Below, piece after piece: positions 1 to 47,544 of a stretch of DNA of 47,544 bases. Made by a program: the position numbers and the translations under genes. The notes under the pieces are model-generated. The model worked only from the letters and a program-made list of their open reading frames with translations, did not search any database and was not told the origin of the DNA. The DNA is from an uncultured Ruminococcus sp. (GTDB taxonomy: Bacteria > Bacillota > Clostridia > Monoglobales > Monoglobaceae), in the NCBI GenBank assembly GCA_902797885.1, contig CADBUP010000050.1, positions 1 to 47,544 of the forward strand, in the 5' to 3' direction. Numbering within the stretch: the first letter of the stretch is position 1; the number at the start of each line of letters is the position of its first letter.

Positions 1-1715
1 CCTCCGACCGCACCGAGATACGCTGTGCCGAGGAGGCGGCTCTTTCCGCACTCGGCAGGAATATTCCGTCTTATGTTATGACTAACCTCTCGGAAACATA
101 TTCCGACGGAAACGGAAAGACCTCCAAGCTGAAATGGGAGGAATATGACACCTCAGGCAAGAGCCTGAATAACCGTCACATTTCGTCAAACGGAGTTATC
201 ACCCGCCCCAAATGGTTTGAAGGTAACGCAAGCATCATCGCCTATGCCGAAATAAAATGCGATGATTATACAATAAATCGTTCTTATGCTGTTAATATCC
301 CGGCAGAGTCCGCGCCGGACTATTCGAGATACACCTTCGGCAACTATATCGATATAGGGAACGGTCAAAGCGAGGAATCTCAAAAATTTGAAAGCGTAAA
401 CATCAGCGCGCCGAAAAGGCGCCGTGTAAACGGACGGCAACTGTCTTACAGAAGTCCGGAAAACGGCGGAATAATGGTTCTAAACTTTTCATGCGTTTCA
501 AACTCGCCGAATTATCTGACACTAAAGTTTCGCTGTGAGGATAAAGCCTCGGGAAAAATTTATGTTTCACAACTCGACAGGGATGGCAATACAACCGAGC
601 TTACCGCGCCCGAATTCAAGGAGAGCCAAAGTAAACGCTTTGTATACGCAACATACGCCCTGCCGCGGGAATTTACCGACGGTAAAAATCGTGTAAGCCT
701 TCGCCTGAGCTTTACTTCTTCCTCTGAGCGTACCGACGAACAGGCCGATATATATGCGGCATATTTGACCCAAAGTCCGTATTTTGAACCTAAGCAATTC
801 ACAAAACAAGGGGAAGTTGTGATAAACGAGCCTTATCTCGGTGCAAACACCGCCAAGGAATTTATCGATACACTTCTCACCTTTTCGATTTCGGGTATAA
901 GCGACCTTATCGCACCGGAGCAAAATACTGACGAATCGCCGCAGGAACAGAACGAAAAGACCTCGCCGTACAGCATTAGTGATAATGCCATTCTGTTTGA
1001 CAAAGACGAAACAAATATTGCATTCTCTTTCAGCGAAGAACAGGGCTATGCCGACATATACCAAAGAACGACATATTATGACAGATACTCTGATCACTGT
1101 CCGATAATCTCAGACGGCGACCTGATTATGACAGATTACGGAAACTATAAGCTAATACGAAACAAATCGTCCGAAAAGACTGAGCCAATCCCCACAGGAA
1201 AGCTTGAATTTTCGGGTATATATAAGGATATAGTAAGCGGACATTATTATTCGTTCTCTGAGAACTGGCAGAGAACCGATGACAGCGTTGTCCCCGCTGA
1301 TGAAACTGTTTATGACGGGAGCGCTTTATCAGCCGAACCAAATCAGATTATGCTGCTTTCAAGAATATCAGAGCCGATTCAGGGTTCTGATTGGCGTGTA
1401 AGCGACATAAACGGAAAAAGCGTATCTGAATTGACCTATTCAGTACCCGAAAAGGTTGATAATGTTTCAATAAAGGCTGTCGGCGGAGTTCCGTCAGGCA
1501 TTGATAATGCCAATGTTATATTCAGCGTATTCAAAGACGGAAAACTTATCAAAATGTATAAATCATCGGTAGATGTCGTCGAAAGTATTTCTGCCTACAC
1601 CATAGACACATCCAATTTTGACCTATACCTGGATAAGACAGCAGAGCTTCGCATATTCATCACCGATAAGCGAAGCCCCGCAAACGAAATAAAACCAAAG
1701 CTTGAACTTCCATAA
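1..1715 (+). CDS. C-terminal part of a large multidomain, probably secreted, carbohydrate-active protein (5' end outside window)
   Basis: The reading frame is open from base 3 with no stop before the first ATG at 78, so the gene starts upstream of the window; about 570 residues are visible. The first ~85 visible residues look like an atrophied bacterial Ig domain (aBig_2 type): an alternation like SSNGVITRPKW followed by a beta-rich stretch ending near residue 110. The next ~150 residues (LKFRCEDKASGKIYVSQL through LPREFTDGKNRVSLRLSF) resemble the beta-sandwich appended to GH127-type beta-L-arabinofuranosidases (DUF6805-like). The remaining ~300 residues I do not recognise. No catalytic domain is visible, so the enzyme activity, if any, lies upstream. 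The gene ends in a strong hairpin terminator shared with the convergent flavodoxin operon. The family assignment is by pattern only and is moderately uncertain. Confidence 0.6.
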   Translation, partial: SDRTEIRCAEEAALSALGRNIPSYVMTNLSETYSDGNGKTSKLKWEEYDTSGKSLNNRHISSNGVITRPKWFEGNASIIAYAEIKCDDYTINRSYAVNIPAESAPDYSRYTFGNYIDIGNGQSEESQKFESVNISAPKRRRVNGRQLSYRSPENGGIMVLNFSCVSNSPNYLTLKFRCEDKASGKIYVSQLDRDGNTTELTAPEFKESQSKRFVYATYALPREFTDGKNRVSLRLSFTSSSERTDEQADIYAAYLTQSPYFEPKQFTKQGEVVINEPYLGANTAKEFIDTLLTFSISGISDLIAPEQNTDESPQEQNEKTSPYSISDNAILFDKDETNIAFSFSEEQGYADIYQRTTYYDRYSDHCPIISDGDLIMTDYGNYKLIRNKSSEKTEPIPTGKLEFSGIYKDIVSGHYYSFSENWQRTDDSVVPADETVYDGSALSAEPNQIMLLSRISEPIQGSDWRVSDINGKSVSELTYSVPEKVDNVSIKAVGGVPSGIDNANVIFSVFKDGKLIKMYKSSVDVVESISAYTIDTSNFDLYLDKTAELRIFITDKRSPANEIKPKLELP

Positions 1716-1724
1716 AAAAAAGCG

Positions 1725-1759
1725 GCTGCTGTATGATTCGGAAATACTCATACAGCAGC
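1725..1759. terminator. Bidirectional intrinsic terminator
   Basis: A perfect 12-bp stem (1725-1736 with 1748-1759) and 11-nt loop lies between two convergent genes. It is preceded by an A-run and followed by a T-rich stretch, so it can terminate both the upstream plus-strand gene and the minus-strand flavodoxin. Confidence 0.9.
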
Positions 1760-1775
1760 AACCCTTTATTTTTCC

Positions 1776-2207
1776 TTATAATGCGGCCGCGTCACGGCCG
1801 AGTTTTTTACAATTCTCTTTTGCTTCATCGTCAGGCTCTTCATTCGCCATAACGCCTTCACCGTTTACAAGATTTGCCCCCGCAGAGGTAACTCGCTCCT
1901 CCCAGTTTCTCATCCACTCTCCGTCACCCCAGCCGTACGACCCGAATAACGCGATGTTCTTTCCGCTTATCTTTCCCTCAAGTTCAGTGAAGAAAGGTTC
2001 AAATTCCTCTTCCTCCAGCACCTCCGCTCCCATAGCCGGGCAGCCGAGTATAAGCGTATCATATCCCGCCGCTTCATCCGCGGTAATTTCGGATACAGTG
2101 AAAAACTTTGTGTCGGGATTAACCTCCTTTGCTCCGTCCAGAACAGCCTCCGCCATTGCTTCTGTGTTTCCTGTACCGCTCCAATAAATAATTGCTGTTT
2201 TACTCAT
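1776..2207 (-). CDS. Short-chain flavodoxin
   Basis: A 143-residue FMN-dependent electron carrier of the short-chain flavodoxin family. The N-terminal phosphate-binding loop SGTGNTE follows the first beta strand at residues 10-16, and the flavin-contacting loops LGCPAMGAE and FGSYGWGDGEW are present. An SD (AAGGAGG, 2216-2222) sits 8 nt before the ATG. It lies 60 bp downstream of the DUF3793 gene on the same strand with no terminator between, so the two probably share the promoter at 2919-2947 and its DtxR-like operators. Known physiology: flavodoxin replaces ferredoxin when iron is scarce, which fits metal-responsive control. The acidic C-terminal half is usual for flavodoxins. Confidence 0.93.
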   Translation of the reverse strand: MSKTAIIYWSGTGNTEAMAEAVLDGAKEVNPDTKFFTVSEITADEAAGYDTLILGCPAMGAEVLEEEEFEPFFTELEGKISGKNIALFGSYGWGDGEWMRNWEERVTSAGANLVNGEGVMANEEPDDEAKENCKKLGRDAAAL

Positions 2208-2267
2208 CCGTAAAACCTCCTTCTGAAAATTATTTACAATTTGTATTAGACAAAATTGTTTTTAAGT

Positions 2268-2819
2268 TTATGCCACACAGAAAATCTGCGCAAGCGTCTT
2301 CCCTTGTGCCAAACGTTTTAAAATGGCACAGCGACAGCATTTATATCTTCTGAAAAGCTCAGCCGCCTTGTCCGCATCCCTATAGACCCTCCATTCGCCG
2401 ACCAATAGGCATCCTTCATCCCTATGATGAACAAATCCATAAATATCATGTGCGGGATAGCCTAAAAACGCGCCGATTTCGTGGGGGAATTCAGAGTTGT
2501 TAAGGCGCGTTTTAAGCCTTTCGATATAATCTTCAATACTCTTGCATTTGTTATAGCCGCATTTTTTTAACAATGTAAATATCTCGGAGGAATTCAGATA
2601 TTCACCGAGCAGCTTTCTTCTGTACACCAACAAGAGTATACTTCTGTCACATTCACATATTGCTTCAATATAAATATCCTTGCGGTTTAGCTCGGAATTA
2701 AGCCTTAAAATATCACTTTTTAAATTTGGAATTTCATTCTTAATACATGTGACCAAATTCCCCGGCTTGATTCCCGCAAGCGCAGGTCCGCAATGCTTCG
2801 CAAGCAATGTTTCAAGCAT
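2268..2819 (-). CDS. DUF3793 family protein
   Basis: A 183-residue cytoplasmic protein matching the clostridial DUF3793 family by the opening LLAKHCGPALAGIKPGNL, the central LLVYRR segment, and FPHEIGAFLGYPAHDIYGF followed by a C-terminal basic/cysteine-rich YKCCRCAILKRLAQGKTL. The molecular function is unknown. SD AAGGAGGG (2823-2830) is 3 nt from the ATG and overlaps the start of the downstream operator, so a bound repressor would also occlude it in DNA. It is first in an operon with flavodoxin and lies behind two near-identical palindromes of DtxR/MntR/IdeR type. That context suggests a role in metal homeostasis or redox adjustment to low iron; this is inference. Confidence 0.85.
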   Translation of the reverse strand: MLETLLAKHCGPALAGIKPGNLVTCIKNEIPNLKSDILRLNSELNRKDIYIEAICECDRSILLLVYRRKLLGEYLNSSEIFTLLKKCGYNKCKSIEDYIERLKTRLNNSEFPHEIGAFLGYPAHDIYGFVHHRDEGCLLVGEWRVYRDADKAAELFRRYKCCRCAILKRLAQGKTLAQIFCVA

Positions 2820-2829
2820 ATGCCCTCCT

Positions 2830-2849
2830 TAGTTAGTCTAATCTAACTA
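2830..2849. promoter_or_regulatory. DtxR/MntR-like operator, promoter-distal copy
   Basis: A 7-bp inverted repeat TAGTTAG-N6-CTAACTA lies directly upstream of the DUF3793 SD. Both arms are identical to those of the second copy 62 bp away. The pattern resembles the TTAGTTAG/CTAACTAA sites of DtxR-family metalloregulators in Bacillota; the cognate regulator is not in this window. Confidence 0.7.
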
Positions 2850-2891
2850 CATATCAAAAAATAAAGCCGAAATTATCTTCGGTTTGAATTT

Positions 2892-2911
2892 TAGTTAGTC
2901 TGTGCTAACTA
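2892..2911. promoter_or_regulatory. DtxR/MntR-like operator overlapping the transcription start
   Basis: Second copy of TAGTTAG-N6-CTAACTA. It begins about 8 bp downstream of the -10 box, so it covers the expected start site, the usual position for a repressor operator. The N6 spacers begin with TCT in both copies. Confidence 0.72.
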
Positions 2912-2918
2912 TATTTTT

Positions 2919-2947
2919 AGTTTATCATATTTTTTCTCTTTTGTCAA
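2919..2947 (-). promoter_or_regulatory. Promoter of the DUF3793-flavodoxin operon
   Basis: On the minus strand: -35 TTGACA (2942-2947), 17-bp spacer, -10 TAAACT (2919-2924) with an extended TGA just before it. The expected start is near 2912, inside the operator. Confidence 0.75.
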
Positions 2948-3000
2948 TAATTTTGTGAATAAAAATTTCATTTTTAATAAAATGCCGGCCGGATTCCGCT

Positions 3001-3164
3001 CCCTTGCCTAAAGGGGCGATGGTTGCCGGTGGCAACCGCTTGTCGCCGACCGAGGCAACAGCCGAGAAATGTCACCGATAGGTGACTTAGGGATTCTATC
3101 GCTTATATCTGCGCCGCTATATCCCCCCGAGTTTTGCTGGCGCACCCCCCTTTTAGGGCAAGGG
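3001..3164. mobile_element. MITE-like non-autonomous repeat element
   Basis: About 164 bp bounded by imperfect terminal inverted repeats: 3001-3016 (CCCTTGCCTAAAGGGG) and the complement of 3147-3164, differing by two single-base indels. Internal small palindromes: GTTGCC/GGCAAC (3021-3035) and GTCACC/GGTGAC (3071-3086). Base composition is richer in G+C than the adjoining AT-rich DNA. A long reading frame crosses it but has no family resemblance. No second copy is present in this window, so mobility is inferred from structure. Confidence 0.55.
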
Positions 3165-3210
3165 ACAGAATATAACAATATCTTGCTGAAAATAACTTTT
3201 TCGACAGTCT

Positions 3211-3236
3211 GAGCGCCCCGCGAATGCGAGACGCTC
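3211..3236 (-). terminator. Weak hairpin downstream of the SLH/DUF4430 gene
   Basis: Stem GAGCG/CGCTC with an inner CGC/GCG pair lies 17 bp past the stop codon of the minus-strand gene. It is followed on the minus strand by a short A/T-rich stretch rather than a clean U-run. Possible terminator or 3' stabiliser. Confidence 0.4.
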
Positions 3237-3252
3237 TCTGTCTTATTCAAGA

Positions 3253-6200
3253 TTATTTAACCAATCCATTATCAAACATTCTCATAATAACCGTTGCGGC
3301 CTCCGCTCTGGTCGCCGTTCCGGTCGGGTTAAGCGTGCTTTGTGTTCTTCCGCTCATTATACCTGCTCCGCCAACATAGCAGAATGCAGGGATTGCGTAT
3401 TCCGAAATATCCTCGGCGTCGTCATACGACAGAATATTTGTGTTTTCTCCGACGCTTACATCTTCGCCTTTAAACTTAATATAACGATAGATTATCGCCG
3501 CCATCTGTTCACGGGTGATGTTGTCTTCGGGTGCAAATTCAGAATCCGAAATACCGTTTACTATTCCGTTCTCACTCGCCCAAGCAACAGCCTTTGTATA
3601 CCATTCGCCGTTTTTAACATCGCTGAACCTTATTGCGCTTGCTGACGGTTCGCTCTCCATACGATAAAGAATAGTTACAAACATGGCCCTGTTTAAGAGG
3701 CCGTCCGGCTCAAACAATTTTTCGCCCGTTCCGCGCATAATATTCTTTCCGCAGACAAAGCTTATCGCTTTATAATACCAATCATCAGCCTTAACATCGT
3801 CAAACGAAACCGCCGAATTACCATTGTTTTCGTTCGGCTTTAATGTATCATCATTTTTATTTTGGTCGGATGTATTTGTATTGTTATTTTTCCTGCCGGA
3901 GCTGCCGCCGCCGTAATGCGACATACCGCTTTCTTTTGTATAATCATTGGTATAGAACACAATTATTTTATCACCGTCGCTCAGACCGTATGCACCCATA
4001 GAAACATCCGGAATCTTTCCGTTTACCTTGTACATCCAGCCCGAGTTCTGACCGCGGTCAAGCGCACCGAGTTTTGTTCCGTCCGGCATGGTGATTGAAG
4101 GAATATATGTTCCCTGCTTTTCATACGTATATTTATTTGCATCCATAGCCTTTTTGAATATATCATATACCGTTGTTGTTTCATCTTGATCCTTATATTC
4201 CACAGTATCAATTAAGGTTTTTTTGTTATCCATAAGTGTAAACGATACATTAATTTTTTCACTTACCGCTGTTGGCTTTACGCCCTTTCTTGTTGATGTT
4301 CCGCGGACAGTCAATTCAACCGACACGGGTTGATAATACAATTCTTCAAGGTCTTTATAGTCGGCATACTTTGTCTTATCGGAATTATAAAGCTCACCGT
4401 ACTTACCGAGTGTTTCACTCGAAAGAGCCGAATCCACGGTAACGCTCTTACCGTTAGTCTGTTTGGTAACAAGCAAATTCTCGTGAGATATTACCGCCGG
4501 ATTACTTGAACGGAACAATCTCCACGCCTGTAAATCATACCACCCGTCAAGCGGAGTCGGAACGATTCCGTGACCGACCATACTCTTATTATCGCGAACC
4601 CATTTAAGTTCGCCGTTTTCTTCGTATACCTCGGTGAATGACCGGAGGTTACTGCCGATATCGTTTTTATCGGTATTCACGCCGCGGATTCCGTCAAAGT
4701 ATGCGTCTTTTACCTTTGCCATAAGCGCCTTTTCAGCGTCTATCTCCGATTTTGTAAGCGCAGGAACCTCTATTGTATACTCGCGCGACGCTGAAACGTT
4801 TGTGTTCTTATCCGTAACAGAAAGTGTGATTTTCGCCGTTGCTGCGGACTTTCCGACAGCCGGACGAATAACTTCAACGCGTGCCGCGTTGTTGACATCG
4901 GGGGTAATAACAACATCGTGGTTATCGGTTGTGATGCTGACGGGAAATTCCTTTCCGTCTATGCCGAAATCCCTTGTCGTCGGGAACTTTATGTCGTTTG
5001 TGACCGTGATTTTTCCGCTTTCGTCCGCACTCAGTTTTTCTCCGGTCACGGCATCGGTAAGCCCTGCCTTTTTAAAGCCTGTGTCTAACTTTTCGTCAAG
5101 GCCTTTCTTTATTTCCTCTGCCGCCGCCGCGTCAATCGCCTTAACGGTAACAGGGTAGACTTTTCTAACTATTATAGGGTTTTCATTGTCAGAAAAATTA
5201 AATTTGCAGGTTGCGGTCAATTCAACCCTTTTATCCGCTGCGCCGCGCTTTATCACCGCCGAATAAGGTGCAAGCGCCGTATCGGCAGAAGTCTTGTTAT
5301 CATCTAATACGGATATATAGTCTGTATCATTACTTGACCATGAAACAATCGCCCATTTTTTATCACCGACAATTTTAGGCAGTTCAATATCTTCGCTTGT
5401 CTCATTCGGAATGTTTATCTGTGACAAAATTTGGCTTGTCATATCGTCCTCTACGCGTTTTTCGTCCCAATCAACTATTACCGAGACATTGTCATAATTT
5501 ACTGTTTCTCCGTTAAACGTAATGCTAAAATCTGCCTTATGAGTACCTAAATGCTGAGTCGGATATTTATTCGGGTCAACATAATAATATGAAATATTGC
5601 CGTCCTTATCAATGCTTGAATTTCCGTTACCCGACACAACTTCCGTTTTGACAAGCTTAACATCAAAACCGTTTATATCTTCTTTTTTCTCTGCTGCCTT
5701 TTTAACAAGGTCGGATTTAAACATCTCTACTATGTTTTTGTCCGTTCCGAACTTAGGCATAAGCTTATAAAATTCGCCCAACGCCTTAAGCGTATTTGTC
5801 ACCGGTGAAAGCTTGTTTTCCTTATCGATGGCAATCTGTGCCTGTGAGTATACCTTTATTTTAAATTTTCTTATCTTTGGACTTGCTTCGAGGTAACTGA
5901 CAGTTGCAGTAAGCTCTATCTCTGCAATTCCGGTATTAGGTAATTTTACCTCACCTGTTTCCGGATTTATTATCGTATTGTCACTGCTTTTCCACGTTAT
6001 TGTCGATCCGTTCGTTCCCATTTTAGGGAGTTCAATATGAGTTTCGGCTTTTATATCCGCATCATTAATTGAAAGCTCTTTGCTGTCATTGTCCACTATA
6101 CTCTGTATAGACGGACCAATCTTAATAGCTCTCGACGGCATCTTTACTTCCGATGTTTCGCCGTTTTTGTATGTAAAGCTAAAAAACAGCTGATAACCCT

Positions 6201-7782
6201 CATATTCTTTCGGAATGGTATAGGTGTAATCATCGATTGTCGTTACGGTTTTTATTGTTTCAAATGATACGCCATTGTCCTTACTGTACTTCCATACAAT
6301 CGGCAAAACAGGAAGCTTCTGATAATCATACTCATCTTTTCCGCCTAACACATTAATCTTTGCCCTAACCGTCTCGCCGACATTTACATTACCATCTATC
6401 TCTACTGTTGTAATATAAGGCATAACAGTAATTTCAGCTGTAGCACTATACTCTTTCTTCTCATATGTAACTGTCGCCTTTACTTTTGCCTTTCCCGCCT
6501 TTTTCGGGGTTATGATATAGCTATTATTATCCTCGCTTCCACTGATAATGTCATCGCCCTCTTCAATAGACCATTTAACTTTCTGTGTGGAACTATCCAT
6601 ATTTTCACAGGTACCCAAAAGCGTTATCGTGGGTTGCGGGTTAACATTTGTCATATATATATCTGCCGCACCATTTATTTTAACAGACGGCTCTGTCTTA
6701 ACCGGAGCATCACTTTCCTGCCATATGAGTATGGGATAGCCGTTGCTGCCATCTTTAAAGGCGTCACCTAAATTAGATGCTTTAAGGCCACCATCGGGAA
6801 GGGGAGCTGCACTTCCATTTGTACCATTTACAATTTTATCACTTGTACTGTATTTAGAATAGCAATTTATTGCTTTACCTTTAAAATTAGCCGATATACC
6901 GGCGTTATATGTTCCTTTATTTGTATTTGTGGTTATGCCGGAATTATAGCAATTAGTTATTGTACTTGCCGTTTTAGATAAAGTCGCACCTATGCCGGAC
7001 GCATAGTATTTCGATGAAATATTACCCGTATTATAACAATTACTCAACACAACTTTCGATGACGAATATCCGATAATGCCCGCCGCTAAACCGTTAGCAG
7101 AAGTTATTTCGGCCGAATTTGCACAATTGCTTATTTTTACACTTTTTTTAGCATAATTTACTCGCCCAACAATTCCACCAGCGGCAGTTGTATCATTATC
7201 ATCCGGATTGTTATTACTGACACTTCCGGAAAACGAACAGCTATCAACAACTACGTTTCCCTGTGTTTTTCCGATAATTCCTCCAACAAAAGTACTGCCG
7301 GATGCTGAAATATTTCCCTCTACCTTAAGATTTTTAATCGTTGCTCCGTTTATTGTTCCGAAAAGACCTACTCCATTATCGCTGTTGGAATTAATTTTCA
7401 AGCCTTTTATAGTGTGATTTAGACCGTCAAATGTTCCGGCAAAGCCATCACTAACAGAACTTACATTTGCTATCGGCGTAAACTCTTCACCTTTTAAATC
7501 TATATCATTTGCAAGATAAAAGGCTTTTCCCTTCAACGAATAAGTGCCCTTTGCATTATCATCTTTTATCGCGGACGCAAATGCAATAAGTGCCGTTTCG
7601 CTGCTGATCTTAAATGCATCAACTGATGAAATATTTGCATCCGCCGAAAATTCAGGCAAGTCCGAAACATTGATTTCCCCCTCCGCCAAAACCGGCAGTG
7701 TTACCGAGGCCATAATCATCGCCGCCGAGAGCAGCGCGGTCAGTACTCGATACAAGCTCTTGCTTAAAATTTTTGTTTTCAT
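3253..7782 (-). CDS. SLH-anchored surface protein with GLUG, Ig-like and DUF4430 (transcobalamin-like) domains
   Basis: A 1509-residue exported protein. A signal peptide (about residues 1-33, ending in VLAEG) is followed by GLUG-type beta-helix repeats (about 95-330, e.g. GFAGTFDGLNHTIKGL), then several Ig-like/aBig_2 modules (about 360-1000, e.g. ITWKSSDNTIINPETGEV). A DUF4430 domain lies at about 1180-1281 (NSGWMYKVNG, LSDGDKIIVFYT), followed by a low-complexity linker and three SLH domains (about 1322-1509) that would bind cell-wall polymer. InterPro groups DUF4430 with the transcobalamin-like C-terminal domain. The gene is monocistronic behind a cobalamin riboswitch and terminator at 7918-8262. 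Together these imply a surface protein that captures cobalamin or related corrinoids for uptake; that function is inferred. SD GAAAGGAAAG precedes the ATG. Confidence 0.88.
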   Translation of the reverse strand: MKTKILSKSLYRVLTALLSAAMIMASVTLPVLAEGEINVSDLPEFSADANISSVDAFKISSETALIAFASAIKDDNAKGTYSLKGKAFYLANDIDLKGEEFTPIANVSSVSDGFAGTFDGLNHTIKGLKINSNSDNGVGLFGTINGATIKNLKVEGNISASGSTFVGGIIGKTQGNVVVDSCSFSGSVSNNNPDDNDTTAAGGIVGRVNYAKKSVKISNCANSAEITSANGLAAGIIGYSSSKVVLSNCYNTGNISSKYYASGIGATLSKTASTITNCYNSGITTNTNKGTYNAGISANFKGKAINCYSKYSTSDKIVNGTNGSAAPLPDGGLKASNLGDAFKDGSNGYPILIWQESDAPVKTEPSVKINGAADIYMTNVNPQPTITLLGTCENMDSSTQKVKWSIEEGDDIISGSEDNNSYIITPKKAGKAKVKATVTYEKKEYSATAEITVMPYITTVEIDGNVNVGETVRAKINVLGGKDEYDYQKLPVLPIVWKYSKDNGVSFETIKTVTTIDDYTYTIPKEYEGYQLFFSFTYKNGETSEVKMPSRAIKIGPSIQSIVDNDSKELSINDADIKAETHIELPKMGTNGSTITWKSSDNTIINPETGEVKLPNTGIAEIELTATVSYLEASPKIRKFKIKVYSQAQIAIDKENKLSPVTNTLKALGEFYKLMPKFGTDKNIVEMFKSDLVKKAAEKKEDINGFDVKLVKTEVVSGNGNSSIDKDGNISYYYVDPNKYPTQHLGTHKADFSITFNGETVNYDNVSVIVDWDEKRVEDDMTSQILSQINIPNETSEDIELPKIVGDKKWAIVSWSSNDTDYISVLDDNKTSADTALAPYSAVIKRGAADKRVELTATCKFNFSDNENPIIVRKVYPVTVKAIDAAAAEEIKKGLDEKLDTGFKKAGLTDAVTGEKLSADESGKITVTNDIKFPTTRDFGIDGKEFPVSITTDNHDVVITPDVNNAARVEVIRPAVGKSAATAKITLSVTDKNTNVSASREYTIEVPALTKSEIDAEKALMAKVKDAYFDGIRGVNTDKNDIGSNLRSFTEVYEENGELKWVRDNKSMVGHGIVPTPLDGWYDLQAWRLFRSSNPAVISHENLLVTKQTNGKSVTVDSALSSETLGKYGELYNSDKTKYADYKDLEELYYQPVSVELTVRGTSTRKGVKPTAVSEKINVSFTLMDNKKTLIDTVEYKDQDETTTVYDIFKKAMDANKYTYEKQGTYIPSITMPDGTKLGALDRGQNSGWMYKVNGKIPDVSMGAYGLSDGDKIIVFYTNDYTKESGMSHYGGGSSGRKNNNTNTSDQNKNDDTLKPNENNGNSAVSFDDVKADDWYYKAISFVCGKNIMRGTGEKLFEPDGLLNRAMFVTILYRMESEPSASAIRFSDVKNGEWYTKAVAWASENGIVNGISDSEFAPEDNITREQMAAIIYRYIKFKGEDVSVGENTNILSYDDAEDISEYAIPAFCYVGGAGIMSGRTQSTLNPTGTATRAEAATVIMRMFDNGLVK

Positions 7783-7917
7783 AAGTTTATCTTTCCTTTC
7801 TTATGTTTATATATAAAATTTTATCATTTTCAGTATTGTGCGGTTATTCCGAAAGAATAATTAATATTTCCCGCCGCGCGCCGGTCACCCTCTGCCGGAC
7901 GAATCGGTCCGAAAATC

Positions 7918-7950
7918 AAAAAAGCCGCGGTAATATAAAATTACCACAGC
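7918..7950 (-). terminator. Riboswitch expression-platform terminator
   Basis: Stem 7924-7934 with 7940-7950 and a 5-nt loop, followed on the minus strand by six U. Two of the pairs are G-U only if the RNA is read from the minus strand, which fixes the orientation. Its place between aptamer and gene indicates control by transcription termination when cobalamin is bound. Confidence 0.85.
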
Positions 7951-8061
7951 AGATTTTTCCTGTGCTTCCGCAATCCGACACAAATAAAGCCGCGAGAGAT
8001 AAACCCCTGTGCCGAAAACATCACCTCTTTGCGCAGTGAGCCTGTGCATTTTACAAGATAA

Positions 8062-8262
8062 CATCAAAGCAGGTCTTCTGACTTATACCATATGAAAATC
8101 TTATCTTCGCGCCTTATCTCCGCCTTCTCGGTTTCCCAATGACCGGCTTTCACCTATGGATATAAAGCTTTGGTACATACAGCGGCTGGTACCGTCCGGG
8201 ACTTTCACCCGATTCCCTTTTCACCGGCCATGCCCAAACGGCACAGCCGGCACTTTGTACGA
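8062..8262 (-). promoter_or_regulatory. Cobalamin (B12) riboswitch
   Basis: Read on the minus strand this region shows the hallmark cobalamin aptamer segments in order: GGGAAUCGGGUGAAAGUCCC, then a GGUACCAGCCGCUGUA segment (the CCGCUGU core), GGUGAAAGCCGG, and the closing B12 box AGUCAGAAGACCUGC near 8067-8084. This is the standard order for the AdoCbl/Cbl riboswitch family. It lies within the transcript of the SLH/DUF4430 gene and upstream of a terminator. Confidence 0.95.
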
Positions 8263-8278
8263 ATATTCAGTTTATAAC

Positions 8279-8307
8279 AGTATAACAGACTTTTGTGTTT
8301 TCTGCAA
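8279..8307 (-). promoter_or_regulatory. Promoter of the riboswitch-controlled gene
   Basis: On the minus strand: -35 TTGCAG (8302-8307), 17-bp spacer, -10 TATACT (8279-8284). The start is expected about 10 nt upstream of the aptamer. Confidence 0.75.
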
Positions 8308-8322
8308 TAAGCAAAACAAACA

Positions 8323-8368
8323 AAAAAGGAACTTTATCCGGGTTTTAAACCAAATAGAGTTCCTTTTT
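8323..8368 (-). terminator. Terminator downstream of mecA
   Basis: An 11-bp perfect stem AAAAAGGAACT (8323-8333) with its complement (8358-8368) and a 24-nt loop. On the minus strand it ends in a U-run. It isolates mecA from the riboswitch transcript. Confidence 0.8.
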
Positions 8369-8416
8369 AACCGAACAAAATTCCTTTTTAACAATCAATT
8401 CAAGCCGAGTTTATAA

Positions 8417-9052
8417 TTAAACAGTATGGCAGAAATATTTATCGATAATCTCAAGAGCGTCTTTATCAATCATAACTTCGCCGTATTCGTTAAGCCTTCC
8501 GTGAGCATACTGACCGTGCGGAACCTTACTTCCGAACTCCGGCAGGATTATGTCAGACTCATAAGCCGAAAGTGCATCGGCCGGCGTAAGATACAGATAA
8601 AATTCATCGCCCATTTTATACATAACGCTTCCGCCGAAATACTTTCCTTTAAGCTGTTCCGCCGCGCTGCAAACCGCTTCAAAGTCACGGAATTTATATA
8701 TATACTTCCTCTGTTTCTTCGGTGCGTTTTCGGTTGGCCGAAGTTCGCTTCGGCGAATTTTTCCCTTATAGCTGCAATTATCGATGGCCTTTTCAAGCTC
8801 ATCCTCTGAACAAACCCGCGTTATCATCATACCTATCCCGTTTTCGTATGACGGAATGGTTTCTACGAAAAGCTTCGCCCCGTCGAGTGAAAATTCACCG
8901 TTTTCCTCCGCCATATGTATGGCGCGCCAAAACATTTTTTGAACCTCGGGCGCGTTTTCGGATATTTTAGCCGGAGTAATGTTCAGCTCCCGCGCTTCAT
9001 CGCTGTCAATCAATACTTTAATCTTGTTTTCATTCACACGTTCAACTTTCAT
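8417..9052 (-). CDS. mecA: Adaptor protein MecA
   Basis: A 211-residue adaptor that hands unfolded or regulatory substrates to ClpC/ClpCP. The N-terminal substrate-binding domain begins MKVERVNENKIKVLI with DSDEARELNI; a charged linker (residues ~105-115) leads to the C-terminal ClpC-binding domain (YIYKFRDFEAVCSAAEQL, SVMYKMGDEFYLYL, residues ~115-205). Length fits the family. SD AGGGGG precedes the ATG. It has its own promoter (9157-9185) and terminator (8323-8368), so it is monocistronic. In non-competent Clostridia the role is general proteostasis rather than competence control. Confidence 0.92.
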   Translation of the reverse strand: MKVERVNENKIKVLIDSDEARELNITPAKISENAPEVQKMFWRAIHMAEENGEFSLDGAKLFVETIPSYENGIGMMITRVCSEDELEKAIDNCSYKGKIRRSELRPTENAPKKQRKYIYKFRDFEAVCSAAEQLKGKYFGGSVMYKMGDEFYLYLTPADALSAYESDIILPEFGSKVPHGQYAHGRLNEYGEVMIDKDALEIIDKYFCHTV

Positions 9053-9156
9053 TTCAATTCCCCCTGCCGTTCACATGTCATAAAAATGTACTTCGGCATT
9101 CCTGATTACAAAATACTATGCTTTAGAATATTCATATATTCCTGATGTGTGTATAT

Positions 9157-9185
9157 ATTATAACAATCACATCCGCATATTTCAA
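9157..9185 (-). promoter_or_regulatory. mecA promoter
   Basis: Minus strand: -35 TTGAAA (9180-9185), 17-bp spacer, -10 TATAAT (9157-9162). The rest of the 239-bp purF-mecA gap is AT-rich and shows no gene and no convincing purF terminator. Confidence 0.8.
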
Positions 9186-9291
9186 TGTAAAATTAATGGA
9201 AACGATAAATTGTAATTTCCTTGTAAATAATATGAAATCTTTGTAACCTTTATGAAATAAATTTCCGTGTTTTGTATGAGCTGAGTGTAAC

Positions 9292-10725
9292 CTATTGCAC
9301 CCCTTCAGAAATTTTATGTTCAAATTTATCCTTATCGGTGCTCTTAGGTATCTCTGTCGGATAACTTCCGTCAAAGCACGCCGTACAGCAATGCTCTTCC
9401 CACTCGCCGGCAAGCTTTTTTGCGTTTTCAAGGCTTAAATAGCCTAAGCTGTCGGCGTTCAGAAGCTCTTCCACCTCTTTTATCGAGTGGTTGCTTGCTA
9501 TCAGTCCCTTGCTTGAATCCACGTCTGTTCCGTAATAGCACGGATGAAGAAATGCAGGCGACGATATACGCATATGCACCTCTTTGGCACCTTTATCGCG
9601 AAGCATTTGAATAATTTGCTTACTTGTCGTGCCGCGGACAATTGAGTCGTCGATAAGTACAACCCGCTTGCCTCTGACGGCCTCGTCAATCGGACTGAGC
9701 TTAATTTTTACCTTGTTTTCTCTGTCCGTCTGACCCGGAGTTATAAACGTTCTTCCTATATATTTATTTTTAACAAACCCGATTGCGTACGGTATTCCCG
9801 ATGCCCGCGAATAGCCCAAAGCGGCGTCAATTCCGGAATCGGGTACCCCTATAACAACATCGGCGTCAACCGGATGCTCGCTTGCGAGGAACTCGCCCGC
9901 CATCAAATGCGACCTTTGAACCGGCATTCCGTCAATCACCGAATCGGAACGCGAAAAGTATATATATTCAAACAGACAGACCGCACGCTTTTTTGTTCCG
10001 CAATGCGTCCTTATCGACCGTATTCCGTCCTTATCAAAGACAAGAATTTCGCCGGCTTCAATGTCGCGTACGAATTCCGCCCCGACCGCGCTGAGCGCAC
10101 AGCTTTCGGAAGCAATAACAAAGCTTCCGTCCTCTCTTCTGCCATAGCAAAGCGGTCTCATTCCGCGCGGATCACGAACCGCAATAAGCTTCTGAGGCGA
10201 CATTATAATCAGCGAATATGCCCCCTCAAGCTCATTCATTGCCGACTCAATCGCCTCTTCAACCGACGGAAGCTTAATACGTTCTCTCGTCACAAGATAG
10301 GCTATCGTTTCGGTATCGACCGTTGTATGAAAAATCGCTCCGTTAAGCTCAAGGCCCCGTCGAAGCTCCGCCGCATTCGTCAGGTTTCCGTTATGCACAA
10401 GCGACATAAGCCCCTTTATGTGGCGAACCTCTATCGGCTGACAGTTCGTCCGATTATTAGAGCCTGTTGTTCCGTATCTGGTATGCCCTATGGCAACAGT
10501 CCCCTCACCCAGTTCTTCCATCACCCGAGGGGTAAAAACATCGCCGACAAGGCCGACATCCTTATGGGTTTTAAATATTCCGTCATCATTTACGGTTATG
10601 CCACAGCCTTCCTCACCTCTGTGCTGAAGCGCATAAAGCCCGCTCAAAACCGTGCTTTTCGCATTCCTGTCCTTCTGCCCGTAAACGCCGAACACTCCGC
10701 ATTCTTCATGTATTGTATCAAACAT
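9292..10725 (-). CDS. purF: Amidophosphoribosyltransferase
   Basis: PurF (477 aa) catalyses the first committed step of de novo purine synthesis, transferring glutamine amide nitrogen to PRPP. The N-terminal glutaminase domain begins after an 8-residue propeptide; Cys9 in EECGVFGVYG is the nucleophile exposed by processing. The phosphoribosyltransferase domain carries the PRPP loop VVLIDDSIVRGTTS (355-368). Cysteines at 250, 396, 447 and 450 match the 4Fe-4S ligands of the Bacillus-type enzyme, so this is the oxygen-sensitive Fe-S form. SD AAAGGTGA precedes the ATG. No other pur gene is adjacent, which is unusual since purF often sits in a pur operon. Confidence 0.97.
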   Translation of the reverse strand: MFDTIHEECGVFGVYGQKDRNAKSTVLSGLYALQHRGEEGCGITVNDDGIFKTHKDVGLVGDVFTPRVMEELGEGTVAIGHTRYGTTGSNNRTNCQPIEVRHIKGLMSLVHNGNLTNAAELRRGLELNGAIFHTTVDTETIAYLVTRERIKLPSVEEAIESAMNELEGAYSLIIMSPQKLIAVRDPRGMRPLCYGRREDGSFVIASESCALSAVGAEFVRDIEAGEILVFDKDGIRSIRTHCGTKKRAVCLFEYIYFSRSDSVIDGMPVQRSHLMAGEFLASEHPVDADVVIGVPDSGIDAALGYSRASGIPYAIGFVKNKYIGRTFITPGQTDRENKVKIKLSPIDEAVRGKRVVLIDDSIVRGTTSKQIIQMLRDKGAKEVHMRISSPAFLHPCYYGTDVDSSKGLIASNHSIKEVEELLNADSLGYLSLENAKKLAGEWEEHCCTACFDGSYPTEIPKSTDKDKFEHKISEGVQ

Positions 10726-10755
10726 TTTAATGTCACCTTTCTTTATAATAAAGAC

Positions 10756-10797
10756 AAAAAGGCATAGATGTCCCGAAAAAAATCAGACATCCTTGCC
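10756..10797 (-). terminator. Intrinsic terminator between metI and purF
   Basis: Stem 10761-10772 with 10786-10797 (12 bp with a two-base internal mismatch), followed on the minus strand by five U (10756-10760). It can end the metQNI transcript. Because the predicted purF promoter lies upstream of it, it would also act on the purF leader. Confidence 0.75.
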
Positions 10798-10809
10798 CTT
10801 TACAATATA

Positions 10810-10838
10810 ATATTAACACACCTCACACGCTTTGTCAA
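10810..10838 (-). promoter_or_regulatory. Putative purF promoter
   Basis: Minus strand: -35 TTGACA (10833-10838), 17-bp spacer, -10 TAATAT (10810-10815). The start would be near 10803, directly before the terminator stem. Confidence 0.65.
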
Positions 10839-10870
10839 GAAAAACGTAATTCAGATAAGTCATATTCTCA

Positions 10871-11575
10871 TCAGTTTCGCAGGCGTTTATCCGACTTGAC
10901 CGAAATGCGCGTACCGATTGACTGAAATATCTGAACCAAAACAATAAGGAAGAATACAGCGACAAGCATAACAAGATACTTATATCTGTAATAGCCATAG
11001 TTAATGGCTATTTTACCTAAGCCTCCGCCTCCGATTATACCGCTCATAGCGGAATAACCAAGGATTGTGGTAACGGCAATCGTCAGATTCGACATAAGCG
11101 ACGGAACGCTCTCGGGTATCATAACCTTTGCAATAATCTGCATAGGCGATGCACCCATACTTTGTGCCGCCTCGATAATATTCGGATTAAGCTCGCGCAG
11201 GCTGCTTTCGACAAGCCTCGCCACGAACGGAGCAGCGGCAATAACAAGGGGAACTATCGACGCGGTGGTTCCGACCGAGGTTCCCACAATCACGCGGGTC
11301 AGCGGAATAACCAAAATCATAAGTATCAGAAACGGTATCGAACGAAGCAGGTTTATCACAACGCCCAGCACAGTCAGAACAGGTCTCGGCAGGGGAAGCA
11401 CCCCATCCTTTTCGCCAACGACAAGAAGCACGCCCAGAGGAAGACCTATAATAACCGAGAACAATGTCGAAAGAAGCGTTACATATACCGTTTCCCATAT
11501 AGCCAACAAAAATTCGTTCTGTATAATCTGTAAGGCTTCGCTCACAGCTTCATTTGAAAATAACTGACCAATCAT
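10871..11575 (-). CDS. metI: Methionine ABC transporter permease
   Basis: A 234-residue integral membrane permease of the MetI family with five to six hydrophobic segments (first near residues 25-50, last near 195-220). It carries the EAA loop contacting the ATPase (EAAQSMGASPMQIIAKVMIP, about residues 136-155) and the GGGGLG motif before the final helices. Its ATG overlaps the metN TGA by one base (TGATG), and its SD lies inside the metN 3' end, indicating translational coupling. Last gene of metQ-metN-metI. Confidence 0.95.
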   Translation of the reverse strand: MIGQLFSNEAVSEALQIIQNEFLLAIWETVYVTLLSTLFSVIIGLPLGVLLVVGEKDGVLPLPRPVLTVLGVVINLLRSIPFLILMILVIPLTRVIVGTSVGTTASIVPLVIAAAPFVARLVESSLRELNPNIIEAAQSMGASPMQIIAKVMIPESVPSLMSNLTIAVTTILGYSAMSGIIGGGGLGKIAINYGYYRYKYLVMLVAVFFLIVLVQIFQSIGTRISVKSDKRLRN

Positions 11576-12576
11576 CAGATATCCCTCCTTACAATAATAT
11601 CGGGTATATTTTCAAGATACTCGACCGCGGAGGACAGACAATCATCGCCGCCGTCAATACCTAAAATCATATTTCCGTAAACCTTATCCCCTATACACTT
11701 TGTCTGAGCATACAATATATTTGCCGCGATTTTTTTATCCATTGCCATTTTCGCAATAATAGGAGTTCCCGCAACCAACGCCCCGTTATAGATGACCCTG
11801 ATTGAATTTTTTGAAAGATGTTCCGGCAGGTTGTCATCCGGGTTCGAGGTAAACACAAGTCTCTTTGCCGCCGCCGATTTCGGCATGGTAAACACATCGT
11901 TTACCGTTCCCTCTTCGGCAATACTTCCGTTATCCAGAATCGCAACCTTATTGCACACCTTCTCGACCACACTCATCTGATGAGTAATTATAATCACTGT
12001 TATGCCGAGCCTTTTGTTTATATCTTTAATAAGGTCGAGAATAGACTCTGTGGTTTTTGGGTCAAGAGCACTCGTCGCCTCATCGCAAAGCAAGATTTTA
12101 GGGTCGGTTGCGAGGGCGCGCGCTATCGCAACTCTCTGTTGCTGACCGCCCGAAAGCCTTGACGGATATGCCTTTGCCTTATCGGGAAGCCCCACCGTTT
12201 CGAGAAGCTCAAGCGCTCTCTTTTTCGCCTTTGCGCGGCTTACGCCCGCAAGCTCTAACGGAAAACATATATTATCAAGGCAGGTACGCTGCATCAACAG
12301 ATTAAAGCTTTGAAAAATCATCGTCACATTCCTGCGAACCTCACGAAGCTTCGCCGCGCTGAGCGCACCGACATCCACGCCGTCGATTATAACCTTGCCC
12401 TCCGTCGGCCGTTCAAGCATATTTATACAGCGGACAAGCGTGCTCTTGCCGGCTCCGCTCATACCTATTATTCCATATATGTCGCCGTCATTCACGGTCA
12501 GCGTAATATTTTTCAGCGCATCAACCGTTCCGTCGGCAGTCTTAAACGTCTTAGAAAGATTTTGTATCTCTATCAT
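11575..12576 (-). CDS. metN: Methionine ABC transporter ATP-binding protein
   Basis: A 333-residue ATPase energising the D/L-methionine importer. Walker A GMSGAGKS (38-45), Q-loop near FQSFN, signature LSGGQQQR (141-148), Walker B ILLCDE (161-166), switch His in THQMS. The last ~75 residues form the NIL/ACT-type regulatory domain (methionine-binding, trans-inhibition in homologues). I place the start at the ATG at 12576: the in-frame ATG two codons earlier (12582) would be only 2 nt from the SD AAGGAG, whereas 12576 is 8 nt away and gives the family-typical MIEIQNLSK start. It follows metQ after a 186-bp gap holding a large hairpin. Confidence 0.95.
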   Translation of the reverse strand: MIEIQNLSKTFKTADGTVDALKNITLTVNDGDIYGIIGMSGAGKSTLVRCINMLERPTEGKVIIDGVDVGALSAAKLREVRRNVTMIFQSFNLLMQRTCLDNICFPLELAGVSRAKAKKRALELLETVGLPDKAKAYPSRLSGGQQQRVAIARALATDPKILLCDEATSALDPKTTESILDLIKDINKRLGITVIIITHQMSVVEKVCNKVAILDNGSIAEEGTVNDVFTMPKSAAAKRLVFTSNPDDNLPEHLSKNSIRVIYNGALVAGTPIIAKMAMDKKIAANILYAQTKCIGDKVYGNMILGIDGGDDCLSSAVEYLENIPDIIVRRDI

Positions 12577-12664
12577 AACCATTACTCCTTATCCGCCGCC
12601 CTGCCCGGCAATATTACCATCTCTCGCCCACAGGAAACACCGACAAAAGATTTGTTTATTAAAA

Positions 12665-12736
12665 AGCACAAATTACCACCAAGGCACACGGCGGCGAAGT
12701 AACCTTGAAAACCGTGTGCATAGGTGGCATCTTTGC
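12665..12736 (-). terminator. Large intercistronic hairpin between metQ and metN
   Basis: GCACACGG (12684-12691) pairs with CCGTGTGC (12712-12719). The stem is extended by CCACC/GGTGG (12676-12680 with 12723-12727) and further by AGCA.AA/TTTGCT, leaving a 20-nt apical loop. On the minus strand it is followed by GCUUUUUAAUAAAC. It could be a partial terminator or a processing/stabilising stem that raises metQ over metNI. The remainder of the gap shows no gene. Confidence 0.7.
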
Positions 12737-12762
12737 TTTGTGAGGTCTGCACCCCACCGAAA

Positions 12763-13620
12763 TTATTTAATTGGGTCAAGCGACTTCTGCTTTCCGCCGT
12801 ACAAGCCCATCGGCTCTACGTGGATTGCGCCGACTGATACGATGTGCGTTCCGTTCTGTTTGTTGAAGTCCTCAAGATAGGGCAGGTGCTGGAAATAGTT
12901 TGCATCAACCTCACCGCTATCCACAACGTTATTCGGCTGAATATAATCTGTGAACTCCTTGATGTCAAGCTTAATGTTCTTATCGGCAAGCAATTCCTTC
13001 GCCACCGCAAGAATTTCGGCGTGGGGTGTCGGCGAAGCGGCAACCGAAATCGTGCTTCCCGATAACGCGTCATAGTTCACCGAATCATCATAGCCGCTTC
13101 CCGGATTGTCAACAACGCTTACCACAGAACCTGAATACTTATCATTGATAAAATCCGCTACCTTTTTGCTTTCGAGCGCCGCCTTGAGCGCCTTAACCTT
13201 ATCGCTGTTTTCCGTTCCTTCCTTAACAGCAAGAATATTTCCGTATGCCGAAGAAGAACCCTCGGTAACAAGTGAATCCGATTTCGGATTTAGGTTTGCC
13301 TGGATAGCATAGTTTGAATTAATAACGGCATAGTCAACATCCTTTAAAACATTAGGAATCTGCGCCGCCTCAACCTCTTTGAACTTAATGTTATGCGGAT
13401 TCTCGGAAATATCACTAACTGTTGCCGTAATACCCGCTCCGTCCTTTAACTTGATATAGCCGTTGTCCTGAAGCAGGAGCAGGGCGCGCGCCTCATTGGT
13501 CGTATCGTTCGGTACGGCAATAGTAATATCCTTTCCCGACTTTCCGCCGCAGGCCGTAAGCAAGGCCGCCGCTGTAACTACCGCTAAAACACCTGATAAT
13601 AACTTTGTTAATCTTTTCAT
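12763..13620 (-). CDS. metQ: Methionine-binding lipoprotein
   Basis: A 285-residue substrate-binding lipoprotein of the NlpA/MetQ family. A lipobox LTAC (residues ~21-24) directs lipidation of Cys24, followed by GGKSGKD. Family segments include IKFKEVEAAQIPNVLKDVDYAVINSNYA and a C-terminal portion near NTHIVSVGAIHVEP-type sequence. SD GGAGG precedes the ATG. First gene of metQ-metN-metI under the promoter at 13661-13690. I find no S-box (SAM riboswitch) or T-box in the 5' region, so control may be by a transcription factor. Confidence 0.93.
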   Translation of the reverse strand: MKRLTKLLSGVLAVVTAAALLTACGGKSGKDITIAVPNDTTNEARALLLLQDNGYIKLKDGAGITATVSDISENPHNIKFKEVEAAQIPNVLKDVDYAVINSNYAIQANLNPKSDSLVTEGSSSAYGNILAVKEGTENSDKVKALKAALESKKVADFINDKYSGSVVSVVDNPGSGYDDSVNYDALSGSTISVAASPTPHAEILAVAKELLADKNIKLDIKEFTDYIQPNNVVDSGEVDANYFQHLPYLEDFNKQNGTHIVSVGAIHVEPMGLYGGKQKSLDPIK

Positions 13621-13660
13621 TGTTTTCCCTCCGTACTTATTATTTTCTTAACGTGTGTTT

Positions 13661-13690
13661 ATAATACCATATTTTCTCGCGGTTGTCCAA
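13661..13690 (-). promoter_or_regulatory. metQNI promoter
   Basis: Minus strand: -35 TTGGAC (13685-13690), 18-bp spacer, -10 TATTAT (13661-13666) preceded by TGG (extended -10). The leader is only about 35 nt, too short for a SAM riboswitch. Confidence 0.6.
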
Positions 13691-13707
13691 TACGGAATAA
13701 TTATAAA

Positions 13708-13732
13708 CGGCTATAGTTTTAAGCTATAGCCG
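13708..13732 (-). terminator. Terminator of the zinc-ribbon membrane protein gene
   Basis: Perfect 9-bp stem CGGCTATAG (13708-13716) with CTATAGCCG (13724-13732) and a 7-nt loop, followed on the minus strand by U-rich UUUAUAAUUAUU. The rest of the 225-bp gap down to metQ holds only the metQ promoter. Confidence 0.7.
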
Positions 13733-13845
13733 CCTCAAAAGATAATATTATATTTCTATAGAAAATGGTCCGTAACCGTTCCGAATGAGCATTATAAAAA
13801 TGAATTTTCGTTTATCGTGGTTTACCAACACGCTCTCTTCCTTTT

Positions 13846-14601
13846 TTATAATGATGACGGGTCAATAAACCAACGTCCGTTAATTCTATACACAACCACA
13901 CTACTTACAGACTGATTTTCAATGCCGCCGCTGTCAACCGAAAGCTGAAATTTAACACTATACGCCTTTCCGCAATGCATATTTCCATATGCCTTTCCGC
14001 TTCCGGCAACGCCCGCAAGAAAACTGTTCGCCGCGTCAACTTTCATTCTTAGTTCGTCTCGGCTAAGCTTTGTCTTTCCGATTATCTTACAATCGATATC
14101 AACATCTTCATCGTGCGCATACTGTTCGCTCAGTTTGTCAAAATACGAGAAATTATCCTTTATCATATTCTGATACTGTGGGGGTAAGGTCTTAACCAAA
14201 GCCTTTGTATCGCCGCTTTCCACCGCATCTATATACTTAAGAACGATTCTTCCCGGCGAGCTGTGACTGTCAACAATTCTATACACGCCGAAAGCCGCCG
14301 CGACAACCAATAAAACGGTCAGCGCAATAACCATAGCTTTAGCTCCGCCCCTTTTCTTCATGCGCGGCATCTCAAAACTTTCGTTGACCTCCTGATATTC
14401 CTGATACCCGGCTGACCTTCCCGTATCATCGCTTATAAATGTCTGATTTGAATCGGCAAGGCTCTCGCCGTTTTTGTTTAAAACCTCGTTTTCGTCAGCT
14501 TTATCGTTTATATTATCCGCCGCAGTATTAAGCGGCTTTCCGCAGGAAACACAAAATCTCGCTATATCTTCGTTTTCCTTTCCGCAGTTTTCACAACGCA
14601 T
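13846..14601 (-). CDS. Zinc-ribbon, single-pass membrane protein with extracytoplasmic DUF4878-like domain
   Basis: 251 residues. An N-terminal zinc ribbon (CENCG at 3-7 and CVSCG about 11 residues later) is followed by an acidic linker, then a basic stretch MKKRGG and a transmembrane helix (AMVIALTVLLVVAAAFGVY, about 88-106). The ~145-residue outer domain (VLKYIDAVESGDTKALVKTLPPQYQ to YRINGRWFIDPSSL) is typical of the DUF4878/NTF2-like lipoprotein fold. I place the start at ATG 14601, 8 nt after SD AGGAG; a TTG one codon upstream is less likely. Role unknown; such proteins are common in Clostridia. Confidence 0.8.
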   Translation of the reverse strand: MRCENCGKENEDIARFCVSCGKPLNTAADNINDKADENEVLNKNGESLADSNQTFISDDTGRSAGYQEYQEVNESFEMPRMKKRGGAKAMVIALTVLLVVAAAFGVYRIVDSHSSPGRIVLKYIDAVESGDTKALVKTLPPQYQNMIKDNFSYFDKLSEQYAHDEDVDIDCKIIGKTKLSRDELRMKVDAANSFLAGVAGSGKAYGNMHCGKAYSVKFQLSVDSGGIENQSVSSVVVYRINGRWFIDPSSL

Positions 14602-14631
14602 CAAAATTTCTCCTTTTGTACTATTTTCTTT

Positions 14632-14660
14632 AATATATCACAAAAATTCAACTGGGTCAA
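14632..14660 (-). promoter_or_regulatory. Promoter of the zinc-ribbon membrane protein gene
   Basis: Minus strand: -35 TTGACC (14655-14660), 17-bp spacer, -10 TATATT (14632-14637) with extended TGA. Confidence 0.75.
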
Positions 14661-14700
14661 CCTCCAAAATCACCAACTAAATACCGTACCGGATGCATTT

Positions 14701-14722
14701 AATTATTGATTTTTCAATAATT
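14701..14722. repeat. Perfect 9-bp inverted repeat
   Basis: AATTATTGA (14701-14709) and TCAATAATT (14714-14722) separated by TTTT, about 40 bp upstream of the -35 of the zinc-ribbon gene. Could be an operator; no U-run pattern makes it a good terminator. Confidence 0.5.
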
Positions 14723-14737
14723 ATCGACTTTATTCTT

Positions 14738-14776
14738 AAACGAAAAACCACCCGCACCGCGAGTGGTTTTTCGTTT
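14738..14776. terminator. Strong bidirectional terminator
   Basis: A 14-bp stem AAACGAAAAACCAC/GTGGTTTTTCGTTT flanks a smaller CGC/GCG stem. Lies just past the 68-residue zinc protein gene and ends the alpha-galactosidase transcript. Confidence 0.9.
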
Positions 14777-14780
14777 TGGA

Positions 14781-14987
14781 TTATTCCTTATTTTCAAACA
14801 AGGTACAACCCATTTTTTTAAACTCTTCTATCTTGTTTTCAAGAAGCTCAACCGAAACGTCAAAATGCGCGGCACAGCATTCGATACACATAAACTCAGC
14901 CGCGGCTCTGTTAAACAATTTTTTGTGGAGCCCTATTTCATCCGCACTTAGCCTCTTGCCGCATCTTATACAAAAATCATTCTTCAT
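14781..14987 (-). CDS. Small zinc-binding protein with two Cys pairs
   Basis: 68 residues. CIRCGKRLSADEIGLHKKL at the N-terminus and CIECC about 19 residues further supply a four-cysteine zinc site; the C-terminal part is an amphipathic helix (VELLENKIEEFKKMGC). I recognise it as a small conserved clostridial protein without known function. The ATG at 14987 is preceded by a GTG in frame and only a weak GGAAUAAUU-type SD. It lies 30 bp after the alpha-galactosidase stop and is probably co-transcribed with it, though a functional link is not evident. Confidence 0.7.
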   Translation of the reverse strand: MKNDFCIRCGKRLSADEIGLHKKLFNRAAAEFMCIECCAAHFDVSVELLENKIEEFKKMGCTLFENKE

Positions 14988-15017
14988 CACAATTATTCCG
15001 ATTATTCCGATGCGAGA

Positions 15018-16151
15018 TTAATTTTTCTCATTGATAACTTCACACACACAGATTCTAAATTTCATAACACCAACGTTAATCCACATACCATCCTCGTGAA
15101 TTCCCAAATCCTCGCCCGTCACGGCATCGGTCACCTTAACCTTAAGCCCGCTGTTACTGCGGATTCCCAAATCTTCAAACAAAACCGAAATATTTTGCAC
15201 CCACTCGTTTTGTTCGTCAATATTGAATATTGCAAACGCAATCCTTCCTCCGCTGAGAATCTTCGCCATAGTATAATACATGCCGGTATTTTTCATAACG
15301 AACGGCGGACAGCACTCGTCATCCTGATTTATCGCTATAAGTCCCGGATTCTTTAAGATATCCTCGGTTGCCTTATCGGCATTACCTATATCACAGCCGA
15401 TAATCAGCGGCGAGCCCATAAACGCCCACATAGCAAAGTGCATTAAATACTCCTCATCCGAACATCCGCCGAGACCTACATGTCCCTTGTTTTTCATGCC
15501 TACAATCAGCATATCCATATCGTTATAACAGCCGGGGCCGTTTCCGTTTAAATTACTAACCTGAGACCGGAATATTTCGGTAAACGACTTTGTGTTATCA
15601 AAAATATCGCCTGTTGAGCGATATGTATGAGCGCCTCTCGAACGCATCCATTGCGACGGGTTTTCCTCGCCCCAGTTACAAGCGGCAAAGACTATATCCC
15701 TTCCGCTGTTTCTGGGCGCCATCGCCATTGTAAGATACGCGTTTTCTTTGTTCGCGCTCAGGGGGAAGTTACAAAAATCATACTTAAGATAATCAACTCC
15801 CCACTCCGCAAACTGCTTCGCGTCCTCAAACTCATAGCCGAAGCTGCCGGGGTAGCCGGCACAGGTGATTGCCCCCGCGCAGGAGTATATTCCAAATTTA
15901 AGTCCCTTTGAATGAATATAGTCGGCAAGCGCCTTCATTCCGCTCGGGAAGAGTTCGGGGTTCGGAACCATTTTTCCGTTCTCTCTTTGTTTTAACGCCC
16001 AGCAATCATCTATGATAACATACTCATATCCTACGTCTTTATAACCTCTTTCAACTATAATATCAGCGGTTTTCTTTATTAAATCCTCATTTATATTTTC
16101 CGCAAAGGTGTTCCAAGAATTCCATCCCATTATCGGTTTTTCGCACAACAT
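15018..16151 (-). CDS. GH27 alpha-galactosidase (cytoplasmic)
   Basis: A 377-residue TIM-barrel glycosidase. The N-terminus (MGWNSWNTF, residues 8-16) and IIDDCW (47-51) form the galactose pocket. The nucleophile is Asp125 in YLKYDFC and the acid/base Asp182 in STGDIFD. The short C-terminal beta domain (from about residue 295) closes the protein. No signal peptide, so substrates are oligosaccharides taken into the cell. SD GGAGG precedes the ATG. It lies downstream of the large GH106-like gene on the same strand and belongs to a carbohydrate locus flanked by AraC regulators. Confidence 0.93.
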   Translation of the reverse strand: MLCEKPIMGWNSWNTFAENINEDLIKKTADIIVERGYKDVGYEYVIIDDCWALKQRENGKMVPNPELFPSGMKALADYIHSKGLKFGIYSCAGAITCAGYPGSFGYEFEDAKQFAEWGVDYLKYDFCNFPLSANKENAYLTMAMAPRNSGRDIVFAACNWGEENPSQWMRSRGAHTYRSTGDIFDNTKSFTEIFRSQVSNLNGNGPGCYNDMDMLIVGMKNKGHVGLGGCSDEEYLMHFAMWAFMGSPLIIGCDIGNADKATEDILKNPGLIAINQDDECCPPFVMKNTGMYYTMAKILSGGRIAFAIFNIDEQNEWVQNISVLFEDLGIRSNSGLKVKVTDAVTGEDLGIHEDGMWINVGVMKFRICVCEVINEKN

Positions 16152-16198
16152 ATAAATTCCTCCACATATAAATTTATATTTTTATATTTTATACGAAC

Positions 16199-16227
16199 AT
16201 TATACAGTACAAATGGGTGTAATTTAA
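16199..16227 (-). promoter_or_regulatory. Possible alpha-galactosidase promoter
   Basis: Minus strand: -10 TATAAT (16199-16204) is a perfect match; -35 TTAAAT (16222-16227) at 17 bp is poor. The 154-bp gap to the upstream gene is otherwise AT-rich with no terminator, so read-through from the GH106-like gene is also possible. Confidence 0.45.
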
Positions 16228-16305
16228 TAGTAAAAAATCAATATATATTAACTTTTATACACGCCGCCCCATCATAATAAGTTTAAGTTTTTTACGTCCG
16301 AAAGC

Positions 16306-19300
16306 TCAGTCTTCATATATCTCAATAATCGGACTTGCTAAAATTCCTGTATTTTTAAGATTGTACTCATAGCACCAGTTATCACCGGTGCTTCTCCAGA
16401 AGACAGCACCTACCCATTTGGGCTGAGAAACATTGTGCATACCGCCAAAGGTATTTATTCTCGTGCCGAAAAGCTCAAATTCAACGGTATGTTTGCCCCT
16501 CGATATGCCGTCAAGCTTTAGCTTATACGGTGAAAATGCTATAATTCCCATATCCTTTCCATCCACAAACACCTTGATAAGCGCTCCGCGATAAAAGTTT
16601 GCCCGAACAATTGCCGTACAGTCCGGAACATCAATTTCGGTCTTATATATTATATTTCCGCCATAGAAGGGCATACCCTGCGCCGTCAGCGTTGAAAAGC
16701 CTATTTTATCTGTGTCCGGGATTATCGTTGATACCGCGCCGCAAGTCTTAACTCCGAATTCACCGAGAATATAACACCACTCGGTATTTGTGCGCTTTCC
16801 GAACGGAACCTTTACAACAAGCTCATTTCTGCCCTCTTTAATCTCAGGCAGGGCAACGGTTTTGATTGCTTTGTCTACATACCATCCGTTTAATTTAACC
16901 GGAATTTTTTCTCCGTTAAACATTATCTCAAGCTTTTCAGCGTCTTCTATAGCAAGTCTCGCTCCCGACACACAAACCTCGCTGTTTATATTAAACCTCA
17001 GCGTAATATAGTTTGAAATCGGCTCCTCTTTCACAACCCACGGCTGAGCAAACTGATCGCCGCGCAGCGGCCAACCCATTCTTTCGCGGCATTTATTGTC
17101 AAGAATAAGAATTTCTTCTTCATTATTAAAAGGCTCACCGTTTAATGAATACTCGGCACGGTCAAGCAGGAGGACATTAGGCTCACAGCGTTTATATTCC
17201 ACCTCGTCGATGAAACGAATCGTCTGTGACGGCACGAGAGCCTTCTCGTTTATCCTTCCGACCCCGGTCCCTTTTTCCTCTGTCAGTTTAAGCAGGATGC
17301 TGTCATTTCTGTAAAGCGTATACCCGATAACGGTCTTTCCTTTTTCATATGTATAAGGAATTTCACATATTTCTCCGCTTAATGTGTCATAGAGCAAAGG
17401 CGAATATTCACCCGAAATATATATAGTGACGTTTTGTGCCGATGTGTCCTCGGCAGAGACATTTTCCTCTTTCGCTCCATGTGCGATAAATAACCACGAA
17501 CAGGTATTATCCTTTCTCATATTATATATAAGATTTTCTGTCGGCGAACCATTTGAATCTTTTATCTCAACCTCGCGGAACTCCTCTAATGCTTCTAAAA
17601 CTGAAATCTTATCACATGGCACGCACACGCTGTTTTCATATAATTCCTGTGCGGCATCATTCGAAACCGCGTCAATATACTTCGGGCACTCACCCGCAAA
17701 TATAACTCTTCCGCCTGATTTGTTAAAGCTTTTAAGCGTGTCAAGCGTAGTGCTCCTGATGGTTAAACAATCCGGAATAATCACTGCGTCATACTCCATC
17801 TCGCCAACCTTCAGCTTCCGGTCGGTACCCTTTATCTGTTCGGGCAGAAGCGACTCGCTTATAAAGTCAAAGTCAATAGTTCCAAACAACAGCCATTTTA
17901 TAATATCTTCAAACTTTTTGTCAAGCTGATTTCTGATTGAAAGAGTGTTTTCATCAGGTCCGAAGTTTATCCAATAGCTTTCAACCGGATGAATTACCGC
18001 CACCTTTACCCTTGCCTTTCCGCGTGTAAGCGCGGTGTTCACCCTTGCAAAATGATTCTCGATATATTTATACTCTTTATACCACGGCGACTGATAGTTG
18101 ATTGACGCCGGATAATCGCGCTTTGCTTCGCCCGCCATAGAAACCCACGAAAGATGCGGAACGCGAACGGTTACGCCCAAAGCCGCCTGCCAATCACCCT
18201 GGAACTTATGACCCCTGAAATCAAAATCCCAGTTCGTTACGCCATACAATTCCGAAACCATAGCCTCACGTCCGTACTGATGAACCGCCGACTGGCATTG
18301 CTTTGCCGTTGACAGCTCTACGTTATTACAAAGCATATCTATCCCCGGAATTCCGAAAGCGCGATATGAGCGCATCGTTTCTCCGAGAGCGCCTGTCTGC
18401 GACTGAAGCGTCGGCTCATCCATCATATGTCCGGTGAGGAAAAGATTATGCTCGTCACACCATCTTCCGCAGTTATCGGCAAAGCTCTCGGTAAAAAGCT
18501 CAGAGATAAAATCGTGATAATGATAACGTGCCGTCGAAACCTTTCCGTTCGGCAGGTTCCATACAATCTCAGGCAGTTTTTCAAGCAAGTCATAGTTGTA
18601 TCTTTTCTCAAATTTTTCTAAAAACGAAAATGTCCACGGAAAAGACGCATCGTTTGTGCTGCTTGCAAAACCGAGAGGGCGCTTAAAGTCGAACTGAGGT
18701 TCATCTGTAAAAATCGATGGAATTGTCTCTCCGAATTCGCTTCCCACTGCCCTTTCATACGCCTCATATGTAATATCTATAAACTCATCAATCGCCTCCT
18801 TGTCAAGTGTATCAACATAAGTCTGATTGTTATACCACGGGCTCTCTTTTGCAGTAACAATATACACATATCGCTTTTGACCCCTTGCGGAATCGCTTTC
18901 CGAGATTCTTCGGTATTCCTCAAGTTCACCCTTATCATTCAATACAATATCATAAACGGCGAGAAGGTATGGCTTACCTTCATCAATCGCTTCACCGCGC
19001 GAGAAGTGTTCCCTCAAATCCAAACTAAATACAAGGCTGCGCTGACGAAAACGAGGATTTTTGGTCACATACCCACCGGCAAAGCCTGACGGCCACTTGT
19101 CTTCATCATACAGGTATGCAAGCATCCCCTCATCCTTTGCCTTTTTGGTGCAAAATTTGACAAGGTTCATAAAATCTTCTTTCAGATACGGCATGGCCAT
19201 TCCCGCACGCGAGTGCATATGAAAACCGCCAAACCCCATTTCTTTCAGTCCTTCAATCTGTTCACCGAGCATTTCGGGGGTCATTACGCAATTCCACGCC

Positions 19301-19386
19301 CAGAACGGCGTTCCGCGATATTCGCTTGTCGGATTTCTGAAGAGCTTGTCATCAAGTTCCTTCGACTTATTTTTTTTATAAAACAT
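16306..19386 (-). CDS. Large GH106-like glycoside hydrolase, substrate unassigned
   Basis: About 1026 residues. The N-terminal half is a TIM-barrel-type catalytic region: TPFWAWN, then LGEQIEGLKEMGFGGFHMHSR, LYDEDKWPSGFAGG, and a probable catalytic stretch FTDEPQF. The C-terminal third has galactose-binding-like beta-sandwich modules (e.g. NELVVKVPFGKRTNTEW, VFVDGKDMGI). The arrangement is like GH106 alpha-L-rhamnosidases and related unassigned families; I cannot decide the substrate. No signal peptide. The start is placed at the ATG at 19386, because SD AGGAG lies inside the first codons of the longer frame that begins at 19407. It shares a divergent, overlapping promoter with an AraC regulator. 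Confidence 0.75.
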   Translation of the reverse strand: MFYKKNKSKELDDKLFRNPTSEYRGTPFWAWNCVMTPEMLGEQIEGLKEMGFGGFHMHSRAGMAMPYLKEDFMNLVKFCTKKAKDEGMLAYLYDEDKWPSGFAGGYVTKNPRFRQRSLVFSLDLREHFSRGEAIDEGKPYLLAVYDIVLNDKGELEEYRRISESDSARGQKRYVYIVTAKESPWYNNQTYVDTLDKEAIDEFIDITYEAYERAVGSEFGETIPSIFTDEPQFDFKRPLGFASSTNDASFPWTFSFLEKFEKRYNYDLLEKLPEIVWNLPNGKVSTARYHYHDFISELFTESFADNCGRWCDEHNLFLTGHMMDEPTLQSQTGALGETMRSYRAFGIPGIDMLCNNVELSTAKQCQSAVHQYGREAMVSELYGVTNWDFDFRGHKFQGDWQAALGVTVRVPHLSWVSMAGEAKRDYPASINYQSPWYKEYKYIENHFARVNTALTRGKARVKVAVIHPVESYWINFGPDENTLSIRNQLDKKFEDIIKWLLFGTIDFDFISESLLPEQIKGTDRKLKVGEMEYDAVIIPDCLTIRSTTLDTLKSFNKSGGRVIFAGECPKYIDAVSNDAAQELYENSVCVPCDKISVLEALEEFREVEIKDSNGSPTENLIYNMRKDNTCSWLFIAHGAKEENVSAEDTSAQNVTIYISGEYSPLLYDTLSGEICEIPYTYEKGKTVIGYTLYRNDSILLKLTEEKGTGVGRINEKALVPSQTIRFIDEVEYKRCEPNVLLLDRAEYSLNGEPFNNEEEILILDNKCRERMGWPLRGDQFAQPWVVKEEPISNYITLRFNINSEVCVSGARLAIEDAEKLEIMFNGEKIPVKLNGWYVDKAIKTVALPEIKEGRNELVVKVPFGKRTNTEWCYILGEFGVKTCGAVSTIIPDTDKIGFSTLTAQGMPFYGGNIIYKTEIDVPDCTAIVRANFYRGALIKVFVDGKDMGIIAFSPYKLKLDGISRGKHTVEFELFGTRINTFGGMHNVSQPKWVGAVFWRSTGDNWCYEYNLKNTGILASPIIEIYED

Positions 19387-19426
19387 ATCATCATTTCTCC
19401 TATTCAAAAACTATTCAAAAAAATTG

Positions 19427-19463
19427 TTGACATTATTATATATTAGGTTTACAATATATTCAA
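19427..19463. promoter_or_regulatory. Overlapping divergent promoters (AraC regulator / GH106-like gene)
   Basis: Plus strand: -35 TTGACA (19427-19432), 17 bp, -10 TACAAT (19450-19455), reading into the AraC gene. Minus strand: -35 TTGAAT (19458-19463), 17 bp, -10 TATAAT (19435-19440), reading into the hydrolase. The two promoters occupy the same 37 bp, so polymerase can use only one at a time. A GGTTAA/TTAACC inverted repeat flanks the AraC leader (about 19466-19498). Confidence 0.8.
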
Positions 19464-19509
19464 CGGGTTAATTTTCTATTTTACCCCAATAATTTAACCG
19501 GGTGATAAA

Positions 19510-20370
19510 ATGAAAACAGATGAAAAGTATGACAGAGAAAAGTTTATTAAAAAAGAAGAGTGTTTTAATATTCATAAATGCCAAGGCCGCTATACCGCTC
19601 CGCATGAGCATCAGTTTCTTGAACTCGCTTATGTGACCGACGGAAAGGCAATCCATAAGATAAACGGCGCAAATTCCACCGAGATAAAAAAGGGCGACTA
19701 TTTTATCATCGATTACGGAACCAACCACGAATATTACGGCACAACAGATAATGTCTGCGTTATAAACTGCCTTTTCCTGCCTGAGCTGATTGACAAAAGC
19801 CTTATATACTGTAAGAATTTTCAAACGCTTATCAGGCACTATCTTATTAAGATTAACTCAAACAGTATGAATTTTAGCCCCGCCAATCATATTTTTCACG
19901 ATGACAACGGAAAAATTCTCGACATTCTCAGCGAGATGCTTGATGAGTATAGAGAGAAACAAAATAATTATACAGAGCTCATCCGTTCAGACTTAATCAG
20001 ACTTCTGGTTTTAACCGCGCGGAAAATTCCCGCCATTGAGAGCAATGCGGATATTACACAGAAAATCATAAATGAAATCAACAGAAGGTATAATGAAAAC
20101 CTCACCCTATCGGGCATTATTGAACATATGAACTATAGCCTTCCTTATATAAGCAAGCTGTTCAAGGTCAAAACCGGATTAACCTTTCAGCAGTATTTAA
20201 AAAAGGTTCGTATTAACGAAGCAAGCCGCCTGCTTGCTCACACCGATAAAAAGATTGAAGAAATTTCGGCTCTATCCGGCTATAACGATACAGATTGTTT
20301 CAGAAAGGCTTTTAAAGAGCTTATATGTCTCACACCGAACGAATTCAGACATAAGCTGAACGAGAACTAA
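19510..20370 (+). CDS. AraC-family transcriptional regulator
   Basis: 286 residues: an N-terminal cupin sensor (about 15-95, with YTAPHEHQFLELAYV and GDYFIIDYGTNHEYYG) and a C-terminal double helix-turn-helix (about 187-286, ending DCFRKAFKELICLTPNEFRHKL). Divergently transcribed from the GH106-like hydrolase through overlapping promoters, which makes that gene its likely target; the ligand is presumably a sugar or oligosaccharide. The SD is weak (GGGTGAT). Convergent with a second AraC gene across a shared terminator. Confidence 0.92.
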   Translation: MKTDEKYDREKFIKKEECFNIHKCQGRYTAPHEHQFLELAYVTDGKAIHKINGANSTEIKKGDYFIIDYGTNHEYYGTTDNVCVINCLFLPELIDKSLIYCKNFQTLIRHYLIKINSNSMNFSPANHIFHDDNGKILDILSEMLDEYREKQNNYTELIRSDLIRLLVLTARKIPAIESNADITQKIINEINRRYNENLTLSGIIEHMNYSLPYISKLFKVKTGLTFQQYLKKVRINEASRLLAHTDKKIEEISALSGYNDTDCFRKAFKELICLTPNEFRHKLNEN

Positions 20371-20405
20371 AAAGCATAAAATTCAAAATTCGATAAACAG
20401 ACACG

Positions 20406-20447
20406 AAATGCCCCAACCGCGTTTAAAATTGCACGGTCGGGGCATTT
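20406..20447. terminator. Bidirectional terminator between convergent AraC genes
   Basis: A 14-bp stem (20406-20419 with 20434-20447, one mismatch) and 14-nt loop; A-run on one side and U-rich stretch on the other. Confidence 0.9.
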
Positions 20448-20450
20448 ATA

Positions 20451-21308
20451 TTAATTAAGTGTTTCTTTCTTTTCCTTTATATACTTTGTCGGAGACATAC
20501 CCTCAAATTTTTTAAACATACTGCTGAAATAATAAATATCCGAAAAGCCAACCGCCTCAGCCGTTGCCGTTACTGAAAATCCGTCTGCCAAAAGCTGTTT
20601 TGCTCTGAATATTCTCAAGTGTATCAAATATTCAATCGGCGACTTACCCGTCACCTTTTTAAACACCGCCGAATAATGAGACGCGCTGAGTCCCGCCTCT
20701 TTCGCAAGTCTCTCGAGAGTTTGCTTTTCATAATAATGTTCAGTCATAAACTCAACCGATCTGTTTACAATATTACGGCTGCTATAGCTAACGCTTTGAT
20801 TCTTTCGGCAAAGCTCAGCAAGTTCCAAAATTTCAGCAAGCGCGGCGCGCTGTTTTATTTTCCGAACCGCCTGTCCCGTCATATACAAAAGATAAAGTCT
20901 TTCAAATAAAACTTCAAATCGTTTCCGCGCCGCCTCATCCTCTATTGTCCTAACAAACTCAAACGGAAAGTCAGCGGCTTCAATCGTCCACCTTCCGTCA
21001 TCTTCCATAGGCAAGGCCGCTTTAAAATTAACAGTATACAGCTTTAAAAGATTGTTTGAGTCCGTTTTCATCCATCTGTCACAGCCGCAAGGCAGAAATA
21101 CCAAATCCCCCGCTCTGACAGTTCTCACCTCACCGTTACAGCCGAAGCTTCCGCTTCCTCCGTACACATATATCAAATTATGAAATTTAATATTCTTATC
21201 ATTAAATTTCCATTCAGGTGTTGTCTCTCTTTTATATACATATATTACTTTTAGATGAAGGTCATATATTTCCTCTCCCCTAACGGTCACAGCGGCTCGC
21301 CTCCACAT
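20451..21308 (-). CDS. AraC-family transcriptional regulator
   Basis: 285 residues with an N-terminal AraC-type cupin (about 35-100, FHNLIYVYGGSGSF, RAGDLVFLPCGC) and a C-terminal double HTH (about 185-280: LAKEAGLSASHYSAVFKKVTG, then AVGFSDIYYFSSMFKKFEG). Divergent from the GH88 gene through overlapping promoters, so it probably controls that gene. Start uncertain: an in-frame GTG at 21290 lies 9 nt after GGAGG and is a better fit than the ATG at 21308, which has no SD. A leaderless or alternative start cannot be excluded. Confidence 0.9.
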   Translation of the reverse strand: MWRRAAVTVRGEEIYDLHLKVIYVYKRETTPEWKFNDKNIKFHNLIYVYGGSGSFGCNGEVRTVRAGDLVFLPCGCDRWMKTDSNNLLKLYTVNFKAALPMEDDGRWTIEAADFPFEFVRTIEDEAARKRFEVLFERLYLLYMTGQAVRKIKQRAALAEILELAELCRKNQSVSYSSRNIVNRSVEFMTEHYYEKQTLERLAKEAGLSASHYSAVFKKVTGKSPIEYLIHLRIFRAKQLLADGFSVTATAEAVGFSDIYYFSSMFKKFEGMSPTKYIKEKKETLN

Positions 21309-21332
21309 TCTGTCATAAGATATTATAAAATC

Positions 21333-21374
21333 ATTATATACTATATTTACTCAAAAGTAAAGCGGTATTATAAT
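21333..21374. promoter_or_regulatory. Overlapping divergent promoters (AraC regulator / GH88) sharing a palindromic -35
   Basis: Plus: -35 TTTACT (21346-21351), 17 bp, -10 TATAAT (21369-21374). Minus: -35 TTTACT (21356-21361 complement), 17 bp, -10 TATAAT (21333-21338). Both -35 boxes lie in one palindrome, TTTACT-CAAA-AGTAAA, which may double as the regulator's binding site. Confidence 0.75.
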
Positions 21375-21408
21375 TAATTAATAAAATTTAAGATAGGAGA
21401 TAATAATA

Positions 21409-22518
21409 ATGTACAAGTTATGGGCAGAGAATACAATGCAGAAAATAATAGACAAGCTGAATATAACCGCACCGAAAATCGGGGCGCGTTTCCCGCATGT
21501 CTGCAAGGAAAGAGAATATGATGAGGAAAGAGCAAAATGGTGGACAAACGGTTTTTGGCCGGGCATTCTCTGGATGGCCTATCAACAGACAAAGGACGAA
21601 AAATTCGCATCCCTCGCCGCTGAAACCGAAAATAAAATGGCATACGTTCTTGACGAATACTATAACATTGACCATGATGCAGGGTTCATTTGGCTTCTTT
21701 CCGCCGGCGCGGATTATCGCCTGACAGGAAGTGAGGAATCAAAGCGCCGTTGTATGAAAGCGGCGGCATACTTAGCATCACGTTTTAATATAAAAGGTAA
21801 CTTTATTCAGGCGTGGAACTGGGAAAACGGCTGGGCAATCATAGATTGCACAATGAATCTATCCCTCCTGCTTTGGGCGAGCGAAATGACAAAAAATCCG
21901 ATTTTTAAGCATATCGCGATGGCTCATGCCGATACGGTTATAAAATATTTTGTCCGTCCCGACGGTTCGGTTAACCATGTGCTCTCATTTGACCCCGAAA
22001 CAGGTGAATTTCTTGAATCGATTCAAGGTCAAGCGGCAGGTCCGACCTCAGCATGGTCACGCGGCACATCCTGGGCTGTTTACGGTCTGCCTCTTGTCTA
22101 TCGATATACAAGAAAGCAGGAATATCTCGATGCCGCAAAGAAGGTCGCAAGCTTCTTTCTTGCAAACCTCCCCGAGGATTATGTGGCGCATTGGGATTTT
22201 CGCGTTCCGAGAACACCCGAGACCCCCCGAGATACCTCGGCGGCCGCCTGTGCGGCGTGCGGTCTGCTTGAGCTTTCCGAATTTGTTCCCGAATGCGAAA
22301 AACAGTTCTATATTGACTCGGCTTATAAAATAGTCAAATCACTGACTGACTATTATTCAAACCTTGATAATGACAAACAGTGTATCTTAAACGGCGGAAC
22401 GGGAGATTGCCCCAAAGATCTTAACGTAAACGTTGGCTTAATCTACGGTGATTATTTCTACATGGAGGCGGTCAGCCGCCTGATGGGTAATACCGATATT
22501 TTCTGGTATAAGCCGTAA
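21409..22518 (+). CDS. GH88 unsaturated glucuronyl hydrolase
   Basis: A 369-residue (alpha/alpha)6-barrel enzyme that removes 4,5-unsaturated uronic acid from the non-reducing end of oligosaccharides made by polysaccharide lyases. The catalytic aspartates of the family match Asp90 (in DHDAGF) and Asp146 (in IIDCTMNL); WWTNGFWPGILWMAY (44-58) and GPTSAWSRGTSWAVYG are also conserved. No signal peptide, so it acts inside the cell. SD AGGAG is well placed. With alpha-galactosidase and a GH106-like enzyme nearby, the locus fits use of an acidic plant polysaccharide such as rhamnogalacturonan; no lyase gene lies in the window. Confidence 0.93.
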   Translation: MYKLWAENTMQKIIDKLNITAPKIGARFPHVCKEREYDEERAKWWTNGFWPGILWMAYQQTKDEKFASLAAETENKMAYVLDEYYNIDHDAGFIWLLSAGADYRLTGSEESKRRCMKAAAYLASRFNIKGNFIQAWNWENGWAIIDCTMNLSLLLWASEMTKNPIFKHIAMAHADTVIKYFVRPDGSVNHVLSFDPETGEFLESIQGQAAGPTSAWSRGTSWAVYGLPLVYRYTRKQEYLDAAKKVASFFLANLPEDYVAHWDFRVPRTPETPRDTSAAACAACGLLELSEFVPECEKQFYIDSAYKIVKSLTDYYSNLDNDKQCILNGGTGDCPKDLNVNVGLIYGDYFYMEAVSRLMGNTDIFWYKP

Positions 22519-22601
22519 TACATATTATTTTGCGGAGGCTGCCTCTTGACGGTCTTCGTTTTTTATTGTCAAAACACAGCGCCGCCGACTTCGTTTTTCT
22601 G

Positions 22602-22630
22602 CAAGTTCTTACGATTATCTGCGAGTTATG
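22602..22630 (+). promoter_or_regulatory. Possible LytTR-type direct repeat upstream of the beta-helix protein
   Basis: CAAGTTCTT (22602-22610) and CGAGTTATG (22622-22630) form direct repeats with a 20-bp period ending 10 bp before the -35 box. The sequence and spacing are reminiscent of, but not identical to, LytTR/AgrA binding sites. Speculative. Confidence 0.3.
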
Positions 22631-22639
22631 ACATTTCTA

Positions 22640-22668
22640 TTGAAGACAGACTTATCTTTATATAAAAT
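22640..22668 (+). promoter_or_regulatory. Promoter of the beta-helix surface protein
   Basis: -35 TTGAAG (22640-22645), 17-bp spacer, -10 TAAAAT (22663-22668). The SD AGGAGG follows and the ATG is at 22711. Confidence 0.65.
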
Positions 22669-22710
22669 AATACTGTTAACAAAAATGTCTTATTAGGAGG
22701 AACATAACTT

Positions 22711-25164
22711 ATGAAACAGACAAAAAAACTTATATCGTGGTTCATTGCGCTTTGTATGCTTTGCGCCGCTCTGCCGATTTCGGTTTCGGCGGCGGACGGC
22801 GAAATTTCAACCGCCGCTGAGCTGAAAAACGCATTTGAAACAGGCGGCACATTCACGCTTACGGCGGATATCGCCGTGGAAGAGCCGCTTGTTCTCGCGG
22901 CGAAAAATACTCTCACTCTCCGCGGAAACGACAAGACGATTTCGGCGGCCGTAACCGGACTTAACGAGCTCGGCGTGGTCAATTCCGACGCAACAGTTAT
23001 AGACAACCTTATCAAGAACAGCGGTGCTCTCACTCTTGAAAACCTAACCGTTTTCGGCGGAAAGGGCGAATGTATTCATAACAGCGGAGAACTGACTATG
23101 ACCTCCGTTTCGGTTGAACGCGCTCACCTGACATCGGGCTATGGCGCGGGTTTATATAATATATCTACGGCAAAGGCCGTCCTTACAAGCTGTAATATCC
23201 GAAGAAACGGTTGTGATAGTGCCGGCGGCGGATTTTATAATAGTGGTATACTTATTCTCGAAAACACCTCTATCGTTGAAAACCGAAACTTTGGCAGCGG
23301 CAACGGCGGAGGCGGCGGCGAAAACCGCGGAACGCTTTATATGAACAATTGCACCGTTTCAAATAACCAAAGCAGTGAAATCGGCGGAGGTATCAATAAT
23401 TACGGCGGCACAGCCTATATCATGAACTCCACATTCACCGGAAACGTTACAACAGCCGCGACAGCATACTACGGTGGTGCAATCGGAATTAACGGAGGAA
23501 AAGTTTATGCGGCAAACAGCGCATTCGCTTATAACTTTGCCGGCGGCGTTTTAAATGATATAGGTATATACTCATTATCCGAAAAGAATGTTAACCTGTA
23601 CAACTGTGCTTATGGGAAAATCAATAAAAGCTCTTCTTCAAGTGATCCGGTAACAACTAATTGCCAAACTCTTTCGGATACCGATACCGCGGCAACCGTA
23701 TTCAACGGCTCACGAAGCTCGGGCATTATCGATAAAGAGGGCATCGAGGATACCGAGAACACCTTTGAACTCCCGCTTATCACAAAGCCTGACGGCGCGT
23801 CAACCTACGGCGTATACCTAAACGCAGCAAGTCCGCTTAAAACGGGCGGCACAGACACATATTATAAAAGAGATGGCTTTACCGTTTCTATGTCATATAA
23901 AAACGGCGGAAATTTAGATGGTTTCAGCACTTTACCAAAAGCCATTGACGAAGATAAGGTTACCGAATACGCCGACGGAACCGGCCGTTCAAGCGGCGTA
24001 ATCGGCTCTGCCTCCGACAAGACAGCGGAATACTATACTGTTAAGGTTAACCCGGCGAAGGGCGGTACCGTTATCGGCGGAAGCGCACAGGGAAACACAT
24101 ATGTTAAAGGAAGCGACATAAAAATAACTGCCGTACCGAACACAGGCTATACCTTCGGCGGCTGGCTGAAGGATGATGAAATCACTCCAAGCAATACAGC
24201 CCCCGAATATACGATTTCGAGTATAGACAGTAACATAACCTTAACCCCCGTATTTAACGCTGCGGCATATAAGATTACCTTTAACACAAATGGCGGAACA
24301 ATAAGCGGAAGCGTCCCCACAGGGTATAACACCGGCGGTACCGTTAGCCTTCCTACCGCCGCGAATATCACAAAATCCGGCTATACCTTTGACGGCTGGT
24401 ATGATAATGAAGAATTATCAGGCGACGCCGTTACAGCCATTTCGGATACCGATACGGGCGACAAAGAGTATTGGGCAAAGTGGACGGCTGTTCCCGTACC
24501 AACGCCCACTCCGTCATCGACCTCATCACACCGCGGCTCAAGTTATCTCACGATAAAGTTTAACACAAACGGCGGAAGTGCGGTTGAGAGTCAGCGAGTT
24601 AAAAGGAACGGTAGACTCGGCACGGTGAAAGACCCGGTTAAAGATGGATTTAGCTTTGGCGGCTGGTATACCGACAGGGAACTGACAAAGCCTTTTGACT
24701 TAACCGAAAAAATCACGGCTTCGGTAACTGTTTATGCAAAGTGGCTTGAAACAAAGTCCGCCGAAACGGAAACTGATAATAAAATAATACTCACAATCGG
24801 TAAAAAGGAAGCAAGCGTTTTCGGCAAAACCAAGATTAACGATGTCGCTCCTGTCATAAGCGCCGACCGGACTATGCTTCCGGCAAGATTTGTCGCCGAA
24901 AACCTCGGCGCAAAGGTTTTATGGGATGAACAGAATCAGCTTGTTACAATCACCGGTAAAAATCTTAAAACAGACGAAGATACAACCATCCTTATCACTA
25001 TCGGCGCGGATTCCGCAATGGTAAACAATAAGGAGATAAAGCTTGACTCATCCGCGTTTATCGAAAATGACCGCACCTATACTCCGCTCAGATTTATTTC
25101 AGAGAATTTAGGCGCAAACGTCGAATGGAATGAATCCGACAAACAGGTTTTAATAACAAAATAA
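22711..25164 (+). CDS. Secreted beta-helix / InlB-repeat protein with Cu-amine-oxidase-N-like C-terminal domain
   Basis: 817 residues. A signal peptide (1-28, ending SVSAADG) precedes a right-handed beta-helix region (about 30-320, with GGGFYNSG, NGGGGGENRG and NNQSSEIGGGINNYGG turns). Three beta-grasp-like InlB B-repeats follow (about 445-515, 520-590 and 610-680; KITFNTNGGTISG and LTIKFNTNGGSAVES). The C-terminal ~125 residues match the copper-amine-oxidase N-terminal-like domain (two repeats, MLPARFVAENLGAKV and YTPLRFISENLGANV). That domain is a common wall-associated module in Clostridia and does not imply copper chemistry. A surface adhesin or carbohydrate-binding role is likely. No SLH domain. 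Confidence 0.85.
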   Translation: MKQTKKLISWFIALCMLCAALPISVSAADGEISTAAELKNAFETGGTFTLTADIAVEEPLVLAAKNTLTLRGNDKTISAAVTGLNELGVVNSDATVIDNLIKNSGALTLENLTVFGGKGECIHNSGELTMTSVSVERAHLTSGYGAGLYNISTAKAVLTSCNIRRNGCDSAGGGFYNSGILILENTSIVENRNFGSGNGGGGGENRGTLYMNNCTVSNNQSSEIGGGINNYGGTAYIMNSTFTGNVTTAATAYYGGAIGINGGKVYAANSAFAYNFAGGVLNDIGIYSLSEKNVNLYNCAYGKINKSSSSSDPVTTNCQTLSDTDTAATVFNGSRSSGIIDKEGIEDTENTFELPLITKPDGASTYGVYLNAASPLKTGGTDTYYKRDGFTVSMSYKNGGNLDGFSTLPKAIDEDKVTEYADGTGRSSGVIGSASDKTAEYYTVKVNPAKGGTVIGGSAQGNTYVKGSDIKITAVPNTGYTFGGWLKDDEITPSNTAPEYTISSIDSNITLTPVFNAAAYKITFNTNGGTISGSVPTGYNTGGTVSLPTAANITKSGYTFDGWYDNEELSGDAVTAISDTDTGDKEYWAKWTAVPVPTPTPSSTSSHRGSSYLTIKFNTNGGSAVESQRVKRNGRLGTVKDPVKDGFSFGGWYTDRELTKPFDLTEKITASVTVYAKWLETKSAETETDNKIILTIGKKEASVFGKTKINDVAPVISADRTMLPARFVAENLGAKVLWDEQNQLVTITGKNLKTDEDTTILITIGADSAMVNNKEIKLDSSAFIENDRTYTPLRFISENLGANVEWNESDKQVLITK

Positions 25165-25170
25165 AACAAA

Positions 25171-25205
25171 AACAAGGGCTGACGCAATTTGCATCAGCCC
25201 CTGTT
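25171..25205. terminator. Bidirectional terminator
   Basis: Stem 25171-25185 with 25191-25205 lies between convergent genes; flanked by A-rich and T-rich runs. Confidence 0.85.
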
Positions 25206-25215
25206 TATAATATAA

Positions 25216-25758
25216 TTATTCTTCTTCTATTAAGGCATAATTGCCATCTTTCCTGCGATACACAATGTTTGTGTTCATCGTGTCGGGGTCGTTGAATACA
25301 AAGAAATCATGACCCAGCATATTCATCTGAAGGATTGCCTCTTCGACCATCATCGGCTTCGCCGCAAACTTCTTAACCTTAATAATTTTAAACTCTTCTT
25401 TATTATCTTTCGCTTCCTTGGTCTCAGCCAGAGGAAGGTCAACGCTGTAATTTTCAAGAGCATCATCACGCAATCTCCGCGCAAGCTTTGTCTTGTTCTT
25501 TCTTATCTGTCTGTCTATATTCGATAAGCAAATATCAACAGCCGTGAGCAAGTCTCTGTTCCGTGCTTCAGAACGAATAAGAAATCCTTTATACATAAAG
25601 GTGATTTCAACAATCATATGCTCTTTCTGTTCGGAAATCTGAATCTTGCACTCGTCATCGGTAGCAAAGAACTTATCAAGCTTATTAACCTTTGCTATAA
25701 CCTTATCCTTGCTGGAATCCGCCAATTCAACCTGCTTACATAAAATTTTGTACTTCAT
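25216..25758 (-). CDS. hpf: Long-form ribosome hibernation promoting factor
   Basis: 180 residues. The N-terminal S30AE domain (about 1-100, MKYKILCKQVEL and RSEARNRDLLTAVD) binds the 30S decoding region; a charged linker leads to the C-terminal dimerisation domain (about 125-180, AKPMMVEEAILQMNMLGHDFFVF), which drives 100S ribosome formation in Gram-positives. The start is placed at 25758 because the SD AGGAGG lies inside the first codons of the longer frame (25776) and is 8 nt before this ATG. It has its own promoter at 25821-25849. Confidence 0.95.
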   Translation of the reverse strand: MKYKILCKQVELADSSKDKVIAKVNKLDKFFATDDECKIQISEQKEHMIVEITFMYKGFLIRSEARNRDLLTAVDICLSNIDRQIRKNKTKLARRLRDDALENYSVDLPLAETKEAKDNKEEFKIIKVKKFAAKPMMVEEAILQMNMLGHDFFVFNDPDTMNTNIVYRRKDGNYALIEEE

Positions 25759-25820
25759 ACTTATGCCTCCTGTCATCTGTGTATATACCGAAATACTTAA
25801 TCTGTATTTCTTATATTCAT

Positions 25821-25849
25821 ATTATACAACATTCAGCACAAAAATTCAA
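25821..25849 (-). promoter_or_regulatory. hpf promoter
   Basis: Minus strand: -35 TTGAAT (25844-25849), 17-bp spacer, -10 TATAAT (25821-25826). Confidence 0.8.
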
Positions 25850-25889
25850 GTACAGTTTGTAAATTTTTTGTATGAATTTTGTTAAAAAA

Positions 25890-25908
25890 TATTAGGCAGT
25901 TTGCCAAA
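25890..25908 (-). terminator. Weak terminator after the topoisomerase A subunit
   Basis: GGCA/TGCC stem with flanking A-T pairs and a 3-nt loop, followed on the minus strand by UAAUAUUUUUU. The short stem makes it a weak candidate. Confidence 0.4.
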
Positions 25909-25911
25909 TTA

Positions 25912-28095
25912 TTAAAACAGCGACAGCTGTTCGATTCCCTTGTCCTCATCTTTTATTGCTGAGCCGGCGGCAGGGATATTTCTGGGGCGATAACGCTTTG
26001 GTTCGGCAAATCCGCTGTTCTCCGCGAGGTATGCCGCCTTTATAACCGCTCCGCGGCGAAGCGTCATAACGCCCACGCCCTGTGTTGTTCTGGTCGTCTT
26101 TAGCGGAATTTTTTCCGTATTGACGCACAGAGCCTTTTCCGCGCTGCTGATAAGCAGGATATCCGTATCCTCGGGCAGGAAGAACATATCTATCGCCTCA
26201 GCCTTGGCGGAATACGCCCCGGTCAGCCGGCGGCGGTTTGACTTTGTGGCGTATGCGGAAAGCGGAACCTTGGCGCACTTTCCGTTATCAAATACAAACA
26301 GAAGATTTCCGCTGTAGTCCTCGGCCAGAACCATGCCGATTATTTCAGCTTTTTCTTCCATTCCGACAAGGTTCGGAATGTACTCGCCGAGCTGGCTCGC
26401 CTTACCGTCGGGAATGTCAGAAACCTTCATCTTATAGGCATTTCCGCCGCCAAAGAAGATTACTTCCGCACGGTTTGTTGTCTCAACCTCTTCAAGCATA
26501 ACATCATCATCTTTGAGCTTCTGCTCTCCGCTTGTGCGAAGAGCAACAAGCGAAATTTTCTTTATATATCCCTCTTTCGTCCTGAACAGTTTTACGGCAA
26601 AGTCGGGCACAAGCTCCTCCGGTTCAATTTCCATTACTGCATCCTCAGCCGAAACAATGGAAGTTCTTCTGTCCCTTCCGAACTTCTTGCTGACCTCCTT
26701 GAGTTGTTTCTCGATAATCTTGTTGATTCTCGCCTTGCTCGAAACAGCCGCCTTTAGGTCCTCGATTTCGGCCTTTAGAGTTTCAATTTCAGCCGTCTTT
26801 TTTAAGATATATTCTTTGTTTAAGTTTCTTAGCTTAATCTCAGCCACAAATTCTGCCTGAGCCTCAGAGATTCCGAAGCCGTCCATAAGGTTCGGCACAA
26901 CCATTGAATCCTCTTCGGTCTCACGCACGATTTTTATCGCCTTGTCAATATCCAAAAGAATTTTTTCAAGGCCCTCTAAAAGATTGAGCTTATCGCTCTT
27001 CTTCTCGATATCATACTTCATTCCTCTTATAACACAGCTTCTGCGGAAGCGAAGCCATTCACAGAGTATGTCGTTTACGCCCAAAACCATAGGCGAGCCT
27101 TCAACAAGGATGTTAAAGTTACAGCCGAAACTATCCTCAAGCTGTGTCGACTTAAACAGCTTTGCCATAAGCTTTTCCGGGTCGGCGCTTCTCTTTAAAT
27201 CAATCGTCAGCTTAAGGCCGTGCAGGTCGGTTTCATCTCGGATATCCGAAATCTCACGAATCTTTCCGCTCTTGACCAAATCAACGATTTTCTCTATTAT
27301 TGCCTCAACCGACGCGGTATAAGGTATCTCACAAATCTCAATACAGTTATTTTTCTTATCATATCTGTATTTCGCTCTGACCTTAAAGCTTCCTCTTCCT
27401 GTCCTATAAATTTCATTCATCTCGCCCTTGTCAAGAAGAAGCTCACCCCCTCCCGGGAAGTCGGGCGCAGGCATAATTTCACTCAAATCGGCGTTTTCAT
27501 CCTTCATCACCGCGATTGTCGCCTCGCAAAGCTCACGCAGGTTAAAGCTGCATATATTCGACGCCATTCCGACGGCTATACCCTGGTTCGGATTGGCAAG
27601 AATATTCGGGAATGTCGTAGGAAGCAGAGTCGGCTCTTTGAGCGTTCCGTCATAGTTATCAACAAAATCGATTGTATTCTTATCCATATCCCTGAATATT
27701 TCAGAGCATATTTTTGAAAGTCTGACCTCGGTATAACGCGAAGCGGCATACGCCATATCGCGCGAATACTGACGGCCGAAGTTACCCTTTGAGTCAACCA
27801 GCGGCACAAGCAATGATGCGTTACCCTCGGTTAAACGAACCATCGTCTCATATATTGCCTGGTCGCCGTGGGGGTTAAGCTTCATAGTCTGACCCACAAC
27901 GTTTGCCGACTTTGTACGGTTTCCCGTGAGAAGCCCCATCTTATACATCGTATAAAGAAGCTTTCTGTGTGACGGCTTAAAACCGTCGATTTCGGGAATA
28001 GCACGCGATATTATAACACTCATCGCGTATGGCATATAGTTACTCTCAAGAGTTTCGGTTATTATCTGATTTTCAATAATCGGTTTTTTAGCCAT
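25912..28095 (-). CDS. Divergent type IIA topoisomerase subunit A (ParC/GyrA-like)
   Basis: 727-residue DNA-cleavage subunit. Catalytic Arg120-Tyr121 in ASRYTEVRL. The quinolone-determining region reads NPHGDQAIYE (74-83), with Gln79 where E. coli GyrA has Ser83 and Glu83 where it has Asp87. A coiled-coil arm (about 400-470) and a C-terminal beta-propeller-like region follow, shorter than in GyrA and without an obvious GyrA box. It is coded 24 bp after the B subunit, with SD AAGGAGA. The short length and paired B subunit point to a second, clostridial-type enzyme (topo IV role) rather than gyrase; the name parC is uncertain. Confidence 0.87.
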   Translation of the reverse strand: MAKKPIIENQIITETLESNYMPYAMSVIISRAIPEIDGFKPSHRKLLYTMYKMGLLTGNRTKSANVVGQTMKLNPHGDQAIYETMVRLTEGNASLLVPLVDSKGNFGRQYSRDMAYAASRYTEVRLSKICSEIFRDMDKNTIDFVDNYDGTLKEPTLLPTTFPNILANPNQGIAVGMASNICSFNLRELCEATIAVMKDENADLSEIMPAPDFPGGGELLLDKGEMNEIYRTGRGSFKVRAKYRYDKKNNCIEICEIPYTASVEAIIEKIVDLVKSGKIREISDIRDETDLHGLKLTIDLKRSADPEKLMAKLFKSTQLEDSFGCNFNILVEGSPMVLGVNDILCEWLRFRRSCVIRGMKYDIEKKSDKLNLLEGLEKILLDIDKAIKIVRETEEDSMVVPNLMDGFGISEAQAEFVAEIKLRNLNKEYILKKTAEIETLKAEIEDLKAAVSSKARINKIIEKQLKEVSKKFGRDRRTSIVSAEDAVMEIEPEELVPDFAVKLFRTKEGYIKKISLVALRTSGEQKLKDDDVMLEEVETTNRAEVIFFGGGNAYKMKVSDIPDGKASQLGEYIPNLVGMEEKAEIIGMVLAEDYSGNLLFVFDNGKCAKVPLSAYATKSNRRRLTGAYSAKAEAIDMFFLPEDTDILLISSAEKALCVNTEKIPLKTTRTTQGVGVMTLRRGAVIKAAYLAENSGFAEPKRYRPRNIPAAGSAIKDEDKGIEQLSLF

Positions 28096-28119
28096 TGAAA
28101 ATTTCTCCTTGTTCTTTTA

Positions 28120-30093
28120 TTATGAAACATCGGTTAAATCCAGGAAGTTATATCCGAAGTTTGCGATATGTTCCTTTCTTCCCGCAAGGTTATCGCCGAG
28201 AAGCAGGTCAAACATCTGCTGTGTTTTAACCACATCATCCGGCATAACTCTGATTAAACGCCGCGTTTCGGGGTTCATGGTCGTCTCCCACATCATATCG
28301 GGCTGGTTTTCGCCGAGACCCTTGCTTCGCTGAATTGTATAACGCTTGCCCTCAAGCTTTTTGAGTATTTCCGCCTTTTCGTTTTCATCAAAGGCAAAAT
28401 AGCTCTTGTCCTTATAAGAAATCTCATACAAAGGTGATTCCGCAATATACACATATCCCTTGTCAATCAGGCTCGGTGTTAACCGGTAAATCATAGTCAG
28501 CACAAGCGTGCGAATCTGATACCCATCGACATCGGCATCGGTACAGATTATAATCTTGTTCCAGCGAAGATTATTTATGTCGAATGAATTCAAGTCCTTA
28601 TTGTGCTTTGTTGTTATTTCCACCCCGCAACCCAAGACCTTCATCAGGTCAACGATTACATCGCTTTTAAATATCTTGTCATACTCGGCCTTAAGGCAAT
28701 TTAAAATCTTTCCGCGAATCGGCATAATCGCCTGAAGTTCGCCGTCACGGCCGAGCTTACACGCACCCAGAGCCGAATCGCCCTCCACTATATATACCTC
28801 TCTTCGGCTTGCGTCACGGCTTCGGCAATCAACAAATTTCTTGACACGGTTGGTAATATCAAGACTTCCGCCAAGTTTCTTTTTAACATTGATTCGCGTT
28901 TTCTCGGCAGATTCCCGGCTTCTTTTATTTATAAGAATCTGTCCGCAGAGCTTTTCAGCGTCCATCTTGTTTTCAATAAAATATATTCCGAGCTGTTCGC
29001 GAAGGAATTCCGTCATAGACTCCTGAATAAACTTATTTGTGATTGCCTTTTTGGTCTGGTTTTCATAACTCGTCATGGTTGACAGCGAGTTGCTGACAAG
29101 AAGAAGGCTATCAGCAACATCATCAAACTGAATTTTCTTCTCATTCTTATTATACTTTCCGTTCTGTTTCAGATACTGGTCAATCGCATACACAAAGGCA
29201 TTTCTGACCGCTTTATCCGGCGCACCGCCGTGTTCAAGAAAGCTTGAATTATGATAATATTCAAGCCTATGATTCTCGTTACAGAAACAAAATGCAAAGC
29301 TCATTTTAACCTTGTATTCTTCAAGATCGGCACGGTCACGGCCGCGGCGTTCGGTCTCTATATAATGAATCGAGGTCAATTCCTTTCCGTCGGCCAGCTC
29401 TTTTACATAATCAACTATGCCGTTTTCATAATAGAATTCCTGTGATTCAAACCTGCCTTTTTCTTCTTCGTTCTTAAATATAAACTTTATACCCGAATTC
29501 ACAACAGCCTGACGCTTCAGCGTGCTTCGGTAATTCTCAACCGGGATATTAATGTCCGTAAACACCTTTAAATCCGGTTTCCACCGAATTTTTGTACCCG
29601 TATGCTTATATCGGAACTCGGTCTTTTGAAGCCCGCCTACATTCTCGCCGTTTTCAAAGTGCAAGTTAAACTTACAGCCGTCACGCAGAACCTCAACATC
29701 CATATATTCAGAACTATACTGTGTTGCGCAAGCGCCAAGGCCGTTCAGACCCAGCGAATACTCATAGTTTCCGCCCGAATTATTCTTATACTTTCCGCCG
29801 GCATAAAGCTCGCAGAATACAAGCTCCCAGTTATAACGTTTTTCTCTCTCGTTGTACTCAACCGGGATTCCTCGCCCCATATCGTCAATCTCAATAGACC
29901 CGTCTATATAACGGGTTATGGTAATGGTATTACCATAACCCTCTCTCGCCTCATCTATCGAATTTGAGAGTATCTCGAACATCGAATGTTCACAGCCTTC
30001 AATTCCGTCAGAACCGAATATAACCGCCGGACGCTTGCGGACACGATCCGCGCCCTTTAGCGATGAAATACTTGAATTATCATACTTACTCAC
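28120..30093 (-). CDS. Divergent type IIA topoisomerase subunit B (ParE/GyrB-like)
   Basis: 657 residues, GTG start with SD GGAGG 6 nt upstream. GHKL ATPase: Glu40 and Asn44 in EILSNSIDEA, DMGRGIP (71-77), LGLNGLGA. The transducer domain follows. TOPRIM: EGDSALGACKLGRD, where most GyrB/ParE have EGDSAGGSAKQGR, then IRGKILN and TDADVDGYQIRTL (usual DADVDGAHIRTL). Catalytic acidic residues are conserved, so it should be active, but the substitutions mark a separate clade. First gene of the two-gene operon with the A subunit, under the promoter at 30137-30165. Confidence 0.88.
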   Translation of the reverse strand: MSKYDNSSISSLKGADRVRKRPAVIFGSDGIEGCEHSMFEILSNSIDEAREGYGNTITITRYIDGSIEIDDMGRGIPVEYNEREKRYNWELVFCELYAGGKYKNNSGGNYEYSLGLNGLGACATQYSSEYMDVEVLRDGCKFNLHFENGENVGGLQKTEFRYKHTGTKIRWKPDLKVFTDINIPVENYRSTLKRQAVVNSGIKFIFKNEEEKGRFESQEFYYENGIVDYVKELADGKELTSIHYIETERRGRDRADLEEYKVKMSFAFCFCNENHRLEYYHNSSFLEHGGAPDKAVRNAFVYAIDQYLKQNGKYNKNEKKIQFDDVADSLLLVSNSLSTMTSYENQTKKAITNKFIQESMTEFLREQLGIYFIENKMDAEKLCGQILINKRSRESAEKTRINVKKKLGGSLDITNRVKKFVDCRSRDASRREVYIVEGDSALGACKLGRDGELQAIMPIRGKILNCLKAEYDKIFKSDVIVDLMKVLGCGVEITTKHNKDLNSFDINNLRWNKIIICTDADVDGYQIRTLVLTMIYRLTPSLIDKGYVYIAESPLYEISYKDKSYFAFDENEKAEILKKLEGKRYTIQRSKGLGENQPDMMWETTMNPETRRLIRVMPDDVVKTQQMFDLLLGDNLAGRKEHIANFGYNFLDLTDVS

Positions 30094-30136
30094 TTTTTAC
30101 CTCCGAAACAGGCTTTTTCAAAGCCGCAATATTTTT

Positions 30137-30165
30137 AATATACCACAAAACTTAAAAGTTGTAAA
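30137..30165 (-). promoter_or_regulatory. Promoter of the topoisomerase operon
   Basis: Minus strand: -35 TTTACA (30160-30165), 17-bp spacer, -10 TATATT (30137-30142) with extended TGG. Confidence 0.7.
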
Positions 30166-30177
30166 GACCCACATTAA

Positions 30178-30205
30178 ATGACGGCAGAGAAGCCTCTACC
30201 GTCAT
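30178..30205 (-). terminator. Terminator of the PBP gene
   Basis: A 12-bp stem (30178-30189 with 30194-30205); the one mismatch becomes G-U on minus-strand RNA. Followed by UUUAAUG. Lies between the PBP stop and the topoisomerase promoter. Confidence 0.75.
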
Positions 30206-30214
30206 ATGCCGTCA

Positions 30215-32569
30215 TTATTGTGTCAGCGAGGGCGTACCTGTGCTTCCGCTGTGACCTCCGGAACCGGAAGAGCCGGTGCTTGAATGACCCGAGCCCGATG
30301 TACCGTTTCCGCCAGTACTGCCCGAGGAACCGCCGCTCGTTGTGCTGTGGCTTCCCGAAGCCGACCCGGTATTACCTCCGGACGCTGTCGCTCCGTTGTT
30401 CCTCTTTGTTGTTGATTCTTCCGCGTCATCCTCATCACTTTTTTTACTGTCATTTTGGCTGTCAGATGACGATTTTTTCTGCTGCACCTCGTCTGAGCCG
30501 CTTGTTCCGCCGCTATGCTTTAGGTTACAATAATCCGGCAGGCTATCCTTATCACAGTAATAGTACGATGACGGGCAGCTTGATGTTGCTCTCATTCCCG
30601 TATAGGTGCAATAGCTTATCTTTGTGACGCTGCTTGGCTGTGTAAGCGTCCTGTCTGTGTTTTTAAGCGTCTTGTGAGCGCTGTCCATAATACTTTTAAA
30701 AACAGGTACGCACGGATTTGACGAAATATTTATCTCTTTTGGGATGTCATAGCCATACCATACAGCGGCAACATAATAAGGTGTGTAACCGATGAACCAG
30801 CGATCCTTATTATCCGATGTTGTGCCGGTCTTGCCCGCGGTATAGCTTACACCCGAAACGGCTGCTCCGCGGCCTGTTCCGCTTTCAACAACCTCTTTCA
30901 AAAGCTGGGTCATAATATAAGCGTTTGATTCTTTCATTATTGATGTTCCCGCACGGTCGGAACTCAAAATTACATTTCCGTCCTTATCAGTCACATCTAT
31001 ATATGTGTATGGTTTGTAACGAAATCCCCCATTCGCAAACGACGCATATGCCGCCGCCATTTCAAGCGTTGTTGCTCCGTCCGTCAGACCGCCCAAAGCA
31101 AGCTGAGAAAGTCCAACATCCGTATATGTCTTTCCGTCAACATCGCGGCTCTTTACAAGTGTGGTAAGCCCAAACTTTTCGGTCAGAAAATCATAGCTCA
31201 CCTGAGGGCCGAGCTTGTCTATAATCTCAACAGGGGTTGTGTTAAGCGATGTACGAAGTGCGGTTCTTACATCCACCTTTCCGCGATATTTAAAGTCATA
31301 GTTTCGCGGTGTCCAGCCTCCGTATGATTTCTTCTCGTCCATAAACGTTGACCCGGGATAGATAACTTTATTTTCAAGCGCAGGCAGGTATGCCGCAATA
31401 GGCTTAATGGTAGAACCGGGCTGTCTCGGCGAGCTTGATGCGCGGTTAAGCGTCAGACTCGCCGTTTTCTTACCTATTCCGCCGGCTATACCCACAACCT
31501 GTCCGGTCTGAACATCCAAAACGGTAATTGCCGACTGTGCACCCGAACCCGCAAAATTCTTTTCGGACTCGTAATATTTTTCAACTATTTTTTGTATATC
31601 CGGGTTATATGCCGCCTTTATCTTCACGCCCCCCGAATACAAAATTTTATTTGCAAGGCTCTTTGAATACCCAAGCTCTTGTAAGTCCTTGAGCACATCT
31701 GTTATAACCTGGTCTACAAAATACGATGTGGTCTTAACTGTATCGCCGTTACCGTTTTTCGCTGAATTGTCCGTTATATTCAGTTTTTCATTTATTGCCT
31801 GCTCATATTCGTCCTTTGATATATAACCAAGCTCAAGCATTTTACCCAGCACAACGGTCTGACGTTCTTTATTCTTATCCGGGTTATCTATCGGATCATA
31901 CGCAGATGGGTTCTGTGTTATTCCGGCTATCGCCGCGCATTCGGCGAGATCCAATTCTTTTACATCCTTATTAAAATAAGTTCTCGCCGCGGTCTGAACG
32001 CCGTTACAGCCGTGAGACAGATAAATACAGTTAAGATACAGCTCAAGTATCTGTGTCTTATCAAGCTGTTTTTCAAGCGCAACCGCCCTCGAAATTTCCT
32101 TTATTTTACGCGCCGGTGTCTGGTCGTTGTCTCCCGTAACGTTCTTTATAAGCTGTTGGGTTATTGTGCTTCCTCCCAGGCTCGCACCGGTATTACCCGT
32201 GATTTTTCTTCCTATCCACACAAAGGTCGCCTTTGCGGTTCTGGGAAGATCATATCCCTTATGTTCCATAAAACGTTCATCCTCTATAGAGATAATCGCT
32301 TTTTGAAGATTTTCGGGGATATCTCCGATATCCGCCCACTCGCGGTTTTCTGTCGAATTGACCTTATAAAGCTCAGCTTCCTGCCCGGTTTTGGGGTCAT
32401 CATAGACAATAACCGAATTCTGGTTTAAAGTAAGGCTGTCAACGTCAATGTCGTCAACATCCCCCCAATACCCAAATACGGCACCCAAAAATGCGACAAC
32501 TCCTATCACCGTTATAACTATAAATGTTATTAAAAATATTTTTATAAACTTTCCTATATAATGCTTCAT
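30215..32569 (-). CDS. Class A penicillin-binding protein (PBP1A type)
   Basis: 784-residue bifunctional peptidoglycan synthase. An N-terminal membrane anchor (about 8-33), then the glycosyltransferase domain (GT51): Glu96 in EDERFMEHKG and GGSTITQQL (132-140). The transpeptidase domain: SxxK Ser386 in PGSTIKP, SLN (441-443) and KTGT (580-583). The last ~95 residues are a Gly/Ser/Thr-rich, probably extracellular tail with a short acidic-basic patch. SD AAAGGGG precedes the ATG. No accessory shape genes are adjacent. Assignment is firm; the choice of mrcA/ponA symbol is left open. Confidence 0.95.
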   Translation of the reverse strand: MKHYIGKFIKIFLITFIVITVIGVVAFLGAVFGYWGDVDDIDVDSLTLNQNSVIVYDDPKTGQEAELYKVNSTENREWADIGDIPENLQKAIISIEDERFMEHKGYDLPRTAKATFVWIGRKITGNTGASLGGSTITQQLIKNVTGDNDQTPARKIKEISRAVALEKQLDKTQILELYLNCIYLSHGCNGVQTAARTYFNKDVKELDLAECAAIAGITQNPSAYDPIDNPDKNKERQTVVLGKMLELGYISKDEYEQAINEKLNITDNSAKNGNGDTVKTTSYFVDQVITDVLKDLQELGYSKSLANKILYSGGVKIKAAYNPDIQKIVEKYYESEKNFAGSGAQSAITVLDVQTGQVVGIAGGIGKKTASLTLNRASSSPRQPGSTIKPIAAYLPALENKVIYPGSTFMDEKKSYGGWTPRNYDFKYRGKVDVRTALRTSLNTTPVEIIDKLGPQVSYDFLTEKFGLTTLVKSRDVDGKTYTDVGLSQLALGGLTDGATTLEMAAAYASFANGGFRYKPYTYIDVTDKDGNVILSSDRAGTSIMKESNAYIMTQLLKEVVESGTGRGAAVSGVSYTAGKTGTTSDNKDRWFIGYTPYYVAAVWYGYDIPKEINISSNPCVPVFKSIMDSAHKTLKNTDRTLTQPSSVTKISYCTYTGMRATSSCPSSYYYCDKDSLPDYCNLKHSGGTSGSDEVQQKKSSSDSQNDSKKSDEDDAEESTTKRNNGATASGGNTGSASGSHSTTSGGSSGSTGGNGTSGSGHSSTGSSGSGGHSGSTGTPSLTQ

Positions 32570-32729
32570 ATATAAACCCCTTTAAATTTTGGCGTATACT
32601 GATTTATATTTTATCTATTATATTATAAACTAAAATTGCGCGTATGAAAAGACCAATATATGTTAATAATATATTAAATTAGTGTTACAAAAACAATTTA
32701 TACCACAATATATGGGGGGAATGTCTAAA

Positions 32730-33119
32730 ATGACTAAAAAATTTTTACGAAATACTATGATAGGCTTCTGTGTTTTTATCGCCGTAATAATTATAACATA
32801 TGTCGCAGTAACATATCTTTACAAATCATCCGCCGCCAAAACCGCCGCAAACGTTCTGCCTGTCGAAGAACCTGCGGCCGCCCAAACCACCGCACCGCTC
32901 GCAGAAGATGACGTTACCGACTGTGAATATTATCTCGCGCGGTTTAACGGCAAGGGAATTTCAATCTTTGCCTGTTCAAACGGAAACGAAGAGTTTCTAT
33001 ACACAATCGACGTCCGCGCCGAGGACATTTCAACAGATGAACTCACAAAGCTCAAGGAGGGAATCATTCTCTCTGACAAACAGGCTCTCGCCTCATTTGA
33101 AGAGGACTTTGCCGGATAG
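32730..33119 (+). CDS. BofC C-terminal domain-like membrane protein
   Basis: 129 residues. A single transmembrane helix (about 10-31, IGFCVFIAVIIITYVAVTYLY) and an outer domain of ~65 residues with the BofC_C pattern (YYLARFNGKGISIF, then YTIDVRAEDI and a C-terminal SFEEDF). In sporulating Bacillus, BofC modulates SpoIVB processing; here the function is unproven. I start at ATG 32730, 10 nt after a GGGGGG stretch; a longer frame from a GTG at 32682 lacks an SD. Convergent with carB over a terminator. Confidence 0.75.
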   Translation: MTKKFLRNTMIGFCVFIAVIIITYVAVTYLYKSSAAKTAANVLPVEEPAAAQTTAPLAEDDVTDCEYYLARFNGKGISIFACSNGNEEFLYTIDVRAEDISTDELTKLKEGIILSDKQALASFEEDFAG

Positions 33120-33137
33120 GGTGCCCTCGCAAAAAGA

Positions 33138-33177
33138 GGCTGTAGTAAAACGATTTCAAAAATCGTTTTGCTGCAGC
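33138..33177. terminator. Terminator between the BofC-like gene and carB
   Basis: Long stem 33138-33156 with 33159-33177 (a few mismatches). On the minus strand it is followed by UCUUUUUG, so it is best placed to end carAB; on the plus strand it may also serve the BofC-like gene. Confidence 0.85.
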
Positions 33178-33189
33178 CCGTTCTTAAAA

Positions 33190-36100
33190 TTATTTTATAT
33201 CTGAAACCGCAATCGGCTCAAGTTCCGCTATATTAAACTTCTGTTCCATTACCTCGGCGAGCGCGGCAACCGTATCCTGAGATGTCAGAATATTGACCGA
33301 ACACTCGGACGCTGTCCTGCGCATCTTAAAGCCGTCGCTTTCCTTATCATTGCCCTTTTTAGGAATATCGATTACCAAATCGCACATTCCGCTTCTTATT
33401 ACGTCAAGGACATTAGGTACGCCCTCGCTTATTTTCTTTGCTCTCTGAACCGAGTAGCCATGCTTCTCAAGGAAGTCCGCCGTTCCCGTTGTCGAAATAA
33501 ATCTACAGCCGAGTTTATCGAACTTCTCTATAATCGGGAGGAAGGCCTCCTTGTCACGGTCACAGACCGTAAGAAGAACGTTGCTTCCCGCTCTCGGTAT
33601 ATCAAATTCAGCCGCAACGAAGCCTTTATATAGAGCTTCAAGATAATTTCTTCCCACGCCCAATACTTCACCGGTCGAACGCATCTCGGGGCCTAAGCTT
33701 ACCTCAACCATAGGAAGCTTCTTAGTTGAGAATATCGGAACCTTAACCGCAACCATCTCAGGTTCGGGGTTGATTCCCGAGGCATATCCCATATCAGCAA
33801 GCTTTTCGCCCAGCATCACTCTTGTTGCAAGCTCGATTACCGGAACACCGGTAACCTTTGTTATATAAGGAACAGTTCGGCTTGAACGCGGATTTACCTC
33901 AATAATATAGAGGTCGCCGCGGAATTCGATAAACTGAATGTTTATCATCCCTATAACCTTAAGCGCAACGGATATACGCCGCGTCACGTCCATTATCTTC
34001 TTTTTCATCTCATCCGAAACATTCTGCGGCGGATAAATCGAAATACTGTCGCCCGAGTGTACGCCGGCACGTTCAAGATGCTCCATTATACCGGGAATAA
34101 ACACATCTGTCCCGTCACAGATTGCGTCAACTTCAAGCTCCCTTCCGTTTAAATAACGGTCTATCAGAACAGGATTATCCTTATCCTTTTTGAATGCGTC
34201 CTCAAGATAGATGGTCAGCTCCTGTTCATTATGAGTAATTTCCATTCCCTGACCGCCGAGAACATATGAGGGACGCACAAGAAGCGGATAGCCGAGACGC
34301 TCCGCCTCTGCTATACCTTCTTCGGTTGTCCAGACAGCCTTGCCCTTCGGGCGTTTTATGTCAAGTTCCTCAAGCAATTCGTCAAACTTCTCTCTGTCCT
34401 CCGCCTCATCAATCTGCTTCGGCCGCGTTCCGAAAATCGGAACATTCATTTCATCCAGAAAGTTAGCCAGCTTAATCGCCGTCTGACCGCCGAACTGAAG
34501 AATAACTCCGTCCGGCTTTTCAAGCTCGATTATACTGAGTACGTCTTCCTCGGTCAGCGGTTCAAAATAAAGCTTGTCCGATGTATCAAAATCGGTGCTG
34601 ACCGTCTCGGGGTTATTATTTATGATAATCGTTTCGATTCCGAATTTTTTGAGTGCGACTATACTGTGAACGCTGCAATAATCGAACTCGATACCCTGTC
34701 CGATACGAATAGGACCGGAACCGATAACCAAAACCTTCTTTTTGTCCGACGGCTCTGCTTCATTATACTCGTCATAGGTCGAGTAATAATACGGCGAAAC
34801 CGCCTCAAACTCACCGGCGCAGGTATCAACCATCTTATAAACCGGAAGGATTCCGTGACTTTCCCTGTACTTTCTGACCTCTGCCGCTGTACAGCCGATA
34901 AGCTGTGCAATCCCTTGATCGGCAAAGCCCATAACCTTATATTTTCTCATAAGCTCAGGGGTCAGAGTGTCCAGCCTATACTCCTTAAGTTCTTCTTCCA
35001 TATCAACGATATTCTTAATCTTTTTAAGGAAAAACGGATCCATACCGGTAATCTGTGAAATTTTTTCTATTCTGTAATCGCGGCGGATAAGCTCGGCGAG
35101 TTCAAACAAACGCTCATCATCCGGGGTCTTAATTCTGCCTCTCAAAACCTCTGATGATTTTTCCTTTGCCGCCTCGCGCTCTAACGTAAACTGTTTTATT
35201 TCAAGAGACCGTACACCCTTAAGCAAGGCCGCTTCAAAGCTGTTGCCTATCGCCATAACCTCACCCGTCGCCATCATCTTTGTTCCGAGAGTACGCTTCG
35301 CGCCATAGAACTTATCAAACGGCCATTTGGGGATTTTTATTACACAATAGTCAAGCGCAGGTTCAAAGCAAGCATAGGTCTTTCCCGTAACCGCGTTCTT
35401 AATCTCATCAAGGCGATATCCAAGCGCAATCTTCGCCGCAATCTTCGCAATAGGATAACCCGTCGCCTTTGACGCAAGCGCCGATGAACGGCTGACTCTC
35501 GGATTAATCTCGATAACTGCGTATTCAAAGCTGTTGGGGTTAAGCGCAAACTGAACATTGCAGCCGCCCTTTATCTCGATTGAATTAATTATATCAATCG
35601 CCGCCGTACGAAGCATCTGATACTCTTTGTCGGCCAGCGTCTGGGCGGGCGCAACAACTATGCTGTCACCCGTGTGAACTCCAACCGGATCAACATTCTC
35701 CATACTGCAGACCGTGATGCAGTTTCCGTCACCGTCCCGGATAACTTCAAACTCGATTTCCTTCCAGCCTCTTATACACTTCTCGATAAGAACCTGTCCG
35801 ACACGCGACAGGTGGATTCCCTGTGCGGCAATCTCGCCGAGTTCGCCCTCGTCCTCGGCTATGCCGCCGCCTGTTCCGCCCAATGTGTACGCCGGTCGGA
35901 CGATTACCGGATAACCGATTTCCTTTGCGAATTTCAGCGCACCCTCAACCGTATTCACGATTTCGCCGCGAATCATAGGCTGATTCGTCCGCTCCATAAG
36001 CTCCTTAAAACTTTCTCTGTCCTCGCCTTCTTTAATTGACTCTATGGACGTTCCTATAACCCTTACGTTATACTTATCGAGAATTCCTTTATCATATAAC

Positions 36101-36402
36101 TCGCATGAAAGGTTAAGACCTGTTTGACCGCCCATACCCGCTATAAGGCTGTCGGGACGTTCCTTCGCTATTACATTTTCAAGCGTCTGAACCGTAAGCG
36201 GCTCTATATATGTGCGGTCTGCCGTTTGTGCATCTGTCATTATTGTTGCGGGATTGCTGTTTACCAGCACAACCTCAACACCCTCCTCGCGCAGAGCCTG
36301 ACAGGCTTGTGTTCCCGAATAGTCAAACTCTGCTGCCTGACCAATGACTATGGGGCCCGAACCTATAACCAACACTTTTTTTATACTGTTATCTCTTGGC
36401 AT
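33190..36402 (-). CDS. carB: Carbamoyl phosphate synthase large subunit
   Basis: 1070 residues, synthesising carbamoyl phosphate from bicarbonate, ammonia (channelled from CarA) and two ATP. Two homologous ATP-grasp halves: the first starts [22 protein letters not shown], the second [24 protein letters not shown] (about 545). The C-terminal ~130 residues (from [13 protein letters not shown]) are the MGS-like allosteric domain that binds effectors such as UMP/ornithine in homologues. Length is normal. The ATG follows carA by 12 bp with an SD (AAGGAGG) that overlaps the carA stop codon region, so the two are coupled. Confidence 0.98.
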
Positions 36403-36414
36403 ATTCCTACCTCC

Positions 36415-37470
36415 TTACGCTAAAAAATCGTCGAATATGTTTCTTGTATCAAGCGGTCCCGGGCTTGCCTCAGGGTGGAATTGTACGCTCTGAACGTCTA
36501 TCGACTTTCCGCGGATTCCTTCACAGGTACCGTCATTTACATTTATATATGAAACCTCAAGTTCCTCGGGGAGATCATCTACAATATAGTTATGATTCTG
36601 TGAGGTGATTGAAACTCTTCCCGTTTTTAGATTCTTAACCGGCTGATTCGCTCCATGATGACCGAACTTAAGCTTTCGCGTCTTACAGCCCATCGCCAGT
36701 CCGATAACCAGATGCCCCATGCATACCCCGCGTACGGGGAGCTTTCCGATAAGCGCCCTTGCCGTTTCAACAGTCTCGGGAATATCTCCAGGGTCTCCGG
36801 GTCCGTTTGAAATCATAAGAAGGTCCGGATTAACCGCCATAACCTCGTCAGCCGTGGCATTATACGGAAAAACGGTAATCTTACAATCACGCTTTTTAAG
36901 CTCGCGCAGGATTCCCTTTTTCACGCCGGCATCAATAAATGCGACGTGTTTTCCCGTGCCGGGAATTGTGTAGACTTCAGGAGTGCTTACACGTTTTACT
37001 ACATCCGAATTGTCAAGACTATCAAACCGTTCTTTTAACGCACGATCCGATAACATTCCTATTTCGGTTGTAATTATTCCTTTCATACAGCCGCTTTCGC
37101 GGATTATTCTTGTCAGGGCGCGTGTATCGATTCCTTCAAGACCCACAACTCTGTTTTGCCTTAAAAAACCGTCCAAATCCATTTCGGTTCTGAAATTATT
37201 CGGATAATCGCACTTTTCTCTTACAATAAGTGCGGTAAGAGCCGGCTTATCAGATTCCATATCCTCAAGATTGATTCCGTAATTACCTATAAGCGGATAA
37301 GTCAAAACCACCATCTGTCCGCAAAACGATAAATCGGTAATCGCCTCTTGATAACCTGTCATCGAAGTTGAGAAAACGACTTCGCCGACAACATCATTTA
37401 CATAACCGAAAGCCTTGCCCTTAAACCTCATTCCGTTTTCAAGAATAAGTTCAGCTGCCTTTGACTGCAT
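36415..37470 (-). CDS. carA: Carbamoyl phosphate synthase small (glutaminase) subunit
   Basis: 351 residues. The N-terminal CPSase_sm_chain domain (about 7-135) is followed by a class I glutamine amidotransferase domain with nucleophile Cys250 and catalytic His332/Glu334 (FHPEASPGP). The usual CxGHQ reads CMGHL here, so the Gln that contacts the substrate glutamine in E. coli (Gln273) is Leu254. The NHGF loop reads NHNY (292-295). The catalytic triad is intact, so activity is expected, but substrate binding may be altered. SD AAGGAG precedes the ATG. It lies behind a leader peptide and attenuator at 37531-37740. Confidence 0.96.
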   Translation of the reverse strand: MQSKAAELILENGMRFKGKAFGYVNDVVGEVVFSTSMTGYQEAITDLSFCGQMVVLTYPLIGNYGINLEDMESDKPALTALIVREKCDYPNNFRTEMDLDGFLRQNRVVGLEGIDTRALTRIIRESGCMKGIITTEIGMLSDRALKERFDSLDNSDVVKRVSTPEVYTIPGTGKHVAFIDAGVKKGILRELKKRDCKITVFPYNATADEVMAVNPDLLMISNGPGDPGDIPETVETARALIGKLPVRGVCMGHLVIGLAMGCKTRKLKFGHHGANQPVKNLKTGRVSITSQNHNYIVDDLPEELEVSYINVNDGTCEGIRGKSIDVQSVQFHPEASPGPLDTRNIFDDFLA

Positions 37471-37530
37471 AAAATCACTCCTTCAAAATTTAACTCTCGT
37501 AAAATGTTCTCGCCCGAATACTCTGACCGG

Positions 37531-37568
37531 CAAAAACAAAGGGCTATTGAACAAAAGTCCAATGCCCT
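37531..37568 (-). terminator. carAB leader attenuator terminator
   Basis: Minus strand: GGGCAUUGGAC (37557-37567) pairs with GUUCAAUAGCCC (37541-37552), with one bulge and a G-U pair, followed by UUUGUUUUU. It begins about 7 nt after the stop codon of the leader peptide, so a ribosome at that stop would cover its left arm. Confidence 0.8.
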
Positions 37569-37574
37569 ATTCTA

Positions 37575-37679
37575 TCACTTTTTTAAAAATAATTCGCCCT
37601 TGCAATAGTAGGCCGAGGCAATAAAAAAGTCGAATTTGGAAACGAATAAAGCGTTATTATCTTTAACCGCGATTATCAT
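37575..37679 (-). CDS. carAB leader peptide (34 residues)
   Basis: ATG at 37679, TGA at 37575-37577. The SD AAAGGAG (37689-37695) lies 9 nt upstream of the ATG, as good as that of any gene here. The 34-residue product (MIIAVKDNNALF at the start, GELFLKK at the end) has no recognised domain and is rich in Phe, Lys and Ala, with no Arg or His. The coding RNA contains UUUUUU (codons 18-19) and UUAUUUUUAAAA near its end. Only the act of translation and the position of the ribosome may matter. Placed between the carA promoter and an intrinsic terminator, it fits a pyrBI-type UTP-sensitive attenuator. Confidence 0.7.
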   Translation of the reverse strand: MIIAVKDNNALFVSKFDFFIASAYYCKGELFLKK

Positions 37680-37711
37680 TTTTCAAATCTCCTTTCTGTT
37701 TGCTTCTTTAT

Positions 37712-37740
37712 ATTTTAACACGATATGGCTGTTTAGTCAA
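37712..37740 (-). promoter_or_regulatory. carAB promoter
   Basis: Minus strand: -35 TTGACT (37735-37740), 17-bp spacer, -10 TAAAAT (37712-37717) with extended TGT. The -35 overlaps the stop of the preceding gene. The start near 37705 lies about 26 nt before the leader peptide ATG. Confidence 0.82.
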
Positions 37741-39751
37741 GGGTTTTTCCGAAAAGTTTATTATTTGGTTGTTTGCACGAATAAACCACCCTTGCTGAAG
37801 TGTATAAATCAGGCATAACGCCGACTGTGCCTTGAAATTTATCACCAAAAACCGATTTCAGCATTCTTCCTGCTCTTTCCGCATCCCGCGTAAAACTTAA
37901 CTCTCCGTCAGAGTATCCCCCGATATACCTCTCTGCTGCTTTCACAAATTCACTATTTGGTTCGATACACTCCGATGAAATAAGCGATAAAACGCATATT
38001 AAAGTTTGCTTCCGGCGAATATCGCCATCAACTTCACCGGCCGCACATATCGCCCCGTCAGAGCGCATACTTTTTATAAGCACTTTTGCACAGAGTTCTA
38101 TAGCCTCATCGGTATATCTTTCACAGTCTTCGCTGAACATCGACGTTCTGTTTTCAAACACGCTATCCCCATACACAGAGGTATCTTCTATCGCTATACG
38201 AATCGTTGCTGCTGCTCCGCCAAGCTCTGCAATATACGCGGTTTCTGAATTTACCGCTGAGTACCTTACTCCTATGGCTTCAAGAGCCTTGCGAAGCTTT
38301 TGTACCTCATCTGCCCCACAATATCTAAGCCTTTCCGTCAGTTGCCTGCTCATCAACCGCGCATAAACAAGCCCCGTGGGGGCAAAGCTGTCATATATTT
38401 CAATATTATCAATTCTTACCTCTTCGCAATATTCACCGCAATGCACACGGATTGGCTCAAAAGAACAGCTGCTTCCATAATCAAGGTATATCCCTATTCT
38501 GTCGCCAATCTCATCGGGGTAATCAATTACTACCGCTTTCTCCGTTCCGGGAACATCAACGGCTATGTTCAAGGCGGAAAGATCAATACTCTTGATTATT
38601 TCACCGGCTCTCTTTCTTATATCGTCCATTCCAAACACGGTTTTAATACTGCCGCCGCATATTTCTACTGCATTGGCGATATCATCCTTTAATGAAACCG
38701 CGCCAAATCTGACCGCTGATATTCCGCTGTTTCTAAAATTCCGTATGATTGCACCTGCCGCATCGGCGTCAGTACCAACATTTCTGTCAGCGGTAATCAA
38801 TATAGGTATGGTATTACCGTCAATCTTCTCAGCCGCCCTCTGTAACAGCTCGCTCACCGCGCTTCCGCTCTTATCTATGCCACTCAATATATTCTCAATA
38901 TTCAGCATACCACCGCCGTCATCAAAATTTTCTTTGACGTTCCCGTTGCCGTCAATATACATTATCGAACATTCTCTGTCACAAGCCTGTACAGCGAATA
39001 GGACAAACTCCTTCGCGGCGTTTGCCGCATCTATAAAAAGTGAAGTATTATCAAAAATAAAAACTATTTTCTTTCTGCGTCTTTTACAGGCCTCATAAAA
39101 ATCAGAACTCGGATATACCACGCATAGTGCATCCGATTTCAATCCATTATTCGAAATTATCATTCTGTTCTTACTATCTCGACTTTTTAATCTTAGACTA
39201 AAATCTCTGTCTGCCATAATTCTGCCTGTTGTAATCTTTAATAGGTTTCCGCGGCTTCCTGTGTATTCGGTCTTTATTCTATGTGTAGGGGAGGTTACAT
39301 CTATATCCGCCGCCCCCGCCGTATTTAGTTCTATTCCGGCAAAGTTTTTCATTGTGTTTCCCGATATATTTCCTGCCGAAAGCGGAATCGTCAAGTTTAT
39401 TTCTTCCCCATTTCTTGTCATCAAGGTATAAACATTCACCTTCACCCGAACACCGGCCGCCGCTCTTGTGACCGATAACAAGTATGTTTCGTTTTCCGCA
39501 CGGCGCAAGACCGCGGCGGCATTTGTTTCACCAAACTGAGCCGCATAAGCCGCCGCAACAACCTTAGCCATAGTCAGTTTTCCGTTAGCATCTATAATCT
39601 TCATATCCGACAACAGCGAGTTGTTTGGCAGCCTGAATATATAATCAACATTTTTTCCGTCAGCACTATCGTCAAACCCGAATTCATATGTTAAAAACAC
39701 GTATTCAGAAAAAATTTCGCCTTTAATTTTTATATCTTTCAAAAGCTTCAC
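37733..39751 (-). CDS. VIT/VWA-like protein with degenerate metal site
   Basis: 672 residues, GTG start with a GGTGA-type SD. The N-terminal ~200 residues resemble a VIT domain (vault/inter-alpha-trypsin: FLTYEFGFDDSADGKNVDYIFRLP, then IPLSAGNISG). About 225-400 resemble a von Willebrand A domain: strand KKIVFIFDNTSLF, helix DAANAAKEFVLFAVQ, later VFGMDDIRKRAGEIIKSID. The MIDAS motif DxSxS is replaced by D234-N-T-S-L, so metal-dependent ligand binding is doubtful. The C-terminal third is unrecognised. No signal peptide or transmembrane helix. Such proteins are often regulatory scaffolds; the partner is unknown. Confidence 0.6.
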   Translation of the reverse strand: MKLLKDIKIKGEIFSEYVFLTYEFGFDDSADGKNVDYIFRLPNNSLLSDMKIIDANGKLTMAKVVAAAYAAQFGETNAAAVLRRAENETYLLSVTRAAAGVRVKVNVYTLMTRNGEEINLTIPLSAGNISGNTMKNFAGIELNTAGAADIDVTSPTHRIKTEYTGSRGNLLKITTGRIMADRDFSLRLKSRDSKNRMIISNNGLKSDALCVVYPSSDFYEACKRRRKKIVFIFDNTSLFIDAANAAKEFVLFAVQACDRECSIMYIDGNGNVKENFDDGGGMLNIENILSGIDKSGSAVSELLQRAAEKIDGNTIPILITADRNVGTDADAAGAIIRNFRNSGISAVRFGAVSLKDDIANAVEICGGSIKTVFGMDDIRKRAGEIIKSIDLSALNIAVDVPGTEKAVVIDYPDEIGDRIGIYLDYGSSCSFEPIRVHCGEYCEEVRIDNIEIYDSFAPTGLVYARLMSRQLTERLRYCGADEVQKLRKALEAIGVRYSAVNSETAYIAELGGAAATIRIAIEDTSVYGDSVFENRTSMFSEDCERYTDEAIELCAKVLIKSMRSDGAICAAGEVDGDIRRKQTLICVLSLISSECIEPNSEFVKAAERYIGGYSDGELSFTRDAERAGRMLKSVFGDKFQGTVGVMPDLYTSARVVYSCKQPNNKLFGKTLD

Positions 39752-39797
39752 CTAATCACCGCTCTTTTTCTATATTTAAATTGGATTAACGCGTATA

Positions 39798-39936
39798 CTT
39801 TGCTTGCGAAAGGAGCAAAGCCTGCGACAGACTGCAAAATGTGCAGAGAGCGATAGCTCTTCAGGATTTCGGCGGGAGTATCCCGCCGAAATCCTGAAAA
39901 GGAACCCGCCGTTTCTCAGACGGGGGACGTCTGCAC
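39798..39936. ncRNA. Cluster of strong hairpins; possible structured RNA or palindromic repeat element
   Basis: Within 140 bp: CTTTGCT/AGCAAAG (39798-39804 with 39814-39820); AGAGC/GCTCT (39847-39851 with 39856-39860); an 18-bp perfect palindrome (39860-39877 with 39881-39898, loop GTA); CCCGCCGT/ACGGGGG (39905-39926); and an outer stem GTGCAGA/TCTGCAC (39841-39847 with 39930-39936) enclosing the last three. TGCAG (39842-39846) can instead pair with CTGCA (39832-39836), an exclusive alternative. The strand is undetermined. It matches no RNA family I know. It lies between an S-layer gene and a VIT/VWA-like gene, both on the minus strand. Confidence 0.5.
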
Positions 39937-39946
39937 CTTAGCTATA

Positions 39947-39984
39947 GCAAAAGGATTTACGACAAACGCCGTAAACCCTTTTGC
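39947..39984 (-). terminator. 3' hairpin downstream of the S-layer gene
   Basis: 15-bp stem GCAAAAGGATTTACG/CGTAAACCCTTTTGC (39947-39961 with 39970-39984, one G-U pair on minus-strand RNA), 8-nt loop. It lacks a following U-run on the minus strand, so it may be a stabilising 3' stem rather than a simple terminator. Confidence 0.6.
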
Positions 39985-40012
39985 GTCAGTTTTATTTCAC
40001 ACTTTATTTATC

Positions 40013-42856
40013 TTATTTAGGCAATACGCAAAGCAATCTAACCTTACCCTCTGACATATAAATCAGCACCTTGCTCGGTTCGACTTTATCATCTAATGAT
40101 ACAAGACTTTCTATTGCACTTGAAGCATCACCTTCGTTAAGCTCCAAAGTCTTTCCGGTATTATCATAGGTAACCGCCTTTGCGCCCGAGAAATCACTAA
40201 TGTTAAAGGTGATATCCTCTGAATCATCATAGTTGCCGTCCTTCGTAACTTCCTTAGGAGCAATGAGAATTGTGTTCGTATCAGTATTATCTATAGCGAT
40301 AACGCTTCCCAGAATAGCTATAAACTCAGCCTTCTTGATATCCTTCTCTTTTTCATTTGCGTCACGTTTAATACCGAAAGAATTATTCTCTCCATAGCTA
40401 TAGAGAATATACTCATCATCAAGAAGAGTATTGCCGTCGCTATCGTGAACCGCTCTGAATATATCGCCCTTCTTAAAGCTGTCTATGCCCTTAGAGTCAT
40501 CTGATACCCACTCATCCGATGTTGATACCGTTCCTGTCGGTCCAACCTTTAACGGTGTAATCTTATGCATATTTTCGCCGCTGCTCTTTTCACCCTCTGA
40601 CATTTCCTTCAGAACATATACCGGTGAGGATGAGTCCATTTCTTCTGCATTTCCCGAACCTGCTTTATTATAGAGAACTACTACCTTGGCTGCATTTGTG
40701 GCCGAAACATCAAATGCTTCAACATTGTAGGTATTTCTATTTTTAAAACTGGTTGCAACAGTAGTTTTTCTGAACGAATCATAATCGCTTCTGCTTTCGG
40801 GAACCGAGAAGACGGTTGCGCTCGAAATCGTTATTTTGGTCTTTTTATCGCTTGTTGTAAGTGTTTTAGAATCGCTGTCATAAGTCATCTCGACAGAAGC
40901 ATCTATCGCACTATATTTATTAAGCTTGTCAGCAACAATCTCCGCACCCTTGTCTGCTTCTACAGCAGTAATAATCTTATCAAAGACCTTGCTTCCGCTG
41001 ACAGTCTTAGTGGTATACTTTATAAGCTGTTGAATACCGCGGCCGTCAGTATTCTGTAATCTTGCAGACTCCTTCAGCTTAGAGATAACAGCCGTGCCGG
41101 TGTTATATGTTTCTCCGTCAACCTTTGTACTCTTATAAGTTGAAAGCAACTCGGTCGAACCCGATGAATTGATTAACTTTATCTGAACGTCGCCGTCGAA
41201 GCTATCCTTTGATTCACTATAGCCTTCAACATAACCATATTTAAAGGTCTCGGTTGTAGAGTTCTTTGAATATGCAACGATGTCGCCGTTTATATCAAGA
41301 TAGTATGTTCCGCTGTCTGACATCTGAGGCTTTGAAAGTGTTGTACTGTCATTCTTCCACGGAGCAGCATCCGAGAATTTATATTCCTTGCCGCCAATGG
41401 TAACCTTATCGTCACCGTCTGTTGCGGAAATAGTTCCGCTGACCTTATCGGTAAGAACAACAGCCTTTGTGGTGATTGTACCACTCTTACTCTTCGCAAC
41501 ACAGATAATATTTCCTGTTGAAATTGAGCTATATGTAACGGTCTTTCCATCTTTATTCACAATACTGAGATTTCTGTCTTTATCTACATCAAGATTAAGA
41601 ATCTTGTTGTCCGCTTTCATTACAAGATTATCTATAATTGATGTAGAAGAAGTATCCTTTGTCGAAACATAGTATACATCATAAGAAGTAATATCGATTA
41701 CATCATATTTTCCATCACTATCAGAGTCTATAAACTTAACTTGTCCGATTTTAGGAATGTCACTTGATGCATCGAAGCTTGAACCTGTGTACTTTCCGTT
41801 ATAAATAACCTTATTGTCCGAAGCAAGTGACAAACTCTTTGTCTTGTCATCATTTTCTTTTTCATAATACTTGACCTGACTACCATCGGTTGAGCTTGTT
41901 TCTATATTCTTGGCATTTATAACAACAGGTTCCTTACCCTTAAGTGTACAGAACATAAGAGTTCTGTCGCTTGAGTTGTCATTCTTATAATAATACTCTA
42001 CCTCATAGCCGAGACGTTCTTTAAGGCTTGCATCTGTTGTAATATATGTATGAAGCTCATAGGAATTAGAATTATCATCTTTCCCGTTAATCTGAATTTC
42101 ATCATCGCGGAGATTTACATCCGCACTCGCGAGACTCGTAATGTTATTTGAATAGATCGTACCCGTACCTCTTACATATCCGAGATATGAACTGAGTATT
42201 GTGTTGGTGGTTTTCTTATCATTCTCAACAAGCTTAACTTCAAGCGAGTCATAAAGAAGCTGAGCAATGCAAGCACGTGACGCAGGAGTCTCTACTTGTC
42301 CGATTTTACTTGCAGTCTTTGTTACTCCTATCTGGCTTGCAACCGAAATGTAATTTGCATACCACGGTGATACAGACACGTCAACATTTGAGCCATAGCC
42401 TAAGGTGCAGACAATCATCTTAACCGCTTCTTCATAAGCAACATTGTCGCTCGGTCTGAAGGTTCCATCCTCATAGCCATTGATAATACCCTTACCGTAT
42501 GCAGTATTAATATTAGGAATAGCCCAGTTAATATCAGAGTTGTTATCATCTATATCACTAAACGGTAAGCCGGCAGCGCTCTTGCTTCCGGTATCACCCA
42601 ATTTAAGCGTTCTCATAAGCATAGCAGTAAACTCTGCTCGTGTAACATTCTGGTTAGGTTTGAATGTTCCATCTGTGTAACCGTTGATAATACCCATGAT
42701 GCTGAGCGTATTTACCGCATCATAGTAAATCTCGCTGTCATTCACATCTGTTAATTTCTTTGTCGTACCCTCTGCCGAAACAGTCACCATCGCAGCACAG
42801 CTGATAATCATCGCAAGCGACAGCACCAGGCACAATAATCTTTTTGTGGTTTTCAT
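40013..42856 (-). CDS. S-layer protein with N-terminal SLH domains
   Basis: 947 residues. A signal peptide (1-28, ending TVSAEG) precedes three SLH domains (about 34-85, 98-155 and 160-207; GYTDGTFKPNQNVTRAEF is canonical), which attach to pyruvylated wall polymer. The remaining ~740 residues are acidic, Ser/Thr/Asp-rich and repetitive-looking beta structure (e.g. DSDSDGKYDVIDITSYDVYYV, a possible calcium-binding DxDxDG loop). No catalytic motif is seen, so it is most likely the structural S-layer subunit or one of several. The strong promoter at 42914-42942 and the 3' hairpin fit an abundant mRNA. SD GGAGG precedes the ATG. Confidence 0.88.
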   Translation of the reverse strand: MKTTKRLLCLVLSLAMIISCAAMVTVSAEGTTKKLTDVNDSEIYYDAVNTLSIMGIINGYTDGTFKPNQNVTRAEFTAMLMRTLKLGDTGSKSAAGLPFSDIDDNNSDINWAIPNINTAYGKGIINGYEDGTFRPSDNVAYEEAVKMIVCTLGYGSNVDVSVSPWYANYISVASQIGVTKTASKIGQVETPASRACIAQLLYDSLEVKLVENDKKTTNTILSSYLGYVRGTGTIYSNNITSLASADVNLRDDEIQINGKDDNSNSYELHTYITTDASLKERLGYEVEYYYKNDNSSDRTLMFCTLKGKEPVVINAKNIETSSTDGSQVKYYEKENDDKTKSLSLASDNKVIYNGKYTGSSFDASSDIPKIGQVKFIDSDSDGKYDVIDITSYDVYYVSTKDTSSTSIIDNLVMKADNKILNLDVDKDRNLSIVNKDGKTVTYSSISTGNIICVAKSKSGTITTKAVVLTDKVSGTISATDGDDKVTIGGKEYKFSDAAPWKNDSTTLSKPQMSDSGTYYLDINGDIVAYSKNSTTETFKYGYVEGYSESKDSFDGDVQIKLINSSGSTELLSTYKSTKVDGETYNTGTAVISKLKESARLQNTDGRGIQQLIKYTTKTVSGSKVFDKIITAVEADKGAEIVADKLNKYSAIDASVEMTYDSDSKTLTTSDKKTKITISSATVFSVPESRSDYDSFRKTTVATSFKNRNTYNVEAFDVSATNAAKVVVLYNKAGSGNAEEMDSSSPVYVLKEMSEGEKSSGENMHKITPLKVGPTGTVSTSDEWVSDDSKGIDSFKKGDIFRAVHDSDGNTLLDDEYILYSYGENNSFGIKRDANEKEKDIKKAEFIAILGSVIAIDNTDTNTILIAPKEVTKDGNYDDSEDITFNISDFSGAKAVTYDNTGKTLELNEGDASSAIESLVSLDDKVEPSKVLIYMSEGKVRLLCVLPK

Positions 42857-42913
42857 AAAACTAACCTCCGTTTTCTTTTAATTATACATTACCACTATTA
42901 ATCTTTTGGTATT

Positions 42914-42942
42914 ATTGTAACACTTTTGTGCAAAAAAGTCAA
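42914..42942 (-). promoter_or_regulatory. S-layer gene promoter
   Basis: Minus strand: -35 TTGACT (42937-42942), 17-bp spacer, -10 TACAAT (42914-42919) with extended TGT. The 5' leader is about 50 nt. Confidence 0.78.
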
Positions 42943-42996
42943 TATAAATACGTCAGTTAAACTTTTACAAATATGTAACGGCCAACTTATGCAACA

Positions 42997-44235
42997 TTAT
43001 TTTTCTCTCCTCTTCCTCATAAACGAATCCTTGAGCACTTTTTTATCTGTTTTGACATATGCTATGCTCTGCGGACGATTTGCCACCTCAATTTCATTTC
43101 CGTCAGCATCCGTCATATACTCTATCTTTTGAGTGAAGAAGCTTCCGTCAGGACAAAGAAATTCAACCTCATCCCCCTTAAAGAATCTATTTTTCTGAAC
43201 TATCTTCGCCATATTTGTCTTTTCATCATATCCTTCAGCAACCCCAACCATATCATACTCACGTATATACGAGCTACTGGCATAATGCTGTTCGGTTCCT
43301 CCCGGTCTGCCGAAATAAAAACCCGTTGTATAATCTCTGTGGCTGACCTTTTTGAGCTCACTGAGCCATTCCGGATTCGGCTCCCACGCATCGGGGTTTT
43401 CAAAATAACTGTCAATGGCACGCCGATAAGCCGCAACAACCGTTGCCACATAGAATTCCGATTTGACTCTCCCCTCTATCTTAAAACTTGTCAACCCGCT
43501 TTCAACAAGTTTGTCTATGTGATTTATCATACATAAATCCTTTGAGTTATATATGAAGGTTCCGCGTTCATTTTCAAAGACCGGCATATATTCGCCCGGC
43601 CGCTTTTCTTCCATTAAATAATACTTCCAGCGGCAGGGATGTGCACACGCACCGCCGTTTCCGTCACGCCCCGCCATATAATTACTCAACAGGCACCTGC
43701 CTGAATACGATATGCACATCGCCCCGTGTACAAACGCCTCAAGCTCAAGGTCCTTGTCGGTTCGTCTCCGTATCTCGCTTATTTCATCAAGAGACATCTC
43801 ACGCGCAAGGATGACGCGCTTTGCACCCATCTCATACCATTTTTGCGCACTTCGGTAATTAACATTATTTGCCTGTGTGCTTATGTGTATTTCAAGCCCG
43901 GGTGCAAGTTCTTTGGTCACGTCGAACATCCCTAAATCAGAGAGTATAACCGCATCTAAGCCTAAATCTTTAACATCATTTAAAAACCTTCCATACTCAT
44001 CGATATCCTTATTATGCGGAATAATATTTGCCGTCAGATAAACCTTTTTTCCCCTTGCCTTAGCAAAATCAACGCCCAGCTTTATCTCATCATTAGTAAA
44101 GTTATCCGCTGCCACACGAAGAGAAAATTCCTCGCCGCCTATATACACCGCATCCGCACCATACTCTATTGCAATTTTTAATTTCTCTAAATTTCCTGCC
44201 GGCGCAAGCAGCTCCGGCTTTTCTTTTATGCCCAT
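42997..44235 (-). CDS. U32 peptidase-family protein, probably tRNA uridine hydroxylation (TrhP type)
   Basis: 412 residues. Radical-free U32 family: ELLAPAGNLEKLKIAIEYGADAVYIGG at the N-terminus, STQANNVN (about 120-126), then the cysteine set C174, C181, C197, C201 (CISYSGRCLLSNYMAGRDG, GGACAHPCRW), which binds an Fe-S cluster in characterised homologues. Members YrrO (TrhP) in Bacillus are needed for 5-hydroxyuridine in tRNA, using prephenate; the same role is likely here. The old name, peptidase, is probably wrong for this branch. SD AGGAGG precedes the ATG. It lies downstream of the amidase gene past a terminator. Confidence 0.88.
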   Translation of the reverse strand: MGIKEKPELLAPAGNLEKLKIAIEYGADAVYIGGEEFSLRVAADNFTNDEIKLGVDFAKARGKKVYLTANIIPHNKDIDEYGRFLNDVKDLGLDAVILSDLGMFDVTKELAPGLEIHISTQANNVNYRSAQKWYEMGAKRVILAREMSLDEISEIRRRTDKDLELEAFVHGAMCISYSGRCLLSNYMAGRDGNGGACAHPCRWKYYLMEEKRPGEYMPVFENERGTFIYNSKDLCMINHIDKLVESGLTSFKIEGRVKSEFYVATVVAAYRRAIDSYFENPDAWEPNPEWLSELKKVSHRDYTTGFYFGRPGGTEQHYASSSYIREYDMVGVAEGYDEKTNMAKIVQKNRFFKGDEVEFLCPDGSFFTQKIEYMTDADGNEIEVANRPQSIAYVKTDKKVLKDSFMRKRREK

Positions 44236-44259
44236 CTATATCCTCCTGTGCTATATTCA

Positions 44260-44288
44260 AAAAGGCTGTTATGTTATAACAGCCTTTT
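44260..44288. terminator. Terminator between the amidase gene and the U32 gene
   Basis: 13-bp perfect stem (44260-44272 with 44276-44288), loop GTT, flanked by A-runs and T-runs. Confidence 0.85.
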
Positions 44289-44292
44289 GTTA

Positions 44293-45744
44293 TTATTTAT
44301 ATTCTACTCCCATATACTCACATATACCCTTTGCAATCGCTTCAGCATATGCCTGCTGACGGTCGGGGTCACCCAGAACAGCCGCATCCGACGCCGTATC
44401 AATAAACGCTGTTTCGAGAAGAAGCGCCGGCATATTTGTGTTTCTCAAAACCGCATATCTCGCCGACTTAACACCGCGGTTTCTAAGCCCAATCTCTGAT
44501 ACAACATTCTTCTGAATAAATGATGCGAATGTCTTGCTTGTCTCCGAGCCTGTGCAGTAATATGTTTCTATTCCCGTTCCGCCGCCTGCGTTACAATGAA
44601 TCGAAACAAATAAGTCGGCCCCGCTTCGGTTTGCTATTTCCGCACGGCGGTTAAGACTTGCACTTACCGATTCGTTTGAAACATTATCCTTTATCGAATT
44701 TCTTGTCATTATCACATTAAATCCGTTTCTCTCAAGCTCGGGTTTAAGTTTTTCGGCTATATAATAGGTAATATCCTGCTCACGCAGACCATTTCCTGTC
44801 GCACCTGTATCCACCCCGTTATAATTGTGTCCGGGGTCAATGGCAATCAGTATTCCGTCTGACGAGCCCTTTGGAACATAACTTGAAATAATGTCATCTT
44901 CGTCATCACTGCTTGAATCGGGTGTCGTATATGTCTGTGAATCTTCATCCTCTTTCATATACTGCTCATAATCCTCACCATAATACTGATAATACTTCCA
45001 AACCGCATCCTCTTGGCTCGGCTCCCATATTTCCTCGGGTTCATAACCGGTCGAAGCCGTTGTGTTTCCGGTAGATGTTATTGACGAAGTTCCTTTTCCA
45101 CTGTTATTTCCGCCTACGTCAACCGCATGGTCACCGACTGTCGTTTTATCCTCGCCGCTGACCAGCATTGAATTATATACAACCTGTGCAACAAACGCTC
45201 TTGTTGCCGGTTTTGATACCTCTACTTCAACTCCGTCAAGAAGGTTGTACTTCTTTGCAACATTAAGATACCCGGAATACCATTTGGGTCCTACATTTGA
45301 AAGCGACTCATCTCCGACACCCGATGCGCATACAACCATTTTAACCGCCTGTTCGCAGGTAATGTTACTGCTCGGTGAAAATGTATCCGCACTCATACCG
45401 TTTACATAGCCGTTTGAATAACAATAAGAGATATAGCTCTCTGCCCAGTTCCCGCTCTTAACATCGGTGAACGGAAGAGTAACCGCCGTATATGTTTCAC
45501 TGAAATTATTTGCACGGGCCAAAAAGGCACAAAACTCCGCACGCGTTGTATTATCCGACGGGCCAAATACCCCATCGCCTCTACCCTGAATGACACCGTC
45601 ATTACTCAATCTGTCAACCGCCTTATAATATGATGCCGTAATCGGTACATCTGAAAATTCCTTACCGAATACAGCGCAAGGAGCAGCTATTGTCATAATC
45701 ATCACAGTCATAAAAACAACTGCCGCCATTATCTGCTTATGCAT
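44293..45744 (-). CDS. SLH-anchored N-acetylmuramoyl-L-alanine amidase
   Basis: 483 residues, a secreted Zn-dependent cell-wall hydrolase. The signal peptide (1-27) is followed by three SLH domains (about 28-85, 90-150, 150-200; GVFGPSDNTTRAEF), a low-complexity acidic linker (205-290) and an Amidase_3 domain (298-483). Zn ligands are His306 (DPGHN), Glu322 (REQD) and His383 (SIHCN); the catalytic Glu is Glu444 (LLETAF). It cleaves the lactyl-amide bond of peptidoglycan, for growth or separation. I place the start at ATG 45744 behind SD AGGTGG; the frame extends to 45870 but that stretch is not signal-like. Monocistronic with its own promoter and terminator. Confidence 0.93.
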   Translation of the reverse strand: MHKQIMAAVVFMTVMIMTIAAPCAVFGKEFSDVPITASYYKAVDRLSNDGVIQGRGDGVFGPSDNTTRAEFCAFLARANNFSETYTAVTLPFTDVKSGNWAESYISYCYSNGYVNGMSADTFSPSSNITCEQAVKMVVCASGVGDESLSNVGPKWYSGYLNVAKKYNLLDGVEVEVSKPATRAFVAQVVYNSMLVSGEDKTTVGDHAVDVGGNNSGKGTSSITSTGNTTASTGYEPEEIWEPSQEDAVWKYYQYYGEDYEQYMKEDEDSQTYTTPDSSSDDEDDIISSYVPKGSSDGILIAIDPGHNYNGVDTGATGNGLREQDITYYIAEKLKPELERNGFNVIMTRNSIKDNVSNESVSASLNRRAEIANRSGADLFVSIHCNAGGGTGIETYYCTGSETSKTFASFIQKNVVSEIGLRNRGVKSARYAVLRNTNMPALLLETAFIDTASDAAVLGDPDRQQAYAEAIAKGICEYMGVEYK

Positions 45745-45813
45745 TAAATCCACCTCTGATTTCGTAATCGTCCCGAAACAAAATTGTAACACTATTTTGC
45801 CTGAACAAATAAA

Positions 45814-45842
45814 ATTATACCACGTTTTGCATAAAAAATCAA
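45814..45842 (-). promoter_or_regulatory. Amidase gene promoter
   Basis: Minus strand: -35 TTGATT (45837-45842), 17-bp spacer, -10 TATAAT (45814-45819) with extended TGG. Confidence 0.75.
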
Positions 45843-46086
45843 GTCTTTCCGTCATTTTTTCATATTTCAAAGCCGTATATAATGATTTTTTATTAATATT
45901 TCATATATTTTTATATAATGTAATATTTTTGTAACATTTCAAAAAATCCGCTTTATGATGTGTTTCTCAACAGAGCATCCCCAAAATGTTGTGCAAGATG
46001 AGCGCGGTTGACCGCCCCGCTTTCTAATTTTATAGAACGCCGAAACACGGTTTTTCGACGTATATTTTTGTGCAACTTTTTATTGA

Positions 46087-46115
46087 TTGACAGCGCGGGC
46101 TTATTATGCTATACT
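46087..46115 (+). promoter_or_regulatory. Promoter of the DUF1273 gene
   Basis: -35 TTGACA (46087-46092), 17-bp spacer, -10 TATACT (46110-46115) with extended TGC. The rest of the 413-bp gap back to the amidase is AT-rich with minor GC hairpins and no gene. Confidence 0.82.
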
Positions 46116-46157
46116 CTTAACTGAGAAATAATGTAAAATAAAGGGGACATTCGGACA

Positions 46158-46646
46158 ATGAACAAGATTGAAAAATGCTGCTGTTTTACCGGGCGCAGAT
46201 ATATAGATGCATCACACCTCAAACTGCTCAGACAAAATACATATGATATAATAAAGAATTTGGTACAAGATGACGTTACCGATTTTATTTGCGGCGGTGC
46301 TATGGGATTTGATACACTTGCATCACAGCTTGTTTTGGCTGTCCGTAATGATATACCAAAAGTTCGCCTTATTTTGGCTCTTCCATGCAAAAACCAAACA
46401 CAAGGATGGAGAAAAACTGATATTAACGAATATGACCGAATCTTACGGCTTGCTGATGAGGTTATATATGTTTCTGATGAATATTATGAAGGTTGTATGC
46501 AGAAACGAAACAGATTTATGGTTGATAACAGCAGTCATTGCATTTTTTATATGCCAACTCCGCGAGGAGGAACCGCCTATACCGTAAAATACGCCATTGA
46601 GAAAGAACGATCCATTCAAAACGCATTAAATTTAATGACTGACTAA
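46158..46646 (+). CDS. DUF1273 (YpsA/SLOG-like) protein
   Basis: 162 residues of the DUF1273 family in the SLOG (Rossmann-like, nucleotide-binding) superfamily. Key segments: CCFTGRR (8-14), GGAMGFDTLASQL (46-58), LILALPCKNQ (about 74-83), and a C-terminal GCMQKRNRFMVD with GGTAYTV. Related to Bacillus YpsA, whose ligand is thought to be a nucleotide derivative. SLOG proteins are sensors or processors of such ligands; function here is unknown. A weak SD AAAGGGG lies 11 nt before the ATG. It has its own strong promoter and ends at a terminator shared with tuf. Confidence 0.88.
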   Translation: MNKIEKCCCFTGRRYIDASHLKLLRQNTYDIIKNLVQDDVTDFICGGAMGFDTLASQLVLAVRNDIPKVRLILALPCKNQTQGWRKTDINEYDRILRLADEVIYVSDEYYEGCMQKRNRFMVDNSSHCIFYMPTPRGGTAYTVKYAIEKERSIQNALNLMTD

Positions 46647-46664
46647 AATTTTATGTTTATACAA

Positions 46665-46700
46665 AAATACCCGCAGCTTTAAAATACGCCGCGGGTATTT
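46665..46700. terminator. Bidirectional terminator (DUF1273 / tuf)
   Basis: AAATACCCGC (46665-46674) pairs with GCGGGTATTT (46691-46700), with an inner GC pair. It ends tuf on the minus strand and the DUF1273 gene on the plus strand. Confidence 0.85.
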
Positions 46701-46714
46701 ATTATTTGTTAAAA

Positions 46715-47544
46715 TTATTTAACGATTTCAGTTACAACGCCCGAACCTACAGTTCTGCCGCCTTCACGAATAGCGAAACGGAGACCCTTTTCGATAGCGA
46801 TTGTTGTGTTCAGTTTAACGTCCATAGCAACGTTGTCACCGGGCATGCACATCTCTGTGCCTTCCGGAAGGTTAACGATACCGGTAACGTCAGTTGTTCT
46901 GAAATAGAACTGAGGTCTGTAGTTTGTAAAGAACGGAGTGTGACGACCGCCCTCTTCCTTTGTCAGGACATAAACGTTGCCCTTGAACTCAGTATGAGGT
47001 GTGATTGTACCCGGCTTTGCAAGAACCTGTCCTCTTTCGATTTCATCTCTTGAAATACCACGGAGAAGAGCACCGATGTTGTCACCTGCTTCTGCATAGT
47101 CAAGAAGCTTTCTAAACATCTCGATACCTGTAACAACAGTCTTCTTTGACTCTTCAGCGAGACCAACGATTTCAACTTCGTCAGACATATTAAGACGACC
47201 TCTCTCAACACGGCCGGTAGCAACTGTACCACGACCGGTGATTGAGAATACATCCTCGACCGGCATAAGGAACGGCTGATCGCTCTTTCTGTCGGGAGTA
47301 GGAATATAGTCATCTACAGCGTCCATGAGCTCGTGGATGCAAGCATACTCAGGAGCGTTAGGATCTGTTGAATCACTTTCGAGAACCTAAGAGCTGAACC
47401 CTTGATGATCGGGCAGCCTTTGAAGTCATACTCTTCAAGCTGCTCTGTGATCTCCATCTCAACGAGCTCAAGAAGCTCCTCATCATCTACCATATCGCAC
47501 TTGTTCATGAATACGATGATGTAAGGAACACCTACCTGACGAGC
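46715..47544 (-). CDS. tuf: Elongation factor Tu, 3' part, with an internal one-base frameshift; 5' end outside window
   Basis: EF-Tu delivers aminoacyl-tRNA to the ribosome. From the window edge (47544) the frame reads [21 protein letters not shown], so the NKxD nucleotide motif is present, and runs to IIKGSAL near 47389. The frame then shifts: the correct continuation [16 protein letters not shown], and domains II and III through [11 protein letters not shown], lie in another frame to 46715. One base appears missing near 47388-47389 (expected one more residue, e.g. GSALKVLES). As tuf is essential, an assembly or sequencing error is the likelier cause than a true pseudogene, unless another tuf copy exists. 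Confidence 0.93.

Follow-up and report, generated by a model that had tools for sequence, protein, structure and literature searches.

Cobalamin riboswitch and the exported protein downstream

The window, i.e., the whole 47,544-nucleotide stretch of DNA that was analyzed, carries on its minus strand a cobalamin riboswitch followed by a terminator hairpin and a single open reading frame (ORF). The aptamer (8051..8272, minus strand) matches the Rfam covariance model RF00174 from its first to its last position (1-189) with 84.2 bits against a gathering threshold of 31.5 (E value, 2e-19), in agreement with an initial annotation that had placed a minus-strand cobalamin aptamer at 8062-8262. Its core is complete, with an intact B12-box (AGUCAGAAGACCUGC), and it is the sole RF00174 match in the host genome (2.58 Mb, 98% complete). 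The intrinsic terminator proposed at 7918-7950 of the minus strand as the riboswitch expression platform is present, with an 11-pair stem (7950-7924) followed by TTTTTT; its fold z score is -2.65, and the same scan yields 0.7 such sites in shuffled sequences, so that it is weak when taken alone. The promoter annotated at 8279-8307 (minus strand) is left as a putative element, as TTGCAG-17-TATACT can be read there by eye but the consensus scan detected no promoter on the minus strand. By analogy with known B12 riboswitches, low cobalamin would favor expression of the gene.

The ORF (3253..7782, minus strand) encodes a protein of 1509 residues with an N terminus that reads as signal-like, in keeping with the earlier description of an exported protein, and Pfam confirms its DUF4430 domain and three S-layer homology (SLH) domains. 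The DUF4430 domain (residues 1203-1278; 3949..4176, minus strand) reaches 49.9 bits against a cut-off of 23.8, and the three SLH domains (residues ~1325-1501; 3280..3810, minus strand), which would anchor the protein to the cell wall, reach 97 bits and also match the SLH structures of the S-layer protein Sap. Where Ig-like modules had been annotated, Pfam reports one, an aBig_2 module (residues 563-646; 5845..6096, minus strand) that is probably part of a stalk. The N-terminal module (residues ~61-345; 6748..7602, minus strand), previously described as GLUG repeats, is better called GLUG-like: Pfam reports no GLUG match at E values of ≤0.1, yet the region recurs in other riboswitch-linked transcobalamin-like proteins. 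A GLUG-like module is also N-terminal in many other large members of the system, and in two genomes (G007 and G015) the gene for the riboswitch-linked alpha/beta protein is followed by one for a stand-alone GLUG-like protein (L073:809-4795, minus strand, and L074:7003-8025, plus strand). Two more SLH proteins, one of them with an Amidase_3 domain, are encoded in the window at 40013-42856 and 44293-45870 (both minus strand); SLH-based wall anchoring in the host thus extends beyond the 3253-7782 gene.

Transcobalamin-like beta and alpha domains

In animal B12 carriers, a helical alpha6-alpha6 barrel is joined to a beta domain, and both halves hold the ligand in transcobalamin. The InterPro name of PF14478, the family of the beta domain, is "Transcobalamin-like, C-terminal." In animal transcobalamins, DUF4430 is known to make up the C-terminal domain (PMC4350170). 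For an AlphaFold2 model of the window domain (mean pLDDT, 84.6), 39 DUF4430 domains of the host's GTDB family were aligned (A1), the window sequence being placed first. One Trp is invariant in this alignment, within an SGW-Y-VNG core, and the window domain is intact.

Comparison of the model with solved structures by VIA-align gave the beta domains of transcobalamin, haptocorrin, and intrinsic factor as the best 14 matches (Z scores of 7.6-9.2 over 81-84 residues at 2.2-2.4 Å), followed by the bacterial DUF4430 protein 3u7z (Z score, 6.6) and then by unrelated folds (≤4.7). The match to the transcobalamin beta domain, for which a structural check had been suggested, is therefore specific. Foldseek placed transcobalamin and haptocorrin at ranks 1-2 and intrinsic factor at rank 4, with E values that are modest, as expected at 100 residues. 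When the DUF4430 sequence profile was compared with the PDB, 3u7z (E value, 0.005) and transcobalamin-2 (E value, 0.0055) came ahead of all else. The window domain thus has the beta fold of the transcobalamin/intrinsic factor/haptocorrin family (PF01122 plus PF14478), and the best explanation of the model is that it represents one half, the beta (lid) side, of a clamp of the transcobalamin type. Counting against this explanation, DUF4430 also occurs in short bacterial lipoproteins, and 3u7z has been called a putative metal-binding protein.

The window protein itself has no alpha6-alpha6 toroid, as the alpha-domain comparison gave no match, and the alpha toroid of the host genome is carried by a separate SLH-anchored protein (P0002). 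The host thereby departs from the animal carriers, in which toroid and beta domain form one chain, as they also do in a homologue from the same genus. Riboswitch-linked counterparts with both domains were found in three genomes of that genus (L063, encoding P0004, of G035; L064 of G036; and L065 of G037). An AlphaFold model of the alpha and beta domains of P0004 (pLDDT, 87) retrieved transcobalamin, intrinsic factor, and haptocorrin as the top 15 PDB chains in Foldseek (E values of 5e-9 to 1e-7), with terpene cyclases next (E value, 2e-4). In addition, PF01122 (Cobalamin_bind, "Eukaryotic cobalamin-binding protein") matches 4 of 30 bacterial alpha domains (best E value, 9.5e-6). In the P0004 model, alpha and beta are not arranged relative to each other as they are in transcobalamin (root mean square deviation of ~20 Å over both), and the clamp geometry is accordingly something that we infer. 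We rejected the alpha fold by itself as evidence for B12 binding because lone toroids match terpene cyclases and sugar epimerases equally well or better; our argument therefore relies on alpha and beta together, on PF01122, and on genomic context. Being the beta half only, the window protein may bind weakly by itself.

Two further observations concern the alpha half. P0002 (L004:10262-11890) has a partial match to the NCBIfam "SCO2321 family membrane protein" (53 bits against a cut-off of 300), and this Streptomyces family may be a distant counterpart of the alpha-toroid protein. In G034, a genome of the same genus, the riboswitch-linked protein (L066:2870-4609, plus strand; 579 residues) stops after the alpha domain, and no DUF4430 was found genome-wide (79% complete); this protein is possibly truncated.

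The C153 operon, corrinoid need, and linkage across relatives

No B12 transporter adjoins the window gene, and the initial annotation had placed the partner elsewhere. As anticipated, contig C153 carries the second DUF4430 gene of the host, within a run of closely spaced, co-directional genes (G000:C153:33262-39073) encoding the alpha-toroid SLH protein P0002, a membrane-tethered DUF4430 protein, a CbiQ-type ECF T component, and a fused ECF A1-A2-S protein. The ECF set is complete by Pfam (CbiQ, two ABC_tran stretches, and ECF S), and TIGR04520 scores above its cut-off. In SEED, a predicted cobalamin ECF transporter goes by names such as CbrT/U/V. An S-domain profile built from alignment A6 gave ECF-CbrT (6fnp) as its best solved structure (E value, 4e-20), ahead of the riboflavin S component 3p5n (E value, 5e-5), so the C153 S component is closer to CbrT than to other S components. 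The 6fnp structure is that of ECF-CbrT from Lactobacillus delbrueckii, for which binding and transport of both cobalamin and cobinamide have been shown (PMC5997447). C153 is thus best explained, at the level of sequence, as encoding a predicted CbrT-type cobalamin ECF transporter. Whereas L. delbrueckii CbrT uses a shared common module (group II), the C153 ECF is dedicated, has its S component fused to the ATPases, and is encoded in an operon with extracellular transcobalamin-like proteins. A genome search for a B12 transporter under a B12 riboswitch therefore succeeded in part: a CbrT-type ECF transporter was found, but no riboswitch was detected at the C153 cluster, which weakens the case for co-regulation with the window protein, and no FecCD-type permease was found.

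The only protein with a B12-binding domain in the host is MetH. MetE, FecCD-type permeases (the family that includes BtuC), CobS, and the PduO-type adenosyltransferase were not found in this 98% complete genome, while most control genomes were positive in the same searches. Given this completeness, a methionine synthase relying on imported corrinoid is the simplest reading. A methionine ABC transporter of the MetI-MetN-MetQ type (permease, NIL-domain ATPase, and NlpA lipoprotein) is encoded in the window at 10871-13620 (minus strand), 2 kb past the riboswitch locus. The genome has MetH, with no MetE found, and both methionine routes, uptake and B12 linked, are near each other.

A survey of riboswitch and DUF4430 co-occurrence, proposed with the initial annotation, revealed a systematic association. 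The 38 genomes covered from the same GTDB family contain 41 riboswitches. Of these, 32 are followed on the same strand, at a distance of no more than 8 kb, by a DUF4430 gene, and several of the others sit at contig ends. An independent set comprised 79 loci from named organisms. They were selected through a peptide pattern of DUF4430 and verified in tblastn searches with alpha and beta, the riboswitch being unused; the set partly overlaps the family counts, since a few loci (for instance, L103, L110, L111, L139, and L165) are contigs of family genomes from which the model was built. A riboswitch lies upstream on the same strand at 51/79 of these loci, and 52 of 55 riboswitch matches are so placed (binomial P value of 6e-29 against random position and strand, too small as a probability because the loci are related to one another). 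The riboswitch covariance model, derived from alignment A5, contains just 17 pairs and relies on sequence; eight loci were therefore checked independently with Rfam, which concurred in all eight. The 79 loci span Monoglobus, Ructibacterium, Oscillospiraceae, Lachnospiraceae, Paenibacillus, Lentibacillus, Anaerovorax, and Peptococcaceae.

An ECF T or S component is encoded on the same strand at 52/79 loci. Alpha and beta reside within one large protein at 58 loci, and 18 encode a large beta protein without alpha, as in the window, several of these with a separate alpha-SLH gene next to it. In four genomes (G037, G019, G002, and G029), one co-directional run (L065, L068, L071, and L072, respectively) holds the riboswitch, a large SLH-DUF4430 protein, an alpha protein, a DUF4430 lipoprotein or transmembrane protein, and the ECF genes; in G027 and G020 (L081 and L082), the riboswitch directly precedes ECF-T/AAS. 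The system is hence a recurrent operon in Bacillota and is not peculiar to one genome. In the reduced genomes G017 and G016, the riboswitch is followed, 332 bases further on, only by the gene for a short DUF4430 lipoprotein of ~140 residues (L077:1934-2350 and L089:2612-3037, both plus strand), and no alpha domain was found genome-wide; this is a minimal version of the system. In Butyricicoccus sp. Marseille-Q5471 (L154:6073-6603), two tandem cobalamin riboswitches precede alpha-SLH, DUF4430, and ECF genes.

Proposed corrinoid capture at the cell wall and its known counterparts

We consider it probable that the window protein belongs to a wall-anchored, two-part, transcobalamin-like apparatus that captures corrinoid and feeds a CbrT-type ECF importer. 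The riboswitch, the domain folds, the operon linkage, the CbrT-type S component, the presence of MetH, and the failure to find MetE, an FecCD permease, or CobS all enter into this reading. The wall-anchored corrinoid scavenger originally put forward is thereby supported through a specific fold match, a systematic riboswitch linkage, and a CbrT-type partner, with two corrections: the window protein contributes just the beta half of the clamp, and the system recurs across Bacillota and is not confined to one genome. The working order that we infer from the anatomy of the proteins would be as follows. At low internal cobalamin, the riboswitch would let transcription pass the terminator; the wall proteins, i.e., the window beta protein and the alpha protein of C153, would pair across chains and trap corrinoid outside the cell; the ligand would then be passed to the membrane-tethered beta (DUF4430) protein and taken over by the ECF S component; and the transporter would import it for MetH.

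Counting against this proposal, the window protein has no alpha domain, while transcobalamin uses both halves for its ligand. Since the corresponding riboswitch-linked proteins of G035, G036, and G037 carry alpha and beta, and GLUG-like and Ig modules accompany beta in the window protein, with no alpha domain, this protein could be a degenerate paralogue that kept the riboswitch and the anchor, lost alpha, and now has a structural or adhesive role with no corrinoid capture. We regard this as unlikely, as the beta domain retains the invariant Trp and the SGW-Y-VNG core, large proteins with beta and no alpha occur at 18/79 loci, in several cases with a separate gene for alpha-SLH downstream, P0002 provides an alpha-SLH gene in the host genome itself, and the aptamer core is intact in the only riboswitch found there.

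The identity of the ligand raises a different possibility. B12 riboswitches control cobalt transporters as well, and the T component matches the Pfam family CbiQ, "cobalt transport protein"; the system might thus import cobalt or another small molecule, with the CbiQ-like T component and the riboswitch reflecting the cobalt supply of B12-dependent metabolism. CbiQ, however, is just what the T-component family is called. The S component belongs to the CbrT type, and outside the cell the domains are folded like B12 carriers; with no CobS found in the genome, cobalt would have scant use in corrinoid synthesis. Taken together, these points make the import of cobalt or another small molecule very improbable. 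As for the fold, DUF4430 might be a general beta-grasp binding module that resembles transcobalamin merely through shared topology, and ubiquitin-like beta-grasp proteins (SAMP1 and ThiS) do appear lower in the structural list. They do so at Z scores of ≤4.7 against 7.6-9.2 for the B12 carriers; moreover, bacterial alpha and beta domains occur in a single chain, as in transcobalamin, and the linkage to the riboswitch and CbrT does not depend on the fold. We give this last possibility very little credence, the least of the three.

Compared with the animal carriers, the bacterial apparatus that we propose is SLH anchored and riboswitch controlled, includes GLUG-like and Ig modules, and in the host genome has alpha and beta on separate proteins. 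An extracellular lipoprotein has already been coupled to a predicted cobalamin ECF transporter, as K8Q211 is annotated "Additional lipoprotein component of putative cobalamin ECF transporter" (PMC9963975), a likeness that we draw from the annotation name only. The same work notes a DUF4430 gene that adjoins rtpR; it describes neither SLH-anchored alpha/beta transcobalamin-like proteins nor their riboswitch linkage or fold (PMC9963975). A search of the open-access literature returned no report of SLH-anchored alpha/beta transcobalamin-like proteins under B12 riboswitches, and a prior description is possible. The ECF part and an additional lipoprotein are hence known from the annotation of others, while the surface transcobalamin architecture predicted here appears to be undescribed.

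The closest functional parallel is BtuG of Bacteroides, which is surface exposed, is encoded in riboswitch-regulated B12 uptake loci, and captures B12 ahead of the transporter (PMC6143338). BtuG is a beta-propeller lipoprotein that works with the outer membrane TonB-dependent BtuB; no propeller family is found among the Pfam matches of the window protein, a comparison made at the sequence level only, and the likeness concerns the role, with no homology suggested. Homologues of BtuG were not detected outside Bacteroidetes (PMC6143338), and many Gram-positive bacteria encode variations of the known B12 machinery (PMC6977713). Extracellular capture of scarce B12 by Gram-positive bacteria is poorly described. 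More tentatively, and with somewhat more doubt than confidence in the claim as a whole, we suggest that many Bacillota display on their wall a transcobalamin, often of two chains (an SLH-anchored alpha toroid and an SLH- or membrane-anchored beta protein), that clamps corrinoid between these two parts and relays it to a CbrT-type ECF transporter, and that the animal B12 carriers and the bacterial alpha-plus-beta proteins go back to one ancestor. If true, Bacillota would have their own counterpart of BtuG in a B12-controlled surface transcobalamin; this would matter for B12 competition in the gut and rumen and would assign a function to DUF4430. It would also raise a testable question about the origin of the animal B12 carriers.

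Follow-up and report, generated by a model that had tools for sequence, protein, structure and literature searches.

In Escherichia coli pyrBI, low UTP makes RNA polymerase pause in a U-rich leader, and the trailing ribosome blocks formation of the terminator; control of this type requires the ribosome to follow RNA polymerase closely. In the Bacillota, PyrR attenuation is the usual arrangement and a pyrBI-type design is unexpected, and attenuation in Bacillus subtilis works mainly through proteins and riboswitches. The E. coli carAB operon has two promoters, P1 and P2, and UTP acts on it via reiterative transcription at P1 (PMC6245113). Termination in E. coli drops from ~90% to under 10% when a ribosome is at a stop codon 5 bp from the terminator, and uncoupling of translation abolishes this effect (PMC4824070). 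In B. subtilis, according to the account of Johnson et al. 2020 given in the review PMC7858274, transcription outruns translation.

The window (the whole stretch of 47,544 nt of contig CADBUP010000050.1 that was analysed) carries in front of carA a leader that is probably a transcription attenuator of pyrBI type, coupled to translation. Its parts and the genes that follow it are these:

37712–37740, minus strand: sigma-A-type promoter TTGACT-17-TAAAAT (promoter scan; position and spacing conserved in leader-bearing relatives)
37689–37695, minus strand: Shine-Dalgarno sequence AAAGGAG of the leader ORF (sequence reading)
37575–37679, minus strand: leader ORF, MIIAVKDNNALFVSKFDFFIASAYYCKGELFLKK*, 34 codons plus TGA, Phe- and U-rich and Arg-free, with its ATG at 37679 (translation; frame comparison)
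37620–37629, minus strand: U-rich tract 1, CUUUUUUAUU, a candidate RNA polymerase pause site (sequence; U enrichment)
37594–37621, minus strand: hairpin UUGCCU...AGGGCGA, a possible pause hairpin just 5' of U-rich tract 2, predicted −9.5 kcal/mol (folding)
37578–37594, minus strand: U-rich tract 2, AAUUAUUUUUAAAAAAG, ending ~10 nt before the terminator stem (sequence)
37531–37568, minus strand: intrinsic terminator with stem 37568–37540, AGGGCATTGGAC-TTTT-GTTCAATAGCCCT, −15.5 kcal/mol, and U tail 37539–37531, UUGUUUUUG (folding, covariation)
36415–37470, minus strand: carA, carbamoyl-phosphate synthase small subunit, with its ATG at 37470 (NCBIfam TIGR01368, 436 bits)
33190–36402, minus strand: carB, carbamoyl-phosphate synthase large subunit, in one operon with carA (NCBIfam NF003671, 1540 bits)

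A sequence-only reading of this DNA had described a promoter, Shine-Dalgarno sequence, Arg-free open frame of 34 codons containing two U-rich tracts, TGA and terminator ahead of carA, and all of these were located on the minus strand, with zero Arg codons in the translated ORF; its stop-terminator gap of 7 nt holds if the outer A-U pair of the stem is left out, and is 6 nt when that pair is counted. The promoter, whose −35 shares bases with the final codons of the preceding gene, matches the consensus at 10 of 12 positions and has a TG preceding its −10; the region holds 3 promoter-like matches where 1.3 are expected, so the match is weak when taken alone, but it is conserved in relatives. The 5' UTR of the leader is ~25 nt long (the distance from the −10 to the start codon is ~30 nt in most relatives) and thus could accommodate neither an aptamer nor a PyrR loop. 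An Rfam search of the leader at gathering and relaxed thresholds returned chance matches only and no riboswitch. Elsewhere in the window, a cobalamin riboswitch (RF00174, 84 bits) lies at 8051–8272 on the minus strand. The terminator hairpin, whose stem is bulged, is unlisted by a generic terminator scan and is supported by folding and by covariation over 12 sequences: among the 12 terminators of the source's family 93% of the cells are paired, and there are 14 double-change cells versus 4.6 in shuffles. Folding of the leader beats 198 of 200 shuffles (z −2.5). A hairpin resembling the one at 37594–37621 is present in a sister species, and a search for a pause hairpin general to all leaders found none. 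Since a terminator-like hairpin lies 11 nt past the carB stop, carAB looks like a two-gene unit.

Relatives were found by carA. Within the source's GTDB family, promoter, short ORF and terminator stand in constant order before carA in 19 of the 19 species with a carA of this type. A second Clostridia family, f16, has the same layout in 32 species (27 leaders and 5 read later); among its genomes with readable upstream sequence, only one genus (G059, G466) has lost it. It was not seen in order-level relatives or at loci of f50, f63 and f79 that have a related carA; at several of the loci lacking it, carA lies directly behind another pyrimidine gene. A leader attenuator was also looked for at the pyrB-C-F-K-D operon of the source genome, and none was found. 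In many relatives the gap between terminator and carA is ~15–60 nt, and a further promoter there lacks space because carA follows so closely. This spacing bears on the idea that the short ORF is a separate gene for a small protein, complete with a terminator, and that carA is transcribed from another promoter. Promoter, Shine-Dalgarno sequence and terminator would indeed make up a complete small transcription unit, but besides the missing promoter space the ORF invariably accompanies carA in two families and its peptide is not conserved, and we regard this explanation as most improbable.

Thinning of near-identical species left 31 leaders from both families for the analysis of the reading frame (the ORF finder had a minimum of 20 codons, and the start of one leader, L162, was moved by hand to the next ATG). 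Frame 0 is open from the start codon into the terminator stem in 31 of the 31, versus 1 and 4 for the +1 and +2 frames. In all 31 the stop codon falls from −10 to +45 nt relative to the terminator stem, where dinucleotide shuffles lead one to expect 6.9 ± 2.2 leaders, and over 46 of 46 leaders it lies from 6 nt before to 42 nt after the start of the stem. The ORF start is the first ATG past the promoter that is preceded by a Shine-Dalgarno sequence in 28 of the 31 thinned leaders, and it is TTG in the remaining three. Frame and hairpin are conserved together, not the hairpin without the frame, the pattern that the sequence-only reading had named as speaking against it. That reading had also looked to related leaders for conserved stop-terminator spacing, which they have, and for synonymous-biased conservation of the frame, which turned out weak (83 of 308 in-frame substitutions are synonymous versus 61 expected). 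As judged from these alignments, frame, length and U-content are conserved and the peptide is barely constrained, a near-absence of constraint that would follow if only the act of translation matters, as a pyrBI-type device predicts.

A leader ORF that is translated up to a terminator could also be a trp/his-type sensor of arginine or of some other amino acid, in which ribosome stalling switches alternative hairpins; arginine synthesis too draws on carAB, the leader does contain an ORF, and Phe is frequent in it. Arg codons are, however, absent from the source's leader and from 14 of the 31 thinned leaders, there is no conserved run of any amino acid, and no antiterminator pairing was found, since the terminator's 5' arm pairs upstream no better than it does in shuffles (mean z +0.32; 0 of 31 below −2). 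The terminator of such attenuators lies >20 bp from the leader gene (PMC4824070), whereas here it abuts or overlaps the ORF. Amino-acid sensing is thus very unlikely.

The leaders contain 39% U versus 23% in carA of the same genomes (0.39 and 0.23), and their richest 12-mer holds 9.5 U versus 5.7; the U tracts are modest in the source's family and striking in f16. Phe makes up 12.5% of leader residues versus 4.7% in carA, and the Phe codons UUU and UUC occur in a ratio of 111:14 in the leaders versus 263:249 in carA. The 111 UUU codons observed compare with 65.6 predicted from the carA of each genome, a comparison that is partly confounded in that carA, as a well-expressed gene, may carry a codon bias of its own. 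This UUU excess at Phe codons indicates a preference for U itself, over and above one for phenylalanine. E. coli pyrL (NC_000913), measured with a similar script, has 25 nt between −10 and ATG, a U fraction of 0.34 and a Phe fraction of 0.14; its richest 12-mer holds 7 U and ends 14 nt before the stem, and its stop lies 47 nt after the stem start. The pyrBI-like design first proposed for the carAB leader is supported: its anatomy agrees with pyrL measured alike, U is enriched at synonymous sites, and there is no antiterminator.

We propose that the leader operates as follows. Transcription would begin ~25 nt before the short leader ORF. When UTP is low, RNA polymerase would slow in the U-rich part of the ORF, so that the first ribosome catches up; on translating to the stop codon at the stem base, this ribosome would cover the 5' arm, the terminator would be unable to fold, and carAB would be transcribed. 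When UTP is plentiful, the polymerase would outrun the ribosome, the terminator would form, and carAB would be shut down. That a ribosome prevents termination here is, on the comparison of sequences, very likely. That the signal is UTP-sensitive pausing is likely, judging from the U bias, the target pathway and the analogy with pyrBI. The same terminator occlusion could serve a translation-dependent attenuator that senses another signal than UTP, for example the supply of ribosomes or of NTPs in general, or the speed of translation. All of the evidence for a leader translated up to its terminator fits such a device equally well, and just the U-richness and the target gene indicate UTP; it would, however, leave the U enrichment at synonymous sites and the pyrimidine target without a ready explanation, and we judge it unlikely.

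Short stop-to-terminator distances are taken as a mark of uncoupling. Among ordinary genes of the window, short distances of this kind are 8, 11, 13, 16, 34, 38, 49 and 74 nt. Given these distances and the uncoupling in B. subtilis, coupling at the carAB leader would depend on the pause, and the U-rich pause may restore coupling locally. Counting against the pyrBI-type reading are the uncoupling in B. subtilis, the modest U tracts in the source's family, the absence of a general pause hairpin, and the presence of an encoded PyrR.

The pyrR gene is indeed present in the source genome (221 bits), where it adjoins a uracil permease gene, and in most relatives; it was undetected in six leader-bearing genomes of the source's family, of which most are incomplete and one is 93% complete (G001, G003, G004, G006, G008 and G014), and in several f16 genomes. 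The genome search that the sequence-only reading had proposed for pyrR and its RNA sites thus found the gene and no RF00515 element. None was found in the source genome or in the searched leader-bearing genera of its family, and the same search was positive in B. subtilis and L. lactis. An evident PyrR loop in the leader was the other feature that the sequence-only reading had named as speaking against it, and its failure to recognise one was borne out by Rfam and pattern searches of the leader; over the carA leaders of the source's family the loop pattern gave one match (L014), which lies in unrelated upstream sequence outside the leader. No PyrR loops were seen before the pyrR-pyrB operon or the uracil permease gene of both leader families. 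Two other features were noticed at these loci. The pyrR-pyrB operons of both leader families (L203–L224) have a recurrent unusual promoter, TAGACAA ~17 nt before TATAAT, and are without a PyrR loop or attenuator. Before the uracil permease gene and pyrR of the source genome (L114:6290–6410) TTGTCTTTAAAGAGCGATGCGGGACATCGGCAAGACGA may form a hairpin, and a GC-rich terminator-like hairpin comes after it; the PyrR loop is unmatched there.

PyrR-dependent attenuation through a divergent PyrR site, which would be the usual Bacillota mode, is made conceivable by the pyrR gene in the source genome and most relatives and by the canonical PyrR loop that stands before the carA leader ORF in Clostridiaceae-like relatives. 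Against it are the absence of RF00515 from the source genome and the searched leader-bearing family genomes, a ~25-nt 5' UTR that is too short, the absence of an antiterminator, and several leader-bearing genomes, mostly incomplete, in which pyrR was undetected. Taken together these points make it quite improbable. As far as the sequence can be read, PyrR is not absent from the genome; it appears only to be unused via a recognisable loop at the carAB leader.

The canonical PyrR loop, UUGGUCC-NGNGAGGCCAGAAAGGAG, was found before carA in family f45, which we take to be Clostridiaceae-like, and in single genomes of f74 and f80. The 3' side of this loop contains the Shine-Dalgarno sequence of a short ORF, and the ORF runs into the terminator in f45 and f80; under a strict first-ATG rule, 15 of 20 f45 leaders are open into the terminator versus 3.4 ± 1.6 expected, and the other frames give 1 and 6. 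Leaders upstream of carA in which a PyrR loop overlaps the Shine-Dalgarno sequence of a short ORF, mostly one that runs into the terminator, are L136–L146, L173–L195, L263, L266, L267 and L269. In two genomes with PyrR loops the carA leaders (L141 and L137) have a start-stop element, ATGTAG and ATGTGA respectively, a few nt before the start of the leader ORF. If PyrR were to hide the Shine-Dalgarno sequence, it would act by stopping leader translation, and a PyrR loop over the Shine-Dalgarno sequence of a leader ORF is possibly a hybrid of PyrR and leader-peptide attenuation, of which no description was found in the literature searched. Antiterminator pairing is weakly favoured in the PyrR-loop leaders (mean z −1.0; 6 of 23 below −2), so classic PyrR attenuation is also a possible mode for the Clostridiaceae-like loop leaders. 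A tentative reading, which we stop somewhat short of favouring, is that the carAB leader across Clostridia is one cassette, in which a leader ORF extends into a terminator, and that the sensor of this cassette has been swapped: UTP-sensitive pausing in two families and a PyrR loop that hides the Shine-Dalgarno sequence in the Clostridiaceae-like ones. If so, both versions would need ribosome and polymerase to be coupled, in a phylum for which the model organism shows no such coupling.

Across two Clostridia families the carAB leader emerges as a conserved attenuator, and its anatomy appears pyrBI-like as far as sequence allows; an open-literature search found no description of a pyrBI-type leader before carAB in Bacillota. 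If the pyrBI-type reading is true, a conserved leader of this type in ~50 Clostridia species would mean that nucleotide-sensitive pausing can enforce coupling in Bacillota, and the leader would be a natural reporter for measuring coupling there. It would also offer an explanation of pyrimidine control of carAB where PyrR is missing or is without a recognisable RNA site.

Several known systems share parts of this design. The His leader peptides before hisS/hisZ in bacilli and the antibiotic-induced leaders of B. subtilis bmrB and yxjB are likewise cases of ribosome-mediated attenuation in Bacillota, but the former sense histidine and the latter a stalled antibiotic-bound ribosome, not UTP as proposed here (PMC2965389, PMC4191407, PMC6851288). 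The Polynucleobacter carA motif is also a conserved leader element before carA; unlike the present leader it is an extended hairpin at the carA ribosome site, and a leader ORF is unreported for it (PMC8632094). Control of carAB in E. coli concerns the identical operon and UTP matters there too, at P1, but it is exerted at initiation, with a 5'-GUUUGC start, several DNA-binding proteins and no attenuation (PMC6245113). PyrR attenuation of the B. subtilis pyr operons (RF00515) resembles the carAB leader in terminating transcription before pyrimidine genes in Bacillota, and differs in that it relies on a protein that binds RNA, on a loop for that binding and on an antiterminator; the carAB leader lacks both of these RNA elements. 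The differences from pyrBI of E. coli and Salmonella are that the leader controls carAB and not pyrBI, that its host is in the Bacillota, that its ORF mostly stops at the terminator stem or within it and not, as in pyrL, 47 nt past the stem start, that its U bias is stronger, and that a U run that could serve UTP-dependent slippage was looked for at its transcription start and is absent. With pyrBI (pyrL) it has in common a short 5' UTR, a U- and Phe-rich leader ORF, a terminator within reach of the ribosome, and a pyrimidine gene.
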